A stretch of DNA of 64,000 nucleotides from Ignavibacteria bacterium. Its GTDB lineage: Bacteria; Bacteroidota; Ignavibacteria; Tepidaquicellales; OLB5. The notes beneath the pieces are model-generated. The model searched no databases. It was not told where the DNA came from and saw only the letters and a program-made list of their open reading frames with translations. A program made the translations under genes and the position numbers. How positions within the stretch are numbered: the stretch's first letter is position 1; every line of letters starts with the position of its first letter. Where the stretch lies: the NCBI GenBank assembly GCA_020852705.1, contig JADZAP010000006.1, forward strand, positions 1 to 64,000, given 5' to 3'. Below are positions 1 through 64,000 of the stretch, piece after piece.

Positions 1-847
1 CATTTCTTTCAAAACAACTTTTATAAATCAGATAAAGTAATAAATTAGTCGGTGGGATATTTTCTTTTTCTATAATATTTGGCACAAAATTCAAATTAAA
101 ATTATTAGACAACTTTTCACCAAGTTGTTTAAAGCCCGTTTTTATTTTTTGTATTATTTCTTTTTCATTAATACCATGTTCATCAAAATACATTCTGTTT
201 AAAAATTCTGGACATGATATTTGTATTGCATAATGCGGTATGTTAATTATTTTTCTATCGCCGATAATAAGCTTTAATGATTTATAAGATTCTTCTTTGT
301 TGTCTCCAACCAGGTAAAACCTAGTGGAAGAATCTGTAAATTTAATTATCTCAAGTTCTATTAGCGATTGACAACATTTATATCTATCTAATGAATTAAT
401 TTTATTGTCTTTAACATTTATGGCACATTTACTAAGATCAGTTATATAAAATTTACCATCCGGAAACACCTCAAAATATGACACAAAAAGTATTTGTAAA
501 TTCTTTAATTTAATTTTTTCCCCAATAAAATTTATATTTTTGCCATCAATTATATTACCCCATGCTTCACTTTGTTTCTTATTTGCCCACTTCGATGATG
601 GTTCCTTGCAAATAAAGAAATCAGAAACTTTTTGGTCTGGATCTAATTTAGGGGTTGGTAATGGTAAGTAACAATAAATAAAATCTCTTTCTTTTAGTGC
701 TTTTTCATTAAATGCTGCACAAGCTGATTCGTCACATTTGAGTGAGTTATTTAATTTAGATAACTGACTAGAATTTAATTTAAAGTTTGAATTAATTAGT
801 TCTATATTTAACTTTTTAATTCCCTTTAAGTTTTTTGGAATTTTCAT
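1..847 (-). CDS. Hypothetical protein, C-terminus cut off by the window edge
   Basis: An open frame of 282 codons begins at an ATG whose complement is at 845-847 and reads off the left end with no stop, so the protein is partial. I do not recognise the family. It is hydrophilic and Lys/Asn-rich with several Cys residues (CDESAC near residue 40, KCC near residue 165) and has no signal peptide or membrane segment. About 400 bp of gene-poor sequence separates it from the genes upstream, so it need not be in their operon. Base composition is AT-rich like the rest of the 1-7.3 kb island. The long uninterrupted frame and ordinary codon use suggest a real gene, but nothing in it points to a function. 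Confidence 0.7.
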   Translation of the reverse strand, partial: MKIPKNLKGIKKLNIELINSNFKLNSSQLSKLNNSLKCDESACAAFNEKALKERDFIYCYLPLPTPKLDPDQKVSDFFICKEPSSKWANKKQSEAWGNIIDGKNINFIGEKIKLKNLQILFVSYFEVFPDGKFYITDLSKCAINVKDNKINSLDRYKCCQSLIELEIIKFTDSSTRFYLVGDNKEESYKSLKLIIGDRKIINIPHYAIQISCPEFLNRMYFDEHGINEKEIIQKIKTGFKQLGEKLSNNFNLNFVPNIIEKENIPPTNLLLYLIYKSCFERN

Positions 848-1257
848 AAATTTTTCTAAAATATTTTATTGGATTATTAAAAATTATATAACCTACAACA
901 ACTTTAGATATATGCTTTTACTTTTTATTTATAATCTTATTTATTTTATATTTATATTTATTGAAACATTAAATCAGATTCAATTTTCAATTTACGTTCT
1001 TAAATACAAATATAATTCCCGTTAAACTTAAAATCAATTTTAAGTTTAACTGTTTTAAAATTTCATAAATATGGATATGCAGGTATTCAAAAATAAAGGT
1101 GTAATATGATAACTGCTGTTAATGCTAACAGAAATATCACGGGCTATTCTAAATTCAATTCGTGTAAATTAGTGTAATTTGTGGTTACGCTTTTAAAAAG
1201 TATCCATGGGTTTTGTAGTTATCTATTTTTTTAAAGTTGACTTGCAAAAGTATCTTA
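848..1257. other. AT-rich gene-poor stretch
   Basis: No convincing gene on either strand. It contains long A/T runs and the short 10-bp-period repeat at 1158-1187. It separates the partial gene at the left edge from the small coupled reading frame at 1258-1353. Confidence 0.5.
1158..1187. repeat. 10-bp-period tandem repeat
   Basis: Three imperfect 10-bp units follow one another: ATTCGTGTAA, ATTAGTGTAA, TTTGTGGTTA. The first two differ at one position. Similar ATTCGTG/TTTGTGG strings recur in intergenic DNA of many AT-rich Bacteroidota, from general recollection, not checked here. The period equals one DNA helix turn. No function is visible. Confidence 0.5.
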
Positions 1258-1353
1258 TCACACCCTCCCCAACTCTCCTAAAATCCCTATCATTCCAAAA
1301 GTACTTAGTTGCTCAATCTCTTCAATATTTTCGTGTATTTTCATATCATTCAT
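1258..1353 (-). CDS. Small 31-residue reading frame overlapping the upstream stop
   Basis: The ATG of this 31-codon frame overlaps the TGA of the 273-residue gene upstream in an ATGA arrangement at 1350-1353, the usual signature of translational coupling. The peptide (MNDMKIHENIEEIEQLSTF, then a Gly-rich end GMIGILGELGRV) has no signal or membrane segment. It may be a true small protein, or the start of a longer gene that has been truncated. No family is recognised. Confidence 0.35.
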   Translation of the reverse strand: MNDMKIHENIEEIEQLSTFGMIGILGELGRV

Positions 1354-2171
1354 TTGCTTCTTCTAAAATTATTAATTAAAAAATCAACAATTCTATCTGC
1401 AACTCTCTTGTCTGATGCTCCTTTTGAAGGATGACCTATTAACCAAATTCTTTTACAGTCTGAACATTCCCATTTAAGTTCTGTACCGGTATAACTATTG
1501 TTTAATTTATCCTTTGAATCAGGGAAAGTAAATTTACCAAATTTATAGCCAAGCTCTTCGCAAATTTGCTTTAATCTCTCTTGAGCTGAACGTCCCGTAT
1601 TAGGCGGATATGTAAAATTCCCCATAATAAATATGAAATAATCAGAATTATTTCTTTTATTTTTAATATCATTTATAAAGTTTTTTAGAATTTCTTTTCT
1701 GGGAGCTTTGGTTTGCTCCCATGCATAATCATAATAGTCGTTTATATTTGAAAATCCTGTAAGTGAAATATTAGTATTAGAGCCAATATTAGAAGCACCT
1801 AATGGATATGTGTTTGAGCTGAATACACGATCTTCGTTTTCTATATAATACCCTGATTTATATAGATCAACAGTTTCAGGCAACTCTTTGATATCAAAAA
1901 AATCCTTTAATATTTTATACGATAAATAAGCTTGAAATGATTCAGTATTACCTTTTACACCTCTATTTTTTCTTGTGTTATCAAAAAAATATCTGTTATT
2001 ATTAATTTCTATAAACTGATTAACAGAGTTAACAATGTTTAAAATTTCTTTAGAAGATTTAAATGGAGCTGCTTCTTCAAGGCAAAAATAATAAATTACC
2101 GCTTTATTTGGATCTCCATATCCTAAAAATCTATTACTGATTTCAATATTTTCTTTTTGTTCATCATTCAT
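1350..2171 (-). CDS. Hypothetical protein, possible uracil-DNA-glycosylase-fold
   Basis: A 273-residue soluble protein. The N-terminal stretch FLGYGDPNKAVIYYFCLEE (residues 15-33) resembles the glycine-rich first strand and loop of proteins annotated as UDG-like ('GYGNP...IWFIGLEE'). Near the C-terminus, IWLIGHPSKGASDKR (about 243-257) resembles the HPS motif of the UDG superfamily. A Cys pair (ECSDC) precedes it. These are weak motif matches, so glycosylase activity is inference only. It sits downstream of the DUF2779 nuclease on the same strand and is probably cotranscribed with it, in an island that also holds an Nmad3 gene. That context fits DNA handling. An unrelated Rossmann-like fold is the alternative. 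Confidence 0.6.
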   Translation of the reverse strand: MNDEQKENIEISNRFLGYGDPNKAVIYYFCLEEAAPFKSSKEILNIVNSVNQFIEINNNRYFFDNTRKNRGVKGNTESFQAYLSYKILKDFFDIKELPETVDLYKSGYYIENEDRVFSSNTYPLGASNIGSNTNISLTGFSNINDYYDYAWEQTKAPRKEILKNFINDIKNKRNNSDYFIFIMGNFTYPPNTGRSAQERLKQICEELGYKFGKFTFPDSKDKLNNSYTGTELKWECSDCKRIWLIGHPSKGASDKRVADRIVDFLINNFRRSK

Positions 2172-2244
2172 TTTTGAGTTACATTAAATTTTTTAGTTTA
2201 ATTTTCATTAATAATAAAAATACAGGGAAGATTGTTGATAGAAT

Positions 2245-3711
2245 TTAAGTTAATTTTTCTAATTCTTCCAATATTAATACCATCCCATAAGTATCCCTGT
2301 TGCAGTAATCAATCAGGTCTTTTCTTATTTGTGTTGTTTGGGTTTCATCTGAGATTGTCCTCAATCTCAAAAACTCGCTGCCTGCCTGTGTACCGTCTTG
2401 AATAATCAGGTTATCGTATGTGTAATTTGGATCAATTGCCGGCAAAACATATTTCATTGAGTAGCTGCTATGCATTTCAGGTTTATAATAAGCTTTATCT
2501 CTGAATGGCACCATAAGGTCAATTATCCGGCTGTGGATATTGCTTAACTCTTCCGCAAATTCCGGGAAATCCCTTGCAAGTTCATTTATCCGGGATTTTT
2601 CAAATCCTGCATTAAAAACAATTATTGCACCGGGTCTTTGCGTTTGATTTATCAGATTTTCAATGAATTGCTGCCTTGGGTCACCTTCGGGCTCCGCCAA
2701 AAATGAAAACGGCACTGCTTCAGCTTTCATATTTTCTTTATAATACAAACTGAATTGAAATGGTATCTGCTGGTATGGTCTTACATTATTATATTCGGGA
2801 ATAGCAGACATATATGACTCAAAATCCATAAAATATAATGGATAACTAATTTTACTCAAAAATTCATTTACAGCTTCTTTATTCAAGTGATCCTTATTAT
2901 TCAAAAAGCTGTTAACTTCAATTCGCTGTTTATCATTTAAAGGGTAGTCTTTGGGAATATCTTTGATTTCAACAACACCCTGATTATACAGATCAAACTG
3001 TTTACCGCGCATATTTTGTAAATCAAACACAGAGTATTCAGGAATATCCCTCCAGCAGTAACCTTTAAAATCACAGGCAAAGGGGTCGTCACAGTGTTTA
3101 CCAAGCTTTATATCAGGAATACTTTTTGCAGAAGTTAATTTTTTAAAATGTGGTATAGTTATTTTGATTTCATCCTGAAGATTTAATACTTTTTCTAAAA
3201 CTGATTCCTTTACAAAAAGCTGATTGATATCAATCTCACCGTTTCTTATGTACTGATTATTCAGATGAACAACAAATGCATCCTGTACCGGAACGTTATT
3301 TGAAATAACATAATACTGAAATGCAGCATCATTTATATGATACTCTTTAACCGATGTTGTACTTTTAACTTCATAAATTATCCATTGTTCTCCGTTATTA
3401 ACCATTATATCTGCAAAGCATAACAGTCCGTCATATTCAAATGCGGCTTCGTAAATTACTTCTTTGCCTTCGGCAATTGCCTGCTTGGTTAGCTGGCATG
3501 ATTTAACTCTGTCATTGGTTTTAGCATATCCGCAGTCAACACCTCCGGGGAAAAGTCCCTGTGCATACCTGCCAACATCGTGCCCGATTTCAAACTTTTT
3601 TGTATCCTGAACATCTCTTTGAATACCAAATTGTTTATGGAAAAAGTTGAGGTAGAAGCTTTTTTCGCATTGTAAGCCGCGGATGTATGAGGATTTAGAT
3701 ATTGTTATCAT
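2245..3711 (-). CDS. DUF2779 protein: Cas4-like nuclease fused to DEDD-type exonuclease domain
   Basis: A 488-residue protein with two nuclease-like halves. The first (about 1-225) is RecB/Cas4-like: D101 and EVK at 114-116 form a PD-(D/E)XK core, and C15 together with C207, C213 and C219 could hold an Fe-S cluster. The second half (about 290-488) is DUF2779, an RNase H-like DEDD exonuclease: YFMDFES carries D296 and E298, and LIDYCNRDTYGM carries the last acidic residue (D473). The family is known from sequence analysis but poorly characterised. It starts at an ATG (complement 3709-3711) and is followed at 73 bp by the UDG-like gene on the same strand. It is divergently oriented from the PD-(D/E)XK gene at 3849, with about 140 bp between them that could hold both promoters. 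Confidence 0.85.
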   Translation of the reverse strand: MITISKSSYIRGLQCEKSFYLNFFHKQFGIQRDVQDTKKFEIGHDVGRYAQGLFPGGVDCGYAKTNDRVKSCQLTKQAIAEGKEVIYEAAFEYDGLLCFADIMVNNGEQWIIYEVKSTTSVKEYHINDAAFQYYVISNNVPVQDAFVVHLNNQYIRNGEIDINQLFVKESVLEKVLNLQDEIKITIPHFKKLTSAKSIPDIKLGKHCDDPFACDFKGYCWRDIPEYSVFDLQNMRGKQFDLYNQGVVEIKDIPKDYPLNDKQRIEVNSFLNNKDHLNKEAVNEFLSKISYPLYFMDFESYMSAIPEYNNVRPYQQIPFQFSLYYKENMKAEAVPFSFLAEPEGDPRQQFIENLINQTQRPGAIIVFNAGFEKSRINELARDFPEFAEELSNIHSRIIDLMVPFRDKAYYKPEMHSSYSMKYVLPAIDPNYTYDNLIIQDGTQAGSEFLRLRTISDETQTTQIRKDLIDYCNRDTYGMVLILEELEKLT

Positions 3712-3848
3712 TATTTATTATTTGTATAATTATTACAAAATTAAGCAATTTAAAGTGTAGAATTGTATCATTTTGTGATAATAATTTGCGGGAATATTGT
3801 GTTATTATTGAGATGTTAAAAGTTAACTAAATATAAATTTATTGAAAA

Positions 3849-4694
3849 ATGAAAAGAGAATTAGTTTTTGATAGTTCGGCAAGATCTGAAAGATACTTTA
3901 CTTCGTTAATATTACCGCATATTTTAATGTGCAATGATTTTTATTTTTTAAAAGTACTCTTCTGTAAAATCTTAAATAAAACAGATTTTGTTAAGATGAC
4001 TGATCCAGATATTGAAATTGTTTCTGAATTAGACCCTGTGAGAGATTGCAGCTTTCATAACATTGATATAAGGAATATTTTTATTGAGGAAAAACGAATT
4101 GCTGTACCTGATCTATTTTTAAGAATAAATAATCAAATTATTATAATTGAAGCTAAATTTTTCACTCATCCATCTAATAAAGATTTAAAAAAACAAATTG
4201 GTATGCAGCAGATCGCAATCAATAAAGTTCTTAAATATACAAAGTACAAAAAAGCAAATATTCAATATTGCTTACTCACTACATTAAAAACAAATAAGTT
4301 TAACAATAATGTTTACATGTTTACATGGGATGATATGATAAAACTAATAAAAGATAACTTAGTTAAACCTATCAGCAAAGATTTTTATTATTCTCTTGAT
4401 GTACTGTGCAATTCTGTAGAAAGGGCTAAGAAATCACTAAAGCCGGTTGGAAAAATTACATTTAAGAAATTTAAATTTAATGAATTAATGCAGAATCTAT
4501 CTAATTTAATTAATAATAATCAAATATATGTTGGAATTGATGGTGGATTAAATAAAATCGAAAAACTCAGTTTGATAGACATTCAGAACAGATCTCATTA
4601 TAAGGTTTCGGATTCAAAATGGTCAGATAATTGGATAACAATAGATAACCTGATAAAAAGATACATTGAGTTAAATAATACATTTGAAAACTAA
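3849..4694 (+). CDS. Hypothetical protein with PD-(D/E)XK nuclease-like core
   Basis: A 281-residue soluble protein. Residues 86-103 read VPDLFLRI then IIIIEAKFF: a proline-aspartate (D88), a hydrophobic strand and E101-x-K103, which is the classic PD-(D/E)XK catalytic core. SERYFTSLILPHILM near residues 13-27 supplies a conserved-looking Glu before the core, as in restriction-like nucleases that degrade or cut DNA. The remainder is Lys-rich. I do not recognise a named family. It is the first plus-strand gene of the accessory island, 155 bp upstream of the Nmad-like operon, and divergent from the DUF2779 nuclease. A role as the effector nuclease of a defence or modification system is plausible but inferred. 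Confidence 0.7.
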   Translation: MKRELVFDSSARSERYFTSLILPHILMCNDFYFLKVLFCKILNKTDFVKMTDPDIEIVSELDPVRDCSFHNIDIRNIFIEEKRIAVPDLFLRINNQIIIIEAKFFTHPSNKDLKKQIGMQQIAINKVLKYTKYKKANIQYCLLTTLKTNKFNNNVYMFTWDDMIKLIKDNLVKPISKDFYYSLDVLCNSVERAKKSLKPVGKITFKKFKFNELMQNLSNLINNNQIYVGIDGGLNKIEKLSLIDIQNRSHYKVSDSKWSDNWITIDNLIKRYIELNNTFEN

Positions 4695-4849
4695 ACATGA
4701 ACAATATATTCAAAGGTATATTTGCCCTGTGTATAAGATTTCTACCTGACTAGCCGGCAAACTGTGATTAATTTATAAAACATTAAAATAGTAAGATAAT
4801 ATTATTTTTTGATTTTAATACTAATGAATCACTATATTTTTTTAAAAAG

Positions 4850-5686
4850 ATGAAAATAACATATGTCTATATTCTTGGTGCTTCAGCAAATCCCGATTTT
4901 ATAGAATGTAAGGTGCCATTTAAAATAAATTCAAATGAAATATTTTTCGGACCTTGTAAAAAAAGGCTAAGACAAGCATTAAGAGAAAAATTTTTAAATA
5001 AATTGACTCGTGGTTTATATATCCCAAATGAAGATATATTTTTTGTAGGTTTAAACTCTTCTAATACCATTAAAACAAGAAAAATCGTGTGGGCAGGAAG
5101 AATAATGAAGATGATGACTTTCGGTAAAGCATATAATTACCTTAAAGGTAATAAATATAAAAAATTGAGACTTAATAATATGTCCCCTTTGCATTTGAAA
5201 CCTATATACAAAGATTCTAAACTCATTGCGTATGAATTTCTTAAAACATTACATATTGACAACTGGATATCGGATATTATAAGTAAACTAAATTCTAAAA
5301 TAGAGTACGAAGGAAATGAAATATATGTTAAAGAAAAATATTCCGCTTTTGAAACATTTGATAGAGACATCTGTTTCATTTTTGAAAATATTTTCTTTGC
5401 TGATTACAGGGGAATTAATATAGATACTGAAATCCTTAATATTTTTAAACAAGCTCAGTCCGATACTAAAAATATTGATAATTATGCAATTTTTGGTAAA
5501 CAAAAAAATGGAGCAGCTATAGGAAAAATTGGGTCATGGCTCGAATTAAATGATACATTAACAGAAAAAATAATTTTGTTAATTAATGAAAGGGCACGTA
5601 AAATCATAAAATCAACTAACAATTTAACTGAACGAGAGATACTTAAAAAAGCAAAAACACAAATGCAAAAAGTTTGTAAAAGTTAA
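4850..5686 (+). CDS. Hypothetical protein, possibly Nmad2-like
   Basis: A 278-residue soluble protein. Its first 100 residues show, in order, YVYILGASANPDF, GPCKKRLRQAL, DIFFVGLNSS and KIVWAGRIMKMMTFGKAY. This order (ANP, then CK..(I/L)R..A, then D.I..G, then a strand ending in (K/R)(I/V)...(M/L)TF) resembles nucleotide-modification-associated domain 2 (Nmad2), a family predicted from comparative genomics to bind or process modified nucleotides. The match is divergent and by eye. It lies 13 bp upstream of a clear Nmad3 gene, which strengthens the idea. The C-terminal 150 residues are charged and unassigned. A PUA/EVE-type base-binding fold is an alternative reading. Confidence 0.6.
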   Translation: MKITYVYILGASANPDFIECKVPFKINSNEIFFGPCKKRLRQALREKFLNKLTRGLYIPNEDIFFVGLNSSNTIKTRKIVWAGRIMKMMTFGKAYNYLKGNKYKKLRLNNMSPLHLKPIYKDSKLIAYEFLKTLHIDNWISDIISKLNSKIEYEGNEIYVKEKYSAFETFDRDICFIFENIFFADYRGINIDTEILNIFKQAQSDTKNIDNYAIFGKQKNGAAIGKIGSWLELNDTLTEKIILLINERARKIIKSTNNLTEREILKKAKTQMQKVCKS

Positions 5687-5699
5687 AACTGGAATTTCT

Positions 5700-6494
5700 A
5701 TGAAACTTATTCTAAGCAGAAAAGGATTTGATTCTAGTCATGGTGGACAACCCAGCCCTATACTGCCGGACGGAACATTATTGTCGTTTCCTATTCCGTC
5801 AAAGGAAGATAAAGTTAAATATACTGAATTGTTTTATAATGATACTTCTTATTTTGAATTAATAACTCAACTTAATAATAAAACTAAAATCAAATCAAAG
5901 TATACATGCCATTTAGATCCAGATATTCGTAGAGAAAATTTAAAACGATTACCCGGCTGGAAACCGCTTTTTGGACAGCAGGGTGGAGCTTTATCTCATC
6001 TTTTTTCCCAAGGGGTTAGTATTGGCGATATGTTTATTTTCTTTGGTTGGTTTAGACAAACCGAGCTTATTGGTAGTATTTTGAAATATGAAAAGAATGC
6101 TCCAGATTTGAATGTAATATTTGGTTATTTGCAGATTGGAAATATATTCCATGATGTTTCATTACTACCTAAAGAATATCTATACCATCCACACTCAAAT
6201 CAAAAAAAATATAAAAAAAACAATTGTATTTTCGAAAGTTCAGAATCACTTGATTTTCTGCCAGGGCATCTAGGTGCGAATACACTTAACTTTCATAATA
6301 AATTGATTTTAACCAAAGAGGGTTTTTCAAGATCGAAATGGCAATTACCTGACATTTTCAAAGATATTGAAATAAGTCATCATAACAACTCATCATGGAA
6401 AAATGGATACTTTCAGTCTTGTTCAATAGGACAAGAGTTTGTATTTGATGCCAACGATCAGGTTTTAGATTGGGCAAAGAACATCATAAAATAA
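5700..6494 (+). CDS. Nmad3 (nucleotide modification associated domain 3) protein
   Basis: A 264-residue protein recognisable from its start: MKLILSRKGFDSSHGGQPSP followed by ILPDGTLLSFPIP. Further family-typical segments are CHLDPDIRR, GWKPLFGQQGGALSHLFSQG, IGDMFIFFGWFRQ, VIFGYLQIG, and HPHS near residue 162. These match the Nmad3 family, predicted by comparative genomics to act with enzymes that make or recognise modified DNA bases; no biochemical activity is established as far as I know. Many conserved acidic, His and Arg residues suggest an enzyme active site. It sits in a tight run: 13 bp after the Nmad2-like gene and 35 bp before a small membrane protein. No DNA methylase or known base-modifying enzyme lies within the visible island. 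Confidence 0.82.
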   Translation: MKLILSRKGFDSSHGGQPSPILPDGTLLSFPIPSKEDKVKYTELFYNDTSYFELITQLNNKTKIKSKYTCHLDPDIRRENLKRLPGWKPLFGQQGGALSHLFSQGVSIGDMFIFFGWFRQTELIGSILKYEKNAPDLNVIFGYLQIGNIFHDVSLLPKEYLYHPHSNQKKYKKNNCIFESSESLDFLPGHLGANTLNFHNKLILTKEGFSRSKWQLPDIFKDIEISHHNNSSWKNGYFQSCSIGQEFVFDANDQVLDWAKNIIK

Positions 6495-6529
6495 AATTGA
6501 TTTTATCCTAATTTAACAATTTAAAAAAA

Positions 6530-6718
6530 ATGAATAGTCTATTCAACAAAATATTTGATCTTTGCGTTGAGTTTCTGCTTTGGCTGGGTGGAAATCTGGG
6601 ATTATCTTATAAAGCTATTAACGTGATAATCTTCTGTATCATCTGGCCAATACTTACCGTTTGGCTGATTGTATATATTTTTAAACTAAGAAATAAAATT
6701 AAGAAATTAATAAAATGA
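6530..6718 (+). CDS. Small single-pass membrane protein (62 aa)
   Basis: A 62-residue protein with an amphipathic N-terminus (NKIFDLCVEFLLWLGGNLG) and one clear membrane helix (about 28-50, VIIFCIIWPILTVWLIVYIF), ending in a Lys-rich tail that would sit in the cytoplasm. Its stop overlaps the next ATG in an ATGA (6715-6718), so the two genes are translationally coupled. The family is not recognised. Its position inside the Nmad3 run suggests a membrane anchor or a membrane-acting effector for that cluster; this is inference. Confidence 0.6.
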   Translation: MNSLFNKIFDLCVEFLLWLGGNLGLSYKAINVIIFCIIWPILTVWLIVYIFKLRNKIKKLIK

Positions 6719-7305
6719 TCCAATTACCAAACTTTGTTTTCGAATACTTAATTCAAAACAATTACTTTGGCAAAACCCGAACTTTAATAGTTGGAGAGAA
6801 CTATCCAAATCCAAATTACGCAGATACATATTTTTACCGTAGTGTACCTTTATGCCCGGGTGGTCCAGGTGTTGGTGCGCAACCTCAATTTTTTCAGAGA
6901 TTGTGTGATTGCCTTCTAATTCCACATATTGATTTATTAGGAGCTCCTTTAACTGAATTTCAAAGATTAAAATATTTTTTAAACAATGGATTTATCCTCA
7001 TTGATGCACAGCCAAATGGTATACCACCAAATAGAGTTCCACCTATTCTAGAAGCAAATCAAATCAATAATCTTGTAAATACTATTTTATTGCTAAATCC
7101 TGAAAATATTATTTTTTTAACTAATAATAATTTACATGTGATTGATCAAATTGGAGAACATACTTTAGGAAATAGAATTATATCCAATATTGTGACCAAT
7201 CCAATTTCCGAAACGCAAGTTTTTTCTTTTCCAGCTCCTCCGGCAAATCCGAATCTTTTTATTGAGCAAATAAACGCATTAAGAGCTACCGGTTTTAAAA
7301 TTTAA
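6715..7305 (+). CDS. Hypothetical protein, possible UDG-fold
   Basis: A 196-residue soluble protein, the last gene of the Nmad3 run, coupled by a 4-bp overlap to the membrane protein upstream. TLIVGENYPNPNYADTYFYR (residues 23-42) resembles the 'GESPP...FFY' loop of UDG-superfamily-like proteins. ILIDAQPNGIP and NPENIIFLTNNN fit the later core strands ('P..I...G'). The usual final HPS motif is not present as such; FPAPPANPN occupies the expected place. The glycosylase fold is therefore a weak inference. The protein is Pro/Asn-rich, with a GGPGVGAQ loop near residue 51. Together with the gene at 1350-2171 it would be the second UDG-like protein of the island. Confidence 0.6.
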   Translation: MIQLPNFVFEYLIQNNYFGKTRTLIVGENYPNPNYADTYFYRSVPLCPGGPGVGAQPQFFQRLCDCLLIPHIDLLGAPLTEFQRLKYFLNNGFILIDAQPNGIPPNRVPPILEANQINNLVNTILLLNPENIIFLTNNNLHVIDQIGEHTLGNRIISNIVTNPISETQVFSFPAPPANPNLFIEQINALRATGFKI

Positions 7306-7741
7306 AAATTTAATGCTTTAGTGGTAAGTGTGTTAAATGATATATATTACTGAAATGTTATTTGATTCCTTAGTTAAATCTGCTTAATATCTTTGGTTAT
7401 TTTCTTATTTTATTCAAAAGCAGGATCAATCTTAAAATATTGAGAGTCGTAATGGGTTAAATATGAAAAGAATGAAATAGCTATCCATAATGTGAATATG
7501 ACGATTGCAGCTGAAATAATATAAATGAATGTTTTCATTTTATCAGCAATTAGTTATTCAAAAGTAATATTTAAAACACCTTAAGAAAATAGGCATAACT
7601 ACTCAAAATGAAAAATCGGTAAAATCGTTAGATGCATTCTAAGAACAAGTATAACTACCTATATAAAACGAGTATATCTTCTGATTTACTTGGCTTCTGT
7701 TATGTTTTATTTTTGTAATAAACTTGACAGGAGGCAATATC
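7306..7741. other. Intergenic stretch with one tiny minus-strand reading frame
   Basis: The right boundary of the accessory island. Apart from the 42-residue minus-strand frame at 7410-7538 nothing coding is seen. A TATTTTTG string at 7708-7715 matches the -7 pattern TAnnTTTG, but no TTG lies 19-21 nt upstream, so it is only a weak promoter candidate for the gene at 7742. Confidence 0.4.
7410..7538 (-). CDS. Tiny membrane protein (42 aa)
   Basis: A 42-codon ATG frame with one strongly hydrophobic helix (residues 4-25, FIYIISAAIVIFTLWIAISF) followed by a short polar tail, SYLTHYDSQYF. It is too short for most gene finders. The signal-anchor layout argues for a real membrane peptide, but no Shine-Dalgarno site is evident and no family is recognised. 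Confidence 0.4.
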   Translation of the reverse strand: MKTFIYIISAAIVIFTLWIAISFFSYLTHYDSQYFKIDPAFE

Positions 7742-8662
7742 ATGAAACAAAAACGTGATGTAAAATTCATCATATACCAATCTCTTTACATTTTTATCAT
7801 CTGTATCATAGCAATGAAAGGAGCCGATATTAATCTCGACGCGGTTGAGATCAAAAGAATGATCGACCCCGGGTATGTTTATATAGATACTTCTGGGAAA
7901 ATATTAATTGAAAGGGATAAGGCAAGCAAGCTGATTGAATTTGATTCAACCCGGTATATTGTAATTTCAAGAGATGAGTATAATAAAAATCCGGATAAAT
8001 TCGCAGGATTGGTAATTGATAATCCGGGAAGTATAGGTTCAGTAATTGCTCCAATACAATCTCCAAATGATAATACTTCAAAAATTCCGGATGATACAAA
8101 AAATATAGATCCTGGTTCACAGCCAATTCAGGTTAAATTCCCTTCTAATTTTGTTCAATTCAGGCAAAATATAATACAAAACCCCAATTCTGCTGAAATG
8201 AAGGTTATTATTTCATCAGGTACTACTGTAATACCGGGAAACTCCTCCAAAAGCATTACCATAATGGGTGATAATACAATTACCCTTTCAGCGGGCGGCA
8301 ATACTGAAACTTTCAACGTTAAAGAAAATAAAAAGCCGCAGGTTATCTTTCATAGAATTACAATTATGAATGATGAAGCAAGGGTTACTACGCTGCAAAG
8401 AAATGTCTTCTTCCGTTTAACTGTTCAGGATGATTATTCGGATCAGCTTGAAGTGAAAATTAACGGGCCGGTAAAATTCAAACAGGTTAGTGATAACACT
8501 TTTGATATCACAATGAATGCATTTGGTTCAATCAGCTCATATGAAAATTATATTGAAAATAAAAATTCACCATATTCTGTAGGATTTACGGTATTAATAA
8601 CAGATAAAATTTCAGGGCATAAAATTACAGGTCAGCAGCGCTTTGTATTCGGCAACTGGTAA
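7742..8662 (+). CDS. Membrane-anchored hypothetical protein
   Basis: A 306-residue protein. I place the start at the ATG 7742 because a perfect GGAGG lies at 7730-7734, 7 bp upstream; a longer frame would start at a TTG overlapping that site. An N-terminal hydrophobic helix (about 8-26, IIYQSLYIFIICIIAMKG) acts as an uncleaved anchor or signal. The rest is predicted periplasmic: a short conserved-looking region (VYIDTSGKILIERDKASKL), a Pro/Asn/Ser linker, then beta-rich C-terminal segments that look Ig-like (NPNSAEMKVIISSGTTVIP, RLTVQDDYSDQLEVKINGP). The single N-terminal helix and beta-domain layout is vaguely like T9SS/gliding accessory subunits such as GldM, but it is too short and I do not claim that identity. 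Confidence 0.7.
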   Translation: MKQKRDVKFIIYQSLYIFIICIIAMKGADINLDAVEIKRMIDPGYVYIDTSGKILIERDKASKLIEFDSTRYIVISRDEYNKNPDKFAGLVIDNPGSIGSVIAPIQSPNDNTSKIPDDTKNIDPGSQPIQVKFPSNFVQFRQNIIQNPNSAEMKVIISSGTTVIPGNSSKSITIMGDNTITLSAGGNTETFNVKENKKPQVIFHRITIMNDEARVTTLQRNVFFRLTVQDDYSDQLEVKINGPVKFKQVSDNTFDITMNAFGSISSYENYIENKNSPYSVGFTVLITDKISGHKITGQQRFVFGNW

Positions 8663-8748
8663 TTTAAATTAATATCACAGCATGATATTGTTTGAAGATC
8701 TTTTTTTGTTATATTAAAATATAAAAATTAGCAAGGAGGAATACCCAA

Positions 8749-9672
8749 ATGAACTCAATAACTCTTCAGGATTTATCGTTTCAGTTGGTTAAAAGACCGG
8801 TTTATACTTTCCTTGAAAACGGAACGAAAATACTTATTCCCGGTAAAACTGCTTTGATTAATCCTGAAACCGGGCTGCCAATTTCAGTTGTAAGCAAAAG
8901 CTATGAGATCATCACTAACAGTGAAGCTTTATATTACGGTAAAACCTGTATGAAAACACTGTTTGATATCAAAAATGATTCAGATATTGAGTTATTCAAT
9001 ATTATCTCACCCGTAAGGCTGTCCTTTTGTCATATTGATCTTATAAGCCGGCAAAACAGATTTGATGTATTTGAAGATGAGTATCTTCCTTTTATCAGAA
9101 TTACGAACAGCTATAATACAAGCTTTAAGCTCTCGTTTAAAATTGGTGTTTGCCGGTCTATCTGCAAAAATGGGATGATATTTGACGAAGAAGCTATTTG
9201 GTTTAAATATGACCACGTAAAGGGAGCAAAAAGGAAGATAAATTTTGAGGTTAAAAAAGATGAATTCACCAAATTTATTAATGATTTCAAATCTGATGTT
9301 CAGATCCTGAAGGAAAGCGATTTGAAATATGTTTATTCATTCCTGATTTTCTGCAAAGCTCTGGGTTTAAAGTTTGTTATAAATAACAGTGATCCAATAA
9401 AGAAAAACAAATCTAAAGAAAAATTATTAACGTATCAAAAAATATTCCATGCAGTTTTAAGTAAATATATAAAAGAACTTGGAGATAACTATTATTCGCT
9501 TTATAATACAATTACAGAGCTCAGCACTTTTGGATTTGTAGGAGAACCCTTTCCAGTTTTAAGCATAAACAGCAGGCAAAAAAGAGCAGGTTATTGGGTA
9601 AAGAGTTTTAGCAGCCTTTTAAGTAACGTGAATATAGATTACGATGAGTATTTAAACCTAAGTAAAAATTAA
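8749..9672 (+). CDS. DUF932 family (phage/plasmid-like) protein
   Basis: A 307-residue protein with features of DUF932/TIGR03299: VSKSYEIITNSEALYYGKT near 44-62, then IRITNSYNTSFKLSFKIGVC and RSICKNGMIF (about 115-145), the usual 'NSyD.s.pl....R.vC.NGm' core. The family is common on phages and plasmids; its role is unknown and it is often found near replication or anti-restriction genes. A perfect AAGGAGGA lies about 9 bp before the ATG. No phage genes surround it, so it may be a remnant of transferred DNA. It stands between a membrane-anchored hypothetical and a 31-residue membrane peptide, all on the plus strand. Confidence 0.8.
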   Translation: MNSITLQDLSFQLVKRPVYTFLENGTKILIPGKTALINPETGLPISVVSKSYEIITNSEALYYGKTCMKTLFDIKNDSDIELFNIISPVRLSFCHIDLISRQNRFDVFEDEYLPFIRITNSYNTSFKLSFKIGVCRSICKNGMIFDEEAIWFKYDHVKGAKRKINFEVKKDEFTKFINDFKSDVQILKESDLKYVYSFLIFCKALGLKFVINNSDPIKKNKSKEKLLTYQKIFHAVLSKYIKELGDNYYSLYNTITELSTFGFVGEPFPVLSINSRQKRAGYWVKSFSSLLSNVNIDYDEYLNLSKN

Positions 9673-9690
9673 ATATGGGAGGTATATAAA

Positions 9691-9786
9691 TTGATTAAAA
9701 AAAATAGTATATACATATTTTCTGTTTTAGTAATATTTAATTTAATTGTGGCTTATGGCGTATTTAAATTTTTAAATAAATTATAA
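9691..9786 (+). CDS. Tiny membrane peptide (31 aa, TTG start)
   Basis: A TTG-initiated frame of 31 codons begins 18 bp after the DUF932 stop and is preceded by GGGAGG at 9677-9682 with 8-bp spacing, one of the best ribosome binding sites in the window. The peptide is two Lys, then a hydrophobic helix (YIFSVLVIFNLIVAYGVF) and KFLNKL. TTG starts are common here (rpsU, rpsG, rpsJ, rpsC, rpsN). The strong site and operon position support expression; function is unknown. Confidence 0.5.
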   Translation: MIKKNSIYIFSVLVIFNLIVAYGVFKFLNKL

Positions 9787-9993
9787 GCCATTATTATTAT
9801 TGAATATTTCTGGAGTAATTTCATTATTTCTATATTAATCAAAATAATCATATTTTCGGAAAAGTCAACCAACAGATTAGTTTAAGTTAAAAGCAACAGT
9901 AAGTCCCAAAACCAATCAAATATTTCATTTTTCTCCAATATTTTTATTGTGTTTGTGTTGATTTCCTATAGTGCATTTATCAATTAAAATTCT

Positions 9994-10001
9994 TATATTT
10001 G
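9994..10001 (+). promoter_or_regulatory. Candidate -7 promoter element upstream of rpsU
   Basis: TATATTTG matches the Bacteroidota -7 consensus TAnnTTTG. No TTG is found at the normal 19-21 nt distance upstream, so this is a partial match. It lies about 57 bp before the rpsU start, a sensible place for its promoter. Confidence 0.4.
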
Positions 10002-10058
10002 CAGTCTAAATCCATAAAATAACCGATCAAAATACAAACAAAGGGGTGAATAACTAAT

Positions 10059-10259
10059 TTGATCAAAGTAACACTTCAGGAAAACGAATCAATAGATAAA
10101 GTCTTAAAAAGATTCAAAAAGAAGTATGAAAAAGCCGGAGTTTTAAAAGAAGTACGCAAACGCGGATTTTTTGTGAAACCATCCATAAAAAAGCGTATGA
10201 AAAAAGCAAAAGCTATCAGAAGAAATAAAAGAACTTTGGCTGAAGAAACTGCAGCTTAA
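10059..10259 (+). CDS. rpsU: 30S ribosomal protein S21
   Basis: A 66-residue basic protein beginning MIKVTLQENESIDKVLKRFKK, the S21 signature, followed by GVLKEVRKRGFFVKPS and a Lys/Arg-rich tail. S21 sits in the 30S platform near the anti-Shine-Dalgarno region and helps initiation. It starts at TTG, with AGGGGTG about 10 bp upstream. A Rho-independent terminator follows at 10286-10325, so the gene is probably a single transcription unit. Length is normal for the family. Confidence 0.95.
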   Translation: MIKVTLQENESIDKVLKRFKKKYEKAGVLKEVRKRGFFVKPSIKKRMKKAKAIRRNKRTLAEETAA

Positions 10260-10285
10260 TTACTGTAATTTGTTTAATGATTTTT

Positions 10286-10325
10286 CCCATCCGCATAGTT
10301 GTTAATTAAAGGATGGGTTTTTTAT
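10286..10325 (+). terminator. Rho-independent terminator after rpsU
   Basis: CCCATCC (10286-10292) pairs with GGATGGG (10311-10317) across an 18-nt AT-rich loop and is followed at once by a run of six T. Confidence 0.75.
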
Positions 10326-10407
10326 TAATAAATAAAAGGGTTAAATCACTTTAATTTCTCATTTTTTTGAAACTGCTATTACTTTTAAACTGTTAAAGAT
10401 AAAAGAT

Positions 10408-10980
10408 TTGCCAAAAGTCAATACTTTAAGATCAAAAAGCAAGAATAAAAAAGATTTTAATAATAAGAATTTAAAGGCGTTCATTACGTCTGCAAGAATA
10501 ATTAAGCGGGTTAAGCAGCTTGCAAAGGTAATCAATAAAGATTATAAAAACAGAGTTCCTATTTTTATTGGAGTATTAAACGGTTCTTTTATTTTCATCA
10601 GCGATCTTGTTAGAGCTGTTAAACTTGATGTTGAAATAGATTTCCTTAAACTCTCAAGTTATGGCGATAGCAAAATTTCAAGCGGTGAGGTTAAACTTCT
10701 TAAAGAGCTTAACTGCCAAATAGAAGGACGAGATATTATTATAGTAGAAGATATTGTTGACTCAGGACTTTCTGCTAAATATATAAGAAATTTGGTGCTT
10801 CAGCACCGCCCTAATTCCCTGGAGTTTTGTACATTGCTGATGAAAAAGGGTTTAAGCAATCTTGATTTTGATATAAAATATGTTGGTTTTGAAATTGAAA
10901 ATAAATTTGTAGTTGGTTACGGACTTGATTATGCTCAAAAGTACAGAAACCTTAAAAGTATTGCAGTACTTAAGCCATAA
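10408..10980 (+). CDS. hpt: Hypoxanthine phosphoribosyltransferase
   Basis: A 190-residue type I phosphoribosyltransferase for purine salvage (hypoxanthine/guanine plus PRPP to nucleotide). The PRPP-binding motif is IIIVEDIVDSGLS (about 110-122). FIGVLNGSFIFISDLVR near residue 51 and the GYGLDYAQKYRNL segment near the C-terminus are typical of the bacterial HPRT family. The frame begins at TTG 10408 with a 25-residue Lys-rich lead-in longer than usual; a later non-ATG start cannot be excluded. It lies 48 bp upstream of ftsH, the conserved hpt-ftsH pairing. The tilS gene that often precedes this pair in other bacteria is absent here. Confidence 0.9.
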   Translation: MPKVNTLRSKSKNKKDFNNKNLKAFITSARIIKRVKQLAKVINKDYKNRVPIFIGVLNGSFIFISDLVRAVKLDVEIDFLKLSSYGDSKISSGEVKLLKELNCQIEGRDIIIVEDIVDSGLSAKYIRNLVLQHRPNSLEFCTLLMKKGLSNLDFDIKYVGFEIENKFVVGYGLDYAQKYRNLKSIAVLKP

Positions 10981-11028
10981 AAATTCATTTAAATAATAAG
11001 TTTACAAAAGTAAAAAATAATATTATAG

Positions 11029-13080
11029 ATGCCGGAAGATTTTTCAAATAACGGATCAAAACAGAAGCCGCCAAAACGCAGGCGAAACGAAGAATTTAAC
11101 TGGAACAGGGTGTTCAAGGTTGTGCTTGGATGGAGTGCAATACTTTTCGGCTTTTTCCTGATTATGATTTGGTCAAAATCAGGTGATGGAGGAGAAGTTG
11201 AAATTGGCTTTGACCAATACCAGAAATTATTAAATGATAATAAGATCAAAGAAGCTGTTGTTAAAAAACTTGATAATACTTTTACTTTCCACGGAGTTTT
11301 AAAACAGCCTGAGCCTGTAAATGTTGGCTCTAGACAGGTTACCACTGAAAAGTTTTCTGTTCTTCTACCTTACACTAACATAGATGATAATGTAATTAAA
11401 ACATGGAATGATAAGCAAATTGCTTTCAGAATTGAAAAAGAAGATACTAGCTGGATAGGTCCTTTAATCGGGGCGTTGCCATGGATACTTATTATAGTAT
11501 TCTGGATAATTATTATGCGCCGAATGCAGGGACAGGGCGGAGGAACAAAAGGAATTTTTTCATTCGGTAAATCAAAAGCTAAAATGCTCACAGAAAATCA
11601 ACTTCGTGTAACATTTAAAGATGTTGCCGGTGCTGATGAAGCAAAATATGAGCTTGAAGAGATTATAGAATTCTTAAGAGAACCCTCCAAATTCCAAAAG
11701 CTTGGCGGTAAAATCCCCAGAGGAGTACTTTTGCTCGGACCTCCCGGAACCGGGAAGACCCTTCTTGCAAGGGCTGTTGCCGGTGAGGCAGGTGTGCCAT
11801 TTTTCAGTATCAGCGGTGCTGATTTTGTTGAAATGTTTGTTGGTGTAGGTGCCTCCAGAGTGCGTGATCTTTTTGAAAAAGGAAAAAAGAACGCACCATG
11901 TATAATATTTATTGATGAAATTGATGCCGTTGGCAGGCACCGAGGTGCCGGACTTGGCGGCGGTCATGATGAACGCGAACAGACTTTAAATCAGCTTCTT
12001 GTTGAAATGGATGGATTTGAGCAAAATGCAGGAGTTATCATAATAGCTGCAACCAACAGACCTGATGTACTTGATCCCGCATTATTAAGACCAGGCAGGT
12101 TTGACAGGCAGGTTGTTGTAGATAGACCTGATGTTAAAGGACGCGAAGGTATTTTTAAGGTTCATGTTCGTAATATTCCGCTTGATAAAAACGTATCGCT
12201 TGAAATTCTTGCCAAAGGTACTCCCGGTTTATCCGGTGCTGATATTGCTAATCTTGTGAATGAAGCTGCGCTTCTTGCTGCCCGCAAAAATAAAGATAAA
12301 GTTACTATGGCTGATTTTGAAGAAGCTAAAGATAAAGTTATGATGGGAATGGAGCGTAAGAGTCTGATTATTAGCGAGCAGGAAAAGAAAACTACTGCTT
12401 ATCATGAAATTGGACATGTGTTAGTTGCAAAGATGATACCAGAGTCAGACCCTGTGCATAAAGTTACAATTATTCCCAGAGGCAGAGCACTTGGAGTTAC
12501 AACTTATCTGCCAATTGATGAAAAGCATACATACAGCAAAGAATATCTTGAGGCAATGATAGCTTATGCAATGGGCGGCAGAGCCGCTGAAAAAATTGTA
12601 TTTAATCAGCTTACAACCGGTGCTGGCAATGATATTGAGCGTGCAACAGCACTTGCCCGTAAAATGGTGTGTGAGTGGGGGATGAGTGAAAAACTTGGAC
12701 CGCTTACATTTGGCAAAAAGGAAGAAGAAATATTTCTTGGACGCGAAATTGCTCAGCACAGAGACTATAGCGAAGAAACTGCTGAATTGATAGATTCAGA
12801 AGTAAAAGGAATCGTTAACAGAGGTATGGAACGTGCTGAAACCATTTTGCGAAACAATATTGAAATTCTGCACAAACTTTCCGCAGCACTTTTGGATCGT
12901 GAGATTTTAGACAGTGAGGAGATTGATAAGGTTATGCGCGGTGAAACACTTCCTCCTTTTGAGAAAATAAAAATGAACGGAGATTCTTCCGGTAAATCCA
13001 ATGGTGTTATAATATCACCAGAAATTAAAGAGGATTCAGGAGATAGTTCAGCAGGTAATTCTGACGAGAAAAAGTTATAA
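11029..13080 (+). CDS. ftsH: ATP-dependent zinc metalloprotease FtsH
   Basis: A 683-residue membrane AAA+ protease that degrades misassembled membrane proteins and short-lived regulators. Two membrane helices (about 31-48 and 149-163) flank a periplasmic domain. The AAA+ module has Walker A GPPGTGKT (237-244), Walker [10 protein letters not shown], the second region of homology [18 protein letters not shown], and the pore motif FVG. The zinc site is HEIGH at 459-463, with Ile where most family members have Ala. The C-terminal 45 residues are a Ser/Asp-rich tail. Long enough and complete. It is cotranscribed with hpt, and a strong terminator follows at 13122-13160. Confidence 0.97.
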
Positions 13081-13121
13081 GTGCTTAACTGAATTGAAAT
13101 CATATCGGAAAATTTATTTCT

Positions 13122-13160
13122 GCCTGCCTGTATTTTTTTTACAGGCAGGCTTTTGTTTTT
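13122..13160. terminator. Strong terminator after ftsH
   Basis: A perfect 10-bp stem GCCTGCCTGT / ACAGGCAGGC (13122-13131 and 13141-13150) with a loop of one A and eight T, followed by TTTTGTTTTT on the plus strand. Confidence 0.88.
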
Positions 13161-13275
13161 GTAATGCATTTTCAAAGTCAAACTTTTTATTCATATAAAT
13201 AAATTGTGCAGTTAAATTGTATTTAAAAATTTATTTTAATTCCTTTAGTTAGATTTGATTAAAAAAAATATACAG

Positions 13276-13929
13276 ATGCAGAATCCTGAAAACATACAGC
13301 AAAATTCAACACCTATTCGTGGAGAAATTTTAAGAAAGCTGATACATTATGCATCTTCTGCAATTCCTATAAGTTATCTGTTTCTTGAAAAAAATTTTGT
13401 ACTGATTATACTTGGAATAATATTAGTGTTAATGCTGATTGTTGAGTTTTTAAAATATAAAAGTGATTTTATATACAACTTTTACACTAAAAATTTTAAG
13501 TTTCTGCTCCGCGAGCATGAATATGATCGCAGGAAATTCAGAATTAATGGTGCATCATGGGTTATTTTCGCAGCAATTGTTTGTATTGCGGTTTTTCCCA
13601 AGATTATTGCAGTAACCGGATTATTAATACTTGTTTTTGCAGATAGTACTTCAGCATTGGTTGGCAGGTATTTTGGAAAAAAGCAATATGCACCAAACCG
13701 GTCTTATGTTGGGACCATTACTTTTTTTATGGTTGGCGTTATTGTAATGCTGCTTACTCCTAAGTTTCTCGGTACATCTAAAGAATATGCTGTAGGAATG
13801 ATTGCTGTATTAGCAACTACAGTTGCTGACTCTTTAATCTTGCCGGTTGATGATAATTTAACTATACCTTTAACGTGCTGCACGGTTATGTATTTAATGT
13901 ATGTGATATTTTTACCAGGTGTGATTTAA
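13276..13929 (+). CDS. CTP-dependent lipid kinase-like / phosphatidate cytidylyltransferase-like membrane protein
   Basis: A polytopic membrane protein of about 217 residues starting at ATG 13276; an in-frame TTG at 13255 would add 7 residues. RGEILRKLIHYASSAIPISY at the N-terminus, EYDRRKFRINGASWVI in the middle, and LLILVFADSTSALVGRYFGK followed by GTITFFMVG match the SEC59/DGK1/VTE5 family, whose members use CTP to phosphorylate dolichol, diacylglycerol or phytol, related to CdsA. About six membrane segments are evident. The true substrate cannot be told from sequence; isoprenoid or lipid phosphorylation in the inner membrane is the best guess. It stands alone between ftsH and ychF. Confidence 0.8.
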   Translation: MQNPENIQQNSTPIRGEILRKLIHYASSAIPISYLFLEKNFVLIILGIILVLMLIVEFLKYKSDFIYNFYTKNFKFLLREHEYDRRKFRINGASWVIFAAIVCIAVFPKIIAVTGLLILVFADSTSALVGRYFGKKQYAPNRSYVGTITFFMVGVIVMLLTPKFLGTSKEYAVGMIAVLATTVADSLILPVDDNLTIPLTCCTVMYLMYVIFLPGVI

Positions 13930-14045
13930 TATCACTTAATCTATATTGATTGTTAAGTATTTTTTACTTTAATTATCAATTTCAAAATTTTCAAATAAAA
14001 AGGTTTATTTATATATTAATATTTAAAACAGGTAAATAATAAAGT

Positions 14046-15158
14046 ATGGGTTTAAAATGCGGTATTGTTGGTTTGCCAAATGTAGGTAAATCTACTTTGT
14101 TTAATTGTTTAACATCATCACAGCAGGCAGAAGCTGCCAATTACCCTTTCTGCACCATTGAACCAAACATTGGAGTTGTTACTGTTCCCGATAAGCGGAT
14201 TGATGAACTTGTTAAACTTTACAATCCAAAAAAAATTGTAAAAACCGTTATTGAATTTGTTGATATTGCCGGACTTGTAGCAGGAGCATCAAAGGGTGAG
14301 GGTCTTGGTAATCAGTTTCTTTCACACATCCGTGAAGTGGACGCAATTGTGCATATTGTCCGCTGTTTTGAAAATGATAATGTGATTCACGTTCACAATA
14401 AAGTTGACCCAAAAACCGATATTGAAGTCATAGAAACTGAATTAATTTTAAAAGATATTGAAACATTAGAAAACAGGATTCAGAAAACTGAAAAAGGATT
14501 GAAAAGCGGGGATAAGAAAATTAAAGAAGAATATGAGAGCTATATTGCTTTAAAAAAACATCTGGAGTCAGGAAGACTTGCAAAGTATTATATAAACGAG
14601 TACAAAAAGTCTCATACAACAGATGAATACAAACACCTGCATGAACTTAATCTGTTGACTGATAAACATGTTTTATACATTGCAAATGTTGATGATAAAA
14701 ATATCAATGGAAACCAATACAGTAAAATAGTACAGGAAATTGCACTGAAGGAAGGTGAAGAAGCAATTGTGTTAAGTGTTGGAATAGAATCAGAACTTGC
14801 ACAGATGGAATCAGATGAAAAAAACGAATTTTTGAGTGAACTTGGAATTACTGAACCCGGATTAGATAAACTTATACATTCAGCATACCGTTTATTGGGG
14901 CTGCAGACATTTTTTACAGCAGGCGAAAAGGAAGTACACGCCTGGACCTTTATAAATGGCACAAAAGCTCCTCAAGCTGCGGGGATAATTCACACAGATT
15001 TTGAACACGGTTTTATTAGAGCAGAAATAATGAGCTATAATGATCTTATTTCACTTGGCAGCGAAGCTGCCGTAAAAGAAAAAGGGCTTATGCGGGTTGA
15101 AGGTAAGGAGTATGAAGTAAAAGATGGTGATATTGTTTATTTCAGATTTAATGTATAA
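14046..15158 (+). CDS. ychF: Redox-regulated ATPase YchF (OLA1 family)
   Basis: A 370-residue Obg-like P-loop NTPase. G1 is GLPNVGKS (9-16), G3 is DIAGLVAGASKGEGLGNQFL, and the normal GTP-specifying NKxD is replaced by ANVDD, as expected for a family that prefers ATP. A coiled-coil insertion (about 135-185, ILKDIETLENRIQKTEKG) and a C-terminal TGS domain (TFFTAGEKEVHAWTF, GFIRAEIMSYNDLI) complete the standard architecture. YchF associates with ribosomes and is linked to stress and translation control. Length is typical. No close operon partner is visible. Confidence 0.97.
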   Translation: MGLKCGIVGLPNVGKSTLFNCLTSSQQAEAANYPFCTIEPNIGVVTVPDKRIDELVKLYNPKKIVKTVIEFVDIAGLVAGASKGEGLGNQFLSHIREVDAIVHIVRCFENDNVIHVHNKVDPKTDIEVIETELILKDIETLENRIQKTEKGLKSGDKKIKEEYESYIALKKHLESGRLAKYYINEYKKSHTTDEYKHLHELNLLTDKHVLYIANVDDKNINGNQYSKIVQEIALKEGEEAIVLSVGIESELAQMESDEKNEFLSELGITEPGLDKLIHSAYRLLGLQTFFTAGEKEVHAWTFINGTKAPQAAGIIHTDFEHGFIRAEIMSYNDLISLGSEAAVKEKGLMRVEGKEYEVKDGDIVYFRFNV

Positions 15159-15411
15159 AATAAAATTTTTTTTCTGATAATATTTTAATAGAAATTAGCC
15201 GTTATTTGAGTAATATATTAGTTAAAGGATTTCAGATTCAATAATACAATTTTTAATTCCCTTATTTTTAAAACCTTAAAATTCAGCAAATTGTTATTTT
15301 CTTGAAATTTTAATAAATATAATTTATTTCTATCATGTTTTTCATTTGAATTTCCTGATTAAATATATTAATTTATGTAAGTTTATAAAATCTCATAAAA
15401 AATTAAATATC

Positions 15412-16698
15412 ATGAGAAAAATACATATTGCATTATTTGCATCAATTATTTTTATAATTGGTTTAAATGTTTCACAGTCCCAGGAGTTTTTGCCCAAACC
15501 TGAACTGTTTACTCTTGATGTACTTAACTTTTATTCATCAGAAGGCACTCGTTCAAGGGTTGATGTATATGTGGATATCCCTTTAAAAAATATGGAATTC
15601 AAGAAATCAAAGACTAATCCAAAAACCTATATAGCAAAATTTAATCTGAATATTGAGGTTACTGATAAAACCGGTAATACTATATATAGTAATAATAGTA
15701 AAGAGGAAGTAACTACACTGGAAACAGGACAAGAATATCTTTCACAAAACTCACAAATCTTAACCCGTAATATGTTTTTACCTCCGGGCGATTACTTTGT
15801 GGAGGTATCAGTGTATGAACCAAGCTCAAAAAATAAAACTGAAAAGAAAAGGGAAGTAAAGGTTGAAGATTATTCATCAGCTCCATTGAGTATAAGTGAT
15901 GTTATGATAGTTTCAAGACTTTCAGATAATGCAGGAAAAAAGATTATTACGCCTGATGTTGAAAGAAATGTTGCCGCAATTGATACTTTTTACCTGTTCT
16001 ATTATGTCTATAAAAATAATGATGATGAAAAACTTGAAATAAGCTGTAAAATATTCAGTCCGGAAAAAAAAGAGGTATATAACACTTCTCAAACATTAGA
16101 TATAACTAACGGAATTGCTTTTCAAAATCAGGTAATAATGCCTGTACCAACAAATGATTTTGAATTCGGAAAATATTCAGTTGAAATTACCGCAGCAAGC
16201 AATAACTATAAATATACAACAACAACTGATTTTGAAAATATATCAAGAGATTTTCCGCTTCCCATGAAAGATATTGATGTGCTTGTTGACCAGCTTCAAT
16301 ATATAGCAAAATCCGATGAAATTGATCACATACGCGATGCCAAAACCGATGGCGAAAAAGTAAAAAGATTTCTGGATCTCTGGAAAAAAAAGGACCCGAC
16401 TCCAGATACAAGGCGAAATGAAGTAATGCAGGAATATTACAGACGTGTAAAAGCGGCAAATCAGCTATTTGGAAATGTCTATAGTCAAGGATGGAAAACG
16501 GATATGGGTATGGTGTATATTATCTTTGGTCCGCCAAATAATGTTGAGCGGCATCCCTATGATATGGATTCAAAACCTTATGAGATATGGGAATATTACC
16601 AGGATAATAAAACTTTTACATTTGTAGATAATACTGGTTTTGGCGACTACAGACTTATTTCACCAATTTGGGATACATTTAGGTTCGAAAGAAATTGA
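15412..16698 (+). CDS. Exported GWxTD-domain protein
   Basis: About 428 residues from ATG 15412; the open frame extends to a TTG at 15346, but the ATG gives a clean signal peptide, MRKIHIALFASIIFIIGLNV, with cleavage near SQSQ. The C-terminal quarter holds the name-giving motif QGWKTDMGMVYIIFGPPNNV followed by KPYEIWEYY and a final FRF. GWxTD proteins are widespread in Bacteroidota, Ignavibacteria and Acidobacteriota; their function is unknown. The middle is beta-rich and may be Ig-like. It probably resides in the periplasm or at the outer membrane. No T9SS sorting domain is present. Confidence 0.85.
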   Translation: MRKIHIALFASIIFIIGLNVSQSQEFLPKPELFTLDVLNFYSSEGTRSRVDVYVDIPLKNMEFKKSKTNPKTYIAKFNLNIEVTDKTGNTIYSNNSKEEVTTLETGQEYLSQNSQILTRNMFLPPGDYFVEVSVYEPSSKNKTEKKREVKVEDYSSAPLSISDVMIVSRLSDNAGKKIITPDVERNVAAIDTFYLFYYVYKNNDDEKLEISCKIFSPEKKEVYNTSQTLDITNGIAFQNQVIMPVPTNDFEFGKYSVEITAASNNYKYTTTTDFENISRDFPLPMKDIDVLVDQLQYIAKSDEIDHIRDAKTDGEKVKRFLDLWKKKDPTPDTRRNEVMQEYYRRVKAANQLFGNVYSQGWKTDMGMVYIIFGPPNNVERHPYDMDSKPYEIWEYYQDNKTFTFVDNTGFGDYRLISPIWDTFRFERN

Positions 16699-16811
16699 AA
16701 TGGATTACGAACCAATATTTTCTGATTTAGTGTAATTTTATCATATAAGAATTCTTTTTTTGGGATTTACTTACTTAGGAGATATATACTTGATTTATCT
16801 TTTACCGGTTG

Positions 16812-17267
16812 TTAATAGCTTTCTTTCTTTTTTGATTCTGCAGTAATACCATTAAGTAAATTTCGTAATGATTTTTCATCTTTAATCTTATAATATCCAT
16901 CAATATCAATTGTTTCAATTAAATGAGTTGGTCCCCCAATTGTAACAAGGTTTACATTATTTTTATTTGTACTATCAACAATTAGCTTATAATCTTTTTT
17001 AACACTTCGGAATTTTATAATTCCGGCAATTTCATTTTCTAAGGCTCCTTTGCCGCTTTTACGCATTTTTTCACCAAGTCCGTTATAATAATTCTGAAGT
17101 TCAGGACTTAAAATATTCCAAGCTTTCGACATATCACGCTGCTCTGCAGCAACAATAAAGGCAACAACTGCGCCATCAGGAGAGTTTTGTATATTTGAGC
17201 AGCTATACAATATAATTAACAGTAAAACTATAATAACTGATTTTAATTTGATTAAGTTTACAGACAT
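16812..17267 (-). CDS. Lipoprotein, DUF4878/NTF2-like
   Basis: A 151-residue protein with a lipoprotein signal peptide (VIIVLLLIILYSC, lipidated Cys near residue 23). The mature part, SPDGAVVAFIVAAEQRDMSKAWNILSPEL, resembles DUF4878-type lipoproteins with an NTF2-like fold: an N-terminal 'P...v..f..A...gD...A...ls' helix pair followed by a curved sheet. Ligand unknown. It is divergent from the lamin-tail protein gene with about 80 bp between the starts, and convergent with the GWxTD gene. Confidence 0.7.
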   Translation of the reverse strand: MSVNLIKLKSVIIVLLLIILYSCSNIQNSPDGAVVAFIVAAEQRDMSKAWNILSPELQNYYNGLGEKMRKSGKGALENEIAGIIKFRSVKKDYKLIVDSTNKNNVNLVTIGGPTHLIETIDIDGYYKIKDEKSLRNLLNGITAESKKKESY

Positions 17268-17348
17268 AATATATTAGTTCATTTTGATTGTAAAACAGCA
17301 ATAATTTAAGTAAATTTACAAATATATTATATCATTTTTTCCTAAAAT

Positions 17349-20300
17349 ATGAAATTAAAATTCCTATTAGCTGCCGGTTTTTTGTTATTTTTTTGTTTGC
17401 GGTCAATTTCTCAAAGCCAGGGTGATGTTGCCTTAAATGAAATAATGTATGCCCCAACTCCTGCAGCTAATGAATGGTTTGAATTGTATAATAATACTGC
17501 AAACCCATTTAATCTGGCAAATTGGAAATGGAAAGATGCTAATATAACGATGCGGACAATTACAACCTCAAATATTAATCTGCCCCCAAACAGCTATGCA
17601 GTCATCTGTCAGGATTCAACTGAATTTAAAAATGCTTTCCCTTCCTTTACCGGAATTTTGATACAATCAATCGGCTGGAGCTCTATAAATAATACAGGCA
17701 CTGAAAATTTGATTATTTTTAATGCCTTAAATGCTGTTGTTGATTCAATTCAGTTCACAAATTCATGGGGAGGTTCAGGTAACAGGTCTCTTGAGCGAAT
17801 AAGTTCAACTGATTCAACTAACCATCAGAACAATTGGGGTACTTCAACAGCTTCACTCGGGGCTACTCCGGGTGCAAGGAACAGTATATCACCTCTTAAC
17901 AATGATCTTATATTGAATATTTTATTTTTCAGTTCAAATAATCCTGTTATTGGAACTAATCTTCAATTAACAGCTAATGTAAAAAACCGCGGGATAATTA
18001 CTGCCAATACATTTAGTGTGACTTTTTATGATGACTATAATAAAGATGGAATACCCGCAGCAAATGAAATTATTAACACAGTAAATTCTTCGTCTCCGCT
18101 TGCTCCAAATGATTCAGTAAATTTTAATACTTCCAAAATTATGGATAGTCTTGGGGTAAGACAATTTATTGCTGTTGTTAATTATGCAACTGATGAAGAT
18201 ACATCAAACAATAAAAAAATTGGAACAGTTACAGTAATTAATGGCGGCAGCTTTGATTCATTGATAATAAATGAGATAATGTATGCTCCTTCTGCAAATA
18301 CAGGTAAAGAGTGGTTTGAAATTTACAATAAAACTTCAAACCCTGTTAGCCTTGCAAACTGGAAATGGAAAGATGCTACACAAACTATTCACACTATTAC
18401 AGTTAATTCAATAAATATTCCTCCTCAAGGTTTTGCAGTTATATGCGAAGATTCTGCGGCTGTTAAAGGATTTTATCCAAATAATTCCGGGATTTTTCTG
18501 CAATCTGCAGGATGGAGTGCAATTAATAATACAGGCGATAATGTAGTGCTATTAAATCCTAATGGAATTGCAATAGATAGTATCACATTTACATCCGGAT
18601 GGGGAGGAAGCTCAGGGAATAAGTCGCTTGAAAGGATATCTTATAATGCACCTTCAAATTTACAGACTAACTGGGGCAGTTGTGTATCAAATATAGGTGC
18701 TACACCAAATAAAGTTAATAGCTTAACACCCAAGCAAAATGATCTTGCACTTAACAAAATAACATTCAACCGCACTGTACCTGCAATAGGTGATACTTTG
18801 GGAATAATTGCACAAGTTAAAAACAGGGGACTAAATACTGCTCCTTCATATAATGTGTCATTTTATGATGATTATAATAAAGATAGCATACCTCAGTCAA
18901 ATGAACTTGAAACTACAATCAACTCAAGTGGAGCATTAAATGCGGGTGATTCAATAAACATAATTTACTCTCATGTTCTTGATAGTGCCGGTATAAGACA
19001 ATATATAGCAGTTGTTAATTACAGTGCTGATGAAGATTCCTCAAATAATAAATATACAGCATCAATAGAAGTTTCAGGCGGAAGTACTGCGGGAAGAGTT
19101 ATAATTAATGAAATAATGTATGCTCCCGGTTCAAATGAATGTGAATGGGTTGAAATATTCAATAATTCAGACTCAGTTGTTAATTTAAAGAATTGGAAAA
19201 TCTCTGATAATTCATTGGCTCAAATAATTATTACTTCGGGTGATAAGTTCTTAAGTCCGCAAAGTTATTTGGTAATAGCTCAAAATAATACAATATTTAA
19301 TAATCATCCCGGTATTGATAGCGGCAAAGTAATTCTGAATTCTTCTCTTCCATCGCTTAATAATACAGGTGATGCAGTAATAATATATAAGTTAAACTCT
19401 TTGGTATCTGATAGAGTAGATTACCTTTCAAGCTGGGGCGGGTCCGGTGTTTCACTTGAGCGAATTGAAATTAATGGTGTATCGTCAGATTCTAGTAATT
19501 GGGCAAATTCCATTGGCTGTGAAGGCTCAACTCCTGCATTAATTAATTCAATTTCATCTGCCGTGCATTATACAAGGAATGATCTTATTATAAACGAAAT
19601 AATGGCTGCTCCGCTTTCAGGTTTCCCGGAATATATTGAGCTTTACAATCCTACAAATCAAAATATAAATATTGCTGGCTGGCTGTACAAAGAAACAGGC
19701 GGATCTAAAAATCTGGCTGATACATGCACGGCAATAATTAAACCCGGAATGTATGCTGTAATTGCTGCAGATACCACAATATATTCTGCTTATCCGTATT
19801 TGCAAAACCCGGACTCTACTCAAAAGGTATTTATAGCCGGTTCTCTTGGTCTAAATAACGAAGGTGAAATTATACAGGTATTAGATGTTTTTAGAAAAGT
19901 AATTGACAGTGTAAATTATGATGATAGCTGGTATAATCCAAATCTGCCCGGAAGCGGAAGATCACTTGAAAAGATTAATCCATTGTTTAACGGAAATGAT
20001 GGTAAAAACTGGAGTTCCTGTACATTTCCCAACGGGGGTTCTCCAGGGCTTAAAAACAGTATTTTTACTAACAGCTCTACATTACAATCTGGTGTAACAA
20101 TTTCTCCTAATCCATTCTCTCCTGATGGAGATGGTTTTGAAGATTTTACCATTATTAATTATAAACTAAAAAATACAGTTTCGCAGGTAAGAATGAAAAT
20201 TTTTGATGTAAAAGGAAGATTAATAAAAACACTTTTAAATAATCAGACATCCGGACCGGAAGGACAAATTGTGTATAACGGGCTTGATGATGATAACAGA

Positions 20301-20405
20301 AAATTAAGACTGGGTATTTACATTGTATTTATTGAGGCATTGAATGACCAAAACGGAGTAGTTGAAACAATTAAAACAACAATGGTAGTTGCTGCAAAAT
20401 TATAG
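17349..20405 (+). CDS. Large secreted lamin-tail-domain protein with C-terminal sorting/FlgD-like domain
   Basis: A 1018-residue exported protein with a signal peptide (KFLLAAGFLLFFCLRSISQS). It contains four lamin-tail domains, each opening with a variant of INEIMYAPSANTGKEWFEIYN: about 26-140, 300-430, 585-705 and 715-880. CARDB-like Ig domains separate the first three (LILNILFFSSNNPVIGTNLQ..., VSFYDDYNKDSIPQSNE...). The CARDB-LTD unit is duplicated nearly word for word. The C-terminus (about 925-1018), ISPNPFSPDGDGFEDF ... MKIFDVKGRLIKTL ... TTMVVAAKL, is a FlgD-like/T9SS-type sorting module. Lamin-tail domains in bacteria are found on secreted nucleases and surface proteins; no nuclease domain is seen here, so it is probably a surface adhesin or structural protein. 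Confidence 0.85.
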   Translation: MKLKFLLAAGFLLFFCLRSISQSQGDVALNEIMYAPTPAANEWFELYNNTANPFNLANWKWKDANITMRTITTSNINLPPNSYAVICQDSTEFKNAFPSFTGILIQSIGWSSINNTGTENLIIFNALNAVVDSIQFTNSWGGSGNRSLERISSTDSTNHQNNWGTSTASLGATPGARNSISPLNNDLILNILFFSSNNPVIGTNLQLTANVKNRGIITANTFSVTFYDDYNKDGIPAANEIINTVNSSSPLAPNDSVNFNTSKIMDSLGVRQFIAVVNYATDEDTSNNKKIGTVTVINGGSFDSLIINEIMYAPSANTGKEWFEIYNKTSNPVSLANWKWKDATQTIHTITVNSINIPPQGFAVICEDSAAVKGFYPNNSGIFLQSAGWSAINNTGDNVVLLNPNGIAIDSITFTSGWGGSSGNKSLERISYNAPSNLQTNWGSCVSNIGATPNKVNSLTPKQNDLALNKITFNRTVPAIGDTLGIIAQVKNRGLNTAPSYNVSFYDDYNKDSIPQSNELETTINSSGALNAGDSINIIYSHVLDSAGIRQYIAVVNYSADEDSSNNKYTASIEVSGGSTAGRVIINEIMYAPGSNECEWVEIFNNSDSVVNLKNWKISDNSLAQIIITSGDKFLSPQSYLVIAQNNTIFNNHPGIDSGKVILNSSLPSLNNTGDAVIIYKLNSLVSDRVDYLSSWGGSGVSLERIEINGVSSDSSNWANSIGCEGSTPALINSISSAVHYTRNDLIINEIMAAPLSGFPEYIELYNPTNQNINIAGWLYKETGGSKNLADTCTAIIKPGMYAVIAADTTIYSAYPYLQNPDSTQKVFIAGSLGLNNEGEIIQVLDVFRKVIDSVNYDDSWYNPNLPGSGRSLEKINPLFNGNDGKNWSSCTFPNGGSPGLKNSIFTNSSTLQSGVTISPNPFSPDGDGFEDFTIINYKLKNTVSQVRMKIFDVKGRLIKTLLNNQTSGPEGQIVYNGLDDDNRKLRLGIYIVFIEALNDQNGVVETIKTTMVVAAKL

Positions 20406-20410
20406 AAAAT

Positions 20411-22468
20411 ATGGCAAAGGATCAGAAGAAGAAAAATAATGGGGTGCAGGAAATTAGTACAATTGCTATGTATATTATTCTGGCAGTAATTACATTTGCA
20501 GTTTATGCAAATTCACTTAGTAATGAGTTTGTGTTTGATGATGAATCTGTAGTGCAGGGCGATCCAACAATTACTCAGCTTTCAAATATTCCAAAATTTT
20601 TTACAGGTGAGCTGGGTTTTCATAAGGTTATTGGTGCTTATTTTAGACCGGTAGTTTCAACTTCCTATGCTGTTGATTATGCAATTTGGAGATATAATCC
20701 TATGGGATTTCATCTAACCAATGTGTTAATACATGTTATTAACTCATTGCTTTTTATGACACTCTTAATGCTGATGTTTAAAAAATCACAATCACCTTAC
20801 AAAAGTTATATCATATTAATAGCTTCTCTAATCTTTGCATTGCATCCAATTCATACCGAAGTTGCCTCCTGGGTAAGCGGCAGAACGGATGGTTTGGCAG
20901 CTACATTCTTTATTGCTGCATTTATTTTTTACCTTAAGTATAGTTTACAGCCATCAAATAAAAATCTGGCGTTAATACTTTTGATGTACATTTTATCTCT
21001 TATGTCAAAGGAAATGGCAATTACATTACCTGCTGTAATAATATTGTATGATATGCTCATTAACAAAGAGCGGTTTAATGAATTACTGAAACAGCGGTTG
21101 TTTGTTTATGGATCACTTGTAATTATTTCTGTTCTATTTATACTTTTAAGAACCTGGGCATTAAGCCAGGTAGTGCCAAGGCAAACATATTTTTATTTTT
21201 ACGGCAGAGATTTTATGACTGCTGTATATACAATGCTTCAAACGCTGCCGCTTTATTTCCGGCTTTCTATTGCTCCATACGGTATGCTTTATCATTACAG
21301 CGGCTATTTGCCTGATGCACACTCATTAACAGAGTTCAGGGTAATATTTGCTGTATTCTTTATCGTAGTAACAACCGGAGCCGCAATTTACTTTGTAAAA
21401 CGCTCTCCGTATATTTCATTTGCAATTTTGATTTTTTATGTAACATTACTTCCGGTTATGAATATAGTGCCTACAATGAATTTTATGGCAGATAGATTTT
21501 TATATATACCTTCAATATTTGTCAGTATTATTGCAGCATCGGTATTGTTCAGATATTTTACCAAAAGGTCATATAATTTAGTAATGATAATTTCTGCTGC
21601 AGTGCTTATTGTTTTTAGTTACATGACATATTCTAGGAACAAAGATTGGAAAAACAATGACTCTCTTTTTTTAAGTGCTGAAGGAAGACCCGGAGTTGTT
21701 ACATATATAAATATAGGAAATATTTATGCCAACAAGGGCAATTTTGACGTGGCTGAATTATATTACAGAAAAGCTCTTGACCTAAGAAAAGAATCTGTTA
21801 TTGGGCACAATAATATTGGAAAGATATTCATGGTAAGGGGTAATTTTGATTCAGCTTACTATTATATTAATGAAGCATATAAACTTGATACTCTTTCTCC
21901 TGAACCGCAATTCACATTAGCTCAAATGTACCAAAGGAAGGGTGATATACAAAATGCTGTTAAATGGCTTGAAAAACTTGTAACATTTGCACCAAATTAT
22001 AATAATGCATCAGAATTGCTTGCACAACTCAAAGCAGTTAAACAGGAAGAAACTAAAAATCAAACTAGTCCTTTAAATCAAAATTTACAGCCAGTTCTAA
22101 AAGATGAGAATCTTGAAAAGGTACGTGTTTTAGAGGAATCTTCTTACAAAAATTATCAGGCAAAAAATTATGATAAAGCAATTGATGAGCTTAATGAACT
22201 CATAAAAATAATGCCTGATAAATCTTCAGGTTATTATAATAATATCGGGATGTGTTATATGGATCAGGAAAAGTATAAGGATGCGATAGATAATTTTCTT
22301 ATTGCAGTTAAAAAAGATAATAAGTTTTCTTCAGCATATAATAATATTGGTACATGTTATGAAAGAATGAATGATATTCCCAAAGCAATAGAAAATTATC
22401 AGAAAGCAGTTGAGGTAGATCCTAATAATGAACTAGCCAAGAAAAACCTTGCAAAACTAAAACAATGA
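20411..22468 (+). CDS. TMTC-like membrane glycosyltransferase with TPR repeats
   Basis: A 685-residue protein. The N-terminal 400 residues are polytopic, opening with a helix and NEFVFDDESVVQ (about 37-48), the acidic loop motif of GT-C glycosyltransferases. PVVSTSYAVDYAIW and LHPIHTEVASWVSGRTDGLA are typical of TMTC/DUF1736-type O-mannosyltransferase-like proteins. The C-terminal 250 residues hold about six TPR repeats in two groups (YINIGNIYANKGNFDVAELY, YNNIGMCYMDQEKYKDAI), split by a Gln/Lys-rich linker. It starts 5 bp after the lamin-tail gene and is surely cotranscribed with it. It may glycosylate secreted proteins in the periplasm; the substrate is unknown. Confidence 0.82.
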   Translation: MAKDQKKKNNGVQEISTIAMYIILAVITFAVYANSLSNEFVFDDESVVQGDPTITQLSNIPKFFTGELGFHKVIGAYFRPVVSTSYAVDYAIWRYNPMGFHLTNVLIHVINSLLFMTLLMLMFKKSQSPYKSYIILIASLIFALHPIHTEVASWVSGRTDGLAATFFIAAFIFYLKYSLQPSNKNLALILLMYILSLMSKEMAITLPAVIILYDMLINKERFNELLKQRLFVYGSLVIISVLFILLRTWALSQVVPRQTYFYFYGRDFMTAVYTMLQTLPLYFRLSIAPYGMLYHYSGYLPDAHSLTEFRVIFAVFFIVVTTGAAIYFVKRSPYISFAILIFYVTLLPVMNIVPTMNFMADRFLYIPSIFVSIIAASVLFRYFTKRSYNLVMIISAAVLIVFSYMTYSRNKDWKNNDSLFLSAEGRPGVVTYINIGNIYANKGNFDVAELYYRKALDLRKESVIGHNNIGKIFMVRGNFDSAYYYINEAYKLDTLSPEPQFTLAQMYQRKGDIQNAVKWLEKLVTFAPNYNNASELLAQLKAVKQEETKNQTSPLNQNLQPVLKDENLEKVRVLEESSYKNYQAKNYDKAIDELNELIKIMPDKSSGYYNNIGMCYMDQEKYKDAIDNFLIAVKKDNKFSSAYNNIGTCYERMNDIPKAIENYQKAVEVDPNNELAKKNLAKLKQ

Positions 22469-22509
22469 AAAATGTTGTAATATTTATTAATAATGAAATT
22501 AATCTAAAA

Positions 22510-23853
22510 TTACAATAAATTACTTGCAAGTTCAGCTATTTCAGAGCGTTCTCCTTTTTCAAGATTAATATGAGCATATAGTTTCTCACCTTTAAAATGC
22601 TCTATTAAATAAGTTAATCCGTTGGATTGAGAATCAAGATATGGATGGTCTATCTGGTATATATCACCTGTCAATACTATTTTTGCACCTTCCCCAACCC
22701 TTGTTATAATGGTTTTAATTTCATGCGGAGTTAAATTCTGTGCTTCATCTACAATAAAAAATATTCTTTGAAGACTTCTTCCCCGGATATAGCTAAGCGG
22801 TTCTATAACTAATTTTTGATCTTTTACCATCTGTGTAATTTGCTGATGCTGCTTTTCTGTTTCGCCATACTGATCCTGAATTACTTTAAGGTTATCCCAT
22901 AATGGCTGCATATAAGGCGCAAGTTTTGATTCAACATCGCCCGGCAGGTAACCTATATCTTTATTACTCAATGGTACAACGGGTCTTGCAATATATATTT
23001 GACGGTAATTTTTTTTAACGCTTAAAGCGCTTGCAAGTGCAAGCAATGTTTTTCCCGTACCAGCTTTACCGGTTATTGTTACAAGAGGCAAGTTTATGTT
23101 TGTTAATGCATCTATTGCAAAGGTTTGCTCAGCGTTGCGGGGTTTTATTCCGTAAACAGGATTTTTATCAACTTTTCTTAGTATCTGTTTACCTTGATCT
23201 ATTGATGCTAGTACTGAATGGCTGTCATTTCTTAGTACAAGAAATTTGTTTGGGACTAATTCAGTTTTAGATTTTTTAAGCGAAGATTTCATTGGTATTT
23301 CAAACGGCGGGTGATATAGCTTTTCAATGATATCATGATTATAGTTTTCTATTGTATCCATGCCGCTATAAAGTTCCTCAACATTTATTATTTTATCTGT
23401 GGTATAATCTTCTGCAAGAACACCAACAGCTTTAGCTTTCATGCGTAAATTAACATCCTTACTGACAAGTATTACCTGTGAATTTTGTTTTTTATTCTTA
23501 ACATCAAGTGCTGTGCTTAATATTCTGTGATCAGGGGTATCTTCCGTAAATATCTCTCTTATTTCGTTCCTTATGCCCTTGCTTAGTGCAATTGATACTT
23601 TCCCTCTGCCTTTGCCAATTAAAACACCTCCATTAAATAAAGCAGAACCTGTTAAATTATCTAAAGTTCTTGCAAATTCACGTGCATTCAGGTTTATAAC
23701 TTGACTGCCGCGCTTAAAATGGTCTAATTCTTCAATTACTGTGATTGGAATTACCAAGTCATGCTCTTTAAATTGTGTTATGCAGTTTGAATCATGCAGG
23801 ATAACATTAGTATCAAGTACAAATGTCTTTCTGGAGGTTTTAGAGCTCTTCAT
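22510..23853 (-). CDS. PhoH family ATPase with N-terminal PIN domain
   Basis: A 447-residue protein. The PIN domain (about 8-150) begins KTFVLDTNVILHDSNCI and carries the acidic residues of this RNase fold (D14, E41/E42, D106/D108 region, D133). The PhoH ATPase domain follows, with Walker A GKAGTGKT (262-269), RPVVPLSNKDIGYLPGD, Walker B FFIVDEAQN and LTGDIYQID. This PIN-PhoH (YlaK/PhoH2-type) fusion is known as an RNA helicase/ribonuclease in actinobacteria. It is convergent with the TMTC-like gene, with 42 bp between them, and probably monocistronic. Confidence 0.92.
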   Translation of the reverse strand: MKSSKTSRKTFVLDTNVILHDSNCITQFKEHDLVIPITVIEELDHFKRGSQVINLNAREFARTLDNLTGSALFNGGVLIGKGRGKVSIALSKGIRNEIREIFTEDTPDHRILSTALDVKNKKQNSQVILVSKDVNLRMKAKAVGVLAEDYTTDKIINVEELYSGMDTIENYNHDIIEKLYHPPFEIPMKSSLKKSKTELVPNKFLVLRNDSHSVLASIDQGKQILRKVDKNPVYGIKPRNAEQTFAIDALTNINLPLVTITGKAGTGKTLLALASALSVKKNYRQIYIARPVVPLSNKDIGYLPGDVESKLAPYMQPLWDNLKVIQDQYGETEKQHQQITQMVKDQKLVIEPLSYIRGRSLQRIFFIVDEAQNLTPHEIKTIITRVGEGAKIVLTGDIYQIDHPYLDSQSNGLTYLIEHFKGEKLYAHINLEKGERSEIAELASNLL

Positions 23854-24247
23854 CTGTTAATTTAAAAATTCCGGAATAAAATACAGGTTTTTGATACCTA
23901 TGGATATCTATGATTGCAGGGCAGAAAAGTATTAAATTATTGCTTATCAATATTGCTGTACAAATATAAGAAATAATTTAAAATTAAACTAAATATTCTG
24001 TGTAAAAATTTAATTTGCTTTAAAAAACATTATTTGTATAATTAAACTATGACCCTGAATAGAATAATAACAAACATAATAATAGCAATCAAAATAATAA
24101 TTTTCTGTTCTCTTGGTGACATAATTAAGTAAATATAATACCAGATTTATTTATTAAAAATATTATTAATTTTCTAAATATATATAAATCTATGAAACGA
24201 TTTTTTACGAATATTAGTTAAATTAACTAAATATATATTATACATAT
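23854..24247. other. Gene-poor stretch upstream of phoH-like and msrB genes
   Basis: This AT-rich region carries the divergent starts of the PhoH-like gene and msrB. Only the tiny frame at 24042-24122 was found. No clear TTG-N20-TAnnTTTG promoter is visible on either strand. Confidence 0.4.
24042..24122 (-). CDS. Possible tiny membrane peptide (26 aa)
   Basis: A 26-codon ATG frame encodes MSPREQKI followed by a continuous hydrophobic helix (IIILIAIIMFVIILF) and RVIV. The charged N-terminus and helix look like a small single-pass protein. A 27-residue frame on the opposite strand at nearly the same place is less protein-like. No ribosome binding site or family is recognisable. Confidence 0.3.
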   Translation of the reverse strand: MSPREQKIIILIAIIMFVIILFRVIV

Positions 24248-24847
24248 ATGAAACCGAAAAATTTAATTTTATTTGTATCAATCATATTATCAGCATTTGT
24301 ATTTACAGCATTTGCGGTAAAATCATTTGGGTGGAGTTTGTTTGAACAAAACCCTGCCCAAATTAAAAACATGGCTGTAAAAGTAAATTTTAAACAAAAA
24401 AATATAATTAAATCAGCAGATTCAACTGATTTCTGCGGGGAGTTTAAACCAGTAATGAGCAAGGAAGAATTAAAAGATAAATTATCTGATGAACAGTTTA
24501 AAGTTACTCAGGAAAAAGGTACAGAGCGTCCATTCAGTAATAAATATTGGGATAACCATGATAAAGGAATGTATTATTGTGTAGTTTGCGGACAGGAACT
24601 GTTTAACAGTGATACTAAATTTGAATCCGGTACCGGTTGGCCAAGTTTTTTTAAACCCGTTAAAGATGAAAATGTTAAAGAAGAAGAAGATGTTACACTT
24701 GGAATGCACAGAACAGAAGTGGTATGTTCAAATTGCGGGGCGCATTTAGGTCACGTATTTGATGATGGTCCCAATCCAACAGGGTTGAGATATTGCATGA
24801 ATTCTGCAGCATTGAATTTTAAAAAAACGGATGGAGTTGATAAGTAA
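24248..24847 (+). CDS. msrB: Peptide-methionine (R)-S-oxide reductase MsrB, exported form
   Basis: A 199-residue protein that reduces methionine-R-sulfoxide in proteins. Residues 1-25 form a hydrophobic signal or anchor ([17 protein letters not shown]), so the enzyme probably acts in the periplasm. The MsrB domain (about 65-195) has the zinc cysteines CVVC and CSNC, the family blocks [10 protein letters not shown] and [12 protein letters not shown], and the catalytic Cys in [11 protein letters not shown]. No MsrA is fused. A terminator follows at 24877-24903. Confidence 0.95.
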
Positions 24848-24876
24848 CTCACTTGGTTATCCTGATAAATTAAAAC

Positions 24877-24903
24877 GCACAGATATTTATATCTGTGCTT
24901 TTT
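24877..24903 (+). terminator. Terminator after msrB
   Basis: GCACAGATA (24877-24885) pairs perfectly with TATCTGTGC (24890-24898) around a TTTA loop, followed by TTTTT. Confidence 0.8.
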
Positions 24904-24946
24904 GAAAAATTCATATCAGATGTATTTTATTAATTTACCTTTTCTG

Positions 24947-25051
24947 TTAATGAATATAACTGATAATTAATCCTGTTATAACAGAAATAAGTATAAGTAT
25001 TCCAAAAATCAAATAAAATTGCAGTGAACTTTTAAACTTTGTTGAAGTCAT
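24947..25051 (-). CDS. Possible tiny membrane peptide (34 aa)
   Basis: An ATG frame of 34 codons: a polar, Lys-containing N-terminus (MTSTKFKSSLQF) and one hydrophobic helix (YLIFGILILISVITGLIISY). It lies 28 bp downstream of the protease gene's stop on the same strand and could be its last cistron. No Shine-Dalgarno site is clear. Confidence 0.35.
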   Translation of the reverse strand: MTSTKFKSSLQFYLIFGILILISVITGLIISYIH

Positions 25052-25079
25052 AACTGTGGTTTTAATTTAAAATATTCTG

Positions 25080-26213
25080 TTATTCATTATCTAATTCTTT
25101 TTGTGCAATTTTAATCTTTACATCAAGTTCAGCTTTATAATCTGGGTTCAATTCAACTGCTAATTTCCAGTCACTAACAGCTTCCAAATATTTCTTTAAT
25201 CTGAAATTTGCATAACCGCGGTTAAAATATATTTCGTAACTATCGGGTTCCTGCTCTAATGCATTTGTATAATCCTCACGTGCTTTGTAGTATTCTTTAA
25301 TAGAGTAATAACAATTGCCTCGGTAGAAATATGATTTGGATGTTTTATTTTCCTGGAGAACTTCTGAAAAATCGCTTATTGCTTTTCTGTATTCTTTCAG
25401 TTTAAAACGGGCGTATCCCCGCATATAATAAGCTGTAATATCATTTGAAAAGTTTTCTAAATATTTTGTAAAATAAATTTCAGCATCTTTATAATTTTTG
25501 TTTTCGTTTGCCTGCGAGCCAATTTCAAAATATTTATTTGGGTCGGTAACATCATTAGGTGTGCTGCCGATATTTATGACCCTCAATATTTCGTTTACCG
25601 GAATTGCAAAATATAAAGCACCATCGTGCTGCCCGCTGACACTTAAACCTATCAACTCTCCTTTTGAATTTAAAACCGCTCCGCCTGATGATCCATCGGT
25701 TATTGGACAGGTCATTTGTATAAGACGTACATTATTTTCATTAATCCTTGACCCGCTTATTATTCCTTCTGATATGGAATTTTCGTAACCTTCCGGTGAG
25801 CCCACAGCATAAACCCGCTGACCAATTTTTAAATCTGTATTGTTTGCTAAATCAATCGGTTTAAAAGAGTTATCCCCGGTTTGTAAAAATAACAGGTCAT
25901 TAACTACATCAGTTTTTAAAACCGAAACATTATTAATTTCTCTATTGTAATGCTTTATATCAATACGGTTTGCATCTTTACACACATGGTTGTTAGTAAC
26001 AATCAAACCATTATCATTCAATACTACTCCAGAACCTTGGAACATATTTCCTAAATTATCATAGGCAATTATAACTACAACTGAATTATCTACCTTTTCA
26101 AAGATTTTTTCGGGGGAAAGATCATCATTTTTGACCTGTTGAGAATTTACAGATGTGATAAAGAGAATAAATAAATTTATAAAGATAATTGGAAACCGGA
26201 GTATTGTTAACAT
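25080..26213 (-). CDS. Trypsin-like (S1C) serine protease with TPR repeats
   Basis: A 377-residue exported protein with a signal peptide (about 1-24). The chymotrypsin-like domain has the full triad: H76 in VTNNHVC, D106 in VVNDLLFL, and S176 in TDGSSGGAVL. It resembles the protease core of DegP/HtrA but lacks PDZ domains. Instead the C-terminus (about 215-377) has four or five TPR repeats (AYYMRGYARFKLKEYRKAIS, EIYFNRGYANFRLKKYLEAV). TPRs would recruit partners or substrates in the periplasm. This protease-TPR fusion is widespread but poorly characterised. It is divergent from the rpsL operon. Confidence 0.88.
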   Translation of the reverse strand: MLTILRFPIIFINLFILFITSVNSQQVKNDDLSPEKIFEKVDNSVVVIIAYDNLGNMFQGSGVVLNDNGLIVTNNHVCKDANRIDIKHYNREINNVSVLKTDVVNDLLFLQTGDNSFKPIDLANNTDLKIGQRVYAVGSPEGYENSISEGIISGSRINENNVRLIQMTCPITDGSSGGAVLNSKGELIGLSVSGQHDGALYFAIPVNEILRVINIGSTPNDVTDPNKYFEIGSQANENKNYKDAEIYFTKYLENFSNDITAYYMRGYARFKLKEYRKAISDFSEVLQENKTSKSYFYRGNCYYSIKEYYKAREDYTNALEQEPDSYEIYFNRGYANFRLKKYLEAVSDWKLAVELNPDYKAELDVKIKIAQKELDNE

Positions 26214-26635
26214 ATTTTAACAGAATAAACCTTAAGATTAAATCTCATAAATATAATAATGTTACGAATATAATTAAAATTGTTTATTATTAAACAGTAA
26301 TTAACTTGAAAATTTTACATAAAATATCAGCATCATTTAATTTTTTGAAACTATTATTTTAGAAAAACCGTTAATATTTCATGAATTTAAGCAATGTTTA
26401 TCATTTTAAATATACAATTATTTTTTAAAATCGTGTAATTTTAAAGTACTTAATAAATTCCTAATATTCATAAGCTGCCATCAATCCTTAACTTGACTAT
26501 TTTGTAAAAAATCGCTAAATTTGTAGTTTCTAATAATAATGCCGCCCATCCAGATATCAAAAAACACGGTATCATTTTAATGGAATGAGCGATTTAATTT
26601 ATTTTAGTAAATTAAGACTAAGATAGGAATATTAC
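26214..26635. other. Divergent upstream region of the rpsL operon
   Basis: AT-rich and without genes. It carries the rpsL promoter (26493-26523) and a leader of about 105 nt before the rpsL GTG, long enough for autoregulation, although no clear S7/S12-like binding structure was identified. Confidence 0.5.
26493..26523 (+). promoter_or_regulatory. Bacteroidota-type promoter of the rpsL-rpsG-fusA operon
   Basis: TTG (26493-26495, in CTTGAC) is followed after exactly 20 nt by TAAATTTG (26516-26523), matching the -33 TTG / -7 TAnnTTTG pattern used by the Bacteroidota primary sigma factor. The same layout occurs before rplB. Confidence 0.75.
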
Positions 26636-27019
26636 GTGCCAACAATAAATCAGTTAGTCCGCAAAGGAAGAAAAGTTTTAAAATTTAAAAGCAAATCACC
26701 TGCATTGGAATCATCTCCTCAAAAAAGGGGAGTATGTACAAGAGTTTATACTACTACACCAAAAAAACCAAACTCAGCATTAAGAAAAGTTGCAAGAGTT
26801 CGTTTAAGCAATGGTATGGAAGTAACAGCTTACATTCCCGGTGAAGGACATAATCTCCAGGAACACTCAATTGTTCTCATTAGGGGCGGAAGGGTAAAAG
26901 ATCTTCCGGGTGTTCGTTATCATATAGTACGGGGTGCAGTTGATTCAAGCGGAGTTGCAGATAGAAAACAAGCACGGTCAAAATACGGTGCAAAGAAAGC
27001 AAAATCAGGCGGAAAATAA
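26636..27019 (+). CDS. rpsL: 30S ribosomal protein S12
   Basis: A 127-residue protein starting at GTG. It has the S12 decoding-centre loops [13 protein letters not shown] and [13 protein letters not shown] with both lysines that are changed in streptomycin resistance, so it is the sensitive wild type. It begins the str operon, 60 bp ahead of rpsG, behind a clear promoter. Lys-rich C-terminal tail as usual. Confidence 0.98.
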
Positions 27020-27079
27020 ATTTCACCGCTTATTTTTAGAATACATAATTTAAAGAAATAATATTAATTATATAAATAT

Positions 27080-27547
27080 TTGAGAAAAAGAACAGCAAAT
27101 AAAAGACACAGAAGCACAGACAGGATATATTCAGATATTCTTGTTGGAAGATTTATAAACTGCATTATGAAAGATGGACTCAAACAAAAAGCTGAAAGAA
27201 TTGTGTATGATGCATTTGATATTATAAAAGAAAAATTGAATGCAGAGCCGATAGATGTTTTTAAGAAAGCAATACATAACTGCGAACCTGCTTTGGAAGT
27301 TCGTTCAAGAAGAGTCGGAGGTTCAAACTATCAGGTTCCAACTGAAGTTAGACCGGAAAGAAGAAAAGCTTTAGCTATTAAATGGATACTTACTTATTCA
27401 AGAGATAAAGCCGGAAAATCTATGGCTGAAAAGCTTGCGGGTGAACTTATGAGTGCCGCTAATAATGAGGGCAGTGCAGTAAAGAAAAAAGAAGATGTGC
27501 ACCGTATGGCTGAAGCGAACAAAGCATTTGCTCATTTCAGATGGTAA
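27080..27547 (+). CDS. rpsG: 30S ribosomal protein S7
   Basis: A 155-residue protein with a TTG start (reads RKRTANKRHRS). It contains the S7 blocks KAIHNCEPALEVRSRRVGGS, YQVPTEVRPERRKALAIKW and HRMAEANKAFAHFRW. It nucleates assembly of the 30S head and binds its own mRNA in other bacteria. Normal length. Second gene of the str operon; fusA follows at 91 bp. Confidence 0.98.
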   Translation: MRKRTANKRHRSTDRIYSDILVGRFINCIMKDGLKQKAERIVYDAFDIIKEKLNAEPIDVFKKAIHNCEPALEVRSRRVGGSNYQVPTEVRPERRKALAIKWILTYSRDKAGKSMAEKLAGELMSAANNEGSAVKKKEDVHRMAEANKAFAHFRW

Positions 27548-27638
27548 TTGTGTAATTGCATCAGTTTAAAAATATGCAGCATTTTGCTGCTTATATTTTT
27601 TGTTTAAACAGAAAACAGGATAGAAAGCATATAGTTTA

Positions 27639-29735
27639 ATGTCAAGAAAAGTTTCATTAGAAAAAACCAGAAATATCGGTATAATGGCTCACATTGATGC
27701 CGGTAAAACCACTACAACAGAAAGAATACTTTATTATACCGGTCGTTTACACAGGATGGGTGAAGTACATGAAGGTGCGGCAACTATGGACTGGATGGAA
27801 CAGGAAAAAGAACGCGGTATCACAATTACCAGCGCTGCAACAACTTGTTTTTGGAAAGATCACAGAATTAATATTATAGATACTCCCGGTCACGTTGATT
27901 TTACCGCAGAGGTTGAACGTTCGTTAAGAGTGCTTGATGGAGCAGTAGCTTTATTCTGTTCGGTTGGCGGTGTTGAACCTCAATCAGAAACTGTTTGGAG
28001 ACAAGCAGATAAATACGGAGTTCCTCGTTTAGCCTTTGTAAATAAGATGGATAGAACCGGCGCTGATTTTTATCATGTTCTTGATATGATGAAAGAAAGA
28101 TTGAAAGCCAATGTTGTTCCATTGCAGCTTCCTGTTGGACAAGGAGATATGTTTGTCGGACAGATTGATCTTATCAGGATGAAAGCGCTTATATACAATG
28201 CTGATACTTTAGGTCAAACCTGGGAAGAGCAGGAAATACCTGCTTCTTTAACCGAAAAAGCAAAGGAATACAGATTAAAATTACTTGAATCGGTTTCTGA
28301 GGTTGATGACACATTGTTAAACAAATTCTTAGATGGACAGGAAATTACTGAAGAAGAAATTAAACGTGTTTTAAGAGAAGCTACATTAAAGGTTAAGATA
28401 ATCCCTGTGCTTTGCGGCTCATCTTTTAAGAACAAAGGTGTTCAAACTTTACTTGATTCTGTAATAGATTATCTGCCTTGTCCTAAAGATATTGGCGAAG
28501 TATGGGGGCATCACGTTCACACTGATGACCATATTACAAGAGAAGTTTCAGATAAAGAAAAATTCTCAGCTCTTGCTTTTAAAATTATGACAGATCCTTT
28601 TGTTGGTAAACTTACTTTCTTCAGAGTTTATTCAGGAATACTGAAATCAGGTTCATATACATATAATTCTGTTTCTGAAAAAAAGGAAAGAGTCGGCAGA
28701 TTGCTGCAAATGCATGCTAATCACCGTGAAGATATAGATGAAGTGCATGCCGGTGATATTGCTGCTGCTATTGGTTTAAAAAATACAAAGACAGGCGATA
28801 CATTGTGCGATGAAGGTGATCCAATTATTCTGGAAAGAATGACTTTCCCTGACCCTGTTATTTCTATTGCTATTGAACCAAAAACCAAAGCCGATCAGGA
28901 TAGGTTATCTGAATCACTTGGAAAATTAGCTGATGAAGATCCTACATTAAAAATCTCAACCAATGAAGAAACAGGTCAGACAATACTTGCAGGTATGGGC
29001 GAACTTCATCTTGAAATTATTGTTGACAGATTAAAGAGAGAATTTAAAGTTGATGCAAATATTGGGAAACCCCAGGTTGCATACAAGGAAACTATTACCA
29101 AGAAAGTTGAACAGGAAGGCAAATTTATCCGTCAATCAGGCGGTAAAGGTCAGTTTGGTCATGTTTGGATTACAATTGAACCGAATGAAAAAGGTAAAGG
29201 GTTTGTATTTGAAAATAAAATCGTAGGCGGTGCTATACCCAGAGAGTTTATAAAACCTGTTGAGCATGGAATTGAAGAAGCTATGAAAAATGGAGTTCTA
29301 GCAGGCTATCCTGTTGAAGATATCAAAGCAACACTTTTTGATGGATCTTTCCATGATGTTGACTCTTCAGAAATGGCATTTAAGATTGCCGGATCTATGG
29401 CATTTAAAGCCGGTGCTTTAAAGGCAGGTCCGGTTATACTTGAACCTATTATGAAGGTTGAAGTTACAACTCCAGAAGAATATATGGGTGATATTATGGG
29501 AGATCTTAGCTCACGCAGAGGAAAAATTGAAGGTATGTCTCAGCGTGCTGACGCTCAGGTTATACGAGCAATGGTACCGCTCTCTGAAATGTTCGGTTAT
29601 GCTACTCAGATGCGTTCTATGACACAGGGACGTGCAATCTATAATATGGAAACTTCTCATTACGAAGAAGTGCCAAAGAATATCTCAGAACAGATCATTG
29701 AGAAATTTAAAGGTAAAGAATCAGTTAACGCATAA
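27639..29735 (+). CDS. fusA: Elongation factor G
   Basis: A 698-residue translational GTPase that drives translocation. G1 is [14 protein letters not shown]3 DTPGHVDF, G4 NKMD; the switch I region is [19 protein letters not shown]. Domains II-V follow in full, including [11 protein letters not shown] and [20 protein letters not shown], and the end is [19 protein letters not shown]. The length and motifs are of the housekeeping EF-G type. In the usual order tuf would follow directly; here a tRNA gene and a structured stretch intervene. Confidence 0.98.
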
Positions 29736-29918
29736 TTTTTTGTATAGAAATAAAGATTCAAATTAAGATATAAAGTTTTAAGCAAAATCGTTCTTTAAAA
29801 TAAGTTTAGGGTCAATCTTTAATTAGATCACCCGCCAAAGATCAGGCGAAAAAGCTGCTTTGTAAAACAAACTGTATATAAAGAGTCTTTAAATACAGAT
29901 TGTTTCCTCTGAACTACT

Positions 29919-29992
29919 GGGCCAGTAGCTCAGGTGGTTAGAGCACGCGCCTTATAAGCGCGGGGTGGGAGGTTCAAATCCTCCCTGGCCCA
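29919..29992 (+). tRNA. tRNA-Ile with anticodon UAU
   Basis: A 74-nt cloverleaf. Acceptor GGGCCAG pairs with CTGGCCC (29985-29991); the D arm is GCTC/GAGC. The anticodon stem CGCGC/GCGCG (29946-29950 and 29958-29962) has the 7-nt loop CTTATAA, so the anticodon is UAU (29953-29955) and reads AUA. The T arm is GGAGG/CCTCC with loop TTCAAAT. The discriminator is A (29992) and CCA is not encoded. Most bacteria read AUA with a CAU-anticodon tRNA modified to lysidine by TilS, so a UAU anticodon is unusual. It lies between fusA and tuf on the same strand. Confidence 0.93.
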
Positions 29993-30021
29993 CTTTAAAC
30001 TTAATGAAGTTTAAACAACTT

Positions 30022-30070
30022 GGTTCACCCTGCTAAAAGCATAAGGGTGGGGGTTTCCCGAAGTGAATCC
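30022..30070 (+). promoter_or_regulatory. Possible structured RNA between tRNA-Ile and tuf
   Basis: GC-rich for this genome. CACCCT (30026-30031) can pair with AGGGTG (30044-30049 region), or the overlapping TTCAC (30024-30028) with GTGAA (30063-30067); GGG TTT CCC (about 30051-30059) is a third small hairpin. The first two exclude each other, as in a switching leader. It could also be a processing structure for the tRNA. No known riboswitch family is recognised. Confidence 0.35.
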
Positions 30071-30181
30071 TACGGAGCAAATCCTAACAAACCAAATAAA
30101 TTAAGAAATAAGTTAAAAAATAATCATTTTATAAGTAAACAAAACCAAAAAAATATAAATCATTAGGAGATACAATTAAAA

Positions 30182-31417
30182 ATGGCTAAAGAAAAATTCG
30201 ATAGAAGTAAGCCGCACGTGAACATCGGAACAATTGGTCACGTAGATCATGGTAAGACAACGCTTACCGCTGCTATCACAATGGCACTTGCAAAAAAAGG
30301 TAAAGCTAAAGTAAGAGCATTTGATTCAATTGATAATGCACCTGAAGAAAAAGCAAGAGGTATTACGATTGCAACTGCTCACGTTGAATATGAAACAGAA
30401 AAAAGACATTATGCTCATGTTGACTGTCCGGGTCACGCAGATTATGTTAAAAATATGATCACAGGTGCAGCACAGATGGACGGTGCTATACTTGTAGTTG
30501 CAGCAAATGACGGTGCAATGCCGCAAACTAAAGAGCATATTCTTTTAGCAAGGCAGGTTGGTGTGCCCAGAATTGTTGTATTCCTGAATAAAGTAGATAT
30601 GATTTATGAACAGGAAAAATCTGCTGAAGATGCTGAGCTTCTGCTTGAAGTTGTTGAATCAGAATTACGAGATATATTAACAAGTTTCGAATTCCCCGGA
30701 GATGAAATTCCAATAATTCGCGGTAGTGCATTAAAAGCGATGGAAGCTGGAATTAAAGAGGGTTCTTCTGTTGATGACCCTGCATTAAAATGTATCTATG
30801 ACTTAATGGATGCAGTTGATAACTATGTGCCTGAACCAACCCGCGAGACTGATAAACCATTTCTTATGTCAGTTGAAGATGTATTTTCAATTACCGGACG
30901 CGGAACTGTTGCAACCGGGCGTGTTGAAAGAGGAAAATGCAAGATGGGAGATGAAGTTGAACTTATTGGCTTAGGACAGCATAAGAAAACTGTTGTAACA
31001 GGCATTGAAATGTTCCAGAAGGAACTTGATGAAGGTTTGGCAGGTGATAATCTTGGTATGCTTTTAAGAGGTGTTGATAAAAAAGATATTGAGCGCGGAA
31101 TGGTAATTGCAAAACCCGGTTCAATTACCCCCCATAAAATATTCAATTGTCAGGTTTATGTACTTTCAAAAGAAGAAGGTGGACGTCATACTCCGTTTTT
31201 TGGTAACTATCGTCCTCAGTTTTACTTCAGAACAACTGACGTTACAGGTGTTGTTAATCTGCCCGAAGGCGTACAGATGGTAATGCCGGGTGATAACGTT
31301 GATAACTTAAAGGTTGAACTTATTACTCCGATTGGTATGGAAGAAGGATTAAGGTTCGCTATTCGTGAAGGCGGCAGAACTGTTGGTGCAGGTGTTGTAA
31401 CAAAAATTATTGAATAA
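30182..31417 (+). CDS. tuf: Elongation factor Tu
   Basis: A 411-residue GTPase that delivers aminoacyl-tRNA. G1 is GHVDHGKT (19-26), G3 DCPGH, G4 NKVD; domain II ([16 protein letters not shown]) and domain III ([24 protein letters not shown]) are complete. It is about 15 residues longer than E. coli EF-Tu, mainly from roughly 8 extra residues after [12 protein letters not shown] (about 187-200), at the end of the G domain. Switch I reads [14 protein letters not shown], with A-A where N-S is common. AGGAG lies about 12 bp before the ATG. It heads the tuf-rpsJ-rplC-rplD-rplW group. Confidence 0.98.
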
Positions 31418-31454
31418 TAAATAAGGTCATAAATAAGGCAGGTAAAGAAATAAC

Positions 31455-31763
31455 TTGGCAACACAGAAAATAAGGATAAAATTAAAGTCATACGACCACA
31501 GACTTATTGATAAGTGGACTGACAGAATAATTAAGACTATAAAATCAACCGGCGGAGTGGTATCGGGTCCGATACCACTTCCGACACGGAAGGCTGTTTA
31601 CACTGTTTTAAGGTCTCCGCATGTTGATAAAAAATCCAGAGAGCAGTTCGAGATACGTTCTCATAAGCGTGTAATTGATATTCTGAATTCTAACAAGAAA
31701 ACAGTTGATGCACTTACAAAGCTTGACCCTCCGGGCGGTGTTTACATTGAAATCAAAACTTAA
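31455..31763 (+). CDS. rpsJ: 30S ribosomal protein S10
   Basis: A 102-residue protein with a TTG start ([20 protein letters not shown]). Typical S10 blocks are [20 protein letters not shown] and [14 protein letters not shown]. Part of the 30S head; also the NusE transcription factor that links to NusB/NusG. It lies 37 bp after tuf and begins the S10 operon order. Confidence 0.98.
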
Positions 31764-31784
31764 GCAAAGGATACATAGAATATA

Positions 31785-32408
31785 ATGAAAGGCTTATTAG
31801 GAAGAAAATTAGGCATGACCTCGGTGTTTACCGATGATGGTCATAGTGTACCATGCACTTTAATAGAAGCAGGTCCATGCTATGTTACTGCAGTTAAAAC
31901 TAAAGATAGTGATGGTTATACAGCATTACAGCTTGGTTTTACTGAAAGAAAAGAAAAAAGACTGGCAAAGCCCCAAGCTAAGAATTTTAAGAAAAAGAAC
32001 CTGCCACTTTTAAGATTTCTGAAAGAAATCAGAAATTATGAAGGTGCTGAAGAATTCAAAATTGGTGATGTGCTTAATGCTGATATCTTTAAATCCGGTG
32101 ATACTGTTAAAGTAACATCAAAAAGCAAAGGTAAAGGATTTCAAGGTGTTGTTAAACGGCATGGATTTGGAGGCGGTTCAGTTACCCACGGACAAAGTGA
32201 CAGATTAAGAGCTCCGGGCTCTATTGGTGCAAGTTCCTATCCGTCTCGTGTTTTCAAAGGACAAAGAATGGCAGGTAGAACAGGTGGTAATCAGGTTAGC
32301 ATACGTAATCTTCAGGTTGTAAAAGTTATTCCTGAATCAAATTTAATTTTAATAAAAGGAGCAGTACCCGGAGCAATTTCAGGTATTGTTGAAATATACA
32401 AAAGTTAG
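31785..32408 (+). CDS. rplC: 50S ribosomal protein L3
   Basis: A 207-residue protein starting MKGLLGRKLGMTSVFTDDG. The central loop that approaches the peptidyl transferase centre is visible: KGFQGVVKRHGFGGGSVTHG and GSIGASSYPSRVFKGQRMAG. Normal length. It follows rpsJ at 21 bp and precedes rplD at about 47 bp, the conserved S10-operon order. Confidence 0.98.
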   Translation: MKGLLGRKLGMTSVFTDDGHSVPCTLIEAGPCYVTAVKTKDSDGYTALQLGFTERKEKRLAKPQAKNFKKKNLPLLRFLKEIRNYEGAEEFKIGDVLNADIFKSGDTVKVTSKSKGKGFQGVVKRHGFGGGSVTHGQSDRLRAPGSIGASSYPSRVFKGQRMAGRTGGNQVSIRNLQVVKVIPESNLILIKGAVPGAISGIVEIYKS

Positions 32409-32455
32409 ATAGTTTTAAAAATATTTATTTGCCAAATAATAAAGTTAATCATAAG

Positions 32456-33085
32456 ATGCAATTAAGCGTATTTAAAATAGACGGAACCGAATCAAATGAA
32501 AAGATTGATCTTCCTTCAAATGTATTTGAAATAGAACCGAACCACCACCTTATATATCAGGCGGTTAGAACTTTTCTATCAAACCAGAGACAGGGTACCC
32601 ACAAAACAAAAGAGAGAAGTGAAGTTGCAGGAGGCGGTAAGAAACCCTGGAAACAAAAAGGAAGAGGTACTGCTAGAGCAGGAACAACCCGTTCACCCGT
32701 TTGGGTAGGTGGTGGTACAGTACACGGTCCCAGACCGCATACTTATAAACTTTCAATGACCAAAAAATCTGCTCAGCTAGCAAGAAAGAGTGCTTTAAGC
32801 TTGAAAGCAAAAAACGGTGAAATAATGGTTGTTGAAGATATTAATTTTGAGAAACCAAAAACAAAAGATTTCAGTTTAATATTAAAGAACCTGAAAATTG
32901 ACAGGAAAAAAGTTCTGATGCTTACAACTCAGAATAATGATAATGTCTATAAGTCTGGCAGAAATATTGCTAAAGTTAATATAGTTAACGCATCAAATGC
33001 TGCAACGTATGACTTAGTTAATAATCAGTTTATTCTTATTCAGAAAAGTGCTGTTGATGAACTGTGCAAACCTTTTATTAAATAA
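32456..33085 (+). CDS. rplD: 50S ribosomal protein L4
   Basis: About 209 residues. I place the start at ATG 32456 because the L4 family begins right there (MQLSVFKIDG); an in-frame TTG at 32429 would add 9 residues without better support. The exit-tunnel loop is RQGTHKTKERSEVAGGGKKP then WKQKGRGTARAGTTRSPVW. L4 lines the exit tunnel and, in enterobacteria, autoregulates the S10 operon; whether that holds here is unknown. Normal length. Confidence 0.95.
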   Translation: MQLSVFKIDGTESNEKIDLPSNVFEIEPNHHLIYQAVRTFLSNQRQGTHKTKERSEVAGGGKKPWKQKGRGTARAGTTRSPVWVGGGTVHGPRPHTYKLSMTKKSAQLARKSALSLKAKNGEIMVVEDINFEKPKTKDFSLILKNLKIDRKKVLMLTTQNNDNVYKSGRNIAKVNIVNASNAATYDLVNNQFILIQKSAVDELCKPFIK

Positions 33086-33128
33086 TTTCCTTATTTAAAA
33101 TAAATTTTAAAGAGAGCAAATTGATACA

Positions 33129-33428
33129 ATGGTAAGAAGTATATTAATAAAACCGGTAATAACCGAAAAAATGACCTTGCTTCAGGAGCAAAAGAACCAG
33201 TATGCTTTTGAGGTAGATATAAACGCTACCAAGGTTGCTATTAAAAATGCTGTACAATCTAAGTTCAACGTTAAGGTTGAAAGCATTAGAACGGTTGTTG
33301 CAAAAGGTAAGCGTAAATCTCAATTTACCAAAAGAGGCAGGTATGAAGGATTTAGAGCTAACAAAAAAAGGGCAATTATTACATTAGCTAAAGATAATAA
33401 GATCGATCTTTTTGAAACCGCTTCATAG
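33129..33428 (+). CDS. rplW: 50S ribosomal protein L23
   Basis: A 99-residue protein beginning MVRSILIKPVITEKMTLLQE, with FEVDINATKVAIKNAVQSKF and VESIRTVVAKGKRKSQFTKRG. L23 surrounds the tunnel exit and docks trigger factor and SRP. It is the last gene of this half of the S10 operon. rplB should follow in the normal order, but the primary sigma gene starts 73 bp downstream and rplB is 25 kb away. Confidence 0.98.
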   Translation: MVRSILIKPVITEKMTLLQEQKNQYAFEVDINATKVAIKNAVQSKFNVKVESIRTVVAKGKRKSQFTKRGRYEGFRANKKRAIITLAKDNKIDLFETAS

Positions 33429-33501
33429 GTTGATAGTTGTTTTTGTTCCAATATTTTAATACACCCTAAATTTTTATAAATTAACCATTTTATTACTGTC
33501 T

Positions 33502-34368
33502 ATGAAAATTGGCAAACAATTTACAAACAGAGAATCCCAGTCGATTGATAAGTACCTTCAGGAAATTGGGAAAGTTGAGCTCTTAGATGTTGAAGAAGAA
33601 ATTGATCTTGCAAAGAAGATTAAATACGGTAATGATAAGGAAAAGCAAAAAGCCCTTGAAAAACTAACAAAAGCAAATTTACGGTTTGTTGTAAGTGTGG
33701 CAAAACAATACCAAAATCAAGGACTTGCCTTAGGTGATTTAATTAATGAAGGAAACCTTGGATTAATTAAAGCTGCAAAAAGATTTGATGAAACCAGAGG
33801 TTTTAAATTTATCTCTTATGCCGTTTGGTGGATAAGGCAATCAATACTTCAGGCGCTTGCTGAACAATCCAGAATTGTAAGACTTCCGCTTAACAGAGTT
33901 GGTGCTCTAAATAAAATTGGAAAAGCTTACAGCACTCTTGAACAGGAATTTGAAAGAGAACCCAGTCCGGATGAGTTAGCAGAACAGCTTGATATGTCAT
34001 TGTATGAAGTTTCAGATACTCTGAAAATATCAGGAAGACATCTTTCTATTGATGCACCTTTTGTACATGGTGAAGACAGCAAACTTGTTGATGTAATGCC
34101 AAATCAAAATCAGCCGCTCCCGGATAATAAACTTATTAAAGAGTCGTTAAATATTGAAATTCAACGAGCTTTAAACACATTAAATCATAGAGAGCGTGAC
34201 GTATTGAAGCTTTATTATGGTTTAGATCAGGAAAATCCTTTAACCCTTGAAGAAATCGGTGAAAAGTTTAAACTGACACGTGAACGTGTAAGACAGATAA
34301 AAGAAAAAGCCATCCGCAGACTTAAACATGCTTCCAAAAGCAAACAATTAAAAACTTATTTAGGTTAA
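33502..34368 (+). CDS. rpoD: Primary sigma factor, short Bacteroidota type
   Basis: A 288-residue sigma-70 factor without region 1.1, starting [20 protein letters not shown]. Region 2 is [20 protein letters not shown] ... [20 protein letters not shown]. Region 3 and region 4 follow, the latter with [20 protein letters not shown] as the helix-turn-helix. This short form is the housekeeping sigma of Bacteroidota and relatives and recognises TTG/TAnnTTTG promoters such as those before rpsL and rplB. Its location directly after rplW is unusual. A hairpin that overlaps its last codons may terminate transcription. Confidence 0.93.
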
Positions 34369-34380
34369 AAATAAGTTTTT
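34351..34380 (+). terminator. AT-rich hairpin overlapping the rpoD stop
   Basis: AAAACTTATTT (34351-34361) is the exact complement of AAATAAGTTTT (34369-34379) with a 7-nt loop, ending in a five-T run. The stop codon lies in the loop region, so the terminator uses coding sequence. Confidence 0.55.
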
Positions 34381-34452
34381 ATAATCAGTTGATTTTTCTG
34401 GTAATATTGTACTAATTTTAAATAGTTAAACTGCCTCCATCATTTTAAATTC

Positions 34453-36198
34453 ATGAAATTAAAGTTTATTTTTAGAAGTTTTCTATTAACTTGTATAACT
34501 TTTATTCTGGCACTAAACTGCGGAAAGAAATCCGGCGGAGAAAATTTTACTGAACTTAAGGGCGGAATTAAAGGCGGTGGTATTTTTATTGCCAACGAAA
34601 ATGAAAATATCAGAAGTCTTGACCCTGTCGGAATAAATGATGTAGTATCACACCACGTAGCTCACCAGATTTACGATCTTCTTGTTGACCTTGATACAAA
34701 CCTTCAGTTAAAACCAATGCTTGCCAAATCATGGGAAATTTCTCCTGATGGTTTAATATATACATTTCATTTAAGAAATGATGTGTATTTTCAGGATAAC
34801 AAATGTTTCCCTGATGGAAAAGGCAGAAAGTTTCTAGCATCTGATGTTGAATACTCATTTAAAAGAGTACTGGATCCTAGAACCGGAAGCCTTGGATTTG
34901 ATTTCTACAGGAATTATGTTAAGGGTGCTAAAGAGTTTAACGATGAAATAACCAAAGCAACCAATGAAAAACGAGAACCTAAATTTACTTCAATTGAAGG
35001 ATATAAAGCACTTGACGATACCACATTTCAAATAACATTACTAAAACCTTTTGCACCATTTATTAATTATATGTGTCTGGGTTTTGCGTATATTGTTCCA
35101 AAAGAAGCAGTAGAAAAATACGGTAAAGATTTCTTTCAGAATCCTGTTGGCACAGGACCTTTTGTTTTTGAAAACTGGACCCCTGATCTTGAAATTAATT
35201 TAAAAAAGAATCCGAATTATTGGTACAAAGATGAGTTTGGTAATAATGTACCTTACCTGGATGGAGTAAAGTTCAGATTTATAAAAGATCTTTCACAACA
35301 ATTACTTGAATTTAAAAACGGTACAATATATGAATCGTACAGGATACCAAATGAACTGTTTAAAACTATTGTAAACGATGATAGAACCCTAACTCCGGAA
35401 TATTCAAATTTCGTAATTCAGAGAAAAACATCACTTTCTACCCAATATTACGGATTTTTGGTAACAAGTAAAGTTTTTTCTGATGTAAGAATTAGACAGG
35501 CATTTAATTATGCAATTGATAGAGATAAAATATTAAAATTTGTTCTGCAAGGTTCGGCAACTGAACCTGCAATTTATGGTATGGTACCTCCTGTGATGCC
35601 TAACTATGATTCTAAAAAAGTTAAGGGATATTCATTTGATCTTGCAAAAGCAAGGCAGCTAATGACTGAAACAGGTTATCCTGATGGGAAGGGATTTCCT
35701 GAGGTAACACTGAACATCAACGAAGGTGGCGGCAGAAATACACAAATTGCAGAAGCAATTCAGGATATGCTGAAAGAAATTGGCGTTACTGTAAAGCTGC
35801 AACTGCTGCAGTTTGCCCAGCATTTAGATAATATTGATGCCGGAAGAAGTGATTTTTACCGGCTGGGATGGAATGCTGATTATCCTGATCCTGAAACATT
35901 TCTGAATCTGTTTTATGGAAAAAATGTTCCTGCAAATCCAAAAGATGTTAGCCCTATAAACAGTTTCAGATATAAAAATCCAAAGTATGATGAATTGTTT
36001 GAAAAAGCAATTGCCACTACAGATGTAAGTGAACGAAACAGACTATATGAAGAAGCTGAACAGATTGCAGTTAATGATGCTGTATGTTTATTTATTTATT
36101 ATGATGAAGACTGGAGGTTAGTACAGAATTTTGTAAGAGGTTTTGCACTTGACCCGATGCACAGAGTCAATATGAGATTTACGTGGCTTGATAAATAA
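34453..36198 (+). CDS. ABC transporter substrate-binding lipoprotein (peptide/SBP_bac_5 family)
   Basis: A 581-residue exported protein. The signal peptide ends in LALNC, so Cys 23 is probably lipidated, although Asn just before it is atypical. The mature protein has the family-5 pattern: IRSLDPVGINDVVSHHVAHQIYDLLVDL, KPMLAKSWEISPDGLIYTFH, a DVEYSFKRVLDP block, GTGPFVFENW and RQAFNYAIDRDKIL. Such proteins bind oligopeptides or sugars for uptake. An NlpC/P60 lipoprotein and a DppB-like permease follow on the same strand. No second permease or ATPase is present locally. Confidence 0.92.
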   Translation: MKLKFIFRSFLLTCITFILALNCGKKSGGENFTELKGGIKGGGIFIANENENIRSLDPVGINDVVSHHVAHQIYDLLVDLDTNLQLKPMLAKSWEISPDGLIYTFHLRNDVYFQDNKCFPDGKGRKFLASDVEYSFKRVLDPRTGSLGFDFYRNYVKGAKEFNDEITKATNEKREPKFTSIEGYKALDDTTFQITLLKPFAPFINYMCLGFAYIVPKEAVEKYGKDFFQNPVGTGPFVFENWTPDLEINLKKNPNYWYKDEFGNNVPYLDGVKFRFIKDLSQQLLEFKNGTIYESYRIPNELFKTIVNDDRTLTPEYSNFVIQRKTSLSTQYYGFLVTSKVFSDVRIRQAFNYAIDRDKILKFVLQGSATEPAIYGMVPPVMPNYDSKKVKGYSFDLAKARQLMTETGYPDGKGFPEVTLNINEGGGRNTQIAEAIQDMLKEIGVTVKLQLLQFAQHLDNIDAGRSDFYRLGWNADYPDPETFLNLFYGKNVPANPKDVSPINSFRYKNPKYDELFEKAIATTDVSERNRLYEEAEQIAVNDAVCLFIYYDEDWRLVQNFVRGFALDPMHRVNMRFTWLDK

Positions 36199-36318
36199 TG
36201 TATTTTTTTTTAAGATACTGTTATTTTAGTATTACATATACCGTGTTTAGGGTTTTATAAAAATTAATTAATAATTATATTTGTTAAATTTAAATTTATA
36301 TTTAAAGAAAGGAGTAAA

Positions 36319-36927
36319 GTGTATTTGATAAAAAAACATTTTATCATAGGTTTAATAATGATTCCATTTATCATTATAAGTTTTGCTGGTTGTTCAGCAT
36401 CAAGCAGTGATGATGAATATAGCGTAAAAACTAACAAGAAAACCAAGAAAACAGAACAGGTAGCCAGTATAACTGGTATTCAGAAAAAAAGTTTAATTGA
36501 GCAGTCTAATTTAGAGACACTCACAAACATTGTTTCCGAATATTCCAATAATTCTGTTGACAGGGATGCTGTAATGATAAAGATCATTGAGCTCATTAAC
36601 ACCCCATATCTTTGGGGCGGTACAACTACTAACGGAATAGACTGCTCTGCTTTTGTTCAAAGGGTTTTGAAATATGCTTTAGGTATAGATATTCCCAGAA
36701 CATCAATAATGCAGTCAACTGTTGGAGATCCTGTTGAGAGAGAAAATCTACAATTTGGAGATTTGATCTTTTTTAACACAATTGGCAGAAGGATATCTCA
36801 TGTTGGGATATACCTTGGAGAAGGTGTCTTTGCACATTCATCTTCAAGCGGGGGAGTAAAAACCAGCTCGCTTAATGAAGATTATTATAATGCTAAATAT
36901 GTAACTGCAAGACGTGTTATAAAATAA
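36319..36927 (+). CDS. NlpC/P60 peptidoglycan hydrolase lipoprotein
   Basis: About 202 residues. GGAG at 36311-36314 precedes a GTG (36319) and an in-frame TTG (36325); the TTG has better spacing, so the exact start is open. The signal ends in SFAGC, with the lipidated Cys near residue 25. The NlpC/P60 domain has the catalytic Cys109 in NGIDCSAFVQRVL and His161 in RISHVGIYLGEG, with HSSSSGGVKTSSL at the third polar position. Such enzymes cut peptide stems of peptidoglycan. It lies between the substrate-binding lipoprotein and the permease; murein peptide recycling would tie the three together, as inference. Confidence 0.9.
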   Translation: MYLIKKHFIIGLIMIPFIIISFAGCSASSSDDEYSVKTNKKTKKTEQVASITGIQKKSLIEQSNLETLTNIVSEYSNNSVDRDAVMIKIIELINTPYLWGGTTTNGIDCSAFVQRVLKYALGIDIPRTSIMQSTVGDPVERENLQFGDLIFFNTIGRRISHVGIYLGEGVFAHSSSSGGVKTSSLNEDYYNAKYVTARRVIK

Positions 36928-36930
36928 AGC

Positions 36931-37857
36931 ATGGCAACTTTTATTATCAGAAAGTTACTGTACTCAATCCTGATACTCATTGGGGTTATTACAGTAACTT
37001 TTTGTTTAATGTATGTAATCCCCGGAGATCCTGCCAGACTGATGCTTGGACAGAGGGCTGATATTGCATCTATTGATGCAGTAAGAAAACAGCTTGGACT
37101 TGATGACCCCTTATACATACAATACGGTCGATTTATGCTCAAAGCTGTACAGGGTGACTTGGGCAGATCATATTCATCTAACCGGGATGTACTTACAACT
37201 ATAATTGATACTTTTCCTGCTTCCGCCTTACTTGCTGTATCTGCATTAATAGTATCTTCAATATTAGGTATATTAATTGGAGTGATTTCATCGGTTAAGC
37301 CTTATACATTTGCAGATAATTTATCTATGCTCATGGCATTATTTGGAATATCATTTCCTACTTTTGCATTTGGTTTAATTATGGCTTTGGTTTTTGGTGC
37401 ATGGTTAAAATGGTTTCCAATTTCAGGATACATAAATAACGGAATGATTTATCTTGTGCTGCCAATGCTTACCCTTGCATTAAGACCGCTTTCAATAATT
37501 GCGCGATTAACAAGATCCAGTATGTTAGATGTTTTGGGACACGATTATGTTAGAACTGCCCGTGCTAAAGGAGTTAATGAATGGAAAGTGATAATTAGGC
37601 ACGCATTAAGAAATGCTCTGAATCCAGTTATTACAACAATCAGTGCGTGGCTTGCTGCTTTACTTGGGGGAACTTTCTTCATTGAATATATTTTCAACTG
37701 GCCCGGTATTGGACTGTTAGCTATTAATTCAATTCTTTCATTGGATTTCCCTATGATTCAGGGGACAGTATTATTTACTGCCGTAATTTTCATTCTGGTT
37801 AATATGATTGTAGATATTATATACGCATTTCTTGACCCAAAAGTAAAATTATCATAA
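36931..37857 (+). CDS. ABC transporter permease, DppB/OppB type
   Basis: A 308-residue inner membrane protein with about six helices. The N-terminus is the family-typical FIIRKLLYSILILIGVITVT, followed by FCLMYVIPGDPARLMLGQRA and the EAA loop (VRTARAKGVNEWKVIIRHAL, RNALNPVITT) that contacts the ATPase. It follows the NlpC/P60 stop by 3 bp. The usual dppC, dppD and dppF partners are missing from the window, so the transporter must borrow them from elsewhere or be incomplete. Confidence 0.93.
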   Translation: MATFIIRKLLYSILILIGVITVTFCLMYVIPGDPARLMLGQRADIASIDAVRKQLGLDDPLYIQYGRFMLKAVQGDLGRSYSSNRDVLTTIIDTFPASALLAVSALIVSSILGILIGVISSVKPYTFADNLSMLMALFGISFPTFAFGLIMALVFGAWLKWFPISGYINNGMIYLVLPMLTLALRPLSIIARLTRSSMLDVLGHDYVRTARAKGVNEWKVIIRHALRNALNPVITTISAWLAALLGGTFFIEYIFNWPGIGLLAINSILSLDFPMIQGTVLFTAVIFILVNMIVDIIYAFLDPKVKLS

Positions 37858-37878
37858 ATTAAAACGAATTTTATTAAC

Positions 37879-40116
37879 ATGAAGAATTTATTCTATATTA
37901 CTTCAGTTTTTATTTTTTTAACAGCAGGTTCCTTTTCTCAATCAAATCATTATTCACCATTCAGTGTCAATGTATCTAAATCGAACTTAAAAAGTACAGA
38001 ACTTCTGAATTCTGTAACCGATGCAAAAATTATTGATGTGAACTTTGATGAAGTGCTTCGAATTATCAGAAATCGTGAAGAAAATATCAGTCTTACAGTT
38101 CCATTTGAAGGGAATACATTAAATGTAGAGCTTAAAAAATTTGATATAATTAACAGCAATACAAAATTTGTAAAAGGAACCGGCGCAGGTGATGTTATTA
38201 TAAATAGAATTAATGATTTTGTTTCATACACAAGTGATCTTAAAGATATTAATTCACCGCTTGTAGTAATTACTTTTTTTAAAGATGAAATATCTGCCTT
38301 AATTATTACCAATCAGGATACCTATGTGATTGCAAAAGAACATTCAGGAAATGACATTATTGCATATAAAACAAGTAATTTAAAAAAACATAACGATTTT
38401 AAATGTACAAGTGAAGAGTTAGGAATACCTGAAGAAATTACAAATCTTCAGAAAAATCTTAGGAGCAATATGTTTGATATTGCAACCAGTAATCTTTTAA
38501 AAGCTAATATAGCTGTCGAATCTGATTTTGAACTTTTTTCATTCTTTAGCGGATCAATTGAACGTGCAACAAATTATATAATTTCTTTATATGTTCCGGT
38601 CTCGGCAATATATACCCGTGATGTGAATGTGAAACTTGAACTCACATATATAAGGGTTTGGTCAACTTCAGCTGATCCTTATCCTGATGCTACTTCATCA
38701 AGTACTTTGCTCAATGCTTTCAGAAGTTACTGGAATGCAAATATGCAGGGCACACCCAGAACGATTGCACATTTTATTTCAACACGACCCGGTGGGCTAG
38801 GGGGTGTTGCCTGGGTTGACGTTTTATGTGCAACCGGAGGTAACAGCTATGGTTATGCTTTCAGTGATATTGACGGTACGTTCAATAATCTTCCAACTTA
38901 TTCATGGGATTGTATGGTTGTTGCACATGAAACCGGTCATAATTTTGGGTCACCTCATACTCACAATTGTTCATGGCCAGGCGGACCTATTGATAGCTGT
39001 TATACAGTAGAAGGAGGATGTTATAATGGTCCTCAAATTCCTCGGGTTGGAACAATTATGAGTTATTGCCATTTGAACGGATCAATTGTATTGTATTTTG
39101 GTCCGTTACCATCAAATTTGATTAGAACTAAAGCTGAATCAGCAGGATGTATGAGTTCTATTACGGGTTATTTACTTGCAACACCAAACGGAGGTCAATT
39201 ATTCAGATCAAGTAACCAAACATTAATCATTTGGGGAACGTCTAATTCAGGTACTGTTGATATTGACTATAGCTCTAATAACGGTGGGAATTGGGTTAAT
39301 ATCCAAAGTAACATTGATGCATCGTTAAGAAACATAACATGGACAATACCCTATATTTCAACAACCTTACAGGCACGTGTTAAAGTGTATCAATCCGGTA
39401 TGCCAGCAAACGGAGATCAAAGTGATAGTGCGTTTCAAATCAGACCTTTAATGAATACTTTCAGTATTTTTAATCCACCCCAGCTATACAGAACAAACGT
39501 ATCTCAGGGAGATACTTCATTGCTCAATTTCAGTTTCGGGAAAAGCGGTACATTGCCTGAATTCAAATATAAATTTACATTAAGTACACTTAATAACTCA
39601 AATTCATTTTCATCTTTTTCAAATAATTCAGGGCATGATACTGTTTTTTCTATAACCAGAAACAGGTTAGACTCTTTAGTAAATAGTTGGGGTACTGTTA
39701 ATATTGGAGATTCACTCAGATTAAAATGGGGGATAAGAAGTTACACTATGCTTGATTCCCTTTCTTCGCAAAATAATTTTTTAATTACATTTATCAGAAC
39801 TGTAATTGGGATTCAGCAGATTTCATCAAACATTCCTGAAAGATATTTTATCAGCCCTAATTATCCAAATCCGTTTAATCCAGAAACAAATATTAAATTT
39901 GGATTGCCGGCACATTCCAGTGTAAAACTTGTAATATTTGATATACTGGGAAAAGAAGTTGTTACATTAATAAACGGAAAACTTGATGCCGGAGAATATA
40001 ATGCACAATGGGATGCCTCAAGTTATTCAAGCGGAATATATATTTATAAAATTGAAGCCTTTGATATAAAAGGTAATAAGTTTACTGAAACAAGAAAAAT
40101 GGTTTTAGTTAAATAG
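37879..40116 (+). CDS. T9SS-secreted zinc metalloprotease (reprolysin-like)
   Basis: A 745-residue exported protein with a signal peptide ending near FSQS. A propeptide-like region (about 30-200) is followed by a metzincin-type catalytic domain: VVAHETGHNFGSPHTHNC gives H350, E351, H354 and H360 (HExxHxxGxxH-like, with Asn/Phe/Gly/Ser/Pro spacing), and a downstream Met-turn GTIMSYCH. An Ig-like domain follows. The last 90 residues are a T9SS type A sorting domain: NYPNPFNPETNIKFGLP, VIFDILGKEVVTLI, YSSGIYIYKIEA and KMVLVK. It is probably released or anchored at the cell surface, degrading extracellular protein. Confidence 0.9.
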   Translation: MKNLFYITSVFIFLTAGSFSQSNHYSPFSVNVSKSNLKSTELLNSVTDAKIIDVNFDEVLRIIRNREENISLTVPFEGNTLNVELKKFDIINSNTKFVKGTGAGDVIINRINDFVSYTSDLKDINSPLVVITFFKDEISALIITNQDTYVIAKEHSGNDIIAYKTSNLKKHNDFKCTSEELGIPEEITNLQKNLRSNMFDIATSNLLKANIAVESDFELFSFFSGSIERATNYIISLYVPVSAIYTRDVNVKLELTYIRVWSTSADPYPDATSSSTLLNAFRSYWNANMQGTPRTIAHFISTRPGGLGGVAWVDVLCATGGNSYGYAFSDIDGTFNNLPTYSWDCMVVAHETGHNFGSPHTHNCSWPGGPIDSCYTVEGGCYNGPQIPRVGTIMSYCHLNGSIVLYFGPLPSNLIRTKAESAGCMSSITGYLLATPNGGQLFRSSNQTLIIWGTSNSGTVDIDYSSNNGGNWVNIQSNIDASLRNITWTIPYISTTLQARVKVYQSGMPANGDQSDSAFQIRPLMNTFSIFNPPQLYRTNVSQGDTSLLNFSFGKSGTLPEFKYKFTLSTLNNSNSFSSFSNNSGHDTVFSITRNRLDSLVNSWGTVNIGDSLRLKWGIRSYTMLDSLSSQNNFLITFIRTVIGIQQISSNIPERYFISPNYPNPFNPETNIKFGLPAHSSVKLVIFDILGKEVVTLINGKLDAGEYNAQWDASSYSSGIYIYKIEAFDIKGNKFTETRKMVLVK

Positions 40117-40134
40117 GTTCATATTTTTTTATCC

Positions 40135-40159
40135 GCCTCTGAAAAATAGGGGCATTTTT
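40135..40159 (+). terminator. Probable terminator after the metalloprotease gene
   Basis: GCCTCT (40135-40140) pairs with AGGGGC (40148-40153), including one G-T pair, and is followed by ATTTTTAT. Confidence 0.5.
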
Positions 40160-40235
40160 ATAAATTTTAATATTTTAATGAAACTGTATATATAATTTAT
40201 CAATTAATATAAATGTATATATTAAATTTAATGTA

Positions 40236-41552
40236 ATGGCAATAAATTTCAATAAATTCACAATAAAAGCTCAGGAAGCAATGCAGGAAGCAACTGAAAT
40301 TGCATCAAATTATTCTAATCAGCAAATAGAACCTTTGCATTTACTTGCGGCATTAATGCAAAACAATGAATCTATTGCTGTATCGCTGCTTAAAAAGATT
40401 GGTACTGATGTTAATTTTCTTAAAATAAAAATATCCGGTGAAATAGATAAACTTCCTAAAATATCCGGTGCAACTTCTTCAAACCAGTATATTTCCAGCA
40501 GTCTTCAAAAAGATATTGATGAGGCTATTAAGATAGCTTCTCAGCTTAAAGATGAATATATCAGCATTGAACATCTTTTAATATCAATTGCCGAAGATAA
40601 TACACCATCCGGAAAGCTGCTTGCAGAGCAAGGTGTTAACCGAGAATCAATTTTAACAGCATTAAAAGATGTTAGAGGGGCTCAAAGAGTTACCAGCCAA
40701 GCCCCCGAGGAGACTTACCAATCTCTTAAAAAATATGGGCGTGATCTTAATCAGCTTGCTAGTCAAGGAAAACTGGATCCGGTAATTGGCAGGGAAGACG
40801 AAATTAGAAGGGTGCTGCAGGTACTATCCAGAAGAACTAAAAACAACCCGGTTTTAGTTGGTGAGCCCGGAGTAGGCAAAACTGCAATTGCAGAAGGACT
40901 TGCATTCAGAATTGTAAATGGTGAAGTACCCGAAAATTTAAGAACTAAAACTGTAATTGCTCTAGATATGGGTGCACTTATTGCAGGAGCCAGTTACAGA
41001 GGTCAATTTGAAGAACGATTGAAGGCAGTTGTTAATGAAGTTAAGCAAAGTGATGGTGAAATTATTTTATTTATTGATGAAATACATACATTAGTTGGTG
41101 CTGGTAAAACCGATGGTGCAATGGATGCAGCAAATATTTTAAAACCGGCTCTTGCCCGGGGAGAGCTTCATGCAATTGGCGCAACAACTTTAGATGAGTA
41201 CCGTAAATATATTGAAAAAGATCCAGCCTTAGAACGCAGGTTTCAGCCGGTATTGGTTGACGAACCAAGTGTTGAAGATACTATTTCAATTTTACGAGGA
41301 TTAAAAGAAAAATATGAAGTGCATCATGGTGTTAGAATAACAGATGCAGCAATTGTTTCTGCAGCGGCACTTTCTCATCGTTATATAACAGATAGATTTC
41401 TACCTGATAAAGCGATTGACCTAATTGATGAAGCAGCAAGTAAGTTAAGAATAGAAATTGACTCTATGCCAGAGGAGCTGGATATTGTTGAAAAAAAGAT
41501 TAAACAGCTTGAAATTGAACGCGAAGCATTAAAAAGAGAGTTGACAGCGTAA
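40236..41552 (+). CDS. clpB: ClpB N-terminal half (N domain, first AAA+ module, start of M domain)
   Basis: A 438-residue protein equal to the first half of the disaggregase ClpB. The N domain (about 1-145) is followed by NBD1 with Walker A GEPGVGKT (209-216), Walker B IILFIDE (276-282), sensor 1 IGATTLDEY and the arginine fingers in ALERRF (334/335). It ends in the first coiled coil of the middle domain: [18 protein letters not shown], then LTA and a stop. Full ClpB would continue here. The remainder is encoded at 47395-48726, after five unrelated minus-strand genes. ClpB with DnaK rescues aggregated proteins; whether two separate halves assemble is not known. Confidence 0.93.
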
Positions 41553-41597
41553 CGTAATGCAGCTATTTTCTGAATTTTAGCAGTTAAAAAATAAAAT

Positions 41598-43328
41598 CTA
41601 TTTTTTCTTTTTTTCTAAAATTGGAAGTGTAAAGAAAAATGTAGTTCCTTTACCAACTTCAGACTCAAACCAAATCTTGCCGCCATGTTTTTCAATAACC
41701 CTTTTGCATAATGCCAATCCAATTCCTGAACCGGGATATTTTCTGTGGTCATGCAGTTTCTGGAAAACTATAAATATTCTTTCAGAGAACCATTGTTCTA
41801 TACCTATTCCATTATCTTTAACAGCAAATAACCACATATTATCTTTCTTTTCAGCTGAAATGTTGAGTTGCGGTGTATTTTCACCCTGATATTTTATTGC
41901 ATTTGCAATTAGATTTTGGAAAACCTGAGTAATTTGAATAAAGTTTCCAAATATTTTAGGAAGGGTAAATTGATTTATCTCAGCTTTTGATTCCCTTATT
42001 GCAACTTCAAGATTTGCTTTTGCATCGTTTAATGCTTGGTTACAATCAACCTCTTCTTTAACTGCTCTCTCGGTCCCCACTCTGGAGTACATAAGAAAAT
42101 CTGTAATAAGCCGGTACATTCTTGTAACACCATCATCTGCGGATGCAATTTGTTCTTCCAATTCGTGCCCAAGCCGTTTTTTATATTTTTTGTTAAGAGT
42201 TTCAAGAAAATTCTGTATTGAACGTAATGGTTCCTGAAGGTCATGGCTTGCTGCGTAAGAAAATACATATAATTCTTCATTTGAAAGCGCCAATTCTTCA
42301 GCGTAGCGTCTAAGTTCTTCTTCAACCTGCTTTTTAAAAGTAATATCACGTGAAATTGCTGAAACACTTGTTACAATACCTGCTTCATCCCAAATAGGTG
42401 AACATGTCAATGATACATCTATAACAGTTTTGTCACGTCTTTGACGTTTTGTTTCTAATGCTTCAATTCTTTCTCCCCTTGCAGCTTTGTTAAGCAAATT
42501 TTCAAGTTCATTTTGTTTATCATCCGGTACTACTATTGAAATATTCCTTCCAATAGCATCTCTTTTAGTGAACCCGTATAGATTTTCTGCACCCGGGTTC
42601 CAGCTTTGTATCTGTCCATCAATACTTATAGAGTAAATTGCATCACTTGAATTAAGTACAATTGAAGCAAGTTGATTTTTAATTTCTTCGTTCTTTTTCC
42701 TTTCTGTAATATCTCTTAAAATTGTAATTACATGAGGAATTGAATGATAAAGCACAGGAGTAGAAGCAATACTTACATCTACATAGCTGCCGTCAAGTCG
42801 TTTAATTGTAATATCAATAACAGGCACCTGTTTCATATATTTTACCATTTCTTCAACACGCTTTGCAACTTTTTCTCTAAATGAATAGTGTATAAAATCA
42901 TTAATATTTGAGCCAAGAACTTCTTCTTCGTTTTTTGCGCCAATAAGTGTTAATCCCGCTTGGTTTATAAACAAAAGTTTTCCATCTCTGTGTATTGTAA
43001 TAGTATCTGGTGATAAATTTACAGTACTTCTTAATCTGTTAACATTATCCTGCAGTTCTTCAATATTTTTTTCAAGTTTTGCAATTTTAACCTTTAATTC
43101 TTTTGCTCTGCGTCTGGTAAAAATTGCATAGGCAAATCCAAATAAACATAAAACAAAAAGCAGTTCTACAATTCTGAAGCCTTCTTTATCTGATGCAATA
43201 CTTCGCATCCATAAAAAAATATCAAGCATTGAAACAGCAACAAGTATAACAATTATTATTGAAAATATAATAATTATATCTTTTAAATCGCTGGAATCTT
43301 TTATTTTATTGTTTTTTTCTTCTGGCAA
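41598..43328 (-). CDS. PAS-domain sensor histidine kinase
   Basis: A 576-residue membrane kinase. Two helices (about 14-34 and 48-64) flank a very short periplasmic loop, followed by a coiled coil ([20 protein letters not shown]). Two PAS domains follow ([39 protein letters not shown]), each with a PAC tail (DITERKK, SRDIT). The HisKA phosphorylation site is H362 in [14 protein letters not shown], phytochrome-kinase-like. The HATPase has [17 protein letters not shown] and [20 protein letters not shown]. There is no fused or adjacent response regulator. Its start overlaps the end of the glycosyltransferase gene by 23 bp, so it is the last gene of a minus-strand operon. Confidence 0.93.
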
Positions 43329-44049
43329 TTAATTCAGGCTTTAATTCTTTCTTAAGTTCAAATATCTCTTTAATGGTTCTGAAAATTATTGAAGGACGTG
43401 CTGCAGTTGAAACCCCGTCAACCCTTGGTAAATGTTTAACCCCAAGCTCAGTAAAAGTGTATCCTAAAAGTTCTGCCCTTATCATAATTTCTGCATCAAT
43501 AAATGCATCTTTTGTTTTAACGTTAATATTTTTAAACAGATCGGTTTTAATAATTTTAAAAGCACAATCAATATCTATGTAATCAATATCAAATACTAAA
43601 CGGAGCATAAAATTATACACAAAACTAGTTAGTTTTCTGTATGGTGAATATTGTTTTTTCTTTCTGTAGCCAACAACCATATCAGAATATGGAATAAGAG
43701 CAACAAATTTCTTTAGTTCTTCCAGGTCAAACTGATTATCGCCATCAGTATAGAACACATATTCAAATCCTGCTGTTGAAAAACCTTCCCAAAGAGTAGC
43801 ACCATAACCCTTATTTTGTTTATGGTGTATAACTTTAACTTTTGGATATTGCTCTGCAAGCTTATCAGCAACTTCACCTGTTTTATCGGGACTGCCATCT
43901 TCAATTATAGTAATCTCAAAATCTTTTAAGTTCAACGATTCAAGTACTTCAACTGCTTTATGAACGACTTTATCAATGTTTTTTTCATCATAATAAGCAG
44001 GAAAAAAAACTGAAAGTCTAATATCTTTATTTGTAATATTATTACCCAT
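43306..44049 (-). CDS. Family 2 glycosyltransferase (polyprenol-phosphate sugar synthase-like)
   Basis: A 247-residue GT-A enzyme: [20 protein letters not shown], then [34 protein letters not shown] and the metal-binding [14 protein letters not shown]. The [20 protein letters not shown] region matches dolichyl/undecaprenyl-phosphate mannose or glucose synthases. It probably charges a lipid carrier with a sugar for use by the GT-C membrane enzyme encoded at the head of the operon. It overlaps the epimerase gene upstream by 8 bp and the kinase gene downstream by 23 bp. Confidence 0.92.
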
Positions 44050-44974
44050 TATTTAAAAAATATTCCCAGGTATTTATTAATCCCTCATTAAACGTGAATT
44101 CTGGTTTCCATTTTAAATATTTTGCTGCAAGTCTGTTATCCAATACATTTGTTTTAACATCAAATTTTCTGCCATCAAGATATTTTACATTAAAATTAAG
44201 CTTTAAAACATTTCTGAATCTTTGAAGTATCTGATTTACTGATAATCCTTTAGCACTGCTGATATTGTAAATTCTGTTAGGTGATTTATCTTTAATAGCT
44301 TTGTATATGGCTTGAGCCCCATCTTTTATATAAAAGTAATCTCTAATAACTTTCCCATCTCCCCATATTTCTATAGTATTACCATGTTTAATTTTATAAA
44401 GCAGGTGTGCTATTAAACCCTGTGTAATAAACGGATTCTGTCTTTCGCCAAAAGGATTTGAAAACCTGAGGATTTTATAATCCAGACTTTTTAATACATT
44501 ATATGAATAAAGATATTTTTCAATTGATAGCTTAATTATACCATAAGAGCTAATCGGTTCAGTGGGATGCTTCTCATTTATTGGCAGTTTAATTGGATTG
44601 CCATAAACTGTACCGCCCGAAGAAATGAAAATTATCCGTTTTATACCGTACTCAATACACTTTTCAAATAAACGCAGTGATGAAACTAGATTACTTTCAA
44701 CATCGTAAAATGTATTTAAATTAGATGTAGCTGGAACAGTTGAACTAACCAAATGAACTGCGTATGTGTTACCTTTTAAAGCTTTGGAAATATCTACTTC
44801 GTTATTAAAATCACCTTCTATAAAATTAATCTTATCTAATATGTGGGCAACATTTTTTTTTGAGGCATTCTGTTTATCAAATACATTTACTCTTAGCCCG
44901 TTTTTTAGCAGGTCTTCTGCTATATGCGAGCCAATAAAACCACCGCCTCCAAATATGATACAGCTTTCTTGCAT
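44042..44974 (-). CDS. NAD-dependent epimerase/dehydratase (extended SDR)
   Basis: A 310-residue Rossmann enzyme with the NAD motif FGGGGFIGSH (8-17), the catalytic SSGGTVYGNP and a YGIIK (YxxxK) pair. RFSNPFGERQNPF and GDGKVIRDYFYIKD are typical of UDP-glucose 4-epimerase-like sugar nucleotide enzymes. It would supply a modified sugar nucleotide to the two glycosyltransferases of the same operon. The stop and start codons touch those of the methyltransferase gene (shared base 44974). Confidence 0.92.
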   Translation of the reverse strand: MQESCIIFGGGGFIGSHIAEDLLKNGLRVNVFDKQNASKKNVAHILDKINFIEGDFNNEVDISKALKGNTYAVHLVSSTVPATSNLNTFYDVESNLVSSLRLFEKCIEYGIKRIIFISSGGTVYGNPIKLPINEKHPTEPISSYGIIKLSIEKYLYSYNVLKSLDYKILRFSNPFGERQNPFITQGLIAHLLYKIKHGNTIEIWGDGKVIRDYFYIKDGAQAIYKAIKDKSPNRIYNISSAKGLSVNQILQRFRNVLKLNFNVKYLDGRKFDVKTNVLDNRLAAKYLKWKPEFTFNEGLINTWEYFLNNG

Positions 44975-45669
44975 TAATTTAATTTGCTTAATTGTAAAAC
45001 GTACCTGTAAGGCAAAAAATAAAATGGTATCCTTTTTATTAAATTAATTTTAAACATAATGTTTACCTGCATTTTAATAAGTTTAAGATTATAGTTGTGA
45101 ATGTGCCACTCTTCAAGATTATTTTTACTGGCTAAATCCCATTGGCTTTCCTTTGGCTCCAAAACCCATTTGAATCCTGTTTTTAGCAATAGATTTTTGG
45201 TAAAAATAATCAAATTTTCGTTTGGAATTGATAGCGAAATTAATCCGTTTTTTTTAAGTACTCTGTGCATTTCTATTAGTACCTTTACTGGATCAAGTAC
45301 ATGTTCAAAAACTTCTGTGCATATAATCCTTTCAAAACTTTCATTTTCAAATGGCAGGTTTTCTCCGGCAGCTCTAAATATTTTTGCTTTACTCCCTAAC
45401 CGGGCTTTTGAGCGATTAACCTGAATTTCTGCAATATCAATTCCTGTTAATATTCCGCATTTTATTCTTTCTAATATATGACCTGCTCCGCAGCCAATTT
45501 CAAGCACTGTATTATTTGGGTTAATTTCTGCTAGTTTTAACAGAACATCAATTCGTTTGTTTTCAATGTATCTGAAAAGACGGTTTGGATGATTATAAAA
45601 TTTATCAAGGTCATATTTTAAAGCATGCTCTTCATTCCAAGTTTCAAAATCCTCAGGTAATGGCTTCAT
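44974..45669 (-). CDS. Class I SAM-dependent methyltransferase
   Basis: A 231-residue protein with SAM motif I NTVLEIGCGAGHILER (about 53-68), then ILTGIDIAEIQVNRSKARLG and the post-motif block ESFERIICTEVFEHVLDPVKVL with RVLKKNGLISLSIPNE. It is of the Methyltransf_11 type found in polysaccharide gene sets. The start overlaps the stop of the membrane glycosyltransferase gene by 4 bp. Likely target: a lipid-linked sugar or polyprenyl intermediate; not determinable. Confidence 0.9.
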   Translation of the reverse strand: MKPLPEDFETWNEEHALKYDLDKFYNHPNRLFRYIENKRIDVLLKLAEINPNNTVLEIGCGAGHILERIKCGILTGIDIAEIQVNRSKARLGSKAKIFRAAGENLPFENESFERIICTEVFEHVLDPVKVLIEMHRVLKKNGLISLSIPNENLIIFTKNLLLKTGFKWVLEPKESQWDLASKNNLEEWHIHNYNLKLIKMQVNIMFKINLIKRIPFYFLPYRYVLQLSKLN

Positions 45670-47318
45670 TGTTTTTCAAAAATGAATGAGCCAAAGCGCT
45701 GGTCTTGAGAAATAATCTGTTTAATAAATTTATATTTTGTTGAATCTCTCAAAGTTTCCAGCTGAACATCATTTTTAAACTCGGGGCGATACCCATAATG
45801 TGACTCCCATATAATAATTGAACCGCTTGGCGCTTCTGCAAGATTTTTCTGGTCAAGTTTTTTAAAAAGCTGCTGATTATTTTTATATTGCCCTGAATAA
45901 AACATTATAAATGAATGATTAGTAAGCTTTTCTTTTTTATCAGAATCGGGTATTGAATCAATAAATTCTGCAGTTTCTTTTACCGTTATGTTTTCCGGAG
46001 AAAGCTTTTTTGGTTCAACAAAGTATAAATGAACAGCAGAAAGTATTACAAGTAACAATCCAAGGTTACCAAGATATTTTTGACGGTTACTGTTCCATAA
46101 TACTGCTGAAAATAGAATAGTTAATATCACAAAAATTATTTTTGTATAATCTGCTTTTTCAAGTAGTACAAAACCATCAGTTGATTTTGAAAGGAACAAC
46201 AGAACTAAAACTGCAAATATTCCTGTAATAATATAGTATGTATTTTTAAATCTTTGTACAGAAAGATTATTTAAACCTACAGCAGCAAAAAATGCGCAAA
46301 TTGGTGAAATATGAAGAAGGTATCTCCAGTTCCCCGGGTTTGGACCATCACTTACCATTGTAAGCATTTGAATTATAAAAATAGATATGAAGATTATATA
46401 AAATTCACGATACTTATTGAAATATTCCTTTATTTTAGAGGTATCGTTCAGAAATCCAAAAAATCCTGCTAAAAAAAGGGTAAGGCAAACCGGTCCTACT
46501 ATAAATATATAAACTTTAAAGTAATGAAGCAGACCCTGAGATTTGTAATTTAGTCCTGCAACAGAACGCATTTCCGAAAGTACAAAAAACATATCTCCGG
46601 TTTTTATCCAGCCGAGTAAATTATATAATATGGGGAACACAAAAAGCAATGCAGCATAGTAATATTGCTTTTTAAACAGATAAATTACAGTAAAAATTAT
46701 AAGCACCAGTGCAATTTCCTGTCTTATAGTGTAGATGTATCCCAAAAGAAGTGAACTTAAAATATATTTTTCTTTTTTAAATAGAAGTAAAAAAACTACA
46801 AAACATAATGCTGTAAAAATTTCTGAATATGACCTGAATGAAAGATTAACAAATAGGGGCTGTGCTGCAAGAAGCAGTGCCCCAACAATTGCAAAGCTAA
46901 CCTTATATGTTCGTATCATTAAATAAGTGAGATATACAGTTGATGCTGCAATAAAAGAATTAAAGATTAAAACAGCATCATAACTAATAAGGGCTGGAAT
47001 TACCATAAATATTTTGTACCCGGGTTTTGGTCCGTTTCCTAATATTACCCATGGGTCATGCCAAAAATTGAGCATATTGATATACTGCGCAACTTCATCA
47101 TCCTGATAGAATCCGACAGCAATCTTTCGGTATGAATAATATAGTATAGTTAAAACAGGTATTATAAGCCAAAGGTATTTTGAATATTTTGCTTCAAATG
47201 AATATTCGCTATACGGAATATTTAATACTGATTCATGGCTTTTGGATGTAATTTTTGTACTTTTTATCTTGCTCATAAACAGCAAATATATACAAGCAAG
47301 GGATAATATTCTATTCAT
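45666..47318 (-). CDS. GT-C membrane glycosyltransferase
   Basis: Up to 550 residues with about twelve membrane helices. The first periplasmic loop carries GFYQDDEVAQYINM (about 69-82), the acidic catalytic motif of lipid-carrier-dependent GT-C enzymes such as ArnT/PMT relatives; LSFRSYSEIFTAL and YIYTIRQEIALV follow. A start at Met 15 (complement near 47276) is also possible and has TATATTTG a few bases upstream, which would give a nearly leaderless message. It heads the minus-strand operon of five genes and faces the clpB C-terminal half divergently. Confidence 0.88.
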   Translation of the reverse strand: MNRILSLACIYLLFMSKIKSTKITSKSHESVLNIPYSEYSFEAKYSKYLWLIIPVLTILYYSYRKIAVGFYQDDEVAQYINMLNFWHDPWVILGNGPKPGYKIFMVIPALISYDAVLIFNSFIAASTVYLTYLMIRTYKVSFAIVGALLLAAQPLFVNLSFRSYSEIFTALCFVVFLLLFKKEKYILSSLLLGYIYTIRQEIALVLIIFTVIYLFKKQYYYAALLFVFPILYNLLGWIKTGDMFFVLSEMRSVAGLNYKSQGLLHYFKVYIFIVGPVCLTLFLAGFFGFLNDTSKIKEYFNKYREFYIIFISIFIIQMLTMVSDGPNPGNWRYLLHISPICAFFAAVGLNNLSVQRFKNTYYIITGIFAVLVLLFLSKSTDGFVLLEKADYTKIIFVILTILFSAVLWNSNRQKYLGNLGLLLVILSAVHLYFVEPKKLSPENITVKETAEFIDSIPDSDKKEKLTNHSFIMFYSGQYKNNQQLFKKLDQKNLAEAPSGSIIIWESHYGYRPEFKNDVQLETLRDSTKYKFIKQIISQDQRFGSFIFEKQ

Positions 47319-47361
47319 TTCAAAGATGTTTGCTTATTATTATCTTTGTATAAAATAACGT

Positions 47362-47369
47362 TATATTTG
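47362..47369 (+). promoter_or_regulatory. Candidate -7 element before the ClpB C-terminal half
   Basis: TATATTTG matches TAnnTTTG and lies 25 bp before the ATG at 47395. A TTTG upstream (47345-47348) is only 13 nt away, so the -33 match is poor. If used, it would give the second clpB half its own short-leader transcript. Confidence 0.4.
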
Positions 47370-47394
47370 AACCTGTTTTGAATTTTTATTGAAA

Positions 47395-48726
47395 ATGGCT
47401 AAAACAAAAAAAGAAAATCCAACTGCAAAAAGATTAGAAGCAATTGAAAAAGAAATTTCAGAACTCAGTGTACAAAGAGATGAACTTAAAGCTCATTGGC
47501 TGCTGGAAAAAGATATGATTTCAGGTATCCGGAATATGAAGGAAGAGCTTGATAAATTAAAAACAGATGCAGATAATTTTGAAAGACAAGGTGATCTTGC
47601 AAAGGTTGCAGAAATTAGATACGGAAAAATGATTGAACTTCAAAAGAAACTTGATGAAAACTCCGCAAAACTAAATGATCTGCAGAAAACAACTAAAATG
47701 CTGAAAGAAGAAGTTGATTCAGAAGATATTGCTGAGATTGTTTCCAAGTGGACAGGTATACCGCTTTCAAAAATGCTTGAGAGCGAACGCGAAAAACTTC
47801 TTCATATAGAAGAGAATCTGCATAACAGAGTTGTTGGACAAGATGAAGCAATTAGTGCCGTAGCAAATGCAATCAGAAGAAGCCGTGCAGGACTGCAGGA
47901 TATAAACCGTCCGATTGGTTCTTTCATCTTCTTAGGGACAACCGGGGTTGGTAAAACTGAGCTTGCAAAAGCTCTTGCTGAATTTCTTTTTGATGATGAA
48001 CATAACCTGATTAGAATTGATATGAGTGAATATATGGAAAAATTTTCGGTTAGCAGACTTATTGGTGCTCCCCCGGGATATGTAGGATATGAAGAAGGGG
48101 GACAGTTAACTGAAGCAGTACGAAGAAAACCGTACAGCGTTGTTTTGCTTGATGAAATAGAAAAAGCTCACCCTGATGTATTTAATATTCTTTTGCAGCT
48201 TCTTGATGACGGCATTTTAACTGATTCACAGGGCAGAACTGTCAATTTTAAAAATACAATTGTTATTATGACTTCAAATCTTGGTTCACATATTATTCAG
48301 GATGAATTGCTTGAATTAACTGATACTAATAAAGATGAAGTCTTAAACAATCTGCGGATTAAACTTTTTGAACTTTTAAGGCAGAAAATTAGACCTGAAA
48401 TACTGAACAGAATTGATGAAGTTGTAATGTTTAAACCTCTTATGAGTGATGAGCTTAGAAAAATTGTTGATATACAATTAAATGGAATCATCAGAATGTT
48501 ATTGAAAAACAATGAAATTAATCTTTCAATAACTGATGATGCTAAAGACTGGCTTGCAAAGATTGGATATGATATAACTTTTGGAGCCAGACCATTAAAA
48601 AGAACAATCCAAAACCATATTACCAATATTTTATCTGAAAAGATTATATCAGGTGAAATTCTCCCCGGAGAGAATGTCAAGGTTACCGTTAATGATGCGG
48701 GAAAATTTTTATTCAACAGTAAATAA
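47395..48726 (+). CDS. clpB: ClpB C-terminal half (rest of M domain, second AAA+ module)
   Basis: About 443 residues from ATG 47395; an in-frame TTG 6 bp earlier is possible. It opens with KKENPTAKRLEAIEKEI, which aligns to the first M-domain helix at the very point where the N-terminal half stops, then continues through RQGDLAKVAEIRYGKM and WTGIPLSKMLESEREKL. NBD2 has Walker A GTTGVGKT (181-188, Thr replacing the usual Pro), Walker B VVLLDEIEKAHP (249-260) and EYMEKFSVSRLIGAPPGYVG. The D2-small domain is complete (FGARPLKRTIQNHI). All catalytic residues look intact, arguing for a working polypeptide. Confidence 0.93.
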   Translation: MAKTKKENPTAKRLEAIEKEISELSVQRDELKAHWLLEKDMISGIRNMKEELDKLKTDADNFERQGDLAKVAEIRYGKMIELQKKLDENSAKLNDLQKTTKMLKEEVDSEDIAEIVSKWTGIPLSKMLESEREKLLHIEENLHNRVVGQDEAISAVANAIRRSRAGLQDINRPIGSFIFLGTTGVGKTELAKALAEFLFDDEHNLIRIDMSEYMEKFSVSRLIGAPPGYVGYEEGGQLTEAVRRKPYSVVLLDEIEKAHPDVFNILLQLLDDGILTDSQGRTVNFKNTIVIMTSNLGSHIIQDELLELTDTNKDEVLNNLRIKLFELLRQKIRPEILNRIDEVVMFKPLMSDELRKIVDIQLNGIIRMLLKNNEINLSITDDAKDWLAKIGYDITFGARPLKRTIQNHITNILSEKIISGEILPGENVKVTVNDAGKFLFNSK

Positions 48727-49054
48727 AATTTAAATTCAACTTTGGATTAACTTTCTGGATAAAAAAAGATCAATTTACATTTTAAATCTTCCAATTTTCC
48801 CTCAAAATGTTATTTAGTGTTATAAGCTAATAACTTTGGAATCAATTTATTTAAATCAAGTATTTTTTTAAAAAATCAATTTGATTTACATAGGTTTATT
48901 TTAAATTTAAAAATTAAGAGATTTCTAAAATCCTGTTAAATAATAAGATATAAATTATTTGTAGGAATTTATTACCCTTGTTGTAAGATAAATAACAATA
49001 TATATTTATTAGTTCAATTTAAATATTTTTTATAATCCATAAAAGGAGCTAATT
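48727..49054. other. AT-rich intergenic stretch
   Basis: No gene, terminator or consensus promoter was recognised. An AGGAG shortly before 49055 is the ribosome binding site of the following gene. Confidence 0.4.
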
Positions 49055-51214
49055 ATGAAGGGCAATTTACTGAAATTGTTATTTACTTTTGTTTTAATGC
49101 TTTGTATTAATTACAATGGTTTTGCACAAGCAGATCAACCTTGGAAATGGGTTCACCCAACTCCTCAGGGAAATACATTAAGATACGTTAAAACTTTTAA
49201 TGCAACCACCTATTATGCACTTGGTTATGCAGGTACATTTATTAAAACAACAAATTCGGGTTCAAACTGGTTTATTACCCACAAAGTTTTTGGGCAACAG
49301 CTAGATAACCAATGGTTTATTTACAGCGGCTGGTTCTTTGATCAGAATACAGGACTTGCATGCGGTGAAAGTGGGAAAGTAAGCAGAACAACAAATGGCG
49401 GTACTTCGTGGGATACTATTTCAACCGGTGTAACCGCTACACTTTATGGTATGCATTTTATAAATACTACTACAGGATTTATGTGCACATCAACCAGCGG
49501 GGATATTTTAAAAACAACGAATGCAGGTTTAAATTGGACTGCAATTTCAACCGGGTCTTCTACAAGTTTATATAATATTTATGCATACGATGTAAACCAT
49601 ATTTATGCAACTTCTTCTTCTGCAAATTTAAGATATACCACAAACGGTGGTACAAACTGGTTAACTGTTTCTACCGGTTCAAGTTCTACATTATACGATG
49701 TCTGCTTTAAGGATGTTAATACAGGATGGGTATGCGGAACATCAACAGCAATTAGAGTAACTACAAATGGGGGTACAAACTGGACCCAAACAAGTACGGG
49801 CTTGCCATCAACCACCTTTTATGAACTTTCATATATTACTTCCGTAAACACTCTATATGCAAGCGGAAACGCAATATATGCATTCAAGAGTACAGATAAC
49901 GGCTCAACCTGGGACTCAGTTCAAATAGCGGCAAACCAAGTTTATATTTCAACACAATATAGTTTAGATAGAAATGGAAGCAGTATGGTAACCGGTGGCG
50001 CTTTTGGACTAATTAATACTTCAACAAACAGCGGTACTAATTGGGTTGCACACAATTATCTTGGTTATGCAGGCACATTAAATGATGTATGGTGTGAAAA
50101 TATGAATGGGAAAGTTATAGCTGTTGGCTCAGTTGCACCAGTCCCCATAATTATTTCTTCCAACGGAGGTATGAACTGGAATTTTACGGCTTCAACTAAT
50201 GTAACTTTTACATGTTATGGTATAAAAATGCTTACTTCTAATACAGGTTATGTTTGCGGCTCAACCAGTATGCTTGCAAAAACAACGAACGGAGGATTAA
50301 ATTGGGATACTACAAAAATTTATCCTACTTCTACTACATTGTATGGCATTGATTTTATTAATACCAGCACAGGATGGACTTCAGGCTCGACAGGCAGGAT
50401 ATTTAAAACAACTGATTCCGGAGCTAATTGGGTACTTCAAACTTCGGGTGTTACAAATACTTTGTACAGCATTGACATGTTTGATGCAAATACCGGTTGG
50501 TTTGTTGGAACAACAGGCAGTATTAGAAAAACCACTGATGGAGGCACTACCTGGACTGCACAAACTCCAGGAACTACCTCATCGTTATATGATGTGCAGA
50601 TGTTTGATGCTAATACAGGATATCTTTGCGGGCTCTCAGGTAATGTGAGAAAAACTACAAATGGAGGAACCGATTGGGATACTGTTACAGTACCATATAC
50701 GAGCAGTCTTTATGCACTTTCTTTTATAAATGTAAATACCGGATTTATTGCAGGTTCATCAGGTTTGACATACAGAACATCAAACGGCGGAAGTTCTTGG
50801 GAAGTATTAAATACAGCAGGCTCTACAACAAATGGTATTTATGCAAGAGGTTATGATTCAGCTTATGCAGTTGCCTCATCTGCTGGAGTTTTCAAACTAC
50901 ATAACCTATTAGTTGGCGGAATTACCTGGAATAATGAAATACCCGAAAGCTACAGACTTGAACAGAATTTTCCGAATCCGTTTAATCCGGTTACTACTAT
51001 AAAATTTGCAATCCCAAAAACTGCTAAAGTAACATTAAAAGTATATGATATATTAGGCAGAGAAGTAGATATATTATTTAACGATATTGAAATGAATGCA
51101 GGGACTGTAAGCTATAAATATGATGCATCTAATCTGGCTAGCGGTATTTACTTCTATTCATTGATAGCAAATAATAATAAAATTGATACAAAAAAAATGG
51201 TTTTGGTGAAATAG
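49055..51214 (+). CDS. T9SS-secreted YCF48/BNR-repeat beta-propeller protein
   Basis: A 719-residue exported protein with a signal peptide ending GFAQ near residue 25. The body is a long series of about 40-50-residue blades, each with an Asp-box/BNR-like TTNGGTNW or TTDGGTTW and a following VxFxDxNTGW strand, as in YCF48-type and sortilin-like propellers. The last 80 residues form a T9SS sorting domain: NFPNPFNPVTTIKFAIP, LKVYDILGREVDIL, NLASGIYFYSL and KKMVLVK. Its role at the surface is unknown; such propellers bind proteins or sugars. A terminator follows at 51253. Confidence 0.88.
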   Translation: MKGNLLKLLFTFVLMLCINYNGFAQADQPWKWVHPTPQGNTLRYVKTFNATTYYALGYAGTFIKTTNSGSNWFITHKVFGQQLDNQWFIYSGWFFDQNTGLACGESGKVSRTTNGGTSWDTISTGVTATLYGMHFINTTTGFMCTSTSGDILKTTNAGLNWTAISTGSSTSLYNIYAYDVNHIYATSSSANLRYTTNGGTNWLTVSTGSSSTLYDVCFKDVNTGWVCGTSTAIRVTTNGGTNWTQTSTGLPSTTFYELSYITSVNTLYASGNAIYAFKSTDNGSTWDSVQIAANQVYISTQYSLDRNGSSMVTGGAFGLINTSTNSGTNWVAHNYLGYAGTLNDVWCENMNGKVIAVGSVAPVPIIISSNGGMNWNFTASTNVTFTCYGIKMLTSNTGYVCGSTSMLAKTTNGGLNWDTTKIYPTSTTLYGIDFINTSTGWTSGSTGRIFKTTDSGANWVLQTSGVTNTLYSIDMFDANTGWFVGTTGSIRKTTDGGTTWTAQTPGTTSSLYDVQMFDANTGYLCGLSGNVRKTTNGGTDWDTVTVPYTSSLYALSFINVNTGFIAGSSGLTYRTSNGGSSWEVLNTAGSTTNGIYARGYDSAYAVASSAGVFKLHNLLVGGITWNNEIPESYRLEQNFPNPFNPVTTIKFAIPKTAKVTLKVYDILGREVDILFNDIEMNAGTVSYKYDASNLASGIYFYSLIANNNKIDTKKMVLVK

Positions 51215-51252
51215 AAAAAAAGTATCAGGATTACATTTGATCTTCATCAACG

Positions 51253-51280
51253 AGGGGCTTTCAAGCCCCTTGTTTTGTTT
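51253..51280 (+). terminator. Terminator after the propeller gene
   Basis: AGGGGCTT (51253-51260) and AAGCCCCT (51263-51270) form a tight GC-rich hairpin followed by TGTTTTGTTT. Confidence 0.8.
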
Positions 51281-51808
51281 ATGGAATACATCTCCCCCAA
51301 GCAGGTGGAACTGCGGGAGCAGTCAGGAATAGAGGGGGTTTTGTATTAATGAGAACTTCAAAAGTCTTTAAGACTATTGAAGTCTTATCATTAATTGAGA
51401 TGTGCCAGCGGCAGGTCTGTACAGGTAATATTAATGAATAGCATAGCCAATCTCTGTACTCTGCTGCCACTGCGGAACATTCAATTAAAAAATATATATT
51501 TTATTTTTTTAAATCAAATTTTGCTTTAACCCTTTTAAAATTAAAACTTACAAAACAATTAATTATTTCACGGTAAAAGATTATTTGATTTTGGTCATAG
51601 TTTTGGCTTAAAAGCTGTATTATATTTGTTATGAAGCTGTTGATATTACTTAGATATTATAGATATACCCTGAAAATACAGCCACAACCAGCCGTAATGA
51701 TAATCATTAATTCTGAAAAATGATTTGCCTGATTTAAGGATTTCCTGATTTTTTATTTATTTTATTGATATCATGCTAATCCTGTAATCCTTTAAAAAGG
51801 TTTTGAAG
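51281..51808. other. Gene-poor stretch with a large palindrome
   Basis: No supported gene. A minus-strand frame of 63 codons at 51279-51470 was judged not to be a protein. It holds the palindrome at 51355-51383. A TATATTTG at 51621-51628 is an isolated -7-like element about 260 bp before the next gene. Confidence 0.4.
51355..51383. repeat. 29-bp palindrome
   Basis: Arms ACTTCAAAAGTCTT (51355-51368) and AAGACTATTGAAGT (51370-51383) are complementary at 13 of 14 positions around a single central T. No T-run follows, so it is not a simple terminator. It could be an operator, a cruciform, or part of a decayed repetitive element. Confidence 0.6.
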
Positions 51809-51842
51809 TTGTAATTTGCCAAATTGTGTGTTATTTTATGAT
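51809..51842 (+). repeat. Upstream repeat, copy 1
   Basis: The segment TTGTAATTTGCC...GTGTGTTATTTTATGAT is shared, with about three differences over 34 bp, with 54772-54805. Both copies lie 40-80 bp before a paralogous T9SS cargo gene whose signal peptide starts MRIFNLKTYK. This shows the duplicated unit included the promoter region. Confidence 0.65.
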
Positions 51843-51886
51843 AATACTAATAGATTCCTGTGAGAAAATTATTAAATAAAGAACTT

Positions 51887-52306
51887 ATGAGAATATTTAA
51901 CTTAAAAACCTATAAAATAGCTAAACTTGGACTAATATTTATTTTTAGTTTAATTTTTTGCCAAAGTTTAAGCAGCCAGTTTTATTGGCAGAAAACTTAC
52001 TCTGCTGGAGGCGATGAAGAAGCTTTTGATATCTGCGAAGCTGATAATAACAATTATTATATAGTAGGTTTAACCGCACCTTCCTTCCGTAATGGATATG
52101 TAATAAAAATTAATGAATTCGGAGATACAATTTGGACCAAAACATATTTATTTATCGGTGAAATTTATACTGTTGCTCCGACAAATGACGGTGGCTGTAT
52201 TTTTGCAGGATATACAGGTCAGGCTTTTGCCTGTAGAATTAATTCCGATGGGGATACTTTATGGGTAAGGCAATACAATACGATAAATTTTCAGGATATA
52301 AAATAA
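51887..52306 (+). pseudogene. T9SS cargo protein, 5' fragment cut by a nonsense codon
   Basis: Start placed at ATG 51887 because the third paralogue (54850) begins with the same MRIFNLKTYK; a GTG at 51860 is also in frame. A signal peptide (LGLIFIFSLIFCQSLSSQ) is followed by propeller-like blades (GDTIWTKTY, TNDGGCIFAGYTGQAFACRI, GDTLWVRQYN). The frame stops at TAA 52304-52306 after FQDIK, but the same frame continues with TLDGNYILCG. The neighbouring paralogue reads NDISLTNDGNFILC, so the stop aligns with a Leu: a TTA to TAA change would explain it. Without readthrough the product lacks the sorting domain. Confidence 0.8.
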
Positions 52307-53302
52307 ACATTAGACGGAAATTATATTTTATGCGGAGCTAATTATTTTAACGGGCATTATAATGGTTATGCATGTATGATTGATATAGACGGAAATTTGT
52401 TATGGGAAAAAATATATCCGGCAACTTATACTTTAGATTTAATAAGAGTTGAATTGGCATTGGATGGAGGGTACGTTGTAGGTGGAAAGAAGAAAAATTT
52501 TTCCGGCGGTCCTGAGAATTCCTATTTTGCCAAAATAAATGATACCGGTGCGTTACAATGGGAAAAAGAATACCAACTAAATACTAGCAACATTGTTTCC
52601 GGCATTCAGACAAAAAACAATGGCTATGTATTAACAGGGTGGAGTAATGATAAGTTATATCTGTTGAAGGTTGGTATTAACGGAGACAGTATTTTTACTA
52701 AAATCTTTATAAATACCAGTAATGTATTTTATGGACCTGCATTATTAAAAGAGAATGACAATAAATATTATGCGGCTCATATAAACAACCAAGCTTCCCG
52801 AATTTACTCAGTGGATTCAAATTTTAATGTTATAAATCAAATTACTCTTCAAAGTTCTGAAAATATATGGACTTTATCAATGATAAAGGCTCAAAGCTCG
52901 ATCCCAGGGGATATAATACTTGTTGGCATTACAGCGTTAACACCAGGCAATGAGGAAGCATATGCTGTAAGACTAGATAGTTCTCTTATTCCTCCTCCGC
53001 CAATTGGTATTATTTACTATACAACAATCAATCCATCAGAATATATACTTTTTCAAAATTATCCTAATCCATTTAACCCGGTAACTCAAATTCGGTTTAT
53101 TCTGAAAAAATCGGGTAATATTGAACTCAAAATTTTCGATATAAATGGTAAATTAGTGAGAATACTTATGAATAGTTATTATAACCTGGGTGAACATTAT
53201 ATAAATTTTGAATCAAATGACTTATCAAGTGGTATCTATTTTTATCAATTATTAGTTAATGATAAAGTTATAAATACAAGAAAAATGATTTTATTGAAGT
53301 AA
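52307..53302 (+). pseudogene. T9SS cargo protein, 3' fragment with sorting domain
   Basis: Continues in exactly the same frame as the 5' fragment, directly after the TAA. The first internal ATG is at 52376, but it lacks a signal peptide, so independent export is not possible. It holds further propeller-like blades (YACMIDIDGNLLWEKIYP, GDSIFTKIF) and an intact T9SS sorting domain (NYPNPFNPVTQIRFIL, LKIFDINGKLVRIL, LSSGIYFYQLL, RKMILLK). Its stop is 1 bp from the next paralogue's ATG. The pair should be read as one gene of about 470 codons with a recent point mutation. Confidence 0.8.
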
Positions 53303-53303
53303 A

Positions 53304-54698
53304 ATGAGAAAATTACTGAACATACTTTTAGCTTTACAAACCTTATTAATTATACAAACTTGTTTTGCCCAGAGCATTACATGGCAGAGGCTTTATCATC
53401 CTGTAATGGATGGCTCTGATGAAGTTTTTGACATGTGCACTGCCGGAGGCACTGATATTTTCGTGGTTGGTTTTACTGCGACTCCGCTGAGGAAAATCTA
53501 TCTGCTCAAAATTAACCAATTTGGTGATACTATCTGGACCAGAGTACTGAATAGTGGTGAAGGGTACGCGATTGTGCCTACAAATGATTCAGGATGTATA
53601 TTTGCAGGATATGACGGTGCTTCTTTTGCATGTAAAGTAAATAAAAACGGAATGGTAGTATGGTATAGGAATTATAACTCAGGCAGTGTTAATGATATAT
53701 CGCTCACAAATGACGGTAATTTTATTCTATGCAGCGGCAAAGTTTCAGGTGTTACATTAATCGGTTATGTTATTAAAATCGATACAGCAGGCAATGTAAT
53801 ATGGGAAAAGCCATTTCCTGCAAGTACAGACGAAAGGTTTTACAAGATTGATACGGCTATCGATGGTGGCTATATTATTGTAGGAGATAAGTATGTTTCA
53901 TCGGTTGCTAATAGTATGATTCTGAAGATAAATGACACTGGAGCTGTTCAATGGTATAAGACATATATTTTGAGTTATAATTCAAGTGAGCGAGGTTTTA
54001 TTACTGCTGGTAATAAATATATGACAGTGGGCGTCACAGCCGTATTTCCTAATACAGATAGTTTTAGAGTACACCTGGCAAAAATAAATTTATCCGGAGA
54101 TACAGTATCAACTAAAATTTTTAATGCAAATATTTTTGAAGCTACTCCTTCTATAGCTAAATTAAATGAAAATAGGTTTGCAATCTCTATTTTAAGTACA
54201 TATTACAGCAAAGCAATAATTACTGATAGTAATTTAAATATTATAAGAAGTTTAACGCTTCAGCCTATTGGTGGCTTTACTCATGTATTTTCGGCCTGTA
54301 TTGTACCGGGTACGAATGTAAATGATATTATTTTAGGTGGCTGGGCAGGTTTTGATGCGTATTTAGCAAGAGTTGATAGTTTATTAACTCCTCCTCCCCC
54401 TATCGGAATAGCAAATAGCACAATTTTATTAAGTGACTATAGTTTATTTCAAAATTATCCCAATCCATTTAATTCTGAAACTCTGATAAAATTCACTATA
54501 AACAAAGCTTCTAAAGTAAAAGTTGAAGTATATGATATTTTAGGTAGAAAAATAAGTACTACAATTGAAAATTACTATTTACCGGATGAATACTCTGTTA
54601 GATTTGATGCTGTTAATTTAAGTTCAGGCATATATTTCTATACTCTACTTATTAATGGTCATACGATTTCAACAAAAAAAATGATTTTAATAAAATAA
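53304..54698 (+). CDS. T9SS-secreted propeller-like protein (second paralogue)
   Basis: A 464-residue exported protein with a signal peptide (LLNILLALQTLLIIQTCFAQ). The body repeats blades of the form INQFGDTIWTRVL, NKNGMVVWYRNYN, IDTAGNVIWEKPFP, separated by (T)NDSG/DGGY turns, a seven-bladed propeller by appearance. The C-terminus is a T9SS type A sorting domain (NYPNPFNSETLIKFTI, VEVYDILGRKIST, LSSGIYFYTLL, KKMILIK). It starts 1 bp after the previous paralogue's stop. Its first codons (MRKLLN) match those at 51860. Surface function unknown. Confidence 0.85.
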   Translation: MRKLLNILLALQTLLIIQTCFAQSITWQRLYHPVMDGSDEVFDMCTAGGTDIFVVGFTATPLRKIYLLKINQFGDTIWTRVLNSGEGYAIVPTNDSGCIFAGYDGASFACKVNKNGMVVWYRNYNSGSVNDISLTNDGNFILCSGKVSGVTLIGYVIKIDTAGNVIWEKPFPASTDERFYKIDTAIDGGYIIVGDKYVSSVANSMILKINDTGAVQWYKTYILSYNSSERGFITAGNKYMTVGVTAVFPNTDSFRVHLAKINLSGDTVSTKIFNANIFEATPSIAKLNENRFAISILSTYYSKAIITDSNLNIIRSLTLQPIGGFTHVFSACIVPGTNVNDIILGGWAGFDAYLARVDSLLTPPPPIGIANSTILLSDYSLFQNYPNPFNSETLIKFTINKASKVKVEVYDILGRKISTTIENYYLPDEYSVRFDAVNLSSGIYFYTLLINGHTISTKKMILIK

Positions 54699-54771
54699 AA
54701 TAAAAAACTTATGTTATAAAACGTATCTAAGCAAAAAATTTATAAAAATTAAATAATTTAACCTTAATTGA

Positions 54772-54805
54772 TTGTAATTTGCTGAATAGTGTGTTATTTT
54801 ATGAT
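54772..54805 (+). repeat. Upstream repeat, copy 2
   Basis: Second copy of the 34-bp segment described at 51809-51842, about 45 bp before the third paralogue. Confidence 0.65.
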
Positions 54806-54849
54806 TACTTATTAGAAGTTTCCGAAAAATTTAATAAAAATTTGAAATT

Positions 54850-56310
54850 ATGAGAATATTTAACTTAAAAACCTATAAAACATATAAATTTGCTTTATTA
54901 ATTTTATTAAGCATAATTTTTAGTCAAATTTTAAGCAGTCAGTGTATTACTTGGCAGAGAACATTTGAAAGAAATATCCAATTGGTAGGGAACGATGCTT
55001 GCCAAACGTCAGATGGGAATTTTATGATTACTGGTACAACTATGATTTCCGGGCATGGGTATTCAATTTTTGTTATGAAAATTAACGCTTTAGGGGATAC
55101 GATATGGACCAGAACTGTGCCAAATGCGCCTAATGAAAATGACAATGCAACTGTAATTTCAGCTACAACAGATGGAGGCGTAGTGATTGCGGGTCAAAAT
55201 GATACAGCATGGACTTGCAAGTTTGACATTACCGGAAATTTGATTTGGTATAAGAAGTATTTATTATTTTCAAGATTCAGCGAAGATATAATAAATACAG
55301 ATGATAATGGATTTTTGTTCTGCGGTTTTGTTAATTATTTACCCGGGGCTGCTTTTGTATTTAAGGTAGACTTTGAGGGAAATCTCTTGTGGGATAAAGT
55401 GTTTTCTTCTCAATTTTTAAAGGTGTTTTATTCTGTAACTCAGCATGATGATGGTTTTATTCTAACTGGTTTTAAATCAGAGAGTATCGGTTCACCAAAT
55501 GAAATGATTATATTTTGTATAAATCCAAATGGTGATTCGTTATGGCAAAAGAGTTATTATTTTAATAATCGAAGTTCATCTGGCAGAAAAATAATCAAAT
55601 TAAACAACGATTATTTTATTGGAAGTGGTACAGTAGATTCAAGTAAAGGACAAATAGCTTTTATGAAAATTGATTCAAATGGAGATAGCATTTTTACACA
55701 CAGATTCCCTGTTAATGGAAGAAATAATTATTTTAATAGTTTTGCAATTGCGAATAACAAATTAATCTTTTCTTATGCAAGAGATTCTTCATTTGGATTG
55801 GCGAATAGTTATGGTTTGATTACTGACTTGAACGGTAACATGATTAAGCAAAAAGTTTTTACAAATTCATCATTTGTTTGGGGCTCGTTAAGAGCAATAG
55901 TGCCAATTGCTAATGGCGATATATTGTTTGCAGGTACCGGGCAATTACAGCCAAGTACAAGAGTAATCTATGCTGTTAGAACAGACAGTTTATTAAATAC
56001 TTCTGAATATATAGGTGTAGAACAAACTTCAAGTAATGTGCCAAAGAGTTTTTATCTCTTTAATAATTATCCAAACCCTTTCAATTCAAGCACTAATATA
56101 GAATTTCAATTGTCCAAAAGTGCATTCATAGTGCTTCAGATTTTTGATATAAATGGAAAATTGGTAGATGTACTTAAGAATGAATATTTGAATACGGGAA
56201 GATACAAAACACAATGGTATGCAAATAATTACTCAAGCGGCGTATATTTTGTTAAAATAACTTCTGCCTTCAAAGAAATATATTCAATAAAGATGTTATT
56301 AATAAAATAA
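54850..56310 (+). CDS. T9SS-secreted propeller-like protein (third paralogue)
   Basis: A 486-residue exported protein: signal peptide from MRIFNLKTYK through FALLILLSIIFSQILSSQ, then ITWQRTFERN and blades INALGDTIWTRTV, DITGNLIWYKKY, DFEGNLLWDKVF, NPNGDSLWQKSY. The T9SS sorting domain is intact (NYPNPFNSSTNIEFQL, LQIFDINGKLVDVL, YSSGVYFVKI, KMLLIK). It shares its upstream 34-bp repeat and signal sequence with the broken gene at 51887. It was probably formed by tandem duplication. Surface role unknown. Confidence 0.87.
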   Translation: MRIFNLKTYKTYKFALLILLSIIFSQILSSQCITWQRTFERNIQLVGNDACQTSDGNFMITGTTMISGHGYSIFVMKINALGDTIWTRTVPNAPNENDNATVISATTDGGVVIAGQNDTAWTCKFDITGNLIWYKKYLLFSRFSEDIINTDDNGFLFCGFVNYLPGAAFVFKVDFEGNLLWDKVFSSQFLKVFYSVTQHDDGFILTGFKSESIGSPNEMIIFCINPNGDSLWQKSYYFNNRSSSGRKIIKLNNDYFIGSGTVDSSKGQIAFMKIDSNGDSIFTHRFPVNGRNNYFNSFAIANNKLIFSYARDSSFGLANSYGLITDLNGNMIKQKVFTNSSFVWGSLRAIVPIANGDILFAGTGQLQPSTRVIYAVRTDSLLNTSEYIGVEQTSSNVPKSFYLFNNYPNPFNSSTNIEFQLSKSAFIVLQIFDINGKLVDVLKNEYLNTGRYKTQWYANNYSSGVYFVKITSAFKEIYSIKMLLIK

Positions 56311-56321
56311 ACTTTACGGTC

Positions 56322-58247
56322 ATGAAAAAAATCCTGTTACTATTAATCATTTTAAACTGTAGTGTATTTACCCAAGGTGGTTGGGAAATACTTATTAACA
56401 ATTACACAACACATAATAATACAATAAATGTGAAAATTTATCCTGTAAGTATGATATTTAATGGTGTAGATGGCTATAACTTATTGGCACATCGTAAGAA
56501 TTTAAGTAATATCTGGCAATATTACTATTTAAGTGGCGTAGCATGGGACCCTGACGAACCAAATCCATCTTTGCGTAAGAAAACTTTTTACACTTTAAAT
56601 CAAGGTGAAGAAATTTCACTTAATGCTGATGAGGATATTTCCGGAAATGAATGTGATTTAGGCTTCGGATTGGGAAAATACCGAGTTGATGTTTGGTGGA
56701 ATAATAATATTTTGACACAACCGCCGGATGAGTCTTTTACTATTGAGTATGATGCAGGTTATCTTCCGTTATCTGGAAATTTTTCTGCTGATTTGAGTAT
56801 ATGGTTTATAGATAATACAAATTTACCAAACAATGAAGATCCAAGGATGGTATTTCATTGGCTGCCTACTGACACACAAAGTGTAAGGGTTTGCAATTAC
56901 AAAATCGAAGCCTGGAATCAATACGAAAATGGGGTGAGACTGAAAGAGTTTGGAAATTTTCATTATGGAAATGGAACAACACTAACACCTAATAATTATA
57001 CAATTATTCCTCAAGATCCAAGAAGGGATTGTGTAAATGAAATATATCCACAATATAGTACACAAAATCATCTATTTAACTTTGCATATACAATAAACTA
57101 TATAGACTATTATAGTCCGTCTAATATTGGAGTTTTGACATTAAATCTAACAATTGAGAAGGATGTTTCAACTCCTGATATCTTAACGTATCAAATGGGA
57201 TATCCGGAATATCCTTGTGTTCTGCCCTCACCTATTGTAATTACTGAGGAAGCAACTTTAAAATTGGCTAAAGGCAATAATAATACTGAAAGAATTTTAA
57301 ACTTCCGTCAATATACTGATTATAATGACGGCACTGATCTACTGATAAATACTAACGGTACTTTTTTGATGGAATCTTCACCAAATAATCCTTCCCAGAG
57401 AACAAGAGTAATTTTAAACAGGTATTGCAATGTCGAAGTTTCACAAAACGGGTGGTTAACAATGGGAAGTAACTCTGTAATAACAATGAACAGCGGTTCT
57501 TCTATGTACTGGTTTCCCAATTCACATATTTACGGTACCGGTAATTTAAGTTCAGTTTCAAAGATAGAAATAAAAACAGGAGCGATAATCAGAAATTGCG
57601 GAGCTGTAATTCATGAACCATTAAACAGGAGCATAGAAGGAGGTGAGTACAAATTACTTGATCCATTAACATGCTGGTCGCAGAATGGACCATTAAGTAT
57701 TGAGCATATTATCGACAGTGGAGGTTCAATCAACATTACCCAGGAAGGAATATTATCTATTGAAAAAAACTGCAAATTGATCTTTGATGGTACTGAAAGC
57801 CATTTATCTGCCGAACCAGGCACGAGCATAATTCTTGGTGCGGGTGCAAGTATAGAGTTCCGCAATGGCGCATATCTTGATGCAGACGGCTGCACATTTA
57901 CTTCGATAAATTCAGGTGAGATATGGCAGGGGATAGTTCTTGACGAAGCAGGTTCACAGTCAAATATTCGGAATTGTACTTTTAATGATGCAGCAGCTTC
58001 GATTGAAGTTTCTAATTCCGTTTGCAGCATAACCGGCAATACATTTAATATCTCCAATGACCCAAGCTGTCATTATGGTATCAATGCAATAAATGAAACA
58101 AATATCACAATCAAGGTATATGATATACTCGGTAACGAGGTATTCAGCTTCAACGAATACAAACTTGCAGGAAGCTATGAAGTAAGGTTTGACGGCACTA
58201 ATCTGGCGAGCGGAATGTATTTATACTCATTGGAAGCTAATGGATAA
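56322..58247 (+). pseudogene. Exported beta-helix protein with damaged T9SS sorting domain
   Basis: A 641-residue frame with a signal peptide (ILLLLIILNCSVFTQ), an N-terminal beta domain, and a right-handed beta-helix-like region (about 390-600: repeats such as GTSIILGAGASIEFRNGAYL, NIRNCTFNDAAASIEVSNS). The sorting domain is defective. The NPFNP segment is absent: GINAINETN runs straight into ITIKVYDILGNEVFSF. A TAA at 58245-58247 comes 11 codons before the expected end, with KDVKKMVLVK in frame behind it, then TAG. An internal deletion and a nonsense change together explain this. Secretion by T9SS is probably lost. Confidence 0.75.
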
Positions 58248-58410
58248 AAGGATGTGAAGAAGATGGTTCTGGTAAAATAGCGAAACAGCTCTAAAACCAG
58301 CAATTTTAAAGCATCCCTATGTAAACGGAGGGCTTTATTGTTTGGATTTAAACTGACTAACGGCTTTAATTTAAAACAATTAACTTTACAGTTTACCATA
58401 TTTCGTTTCA

Positions 58411-58441
58411 TTGACAATAATTAAAAAAACCGCTATATTTG
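58411..58441 (+). promoter_or_regulatory. Bacteroidota-type promoter upstream of rplB
   Basis: TTG (58411-58413, in TTGACA) is followed after exactly 20 nt by TATATTTG (58434-58441). The layout is the same as at the rpsL promoter. The predicted leader to the rplB ATG is about 80 nt. It explains how the displaced half of the S10 operon is transcribed. Confidence 0.78.
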
Positions 58442-58529
58442 TCTTCTGTACCTAGAAAATTTAATCGTTTTTTGCAATTTTCAGTTATTTTTTAAAAATT
58501 AGACACAATCTGATCAGGATTATATTGTA

Positions 58530-59354
58530 ATGGCATTAAAAAAATTAAAACCAATGACACCGGCAACAAGGTTCTACACAATTTCTTCATTTGAAGAAAT
58601 TACAAAGAGCACACCGGAAAAATCATTATTAAAACCTTTAAAAAAATCAGGCGGAAGAAATAATACCGGCAGAATTACTTCAAGACGCAGGGGCGGCGGA
58701 CATAAAAGAATGTACCGCGTTGTTGATTTTAAAAGAGAAAAGACCGGCATTGAAGGAAAAGTAGAAGCTATTGAATATGATCCAAACCGTTCTGCTAGAA
58801 TTGCATTAGTAAAATATTCAGATGGTGAAATTACTTATATCATCGCACCCGATAATTTGAAAGTCGGTACAACTATTTCCTCAGGAGTTGATGCCGATAT
58901 AGTTGCAGGAAACACATTACCCCTTGCCAATATACCGCTTGGAACATTTATTCATAATGTTGAGCTTAAACCCGGTAAAGGCGGTCAGCTTGCACGCAGT
59001 GCCGGAAGCAGCTGTATTGTAGTTGCTAAAGATGAAAAGTATTCACAGGTAAAATTACCTTCCGGCGAAGTTAGAATGATTCTTAACTTATGCAAAGCAA
59101 CTGTTGGTGTTGTCAGCAATCTTGAACATGAAAATCTTTCGCTTGGAAAAGCGGGAAGATCAAGATGGCTTGGCAGAAGACCTAAAGTAAGAGGTGTTGC
59201 TATGAACCCGATTGATCACCCGATGGGTGGCGGTGAAGGTAAAACATCCGGCGGCGGGCATCCGGTGAGTCCTTGGGGTTTGCCTGCAAAAGGTTATAAA
59301 ACCAGAAAGAAAAAGAACAGATCAAATAAATTCATAGTTAAGAGAAGAAAATAA
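58530..59354 (+). CDS. rplB: 50S ribosomal protein L2
   Basis: A 274-residue protein: [40 protein letters not shown], and the conserved C-terminal block [22 protein letters not shown] with the His important for peptidyl transfer. Complete and of normal length. It is the first gene of the second ribosomal block, after its own promoter, and 25 kb from rplW. Confidence 0.98.
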
Positions 59355-59426
59355 CTGATCTGAAGTAAGAATAAAAATAAATTTAAAGTATAATATACAT
59401 AAAGAATTATAGAGAGTATTATATAA

Positions 59427-59702
59427 ATGCCAAGATCACTTAAAAAAGGACCATTCATAGACCCAAAACTTTTAAAAAGAGTTGAAGATCTAAATAAAGC
59501 TAACCAGAAAAAAGTATTAAAAACATGGTCAAGGTCAACAACTATCACACCTGATTTTGTTGGTCATACTTTTGCCGTTCATAACGGCAATAAATTTGTC
59601 CCTGTTTTTGTTTCAGAAAATATGGTTGGTCACAAACTTGGTGAGTTCTCTCCAACCAGAATCTTCAGGACACACTCAGGCAACAGAAAAGACGAAAAAT
59701 AA
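59427..59702 (+). CDS. rpsS: 30S ribosomal protein S19
   Basis: A 91-residue protein, [20 protein letters not shown], with [20 protein letters not shown] and [17 protein letters not shown]. It binds 16S rRNA in the 30S head with S13. It follows rplB at 72 bp, the normal order. Confidence 0.98.
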
Positions 59703-59784
59703 TTCTGACTGAATTAAATAATTCGGTTAAAAATTATCACATTTAATTTAGAGAAATAGAAATAATATCAGGTAAGTAAATATA

Positions 59785-60135
59785 ATGGAAGCAAGAGCAG
59801 TAAAAAGATATATTCAAAGTTCACCAAGAAAAATGAGACTTGTTGTTGATCTCATAAGAGGAAAAGCTATAAACGATGCTTTGAACATTCTTCATTTTTC
59901 GCCTAAGCATGGCTCAAAAGTAGTTGAAATGACATTAAGGTCAGCAATTTCAAACCTTACAAACAAGGTTGATTCAGGCAGAATAGATGAAAAAGATGTT
60001 TATGTTAAAACAGTTTATGTAAATGGCGGACCTGTTTTAAAAAGAATGCTTCCTGCTCCGCAGGGAAGAGCGTACAGAGTTAGAAAACGCTCTAATCATT
60101 TGACAATTGTTGTTGCTGAAAAAGAAAGTAAATAA
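59785..60135 (+). CDS. rplV: 50S ribosomal protein L22
   Basis: A 116-residue protein, MEARAVKRYIQSSPRKMRLV, with LIRGKAINDALNILHFSPK. The beta-hairpin that reaches into the exit tunnel is complete (KRMLPAPQGRAYRVRKRSNH). Normal length. Confidence 0.98.
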   Translation: MEARAVKRYIQSSPRKMRLVVDLIRGKAINDALNILHFSPKHGSKVVEMTLRSAISNLTNKVDSGRIDEKDVYVKTVYVNGGPVLKRMLPAPQGRAYRVRKRSNHLTIVVAEKESK

Positions 60136-60173
60136 AAATATAAACCAATATTTATAGTTAAAGGGAGATTTAT

Positions 60174-60806
60174 TTGGGACAAAAGACACATCCGGTAGGT
60201 TTTAGAGTTGGGGTCATTAACGGCTGGGATTCAAGCTGGTATGACGATAAAAGTTTTGCATCAAAACTGATGGAAGATAATATGATACGCGGATATATCA
60301 GAAAAAGATTTGATAATGCCGGTATTTCAAAAATTGAGGTTGAAAGAACTCCCAAAAAAATTACACTTACCATACATACTTCGCGTCCCGGTTATGTAAT
60401 AGGTAAAAGCGGTAAAGAAATTACACATCTTGAAGGTGAATTAAAAAAAGTTACAAATAAAGATATTAAAGTTCTTGTAACAGAAATAAAAAAACCTGAA
60501 TTAGATGCATATCTTGTTGCTGAAACAATTGCTAATCAGATTTCAAACAGGGTATCGTACCGCAGAGCAATTAAAACTGCAATGGCATCAAGCATGAGAA
60601 TGGGTGCAGAAGGAATTAAAGTTTATGTTGGCGGCAGACTTAATGGTGCTGAAATTGCAAGGGCTGAACAGTTTAAAGATGGCAGAATTCCCCTGCAGAC
60701 CTTACGGGCTAATATAGATTATGCAAGTCTTGCAGCTCATACTATTTACGGAAAGATTGGTGTAAAAGTTTGGATTTGTATTGGCGATAAGCTGATAAGA
60801 AAATAA
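60174..60806 (+). CDS. rpsC: 30S ribosomal protein S3
   Basis: A 210-residue protein with a TTG start ([19 protein letters not shown]). The KH domain has [13 protein letters not shown], and the C-terminal half holds [20 protein letters not shown] and [25 protein letters not shown] precedes the start. Part of the mRNA entry site. Normal length. Confidence 0.98.
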
Positions 60807-60850
60807 TTTAAAAAGAATTTTAGAATTATTCTGTTTAGGAGAGTGTTTCT

Positions 60851-61273
60851 ATGGCATTAATGCCAAAAAGAGTTAAGTTCAGAAAAGCACACAGAGGGAG
60901 AAGAGCCGGAAAGGCAACTCGCGGCTATACAATTTCCTTCGGAAATTTTGGGCTCAAAGCTATGGAGCCGGCGTGGATTACTCAGCGGCAGATTGAAGCC
61001 GCAAGGGTTGCCATTACAAGAGAAATGAAGCGTGACGGTAAAGTATGGATAAGAATATTTCCCGATAAACCGTTCACTAAAAAACCTCTTGAAACACGTA
61101 TGGGTAAAGGAAAAGGTGCTCCGGAATACTGGGTAGCAGTTGTAAAACCCGGGACTATTATGTTTGAAGTTGGCGGTGTAACTAAAAAAGTTGCAGAAGA
61201 TGCAATTAGACTTGCTGCTCACAAACTTCCGGTTAAAACTAAGTTTGTAGTAAGACACGATTATTCAGAATAA
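60851..61273 (+). CDS. rplP: 50S ribosomal protein L16
   Basis: A 140-residue protein, [20 protein letters not shown], with [37 protein letters not shown] and [10 protein letters not shown]. It contacts the A-site tRNA. GGAGAG lies at about 7 bp before the ATG. Normal length. Confidence 0.98.
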
Positions 61274-61322
61274 CTACTGTTAAATTTAACAGTTTAATAA
61301 GCAATCACAATATTTTTTTATA

Positions 61323-61529
61323 ATGAAATACTACGAAATTAAAACGCTTTCTACGGTAGACCTGATTAACAGACTTAAGGAAGAAAATGAAGGTCTCGAA
61401 AATCTGAGGTTTCAGAAATCAATGGGTCAGTTGGAGAACTTTAAAGGCATAAAGAATACAAAAAAAATTATTGCCAGAATTGAAACAGTTCTTAAAGAAA
61501 GAGAATTATCAGATAAAAAGGATAAATAA
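61323..61529 (+). CDS. rpmC: 50S ribosomal protein L29
   Basis: A 68-residue two-helix protein, MKYYEIKTLSTVDLINRLKE, with LENLRFQKSMGQLENFKGIK. It borders the tunnel exit beside L23. Normal length. rpsQ starts 7 bp downstream. Confidence 0.96.
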   Translation: MKYYEIKTLSTVDLINRLKEENEGLENLRFQKSMGQLENFKGIKNTKKIIARIETVLKERELSDKKDK

Positions 61530-61536
61530 TTAACTA

Positions 61537-61884
61537 ATGAACGAAAATTTAGAACAAGTTAATAATACACCGGATACTTCTTCTGCTGTAAACAGCCCTG
61601 CTGTTAACGGAGAAAACCCTATCAGCGCAGTTAAAAGAGGAAGAAGAAAAACACGTATTGGCAAAGTTGTTAGCAATAAAATGGATAAGAGCATTATAGT
61701 TGCTATTGAAAGAAGGATCATTCATCCTATTTACAAAAAGTATTTCAAGAAAACAACAAAGTTTATGGCTCATGACCAGAATAACATTGCTAATATAGGT
61801 GATATTGTTAAGATCATGGAAACCAGACCTCTTAGTGCAAGAAAAAGGTGGAGACTGGTTGAAGTTATTGAAAAAGTAAAATAA
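61537..61884 (+). CDS. rpsQ: 30S ribosomal protein S17 with N-terminal extension
   Basis: A 115-residue protein. The S17 core begins near residue 34 ([20 protein letters not shown]) and runs through [18 protein letters not shown] and [18 protein letters not shown]. The first 33 residues, rich in Asn, Ser, Pro and acidic residues, are extra: most bacterial S17 proteins are 80-90 residues. No alternative ATG lies nearer the core, so the extension is probably real. Confidence 0.96.
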
Positions 61885-61905
61885 TATTATATATAGGATT
61901 ATAAA

Positions 61906-62274
61906 ATGGTTCAGGAAGAAACAAATCTGGTAGTTGCTGATAATTCAGGCGCAAAAAAAGTAAGGTGTATTAGAGTGCTTGGCGGTTCAGACAGAAGATA
62001 TGCCGGAGTAGGCGATTTGATAGTGGTCTCGGTTAAATCAGCAATTCCCGGCGGCAACGTTAAAAAAGGGGAAGTATCAAAAGCTGTAATTGTTAGGACA
62101 AAAAAGGAAACAAGAAGAAAAGACGGCTCATATATAAGGTTTGATGAAAATGCCGCCGTATTAATAAATGCTGAAAATGAGCCTCGCGGAACACGTATTT
62201 TTGGACCTGTTGCAAGAGAGCTTAGAGAAAAACAATTTATGAAGATCATATCATTAGCACCGGAGGTATTGTAA
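61906..62274 (+). CDS. rplN: 50S ribosomal protein L14
   Basis: A 122-residue protein, [20 protein letters not shown], with [20 protein letters not shown] and [20 protein letters not shown]. It contributes to an intersubunit bridge with 16S rRNA. Normal length; the next gene starts 3 bp after its stop. Confidence 0.98.
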
Positions 62275-62277
62275 TAA

Positions 62278-62607
62278 ATGACAAAATTAAAAAAGAACGA
62301 TAAGGTTAAGGTAATTTCGGGTAATCATAAAGGTAAAGAAGGCAAGATTCTTAAGATCTACCGTACAACCAACAGAGCAATAGTAGAAGGTGTAAATATT
62401 ATTAAACGCCACACTCGCCCAAATCAAAAAAACCCACAAGGCGGTATAACACAAAAAGAAGCGCCGATAAATTTATCTAACGTTATGCTTATTGATCCTA
62501 AAGCAGGAGAGCCAACAAGACTGGGAATACAGATTATTGAAGGTGAAAACCGCAGCAATAAAAGGATGAGATACGGCAAAAAAAGCGGCGAAATAATATT
62601 AAGTTAA
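62278..62607 (+). CDS. rplX: 50S ribosomal protein L24
   Basis: A 109-residue protein with a KOW domain: [20 protein letters not shown], then [20 protein letters not shown]. One of the assembly-initiating proteins of the 50S subunit. Normal length for this group. Confidence 0.97.
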
Positions 62608-62633
62608 AAATTATTTATCATCATTATATATAG

Positions 62634-63308
62634 ATGGCAACAGAGAAAAAAGAAAAGAAACAGGCAAAACCAGAAAAAGCCGAAGACCTAAAAGGCAAAA
62701 AAACTTCTAAAAAGTCAGAAGAAAAAGAACATTTTGTTGAGGAAAAAGTACCTGTCAGACTATTTGATATTTACAAAAATGATGTTGTAAAAAAACTTTC
62801 AAATCAGTTTGGATATAAAAATCCTTTCCAGGTTCCAAAACTTAAAAAGATTTCAATTAACGTTGGTTTAGGTGCTGCTACACAGGATCCTAAAATAGTT
62901 GAGGTTATTGCAAAAGAACTTGAAAACATTGTTGGACAAAAACCGATTGTAACCAAAGCAAAAAAATCCGTTTCTAACTTTAAACTTAGAGAAGGAATGA
63001 AAATTGGTGCTAAGGTTACATTAAGAAAAGCCAGAATGTATGAATTTCTTGACAAGCTGATAAATGTTGCAATCCCAAGAATTAGAGATTTCCGCGGAGT
63101 TCCTGATAAGGCATTTGACGGCAATGGAAATTATACACTTGGTGTAAAAGAACACGTTATATTTCCGGAAGTGAATATTGATGCTATTCAAAAACATTTT
63201 GGAATGGATATAACTTTTGTAACTTCAGCACATTCAGATGATGAAGCAAGAGAGCTTTTACGAGCTTTTGGTATGCCCTTTGTTAAAAAAGAAGTAACAC
63301 TTAACTAA
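62634..63308 (+). CDS. rplE: 50S ribosomal protein L5 with lysine-rich N-terminal extension
   Basis: A 224-residue protein; the usual length is about 180. The first 40-45 residues are almost entirely Lys, Glu, Ala and Ser ([20 protein letters not shown]) and precede the normal start region [20 protein letters not shown]. The core is complete: [37 protein letters not shown] and [21 protein letters not shown]5 binds 5S rRNA. The extension probably contacts rRNA. Confidence 0.97.
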
Positions 63309-63333
63309 CAGTATAAATTTACAGGAGTAAATA

Positions 63334-63603
63334 TTGGCAAAAACATCTCAGATAGCCAGAAATAAAAAAAGACAAAAATTAGTTGAAAAGTATGCTGAAA
63401 AAAGAAAAACTTTAAAAGCTGCCGGTGATTATGATGCTCTTGGAGAGCTTCCAAGAAACAGTAATCCGGTCAGGCTGCATAACAGATGCGCCTTAACCGG
63501 CAGAGCGAGGGGCTTTTACAGGAAATTCGGAATTTCAAGACTTACTTTCAGAAAAATGGCTCTTGAAGGAAAGATTCCCGGCGTAAAAAAATCAAGCTGG
63601 TAA
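63334..63603 (+). CDS. rpsN: 30S ribosomal protein S14 (long, zinc-independent form)
   Basis: An 89-residue protein with a TTG start and AGGAG upstream: [20 protein letters not shown], ending [20 protein letters not shown] and [15 protein letters not shown]. It lacks the CxxC...CxxC zinc site of the short form, so it is the long C-minus type. Confidence 0.97.
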
Positions 63604-63655
63604 TTTATTAACATAAGATATATTTTTTAAATATAGAAAAAATAATTAGTATATA

Positions 63656-64000
63656 ATGTACACAGATCCAATTTCAGATTATTTAACCAGAATCAGGAAC
63701 GCACAAAAGGCAAAAAAGAAATCAGTTGAAATTCCTGCTTCAAAAATGAAGCTAAGAATTACTGAAATACTAAACAAATATGGTTTCATAGGCGATTTTA
63801 ATGTGGCTGAAACAAAAAATAAGCAGGGTAATATTGTTATTAAGCTTAAATATGTTAAAAGCGAAGGAGTAATTTTAGGACTCCAAAGAGTCAGCCGTCC
63901 GGGTATAAGGAAGTATGTTGAAAGTACCGAAATTCCCAAAGTATTAAATGGTCTTGGAATAAACATCATATCAACATCAAAAGGGTTAATGACTGATAAA
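63656..64000 (+). CDS. rpsH: 30S ribosomal protein S8 (3' end beyond the window)
   Basis: The first 115 codons of S8 from ATG 63656: [20 protein letters not shown], with [20 protein letters not shown] and [15 protein letters not shown], up to [11 protein letters not shown]. The frame is open to the last base; only a few residues (the GGE...AYVW end) should be missing. Confidence 0.97.

Follow-up and report, generated by a model that had tools for sequence, protein, structure and literature searches.

How does a bacterium read the codon AUA when its genome carries a tRNA-Ile with a UAU anticodon? Lysidine is said to serve this purpose in almost all bacteria, and TilS has been described as essential in model bacteria; archaea use agmatidine for AUA. 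The stretch of DNA that we analyzed (the window) comprises 64,000 nucleotides, positions 1-64000 of one contig (C8) in a genome of 2.94 Mb that is assembled in 75 contigs and is 97.6% complete. The genome belongs to an order of the class Ignavibacteria that GTDB names SJA-28, otherwise Ca. Tepidiaquacellales (also spelled Tepidaquicellales), with genomes of 2-4.6 Mb. Ca. Tepidaquicellales is the former SJA-28 lineage, to which OLB4, OLB5, UTCHB1, UBA2330, and the closed genome Ch128a are assigned (PMC7509429), and the NCBI taxonomy places UBA6667 in the same order.

The preliminary description of this locus read it as a tRNA-Ile with a UAU anticodon, and two programs agree. ARAGORN reports a single tRNA in the window, tRNA-Ile(tat), at 29919-29993 on the plus strand, and the segment 29919-29992 matches the Rfam family RF00005 with 68.9 bits (cut-off 29, E-value 6e-14). 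The anticodon loop reads C32-U33-U34-A35-U36-A37-A38, with U34 at position 29953, and the body of the molecule, in which A73 and A37/A38 are present, resembles tRNA-Ile more closely in sequence than it does tRNA-Met. Across order SJA-28 we find 8 distinct variants of this tRNA; all 21 cloverleaf pairs form in them, and wherever one strand of a stem has changed, its partner has changed to match. The same tRNA occurs in 40 of the 44 genomes of the order, which rules out both an error of sequencing and a hairpin formed by chance. The four members without a UAU match (G002, G006, G009, and G022) are drafts, 64-94% complete, and we tentatively attribute the missing matches to assembly gaps. Outside the order, no true match was found in the 250 other genomes of the class, nor in the rest of a phylum sample of 395 genomes; pattern matches in G086, G166, and G185 were dismissed by eye, as no anticodon stem forms in them.

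Table 1. Features of the window that bear on the decoding of AUA.
Feature	Position	Strand	Evidence and remarks
rpsU (bS21), 66 aa	10059..10259	+	Pfam Ribosomal_S21, E 1.1e-17; directly upstream of hpt, at the place of tilS in sisters
hpt	10408..10980	+	Pfam Pribosyltran; overlaps the end of tilS in the tilS+ sister G143
ftsH	11029..13080	+	ORF; ends the ancestral three-gene cluster tilS-hpt-ftsH
fusA (EF-G)	27639..29735	+	ORF; upstream neighbour of tRNA-Ile(UAU)
tRNA-Ile(UAU) gene	29919..29992	+	ARAGORN; Rfam tRNA; kept in 40/44 order SJA-28 genomes; CCA not encoded
Anticodon TAT (U34 A35 U36)	29953..29955	+	read from the sequence; invariant in all order members found
tuf (EF-Tu)	30182..31417	+	ORF; synteny; downstream neighbour of tRNA-Ile(UAU)

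As to where this tRNA came from, whole-molecule identity is similar to the tRNA-Ile(GAU) (54-60 of 74 positions) and to the tRNA-Ile2(CAU) sequences (53-59 of 74), and does not decide. The anticodon arm matches GAU tRNAs at 15-17 of 21 positions, versus 12-15 for the Ile2(CAU) tRNAs. Because the arm is GAU-like, we propose as the probable origin of the gene a second copy of tRNA-Ile(GAU) in which G34 changed to U; the evidence is weak, and this hint of a GAU ancestry should be taken as a lead rather than a result.

The arrangement fusA - tRNA-Ile(UAU) - tuf is conserved in every member of the order compared, with the flanks identified by tblastn. It is found, for instance, in Ignavibacteria bacterium BIN9, BIN10, UBA6667, HKST-UBA123, and MS_R2_34, all without tilS. 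The window also holds the hpt-ftsH pair, described earlier as lacking the tilS gene that often accompanies it, and the comparison with relatives bears this out. The tilS+ sister G143 has the three genes in the order tilS, hpt, ftsH, the first two overlapping, and hpt stands beside tilS in several further relatives; in the window and in four genomes of the same genus (G007, G004, G008, and G012) the order is rpsU - hpt - ftsH. A search with the sister TilS protein as query detected no tilS remnant in the window or in the loci of those four relatives. Of the ancestral cluster tilS-hpt-ftsH, order SJA-28 no longer has the first gene.

A separate observation on gene order in the window concerns clpB, which is split into two ORFs on the same strand. 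The N-terminal half (40236-41552) holds Clp_N and the first AAA domain, the C-terminal half (47389-48726) holds AAA_2 and the D2-small domain, and between them lie 5.8 kb with five genes on the opposite strand. An assembly error is an improbable cause of the split, because G007 (L289) has the same split with the identical five intervening genes.

Is tilS to be found anywhere else in the genome? Using the model TIGR02432 with its cut-off of 93.6 bits, no gene of the source genome passes; the best match reaches 21.9 bits, and that gene reads as a GMP synthase (GuaA), with which the PP-loop fold is shared. The genome has 40 tRNAs, and the two with a CAU anticodon are the initiator and the elongator tRNA-Met, so that neither tilS nor a CAU tRNA-Ile was found genome-wide. 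The same search finds tilS above the cut-off in 0 of the 44 genomes of order SJA-28, 35 of which are at least 90% complete with no more than 5% contamination, versus 244 of the 250 remaining genomes of the class (98%). In other words, the 50 genomes without tilS among the 294 of the class are the 44 members of this order and six scattered others. One class member with no tilS match, G103, has two CAU tRNAs and retains the synthetase residue Trp749 discussed below, and because of these its missing tilS is probably an assembly gap. Within the phylum, the association of the UAU tRNA with the loss of tilS counts as one evolutionary event.

We also searched the 44 genomes using a pattern of an NAU anticodon and a standard D-arm, and found no tRNA-Ile2(CAU) in any of them. 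The pattern returned the elongator tRNA-Met(CAU), tRNA-Ile(UAU), tRNA-Ile(GAU) where it was assembled, and three chance matches; sisters of the order usually have two CAU tRNAs of this type, Met and Ile2. The lysidine decoding set, tilS together with tRNA-Ile2(CAU), was thus not found in order SJA-28. The preliminary suggestion that TilS/lysidine decoding has been replaced in this organism is supported, and it extends to the order.

Could tilS and tRNA-Ile2(CAU) both be hidden in assembly gaps, with the UAU tRNA being an extra one, of the kind found beside tilS in some planctomycetes and actinomycetes? The source genome is a draft MAG in which the Ile-GAU, Ala-UGC, Phe, and Asn tRNAs are absent from the 40 found, and in the large genomes listed by the scan described below a UAU tRNA often stands together with tilS. 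Against such gaps stand the joint absence in all 44 genomes, high-completeness ones included, and two assemblies in particular: G007, near-complete in two contigs, carries UAU, GAU, and Met-CAU tRNAs and no tilS, and G036, a single contig of 2.4 Mb, has UAU and Met-CAU tRNAs and no tilS. We regard hidden genes as highly improbable. We give even less credence to an unrelated, TiaS-like enzyme or a highly diverged TilS that would still modify a CAU tRNA-Ile. Archaeal agmatidine is a precedent, and there are weak PP-loop matches in the order, but agmatidine decoding by TiaS, like any such modification, would have no CAU tRNA-Ile to act on among the 44 genomes, and the weak match of the source genome sits in the GuaA-like gene already mentioned.

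The AUA codon is heavily used. The earlier remark that AUA codons are plentiful is borne out in the 51 ORFs of the window, where AUA makes up 31.5 per 1000 codons and 34.9% of the isoleucine codons, and is about twice as frequent as AUG. In translation genes it amounts to 22.4 per 1000 codons, 30% of the isoleucine codons. As for its meaning, we compared the IleRS genes of 10 order members with those of nine tilS+ sisters and E. coli. In columns where the order has AUA, these relatives hold I in 40%, V in 22%, and M in 2.8% of the cases, which is practically the same as in AUU columns (I 44%, M 2.4%); in AUG columns they hold M in 39%. By this comparison of aligned columns, AUA is isoleucine in order SJA-28.

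We are confident in the following reading of these sequences: the gene at 29919-29992 would encode an AUA-decoding tRNA-Ile that pairs with AUA directly, TilS, lysidine, and tRNA-Ile2(CAU) would have become dispensable, both genes would have been lost in the ancestor of the order, and the tRNA would be charged by a type-2 IleRS with the change W749R. A UAU anticodon encoded in the genome pairs with AUA directly, and therefore lysidine, TilS, and tRNA-Ile2(CAU) are unneeded. The tRNA would be expressed, charged with isoleucine, and would read AUA by standard pairing, with tRNA-Ile(GAU) retained for AUU and AUC and the elongator tRNA-Met(CAU) for AUG. A single type-2 IleRS would charge it, and W749R may help in the acceptance of U34. 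Misreading of AUG would probably be limited by weak U34-G pairing and competition from tRNA-Met, by analogy with the work in B. subtilis, or by a property of the ribosome as in M. mobile.

A different way to block AUG reading would be a modification of U34 by an enzyme of the order, such as the pseudouridine of eukaryotes or some other restrictive modification. PMC8007984 describes the eukaryotic UAU anticodon as modified, and the IleRS of the order is of the eukaryote-like type. On the other hand, PMC4014445 reports that U34 is unmodified in M. mobile, and in B. subtilis the suppressor tRNA already favours AUA over AUG without any modification, binding AUA strongly and AUG weakly (PMC4810244). 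We consider a modified U34 unlikely.

The source genome's IleRS (L220:255-3413, on contig C6 of G000) carries the GXHH signature of type-2 enzymes, which here reads GIHH. The IleRSs of the order are about 1050-1100 aa long, have no C-terminal zinc motif, and are closer to the eukaryote-like than to the E. coli enzyme. The switch in decoding cannot be put down to enzyme type alone, since type 2 is what every IleRS compared in the class turned out to be, also in tilS+ members. In a quick tree of IleRS sequences, with several long branches, order SJA-28 forms one clade inside its class; because the clade is nested there, we take the enzyme to be inherited and not imported.

Between the order and its sisters there are 12 fixed IleRS differences. 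One of them, in the anticodon-binding domain, replaces a residue that is invariant in the sisters: Trp becomes Arg at position 749, in the motif SNWYVRRxRxRF[W/R]. We examined this column in a set of 41 tilS+ and 29 tilS-free type-2 IleRS sequences. It is Trp in 40 of the 41 tilS+ sequences, Arg in all 11 sequences of order SJA-28, and never Trp in the tilS-free sequences, of which 26 have a residue at the site and three are gapped; tilS-free sequences beyond the order have K, G, Q, D, V, R, L, or A. Among 922 columns it ranks first, with a score of 0.98 versus 0.85 for the second. The IleRS2 enzymes of T. thermophilus and P. megaterium have Trp at the equivalent position (W728 and W725, by count on alignments). 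The one tilS+ exception in the set is the IleRS of Zavarzinella formosa (L283), with Gln at 749; since its genome carries a UAU tRNA besides tilS, it may represent a stage between the two ways of decoding.

Is this change related to the UAU anticodon, or is it ordinary drift of the lineage? Drift is easy to imagine for one of 12 fixed differences, Zavarzinella has Gln749 despite its tilS, and W749 is retained in six genomes that have a UAU tRNA in addition to tilS. On the tree, tilS status changes at least 5 times and Trp749 at least 4 times, and independent pairs give 3 concordant, 0 discordant, and 1 uninformative comparisons (p 0.25), so few are the independent origins. The link between Trp749 and tilS is therefore a strong correlation that stays below significance on independent pairs, and we call it suggestive. 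Drift has a harder time with the loss of Trp749 in all sampled TilS-free type-2 enzymes of several lineages, against its retention in 40 of 41 others, and with the first rank of the column. Moreover, Taniguchi in 2013 reportedly found that a Trp-to-Arg difference (W905 in E. coli, R865 in M. mobile) governs UAU charging in type-1 IleRS. Weighing this, we would put drift at somewhat less than an even chance.

With the same reserve, and leaning slightly against it, we put forward that in type-2 IleRS a single Trp at 749 may guard against U34, and that its loss, mostly to Arg or Lys, may have enabled several lineages (Tepidiaquacellales, CPR bacteria, Bifidobacterium, and Similichlamydia) to read AUA using a UAU tRNA and to drop TilS; in this it would parallel, by convergence, the W905/R865 difference of type-1 enzymes. 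This is a hypothesis on how synthetases discriminate U34 that comes down to one Trp-to-Arg swap, and if it is true, residue 749 would predict the mode of AUA decoding from the IleRS sequence alone. For the charging of the UAU tRNA by the order's enzyme, W749 to R is a correlative signature. No report of it was found in the openly readable literature searched. Passages of two papers on type-2 IleRS (PMC10485003, PMC4861432) deal with mupirocin resistance and editing and mention neither UAU recognition nor Trp749, and passages on the yeast IleRS structure give no anticodon contacts.

How unusual are UAU tRNAs among bacteria? They had been called rare, but they are less so than claimed: a scan of 84,980 species genomes gave at least 116 UAU-type matches, and ARAGORN confirmed 79 of 80 of the scan matches. 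Many of the matches listed are CPR/Patescibacteria. Among 50 UAU genomes in the matches listed, 31 have no TilS match and 16 have TilS above the cut-off. The 31 are small CPR, some archaea, Bifidobacterium, Similichlamydia, and all five Ignavibacteria; in the large genomes among those listed, the UAU tRNA and tilS often coexist. The 17 genomes of PMC8450103 thus probably understate how common lysidine-free decoding is, as judged from scanned genomes of unstated completeness.

Several individual genomes of the scan deserve mention. The complete genome of Ca. Woesebacteria Ch104b (L110) has a tRNA-Ile(UAU) and no TilS match. Myxococcaceae bacterium GW715_bin.15 (L092, 9.4 Mb) and Deltaproteobacteria RH-26jul17-416 (L094, 6.7 Mb) have UAU tRNAs and TilS-like matches of 59.7 and 54.8 bits, below the cut-off of 93.6, and are possible further TilS losses in large genomes. 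In some tilS+ genomes the UAU tRNA lies in a dense tRNA array, with 24 tRNAs in 8 kb in Rubripirellula obstinata (L149), 17 in L091, and 18 in L159, which suggests mobile or accessory tRNA cassettes that are not part of the core decoding set.

Decoding of AUA by a UAU tRNA without TilS is already known from Mycoplasma mobile, Bifidobacterium, and Neorickettsia (PMC4014445, PMC8450103). According to PMC4014445, the M. mobile tRNA-Ile(UAU) derives from tRNA-Ile2 by a change of C34 to U, and works with a special IleRS and ribosome. Order SJA-28 resembles M. mobile and the hemoplasmas in having no TilS, no tRNA-Ile2(CAU), a UAU tRNA for AUA, and an IleRS unlike that of TilS users. The differences are several. 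M. mobile has the reduced genome of a parasite, whereas genomes of the order are of free-living size, and its tRNA comes from tRNA-Ile2, whereas that of the order is GAU-like. The M. mobile IleRS is reportedly type 1, with its change in the C-terminal zinc domain; that of the order is type 2, without that domain, and changed at another site. Because type-2 IleRS lacks the C-terminal zinc domain, the W905 site has no comparable position here.

PMC8450103 reports a tRNA-Ile3(UAU) in 17 bacterial genomes, Bifidobacterium and Neorickettsia included, in passages that do not mention Ignavibacteria. The likeness is that a UAU tRNA replaces tRNA-Ile2(CAU). In our data B. aesculapii has no tilS and a type-2 IleRS without W749, with Leu at this position as opposed to the Arg of order SJA-28, and Bifidobacterium and Neorickettsia belong to other phyla.

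The B. subtilis tilS suppressor reportedly has a type-1 IleRS and shows residual mistranslation. Its G34-to-U change in tRNA-Ile1(GAU) makes TilS dispensable (Fabret 2011; Koehrer 2014; as cited in PMC8450103 and PMC4810244), a GAU-to-UAU route that is probably the same as the one taken here, with the difference that the suppressor is a laboratory mutant and order SJA-28 a fixed, order-wide natural state. Finally, the enzyme is of the same type as the eukaryote-like IleRS2 and shares its GXHH motif (PMC10485003, PMC4861432), a swapped class I motif that in type-2 IleRS is reported to give mupirocin hyper-resistance (PMC10485003). Set beside these systems, order SJA-28 is a new, order-wide, non-reduced case of known TilS-free UAU decoding, in which the loss of TilS spans a whole order with genomes of several megabases and heavy AUA use and is no quirk of genome reduction. 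What the comparison adds as new is the IleRS Trp749 signature, a strong correlation seen in sequence alignments.
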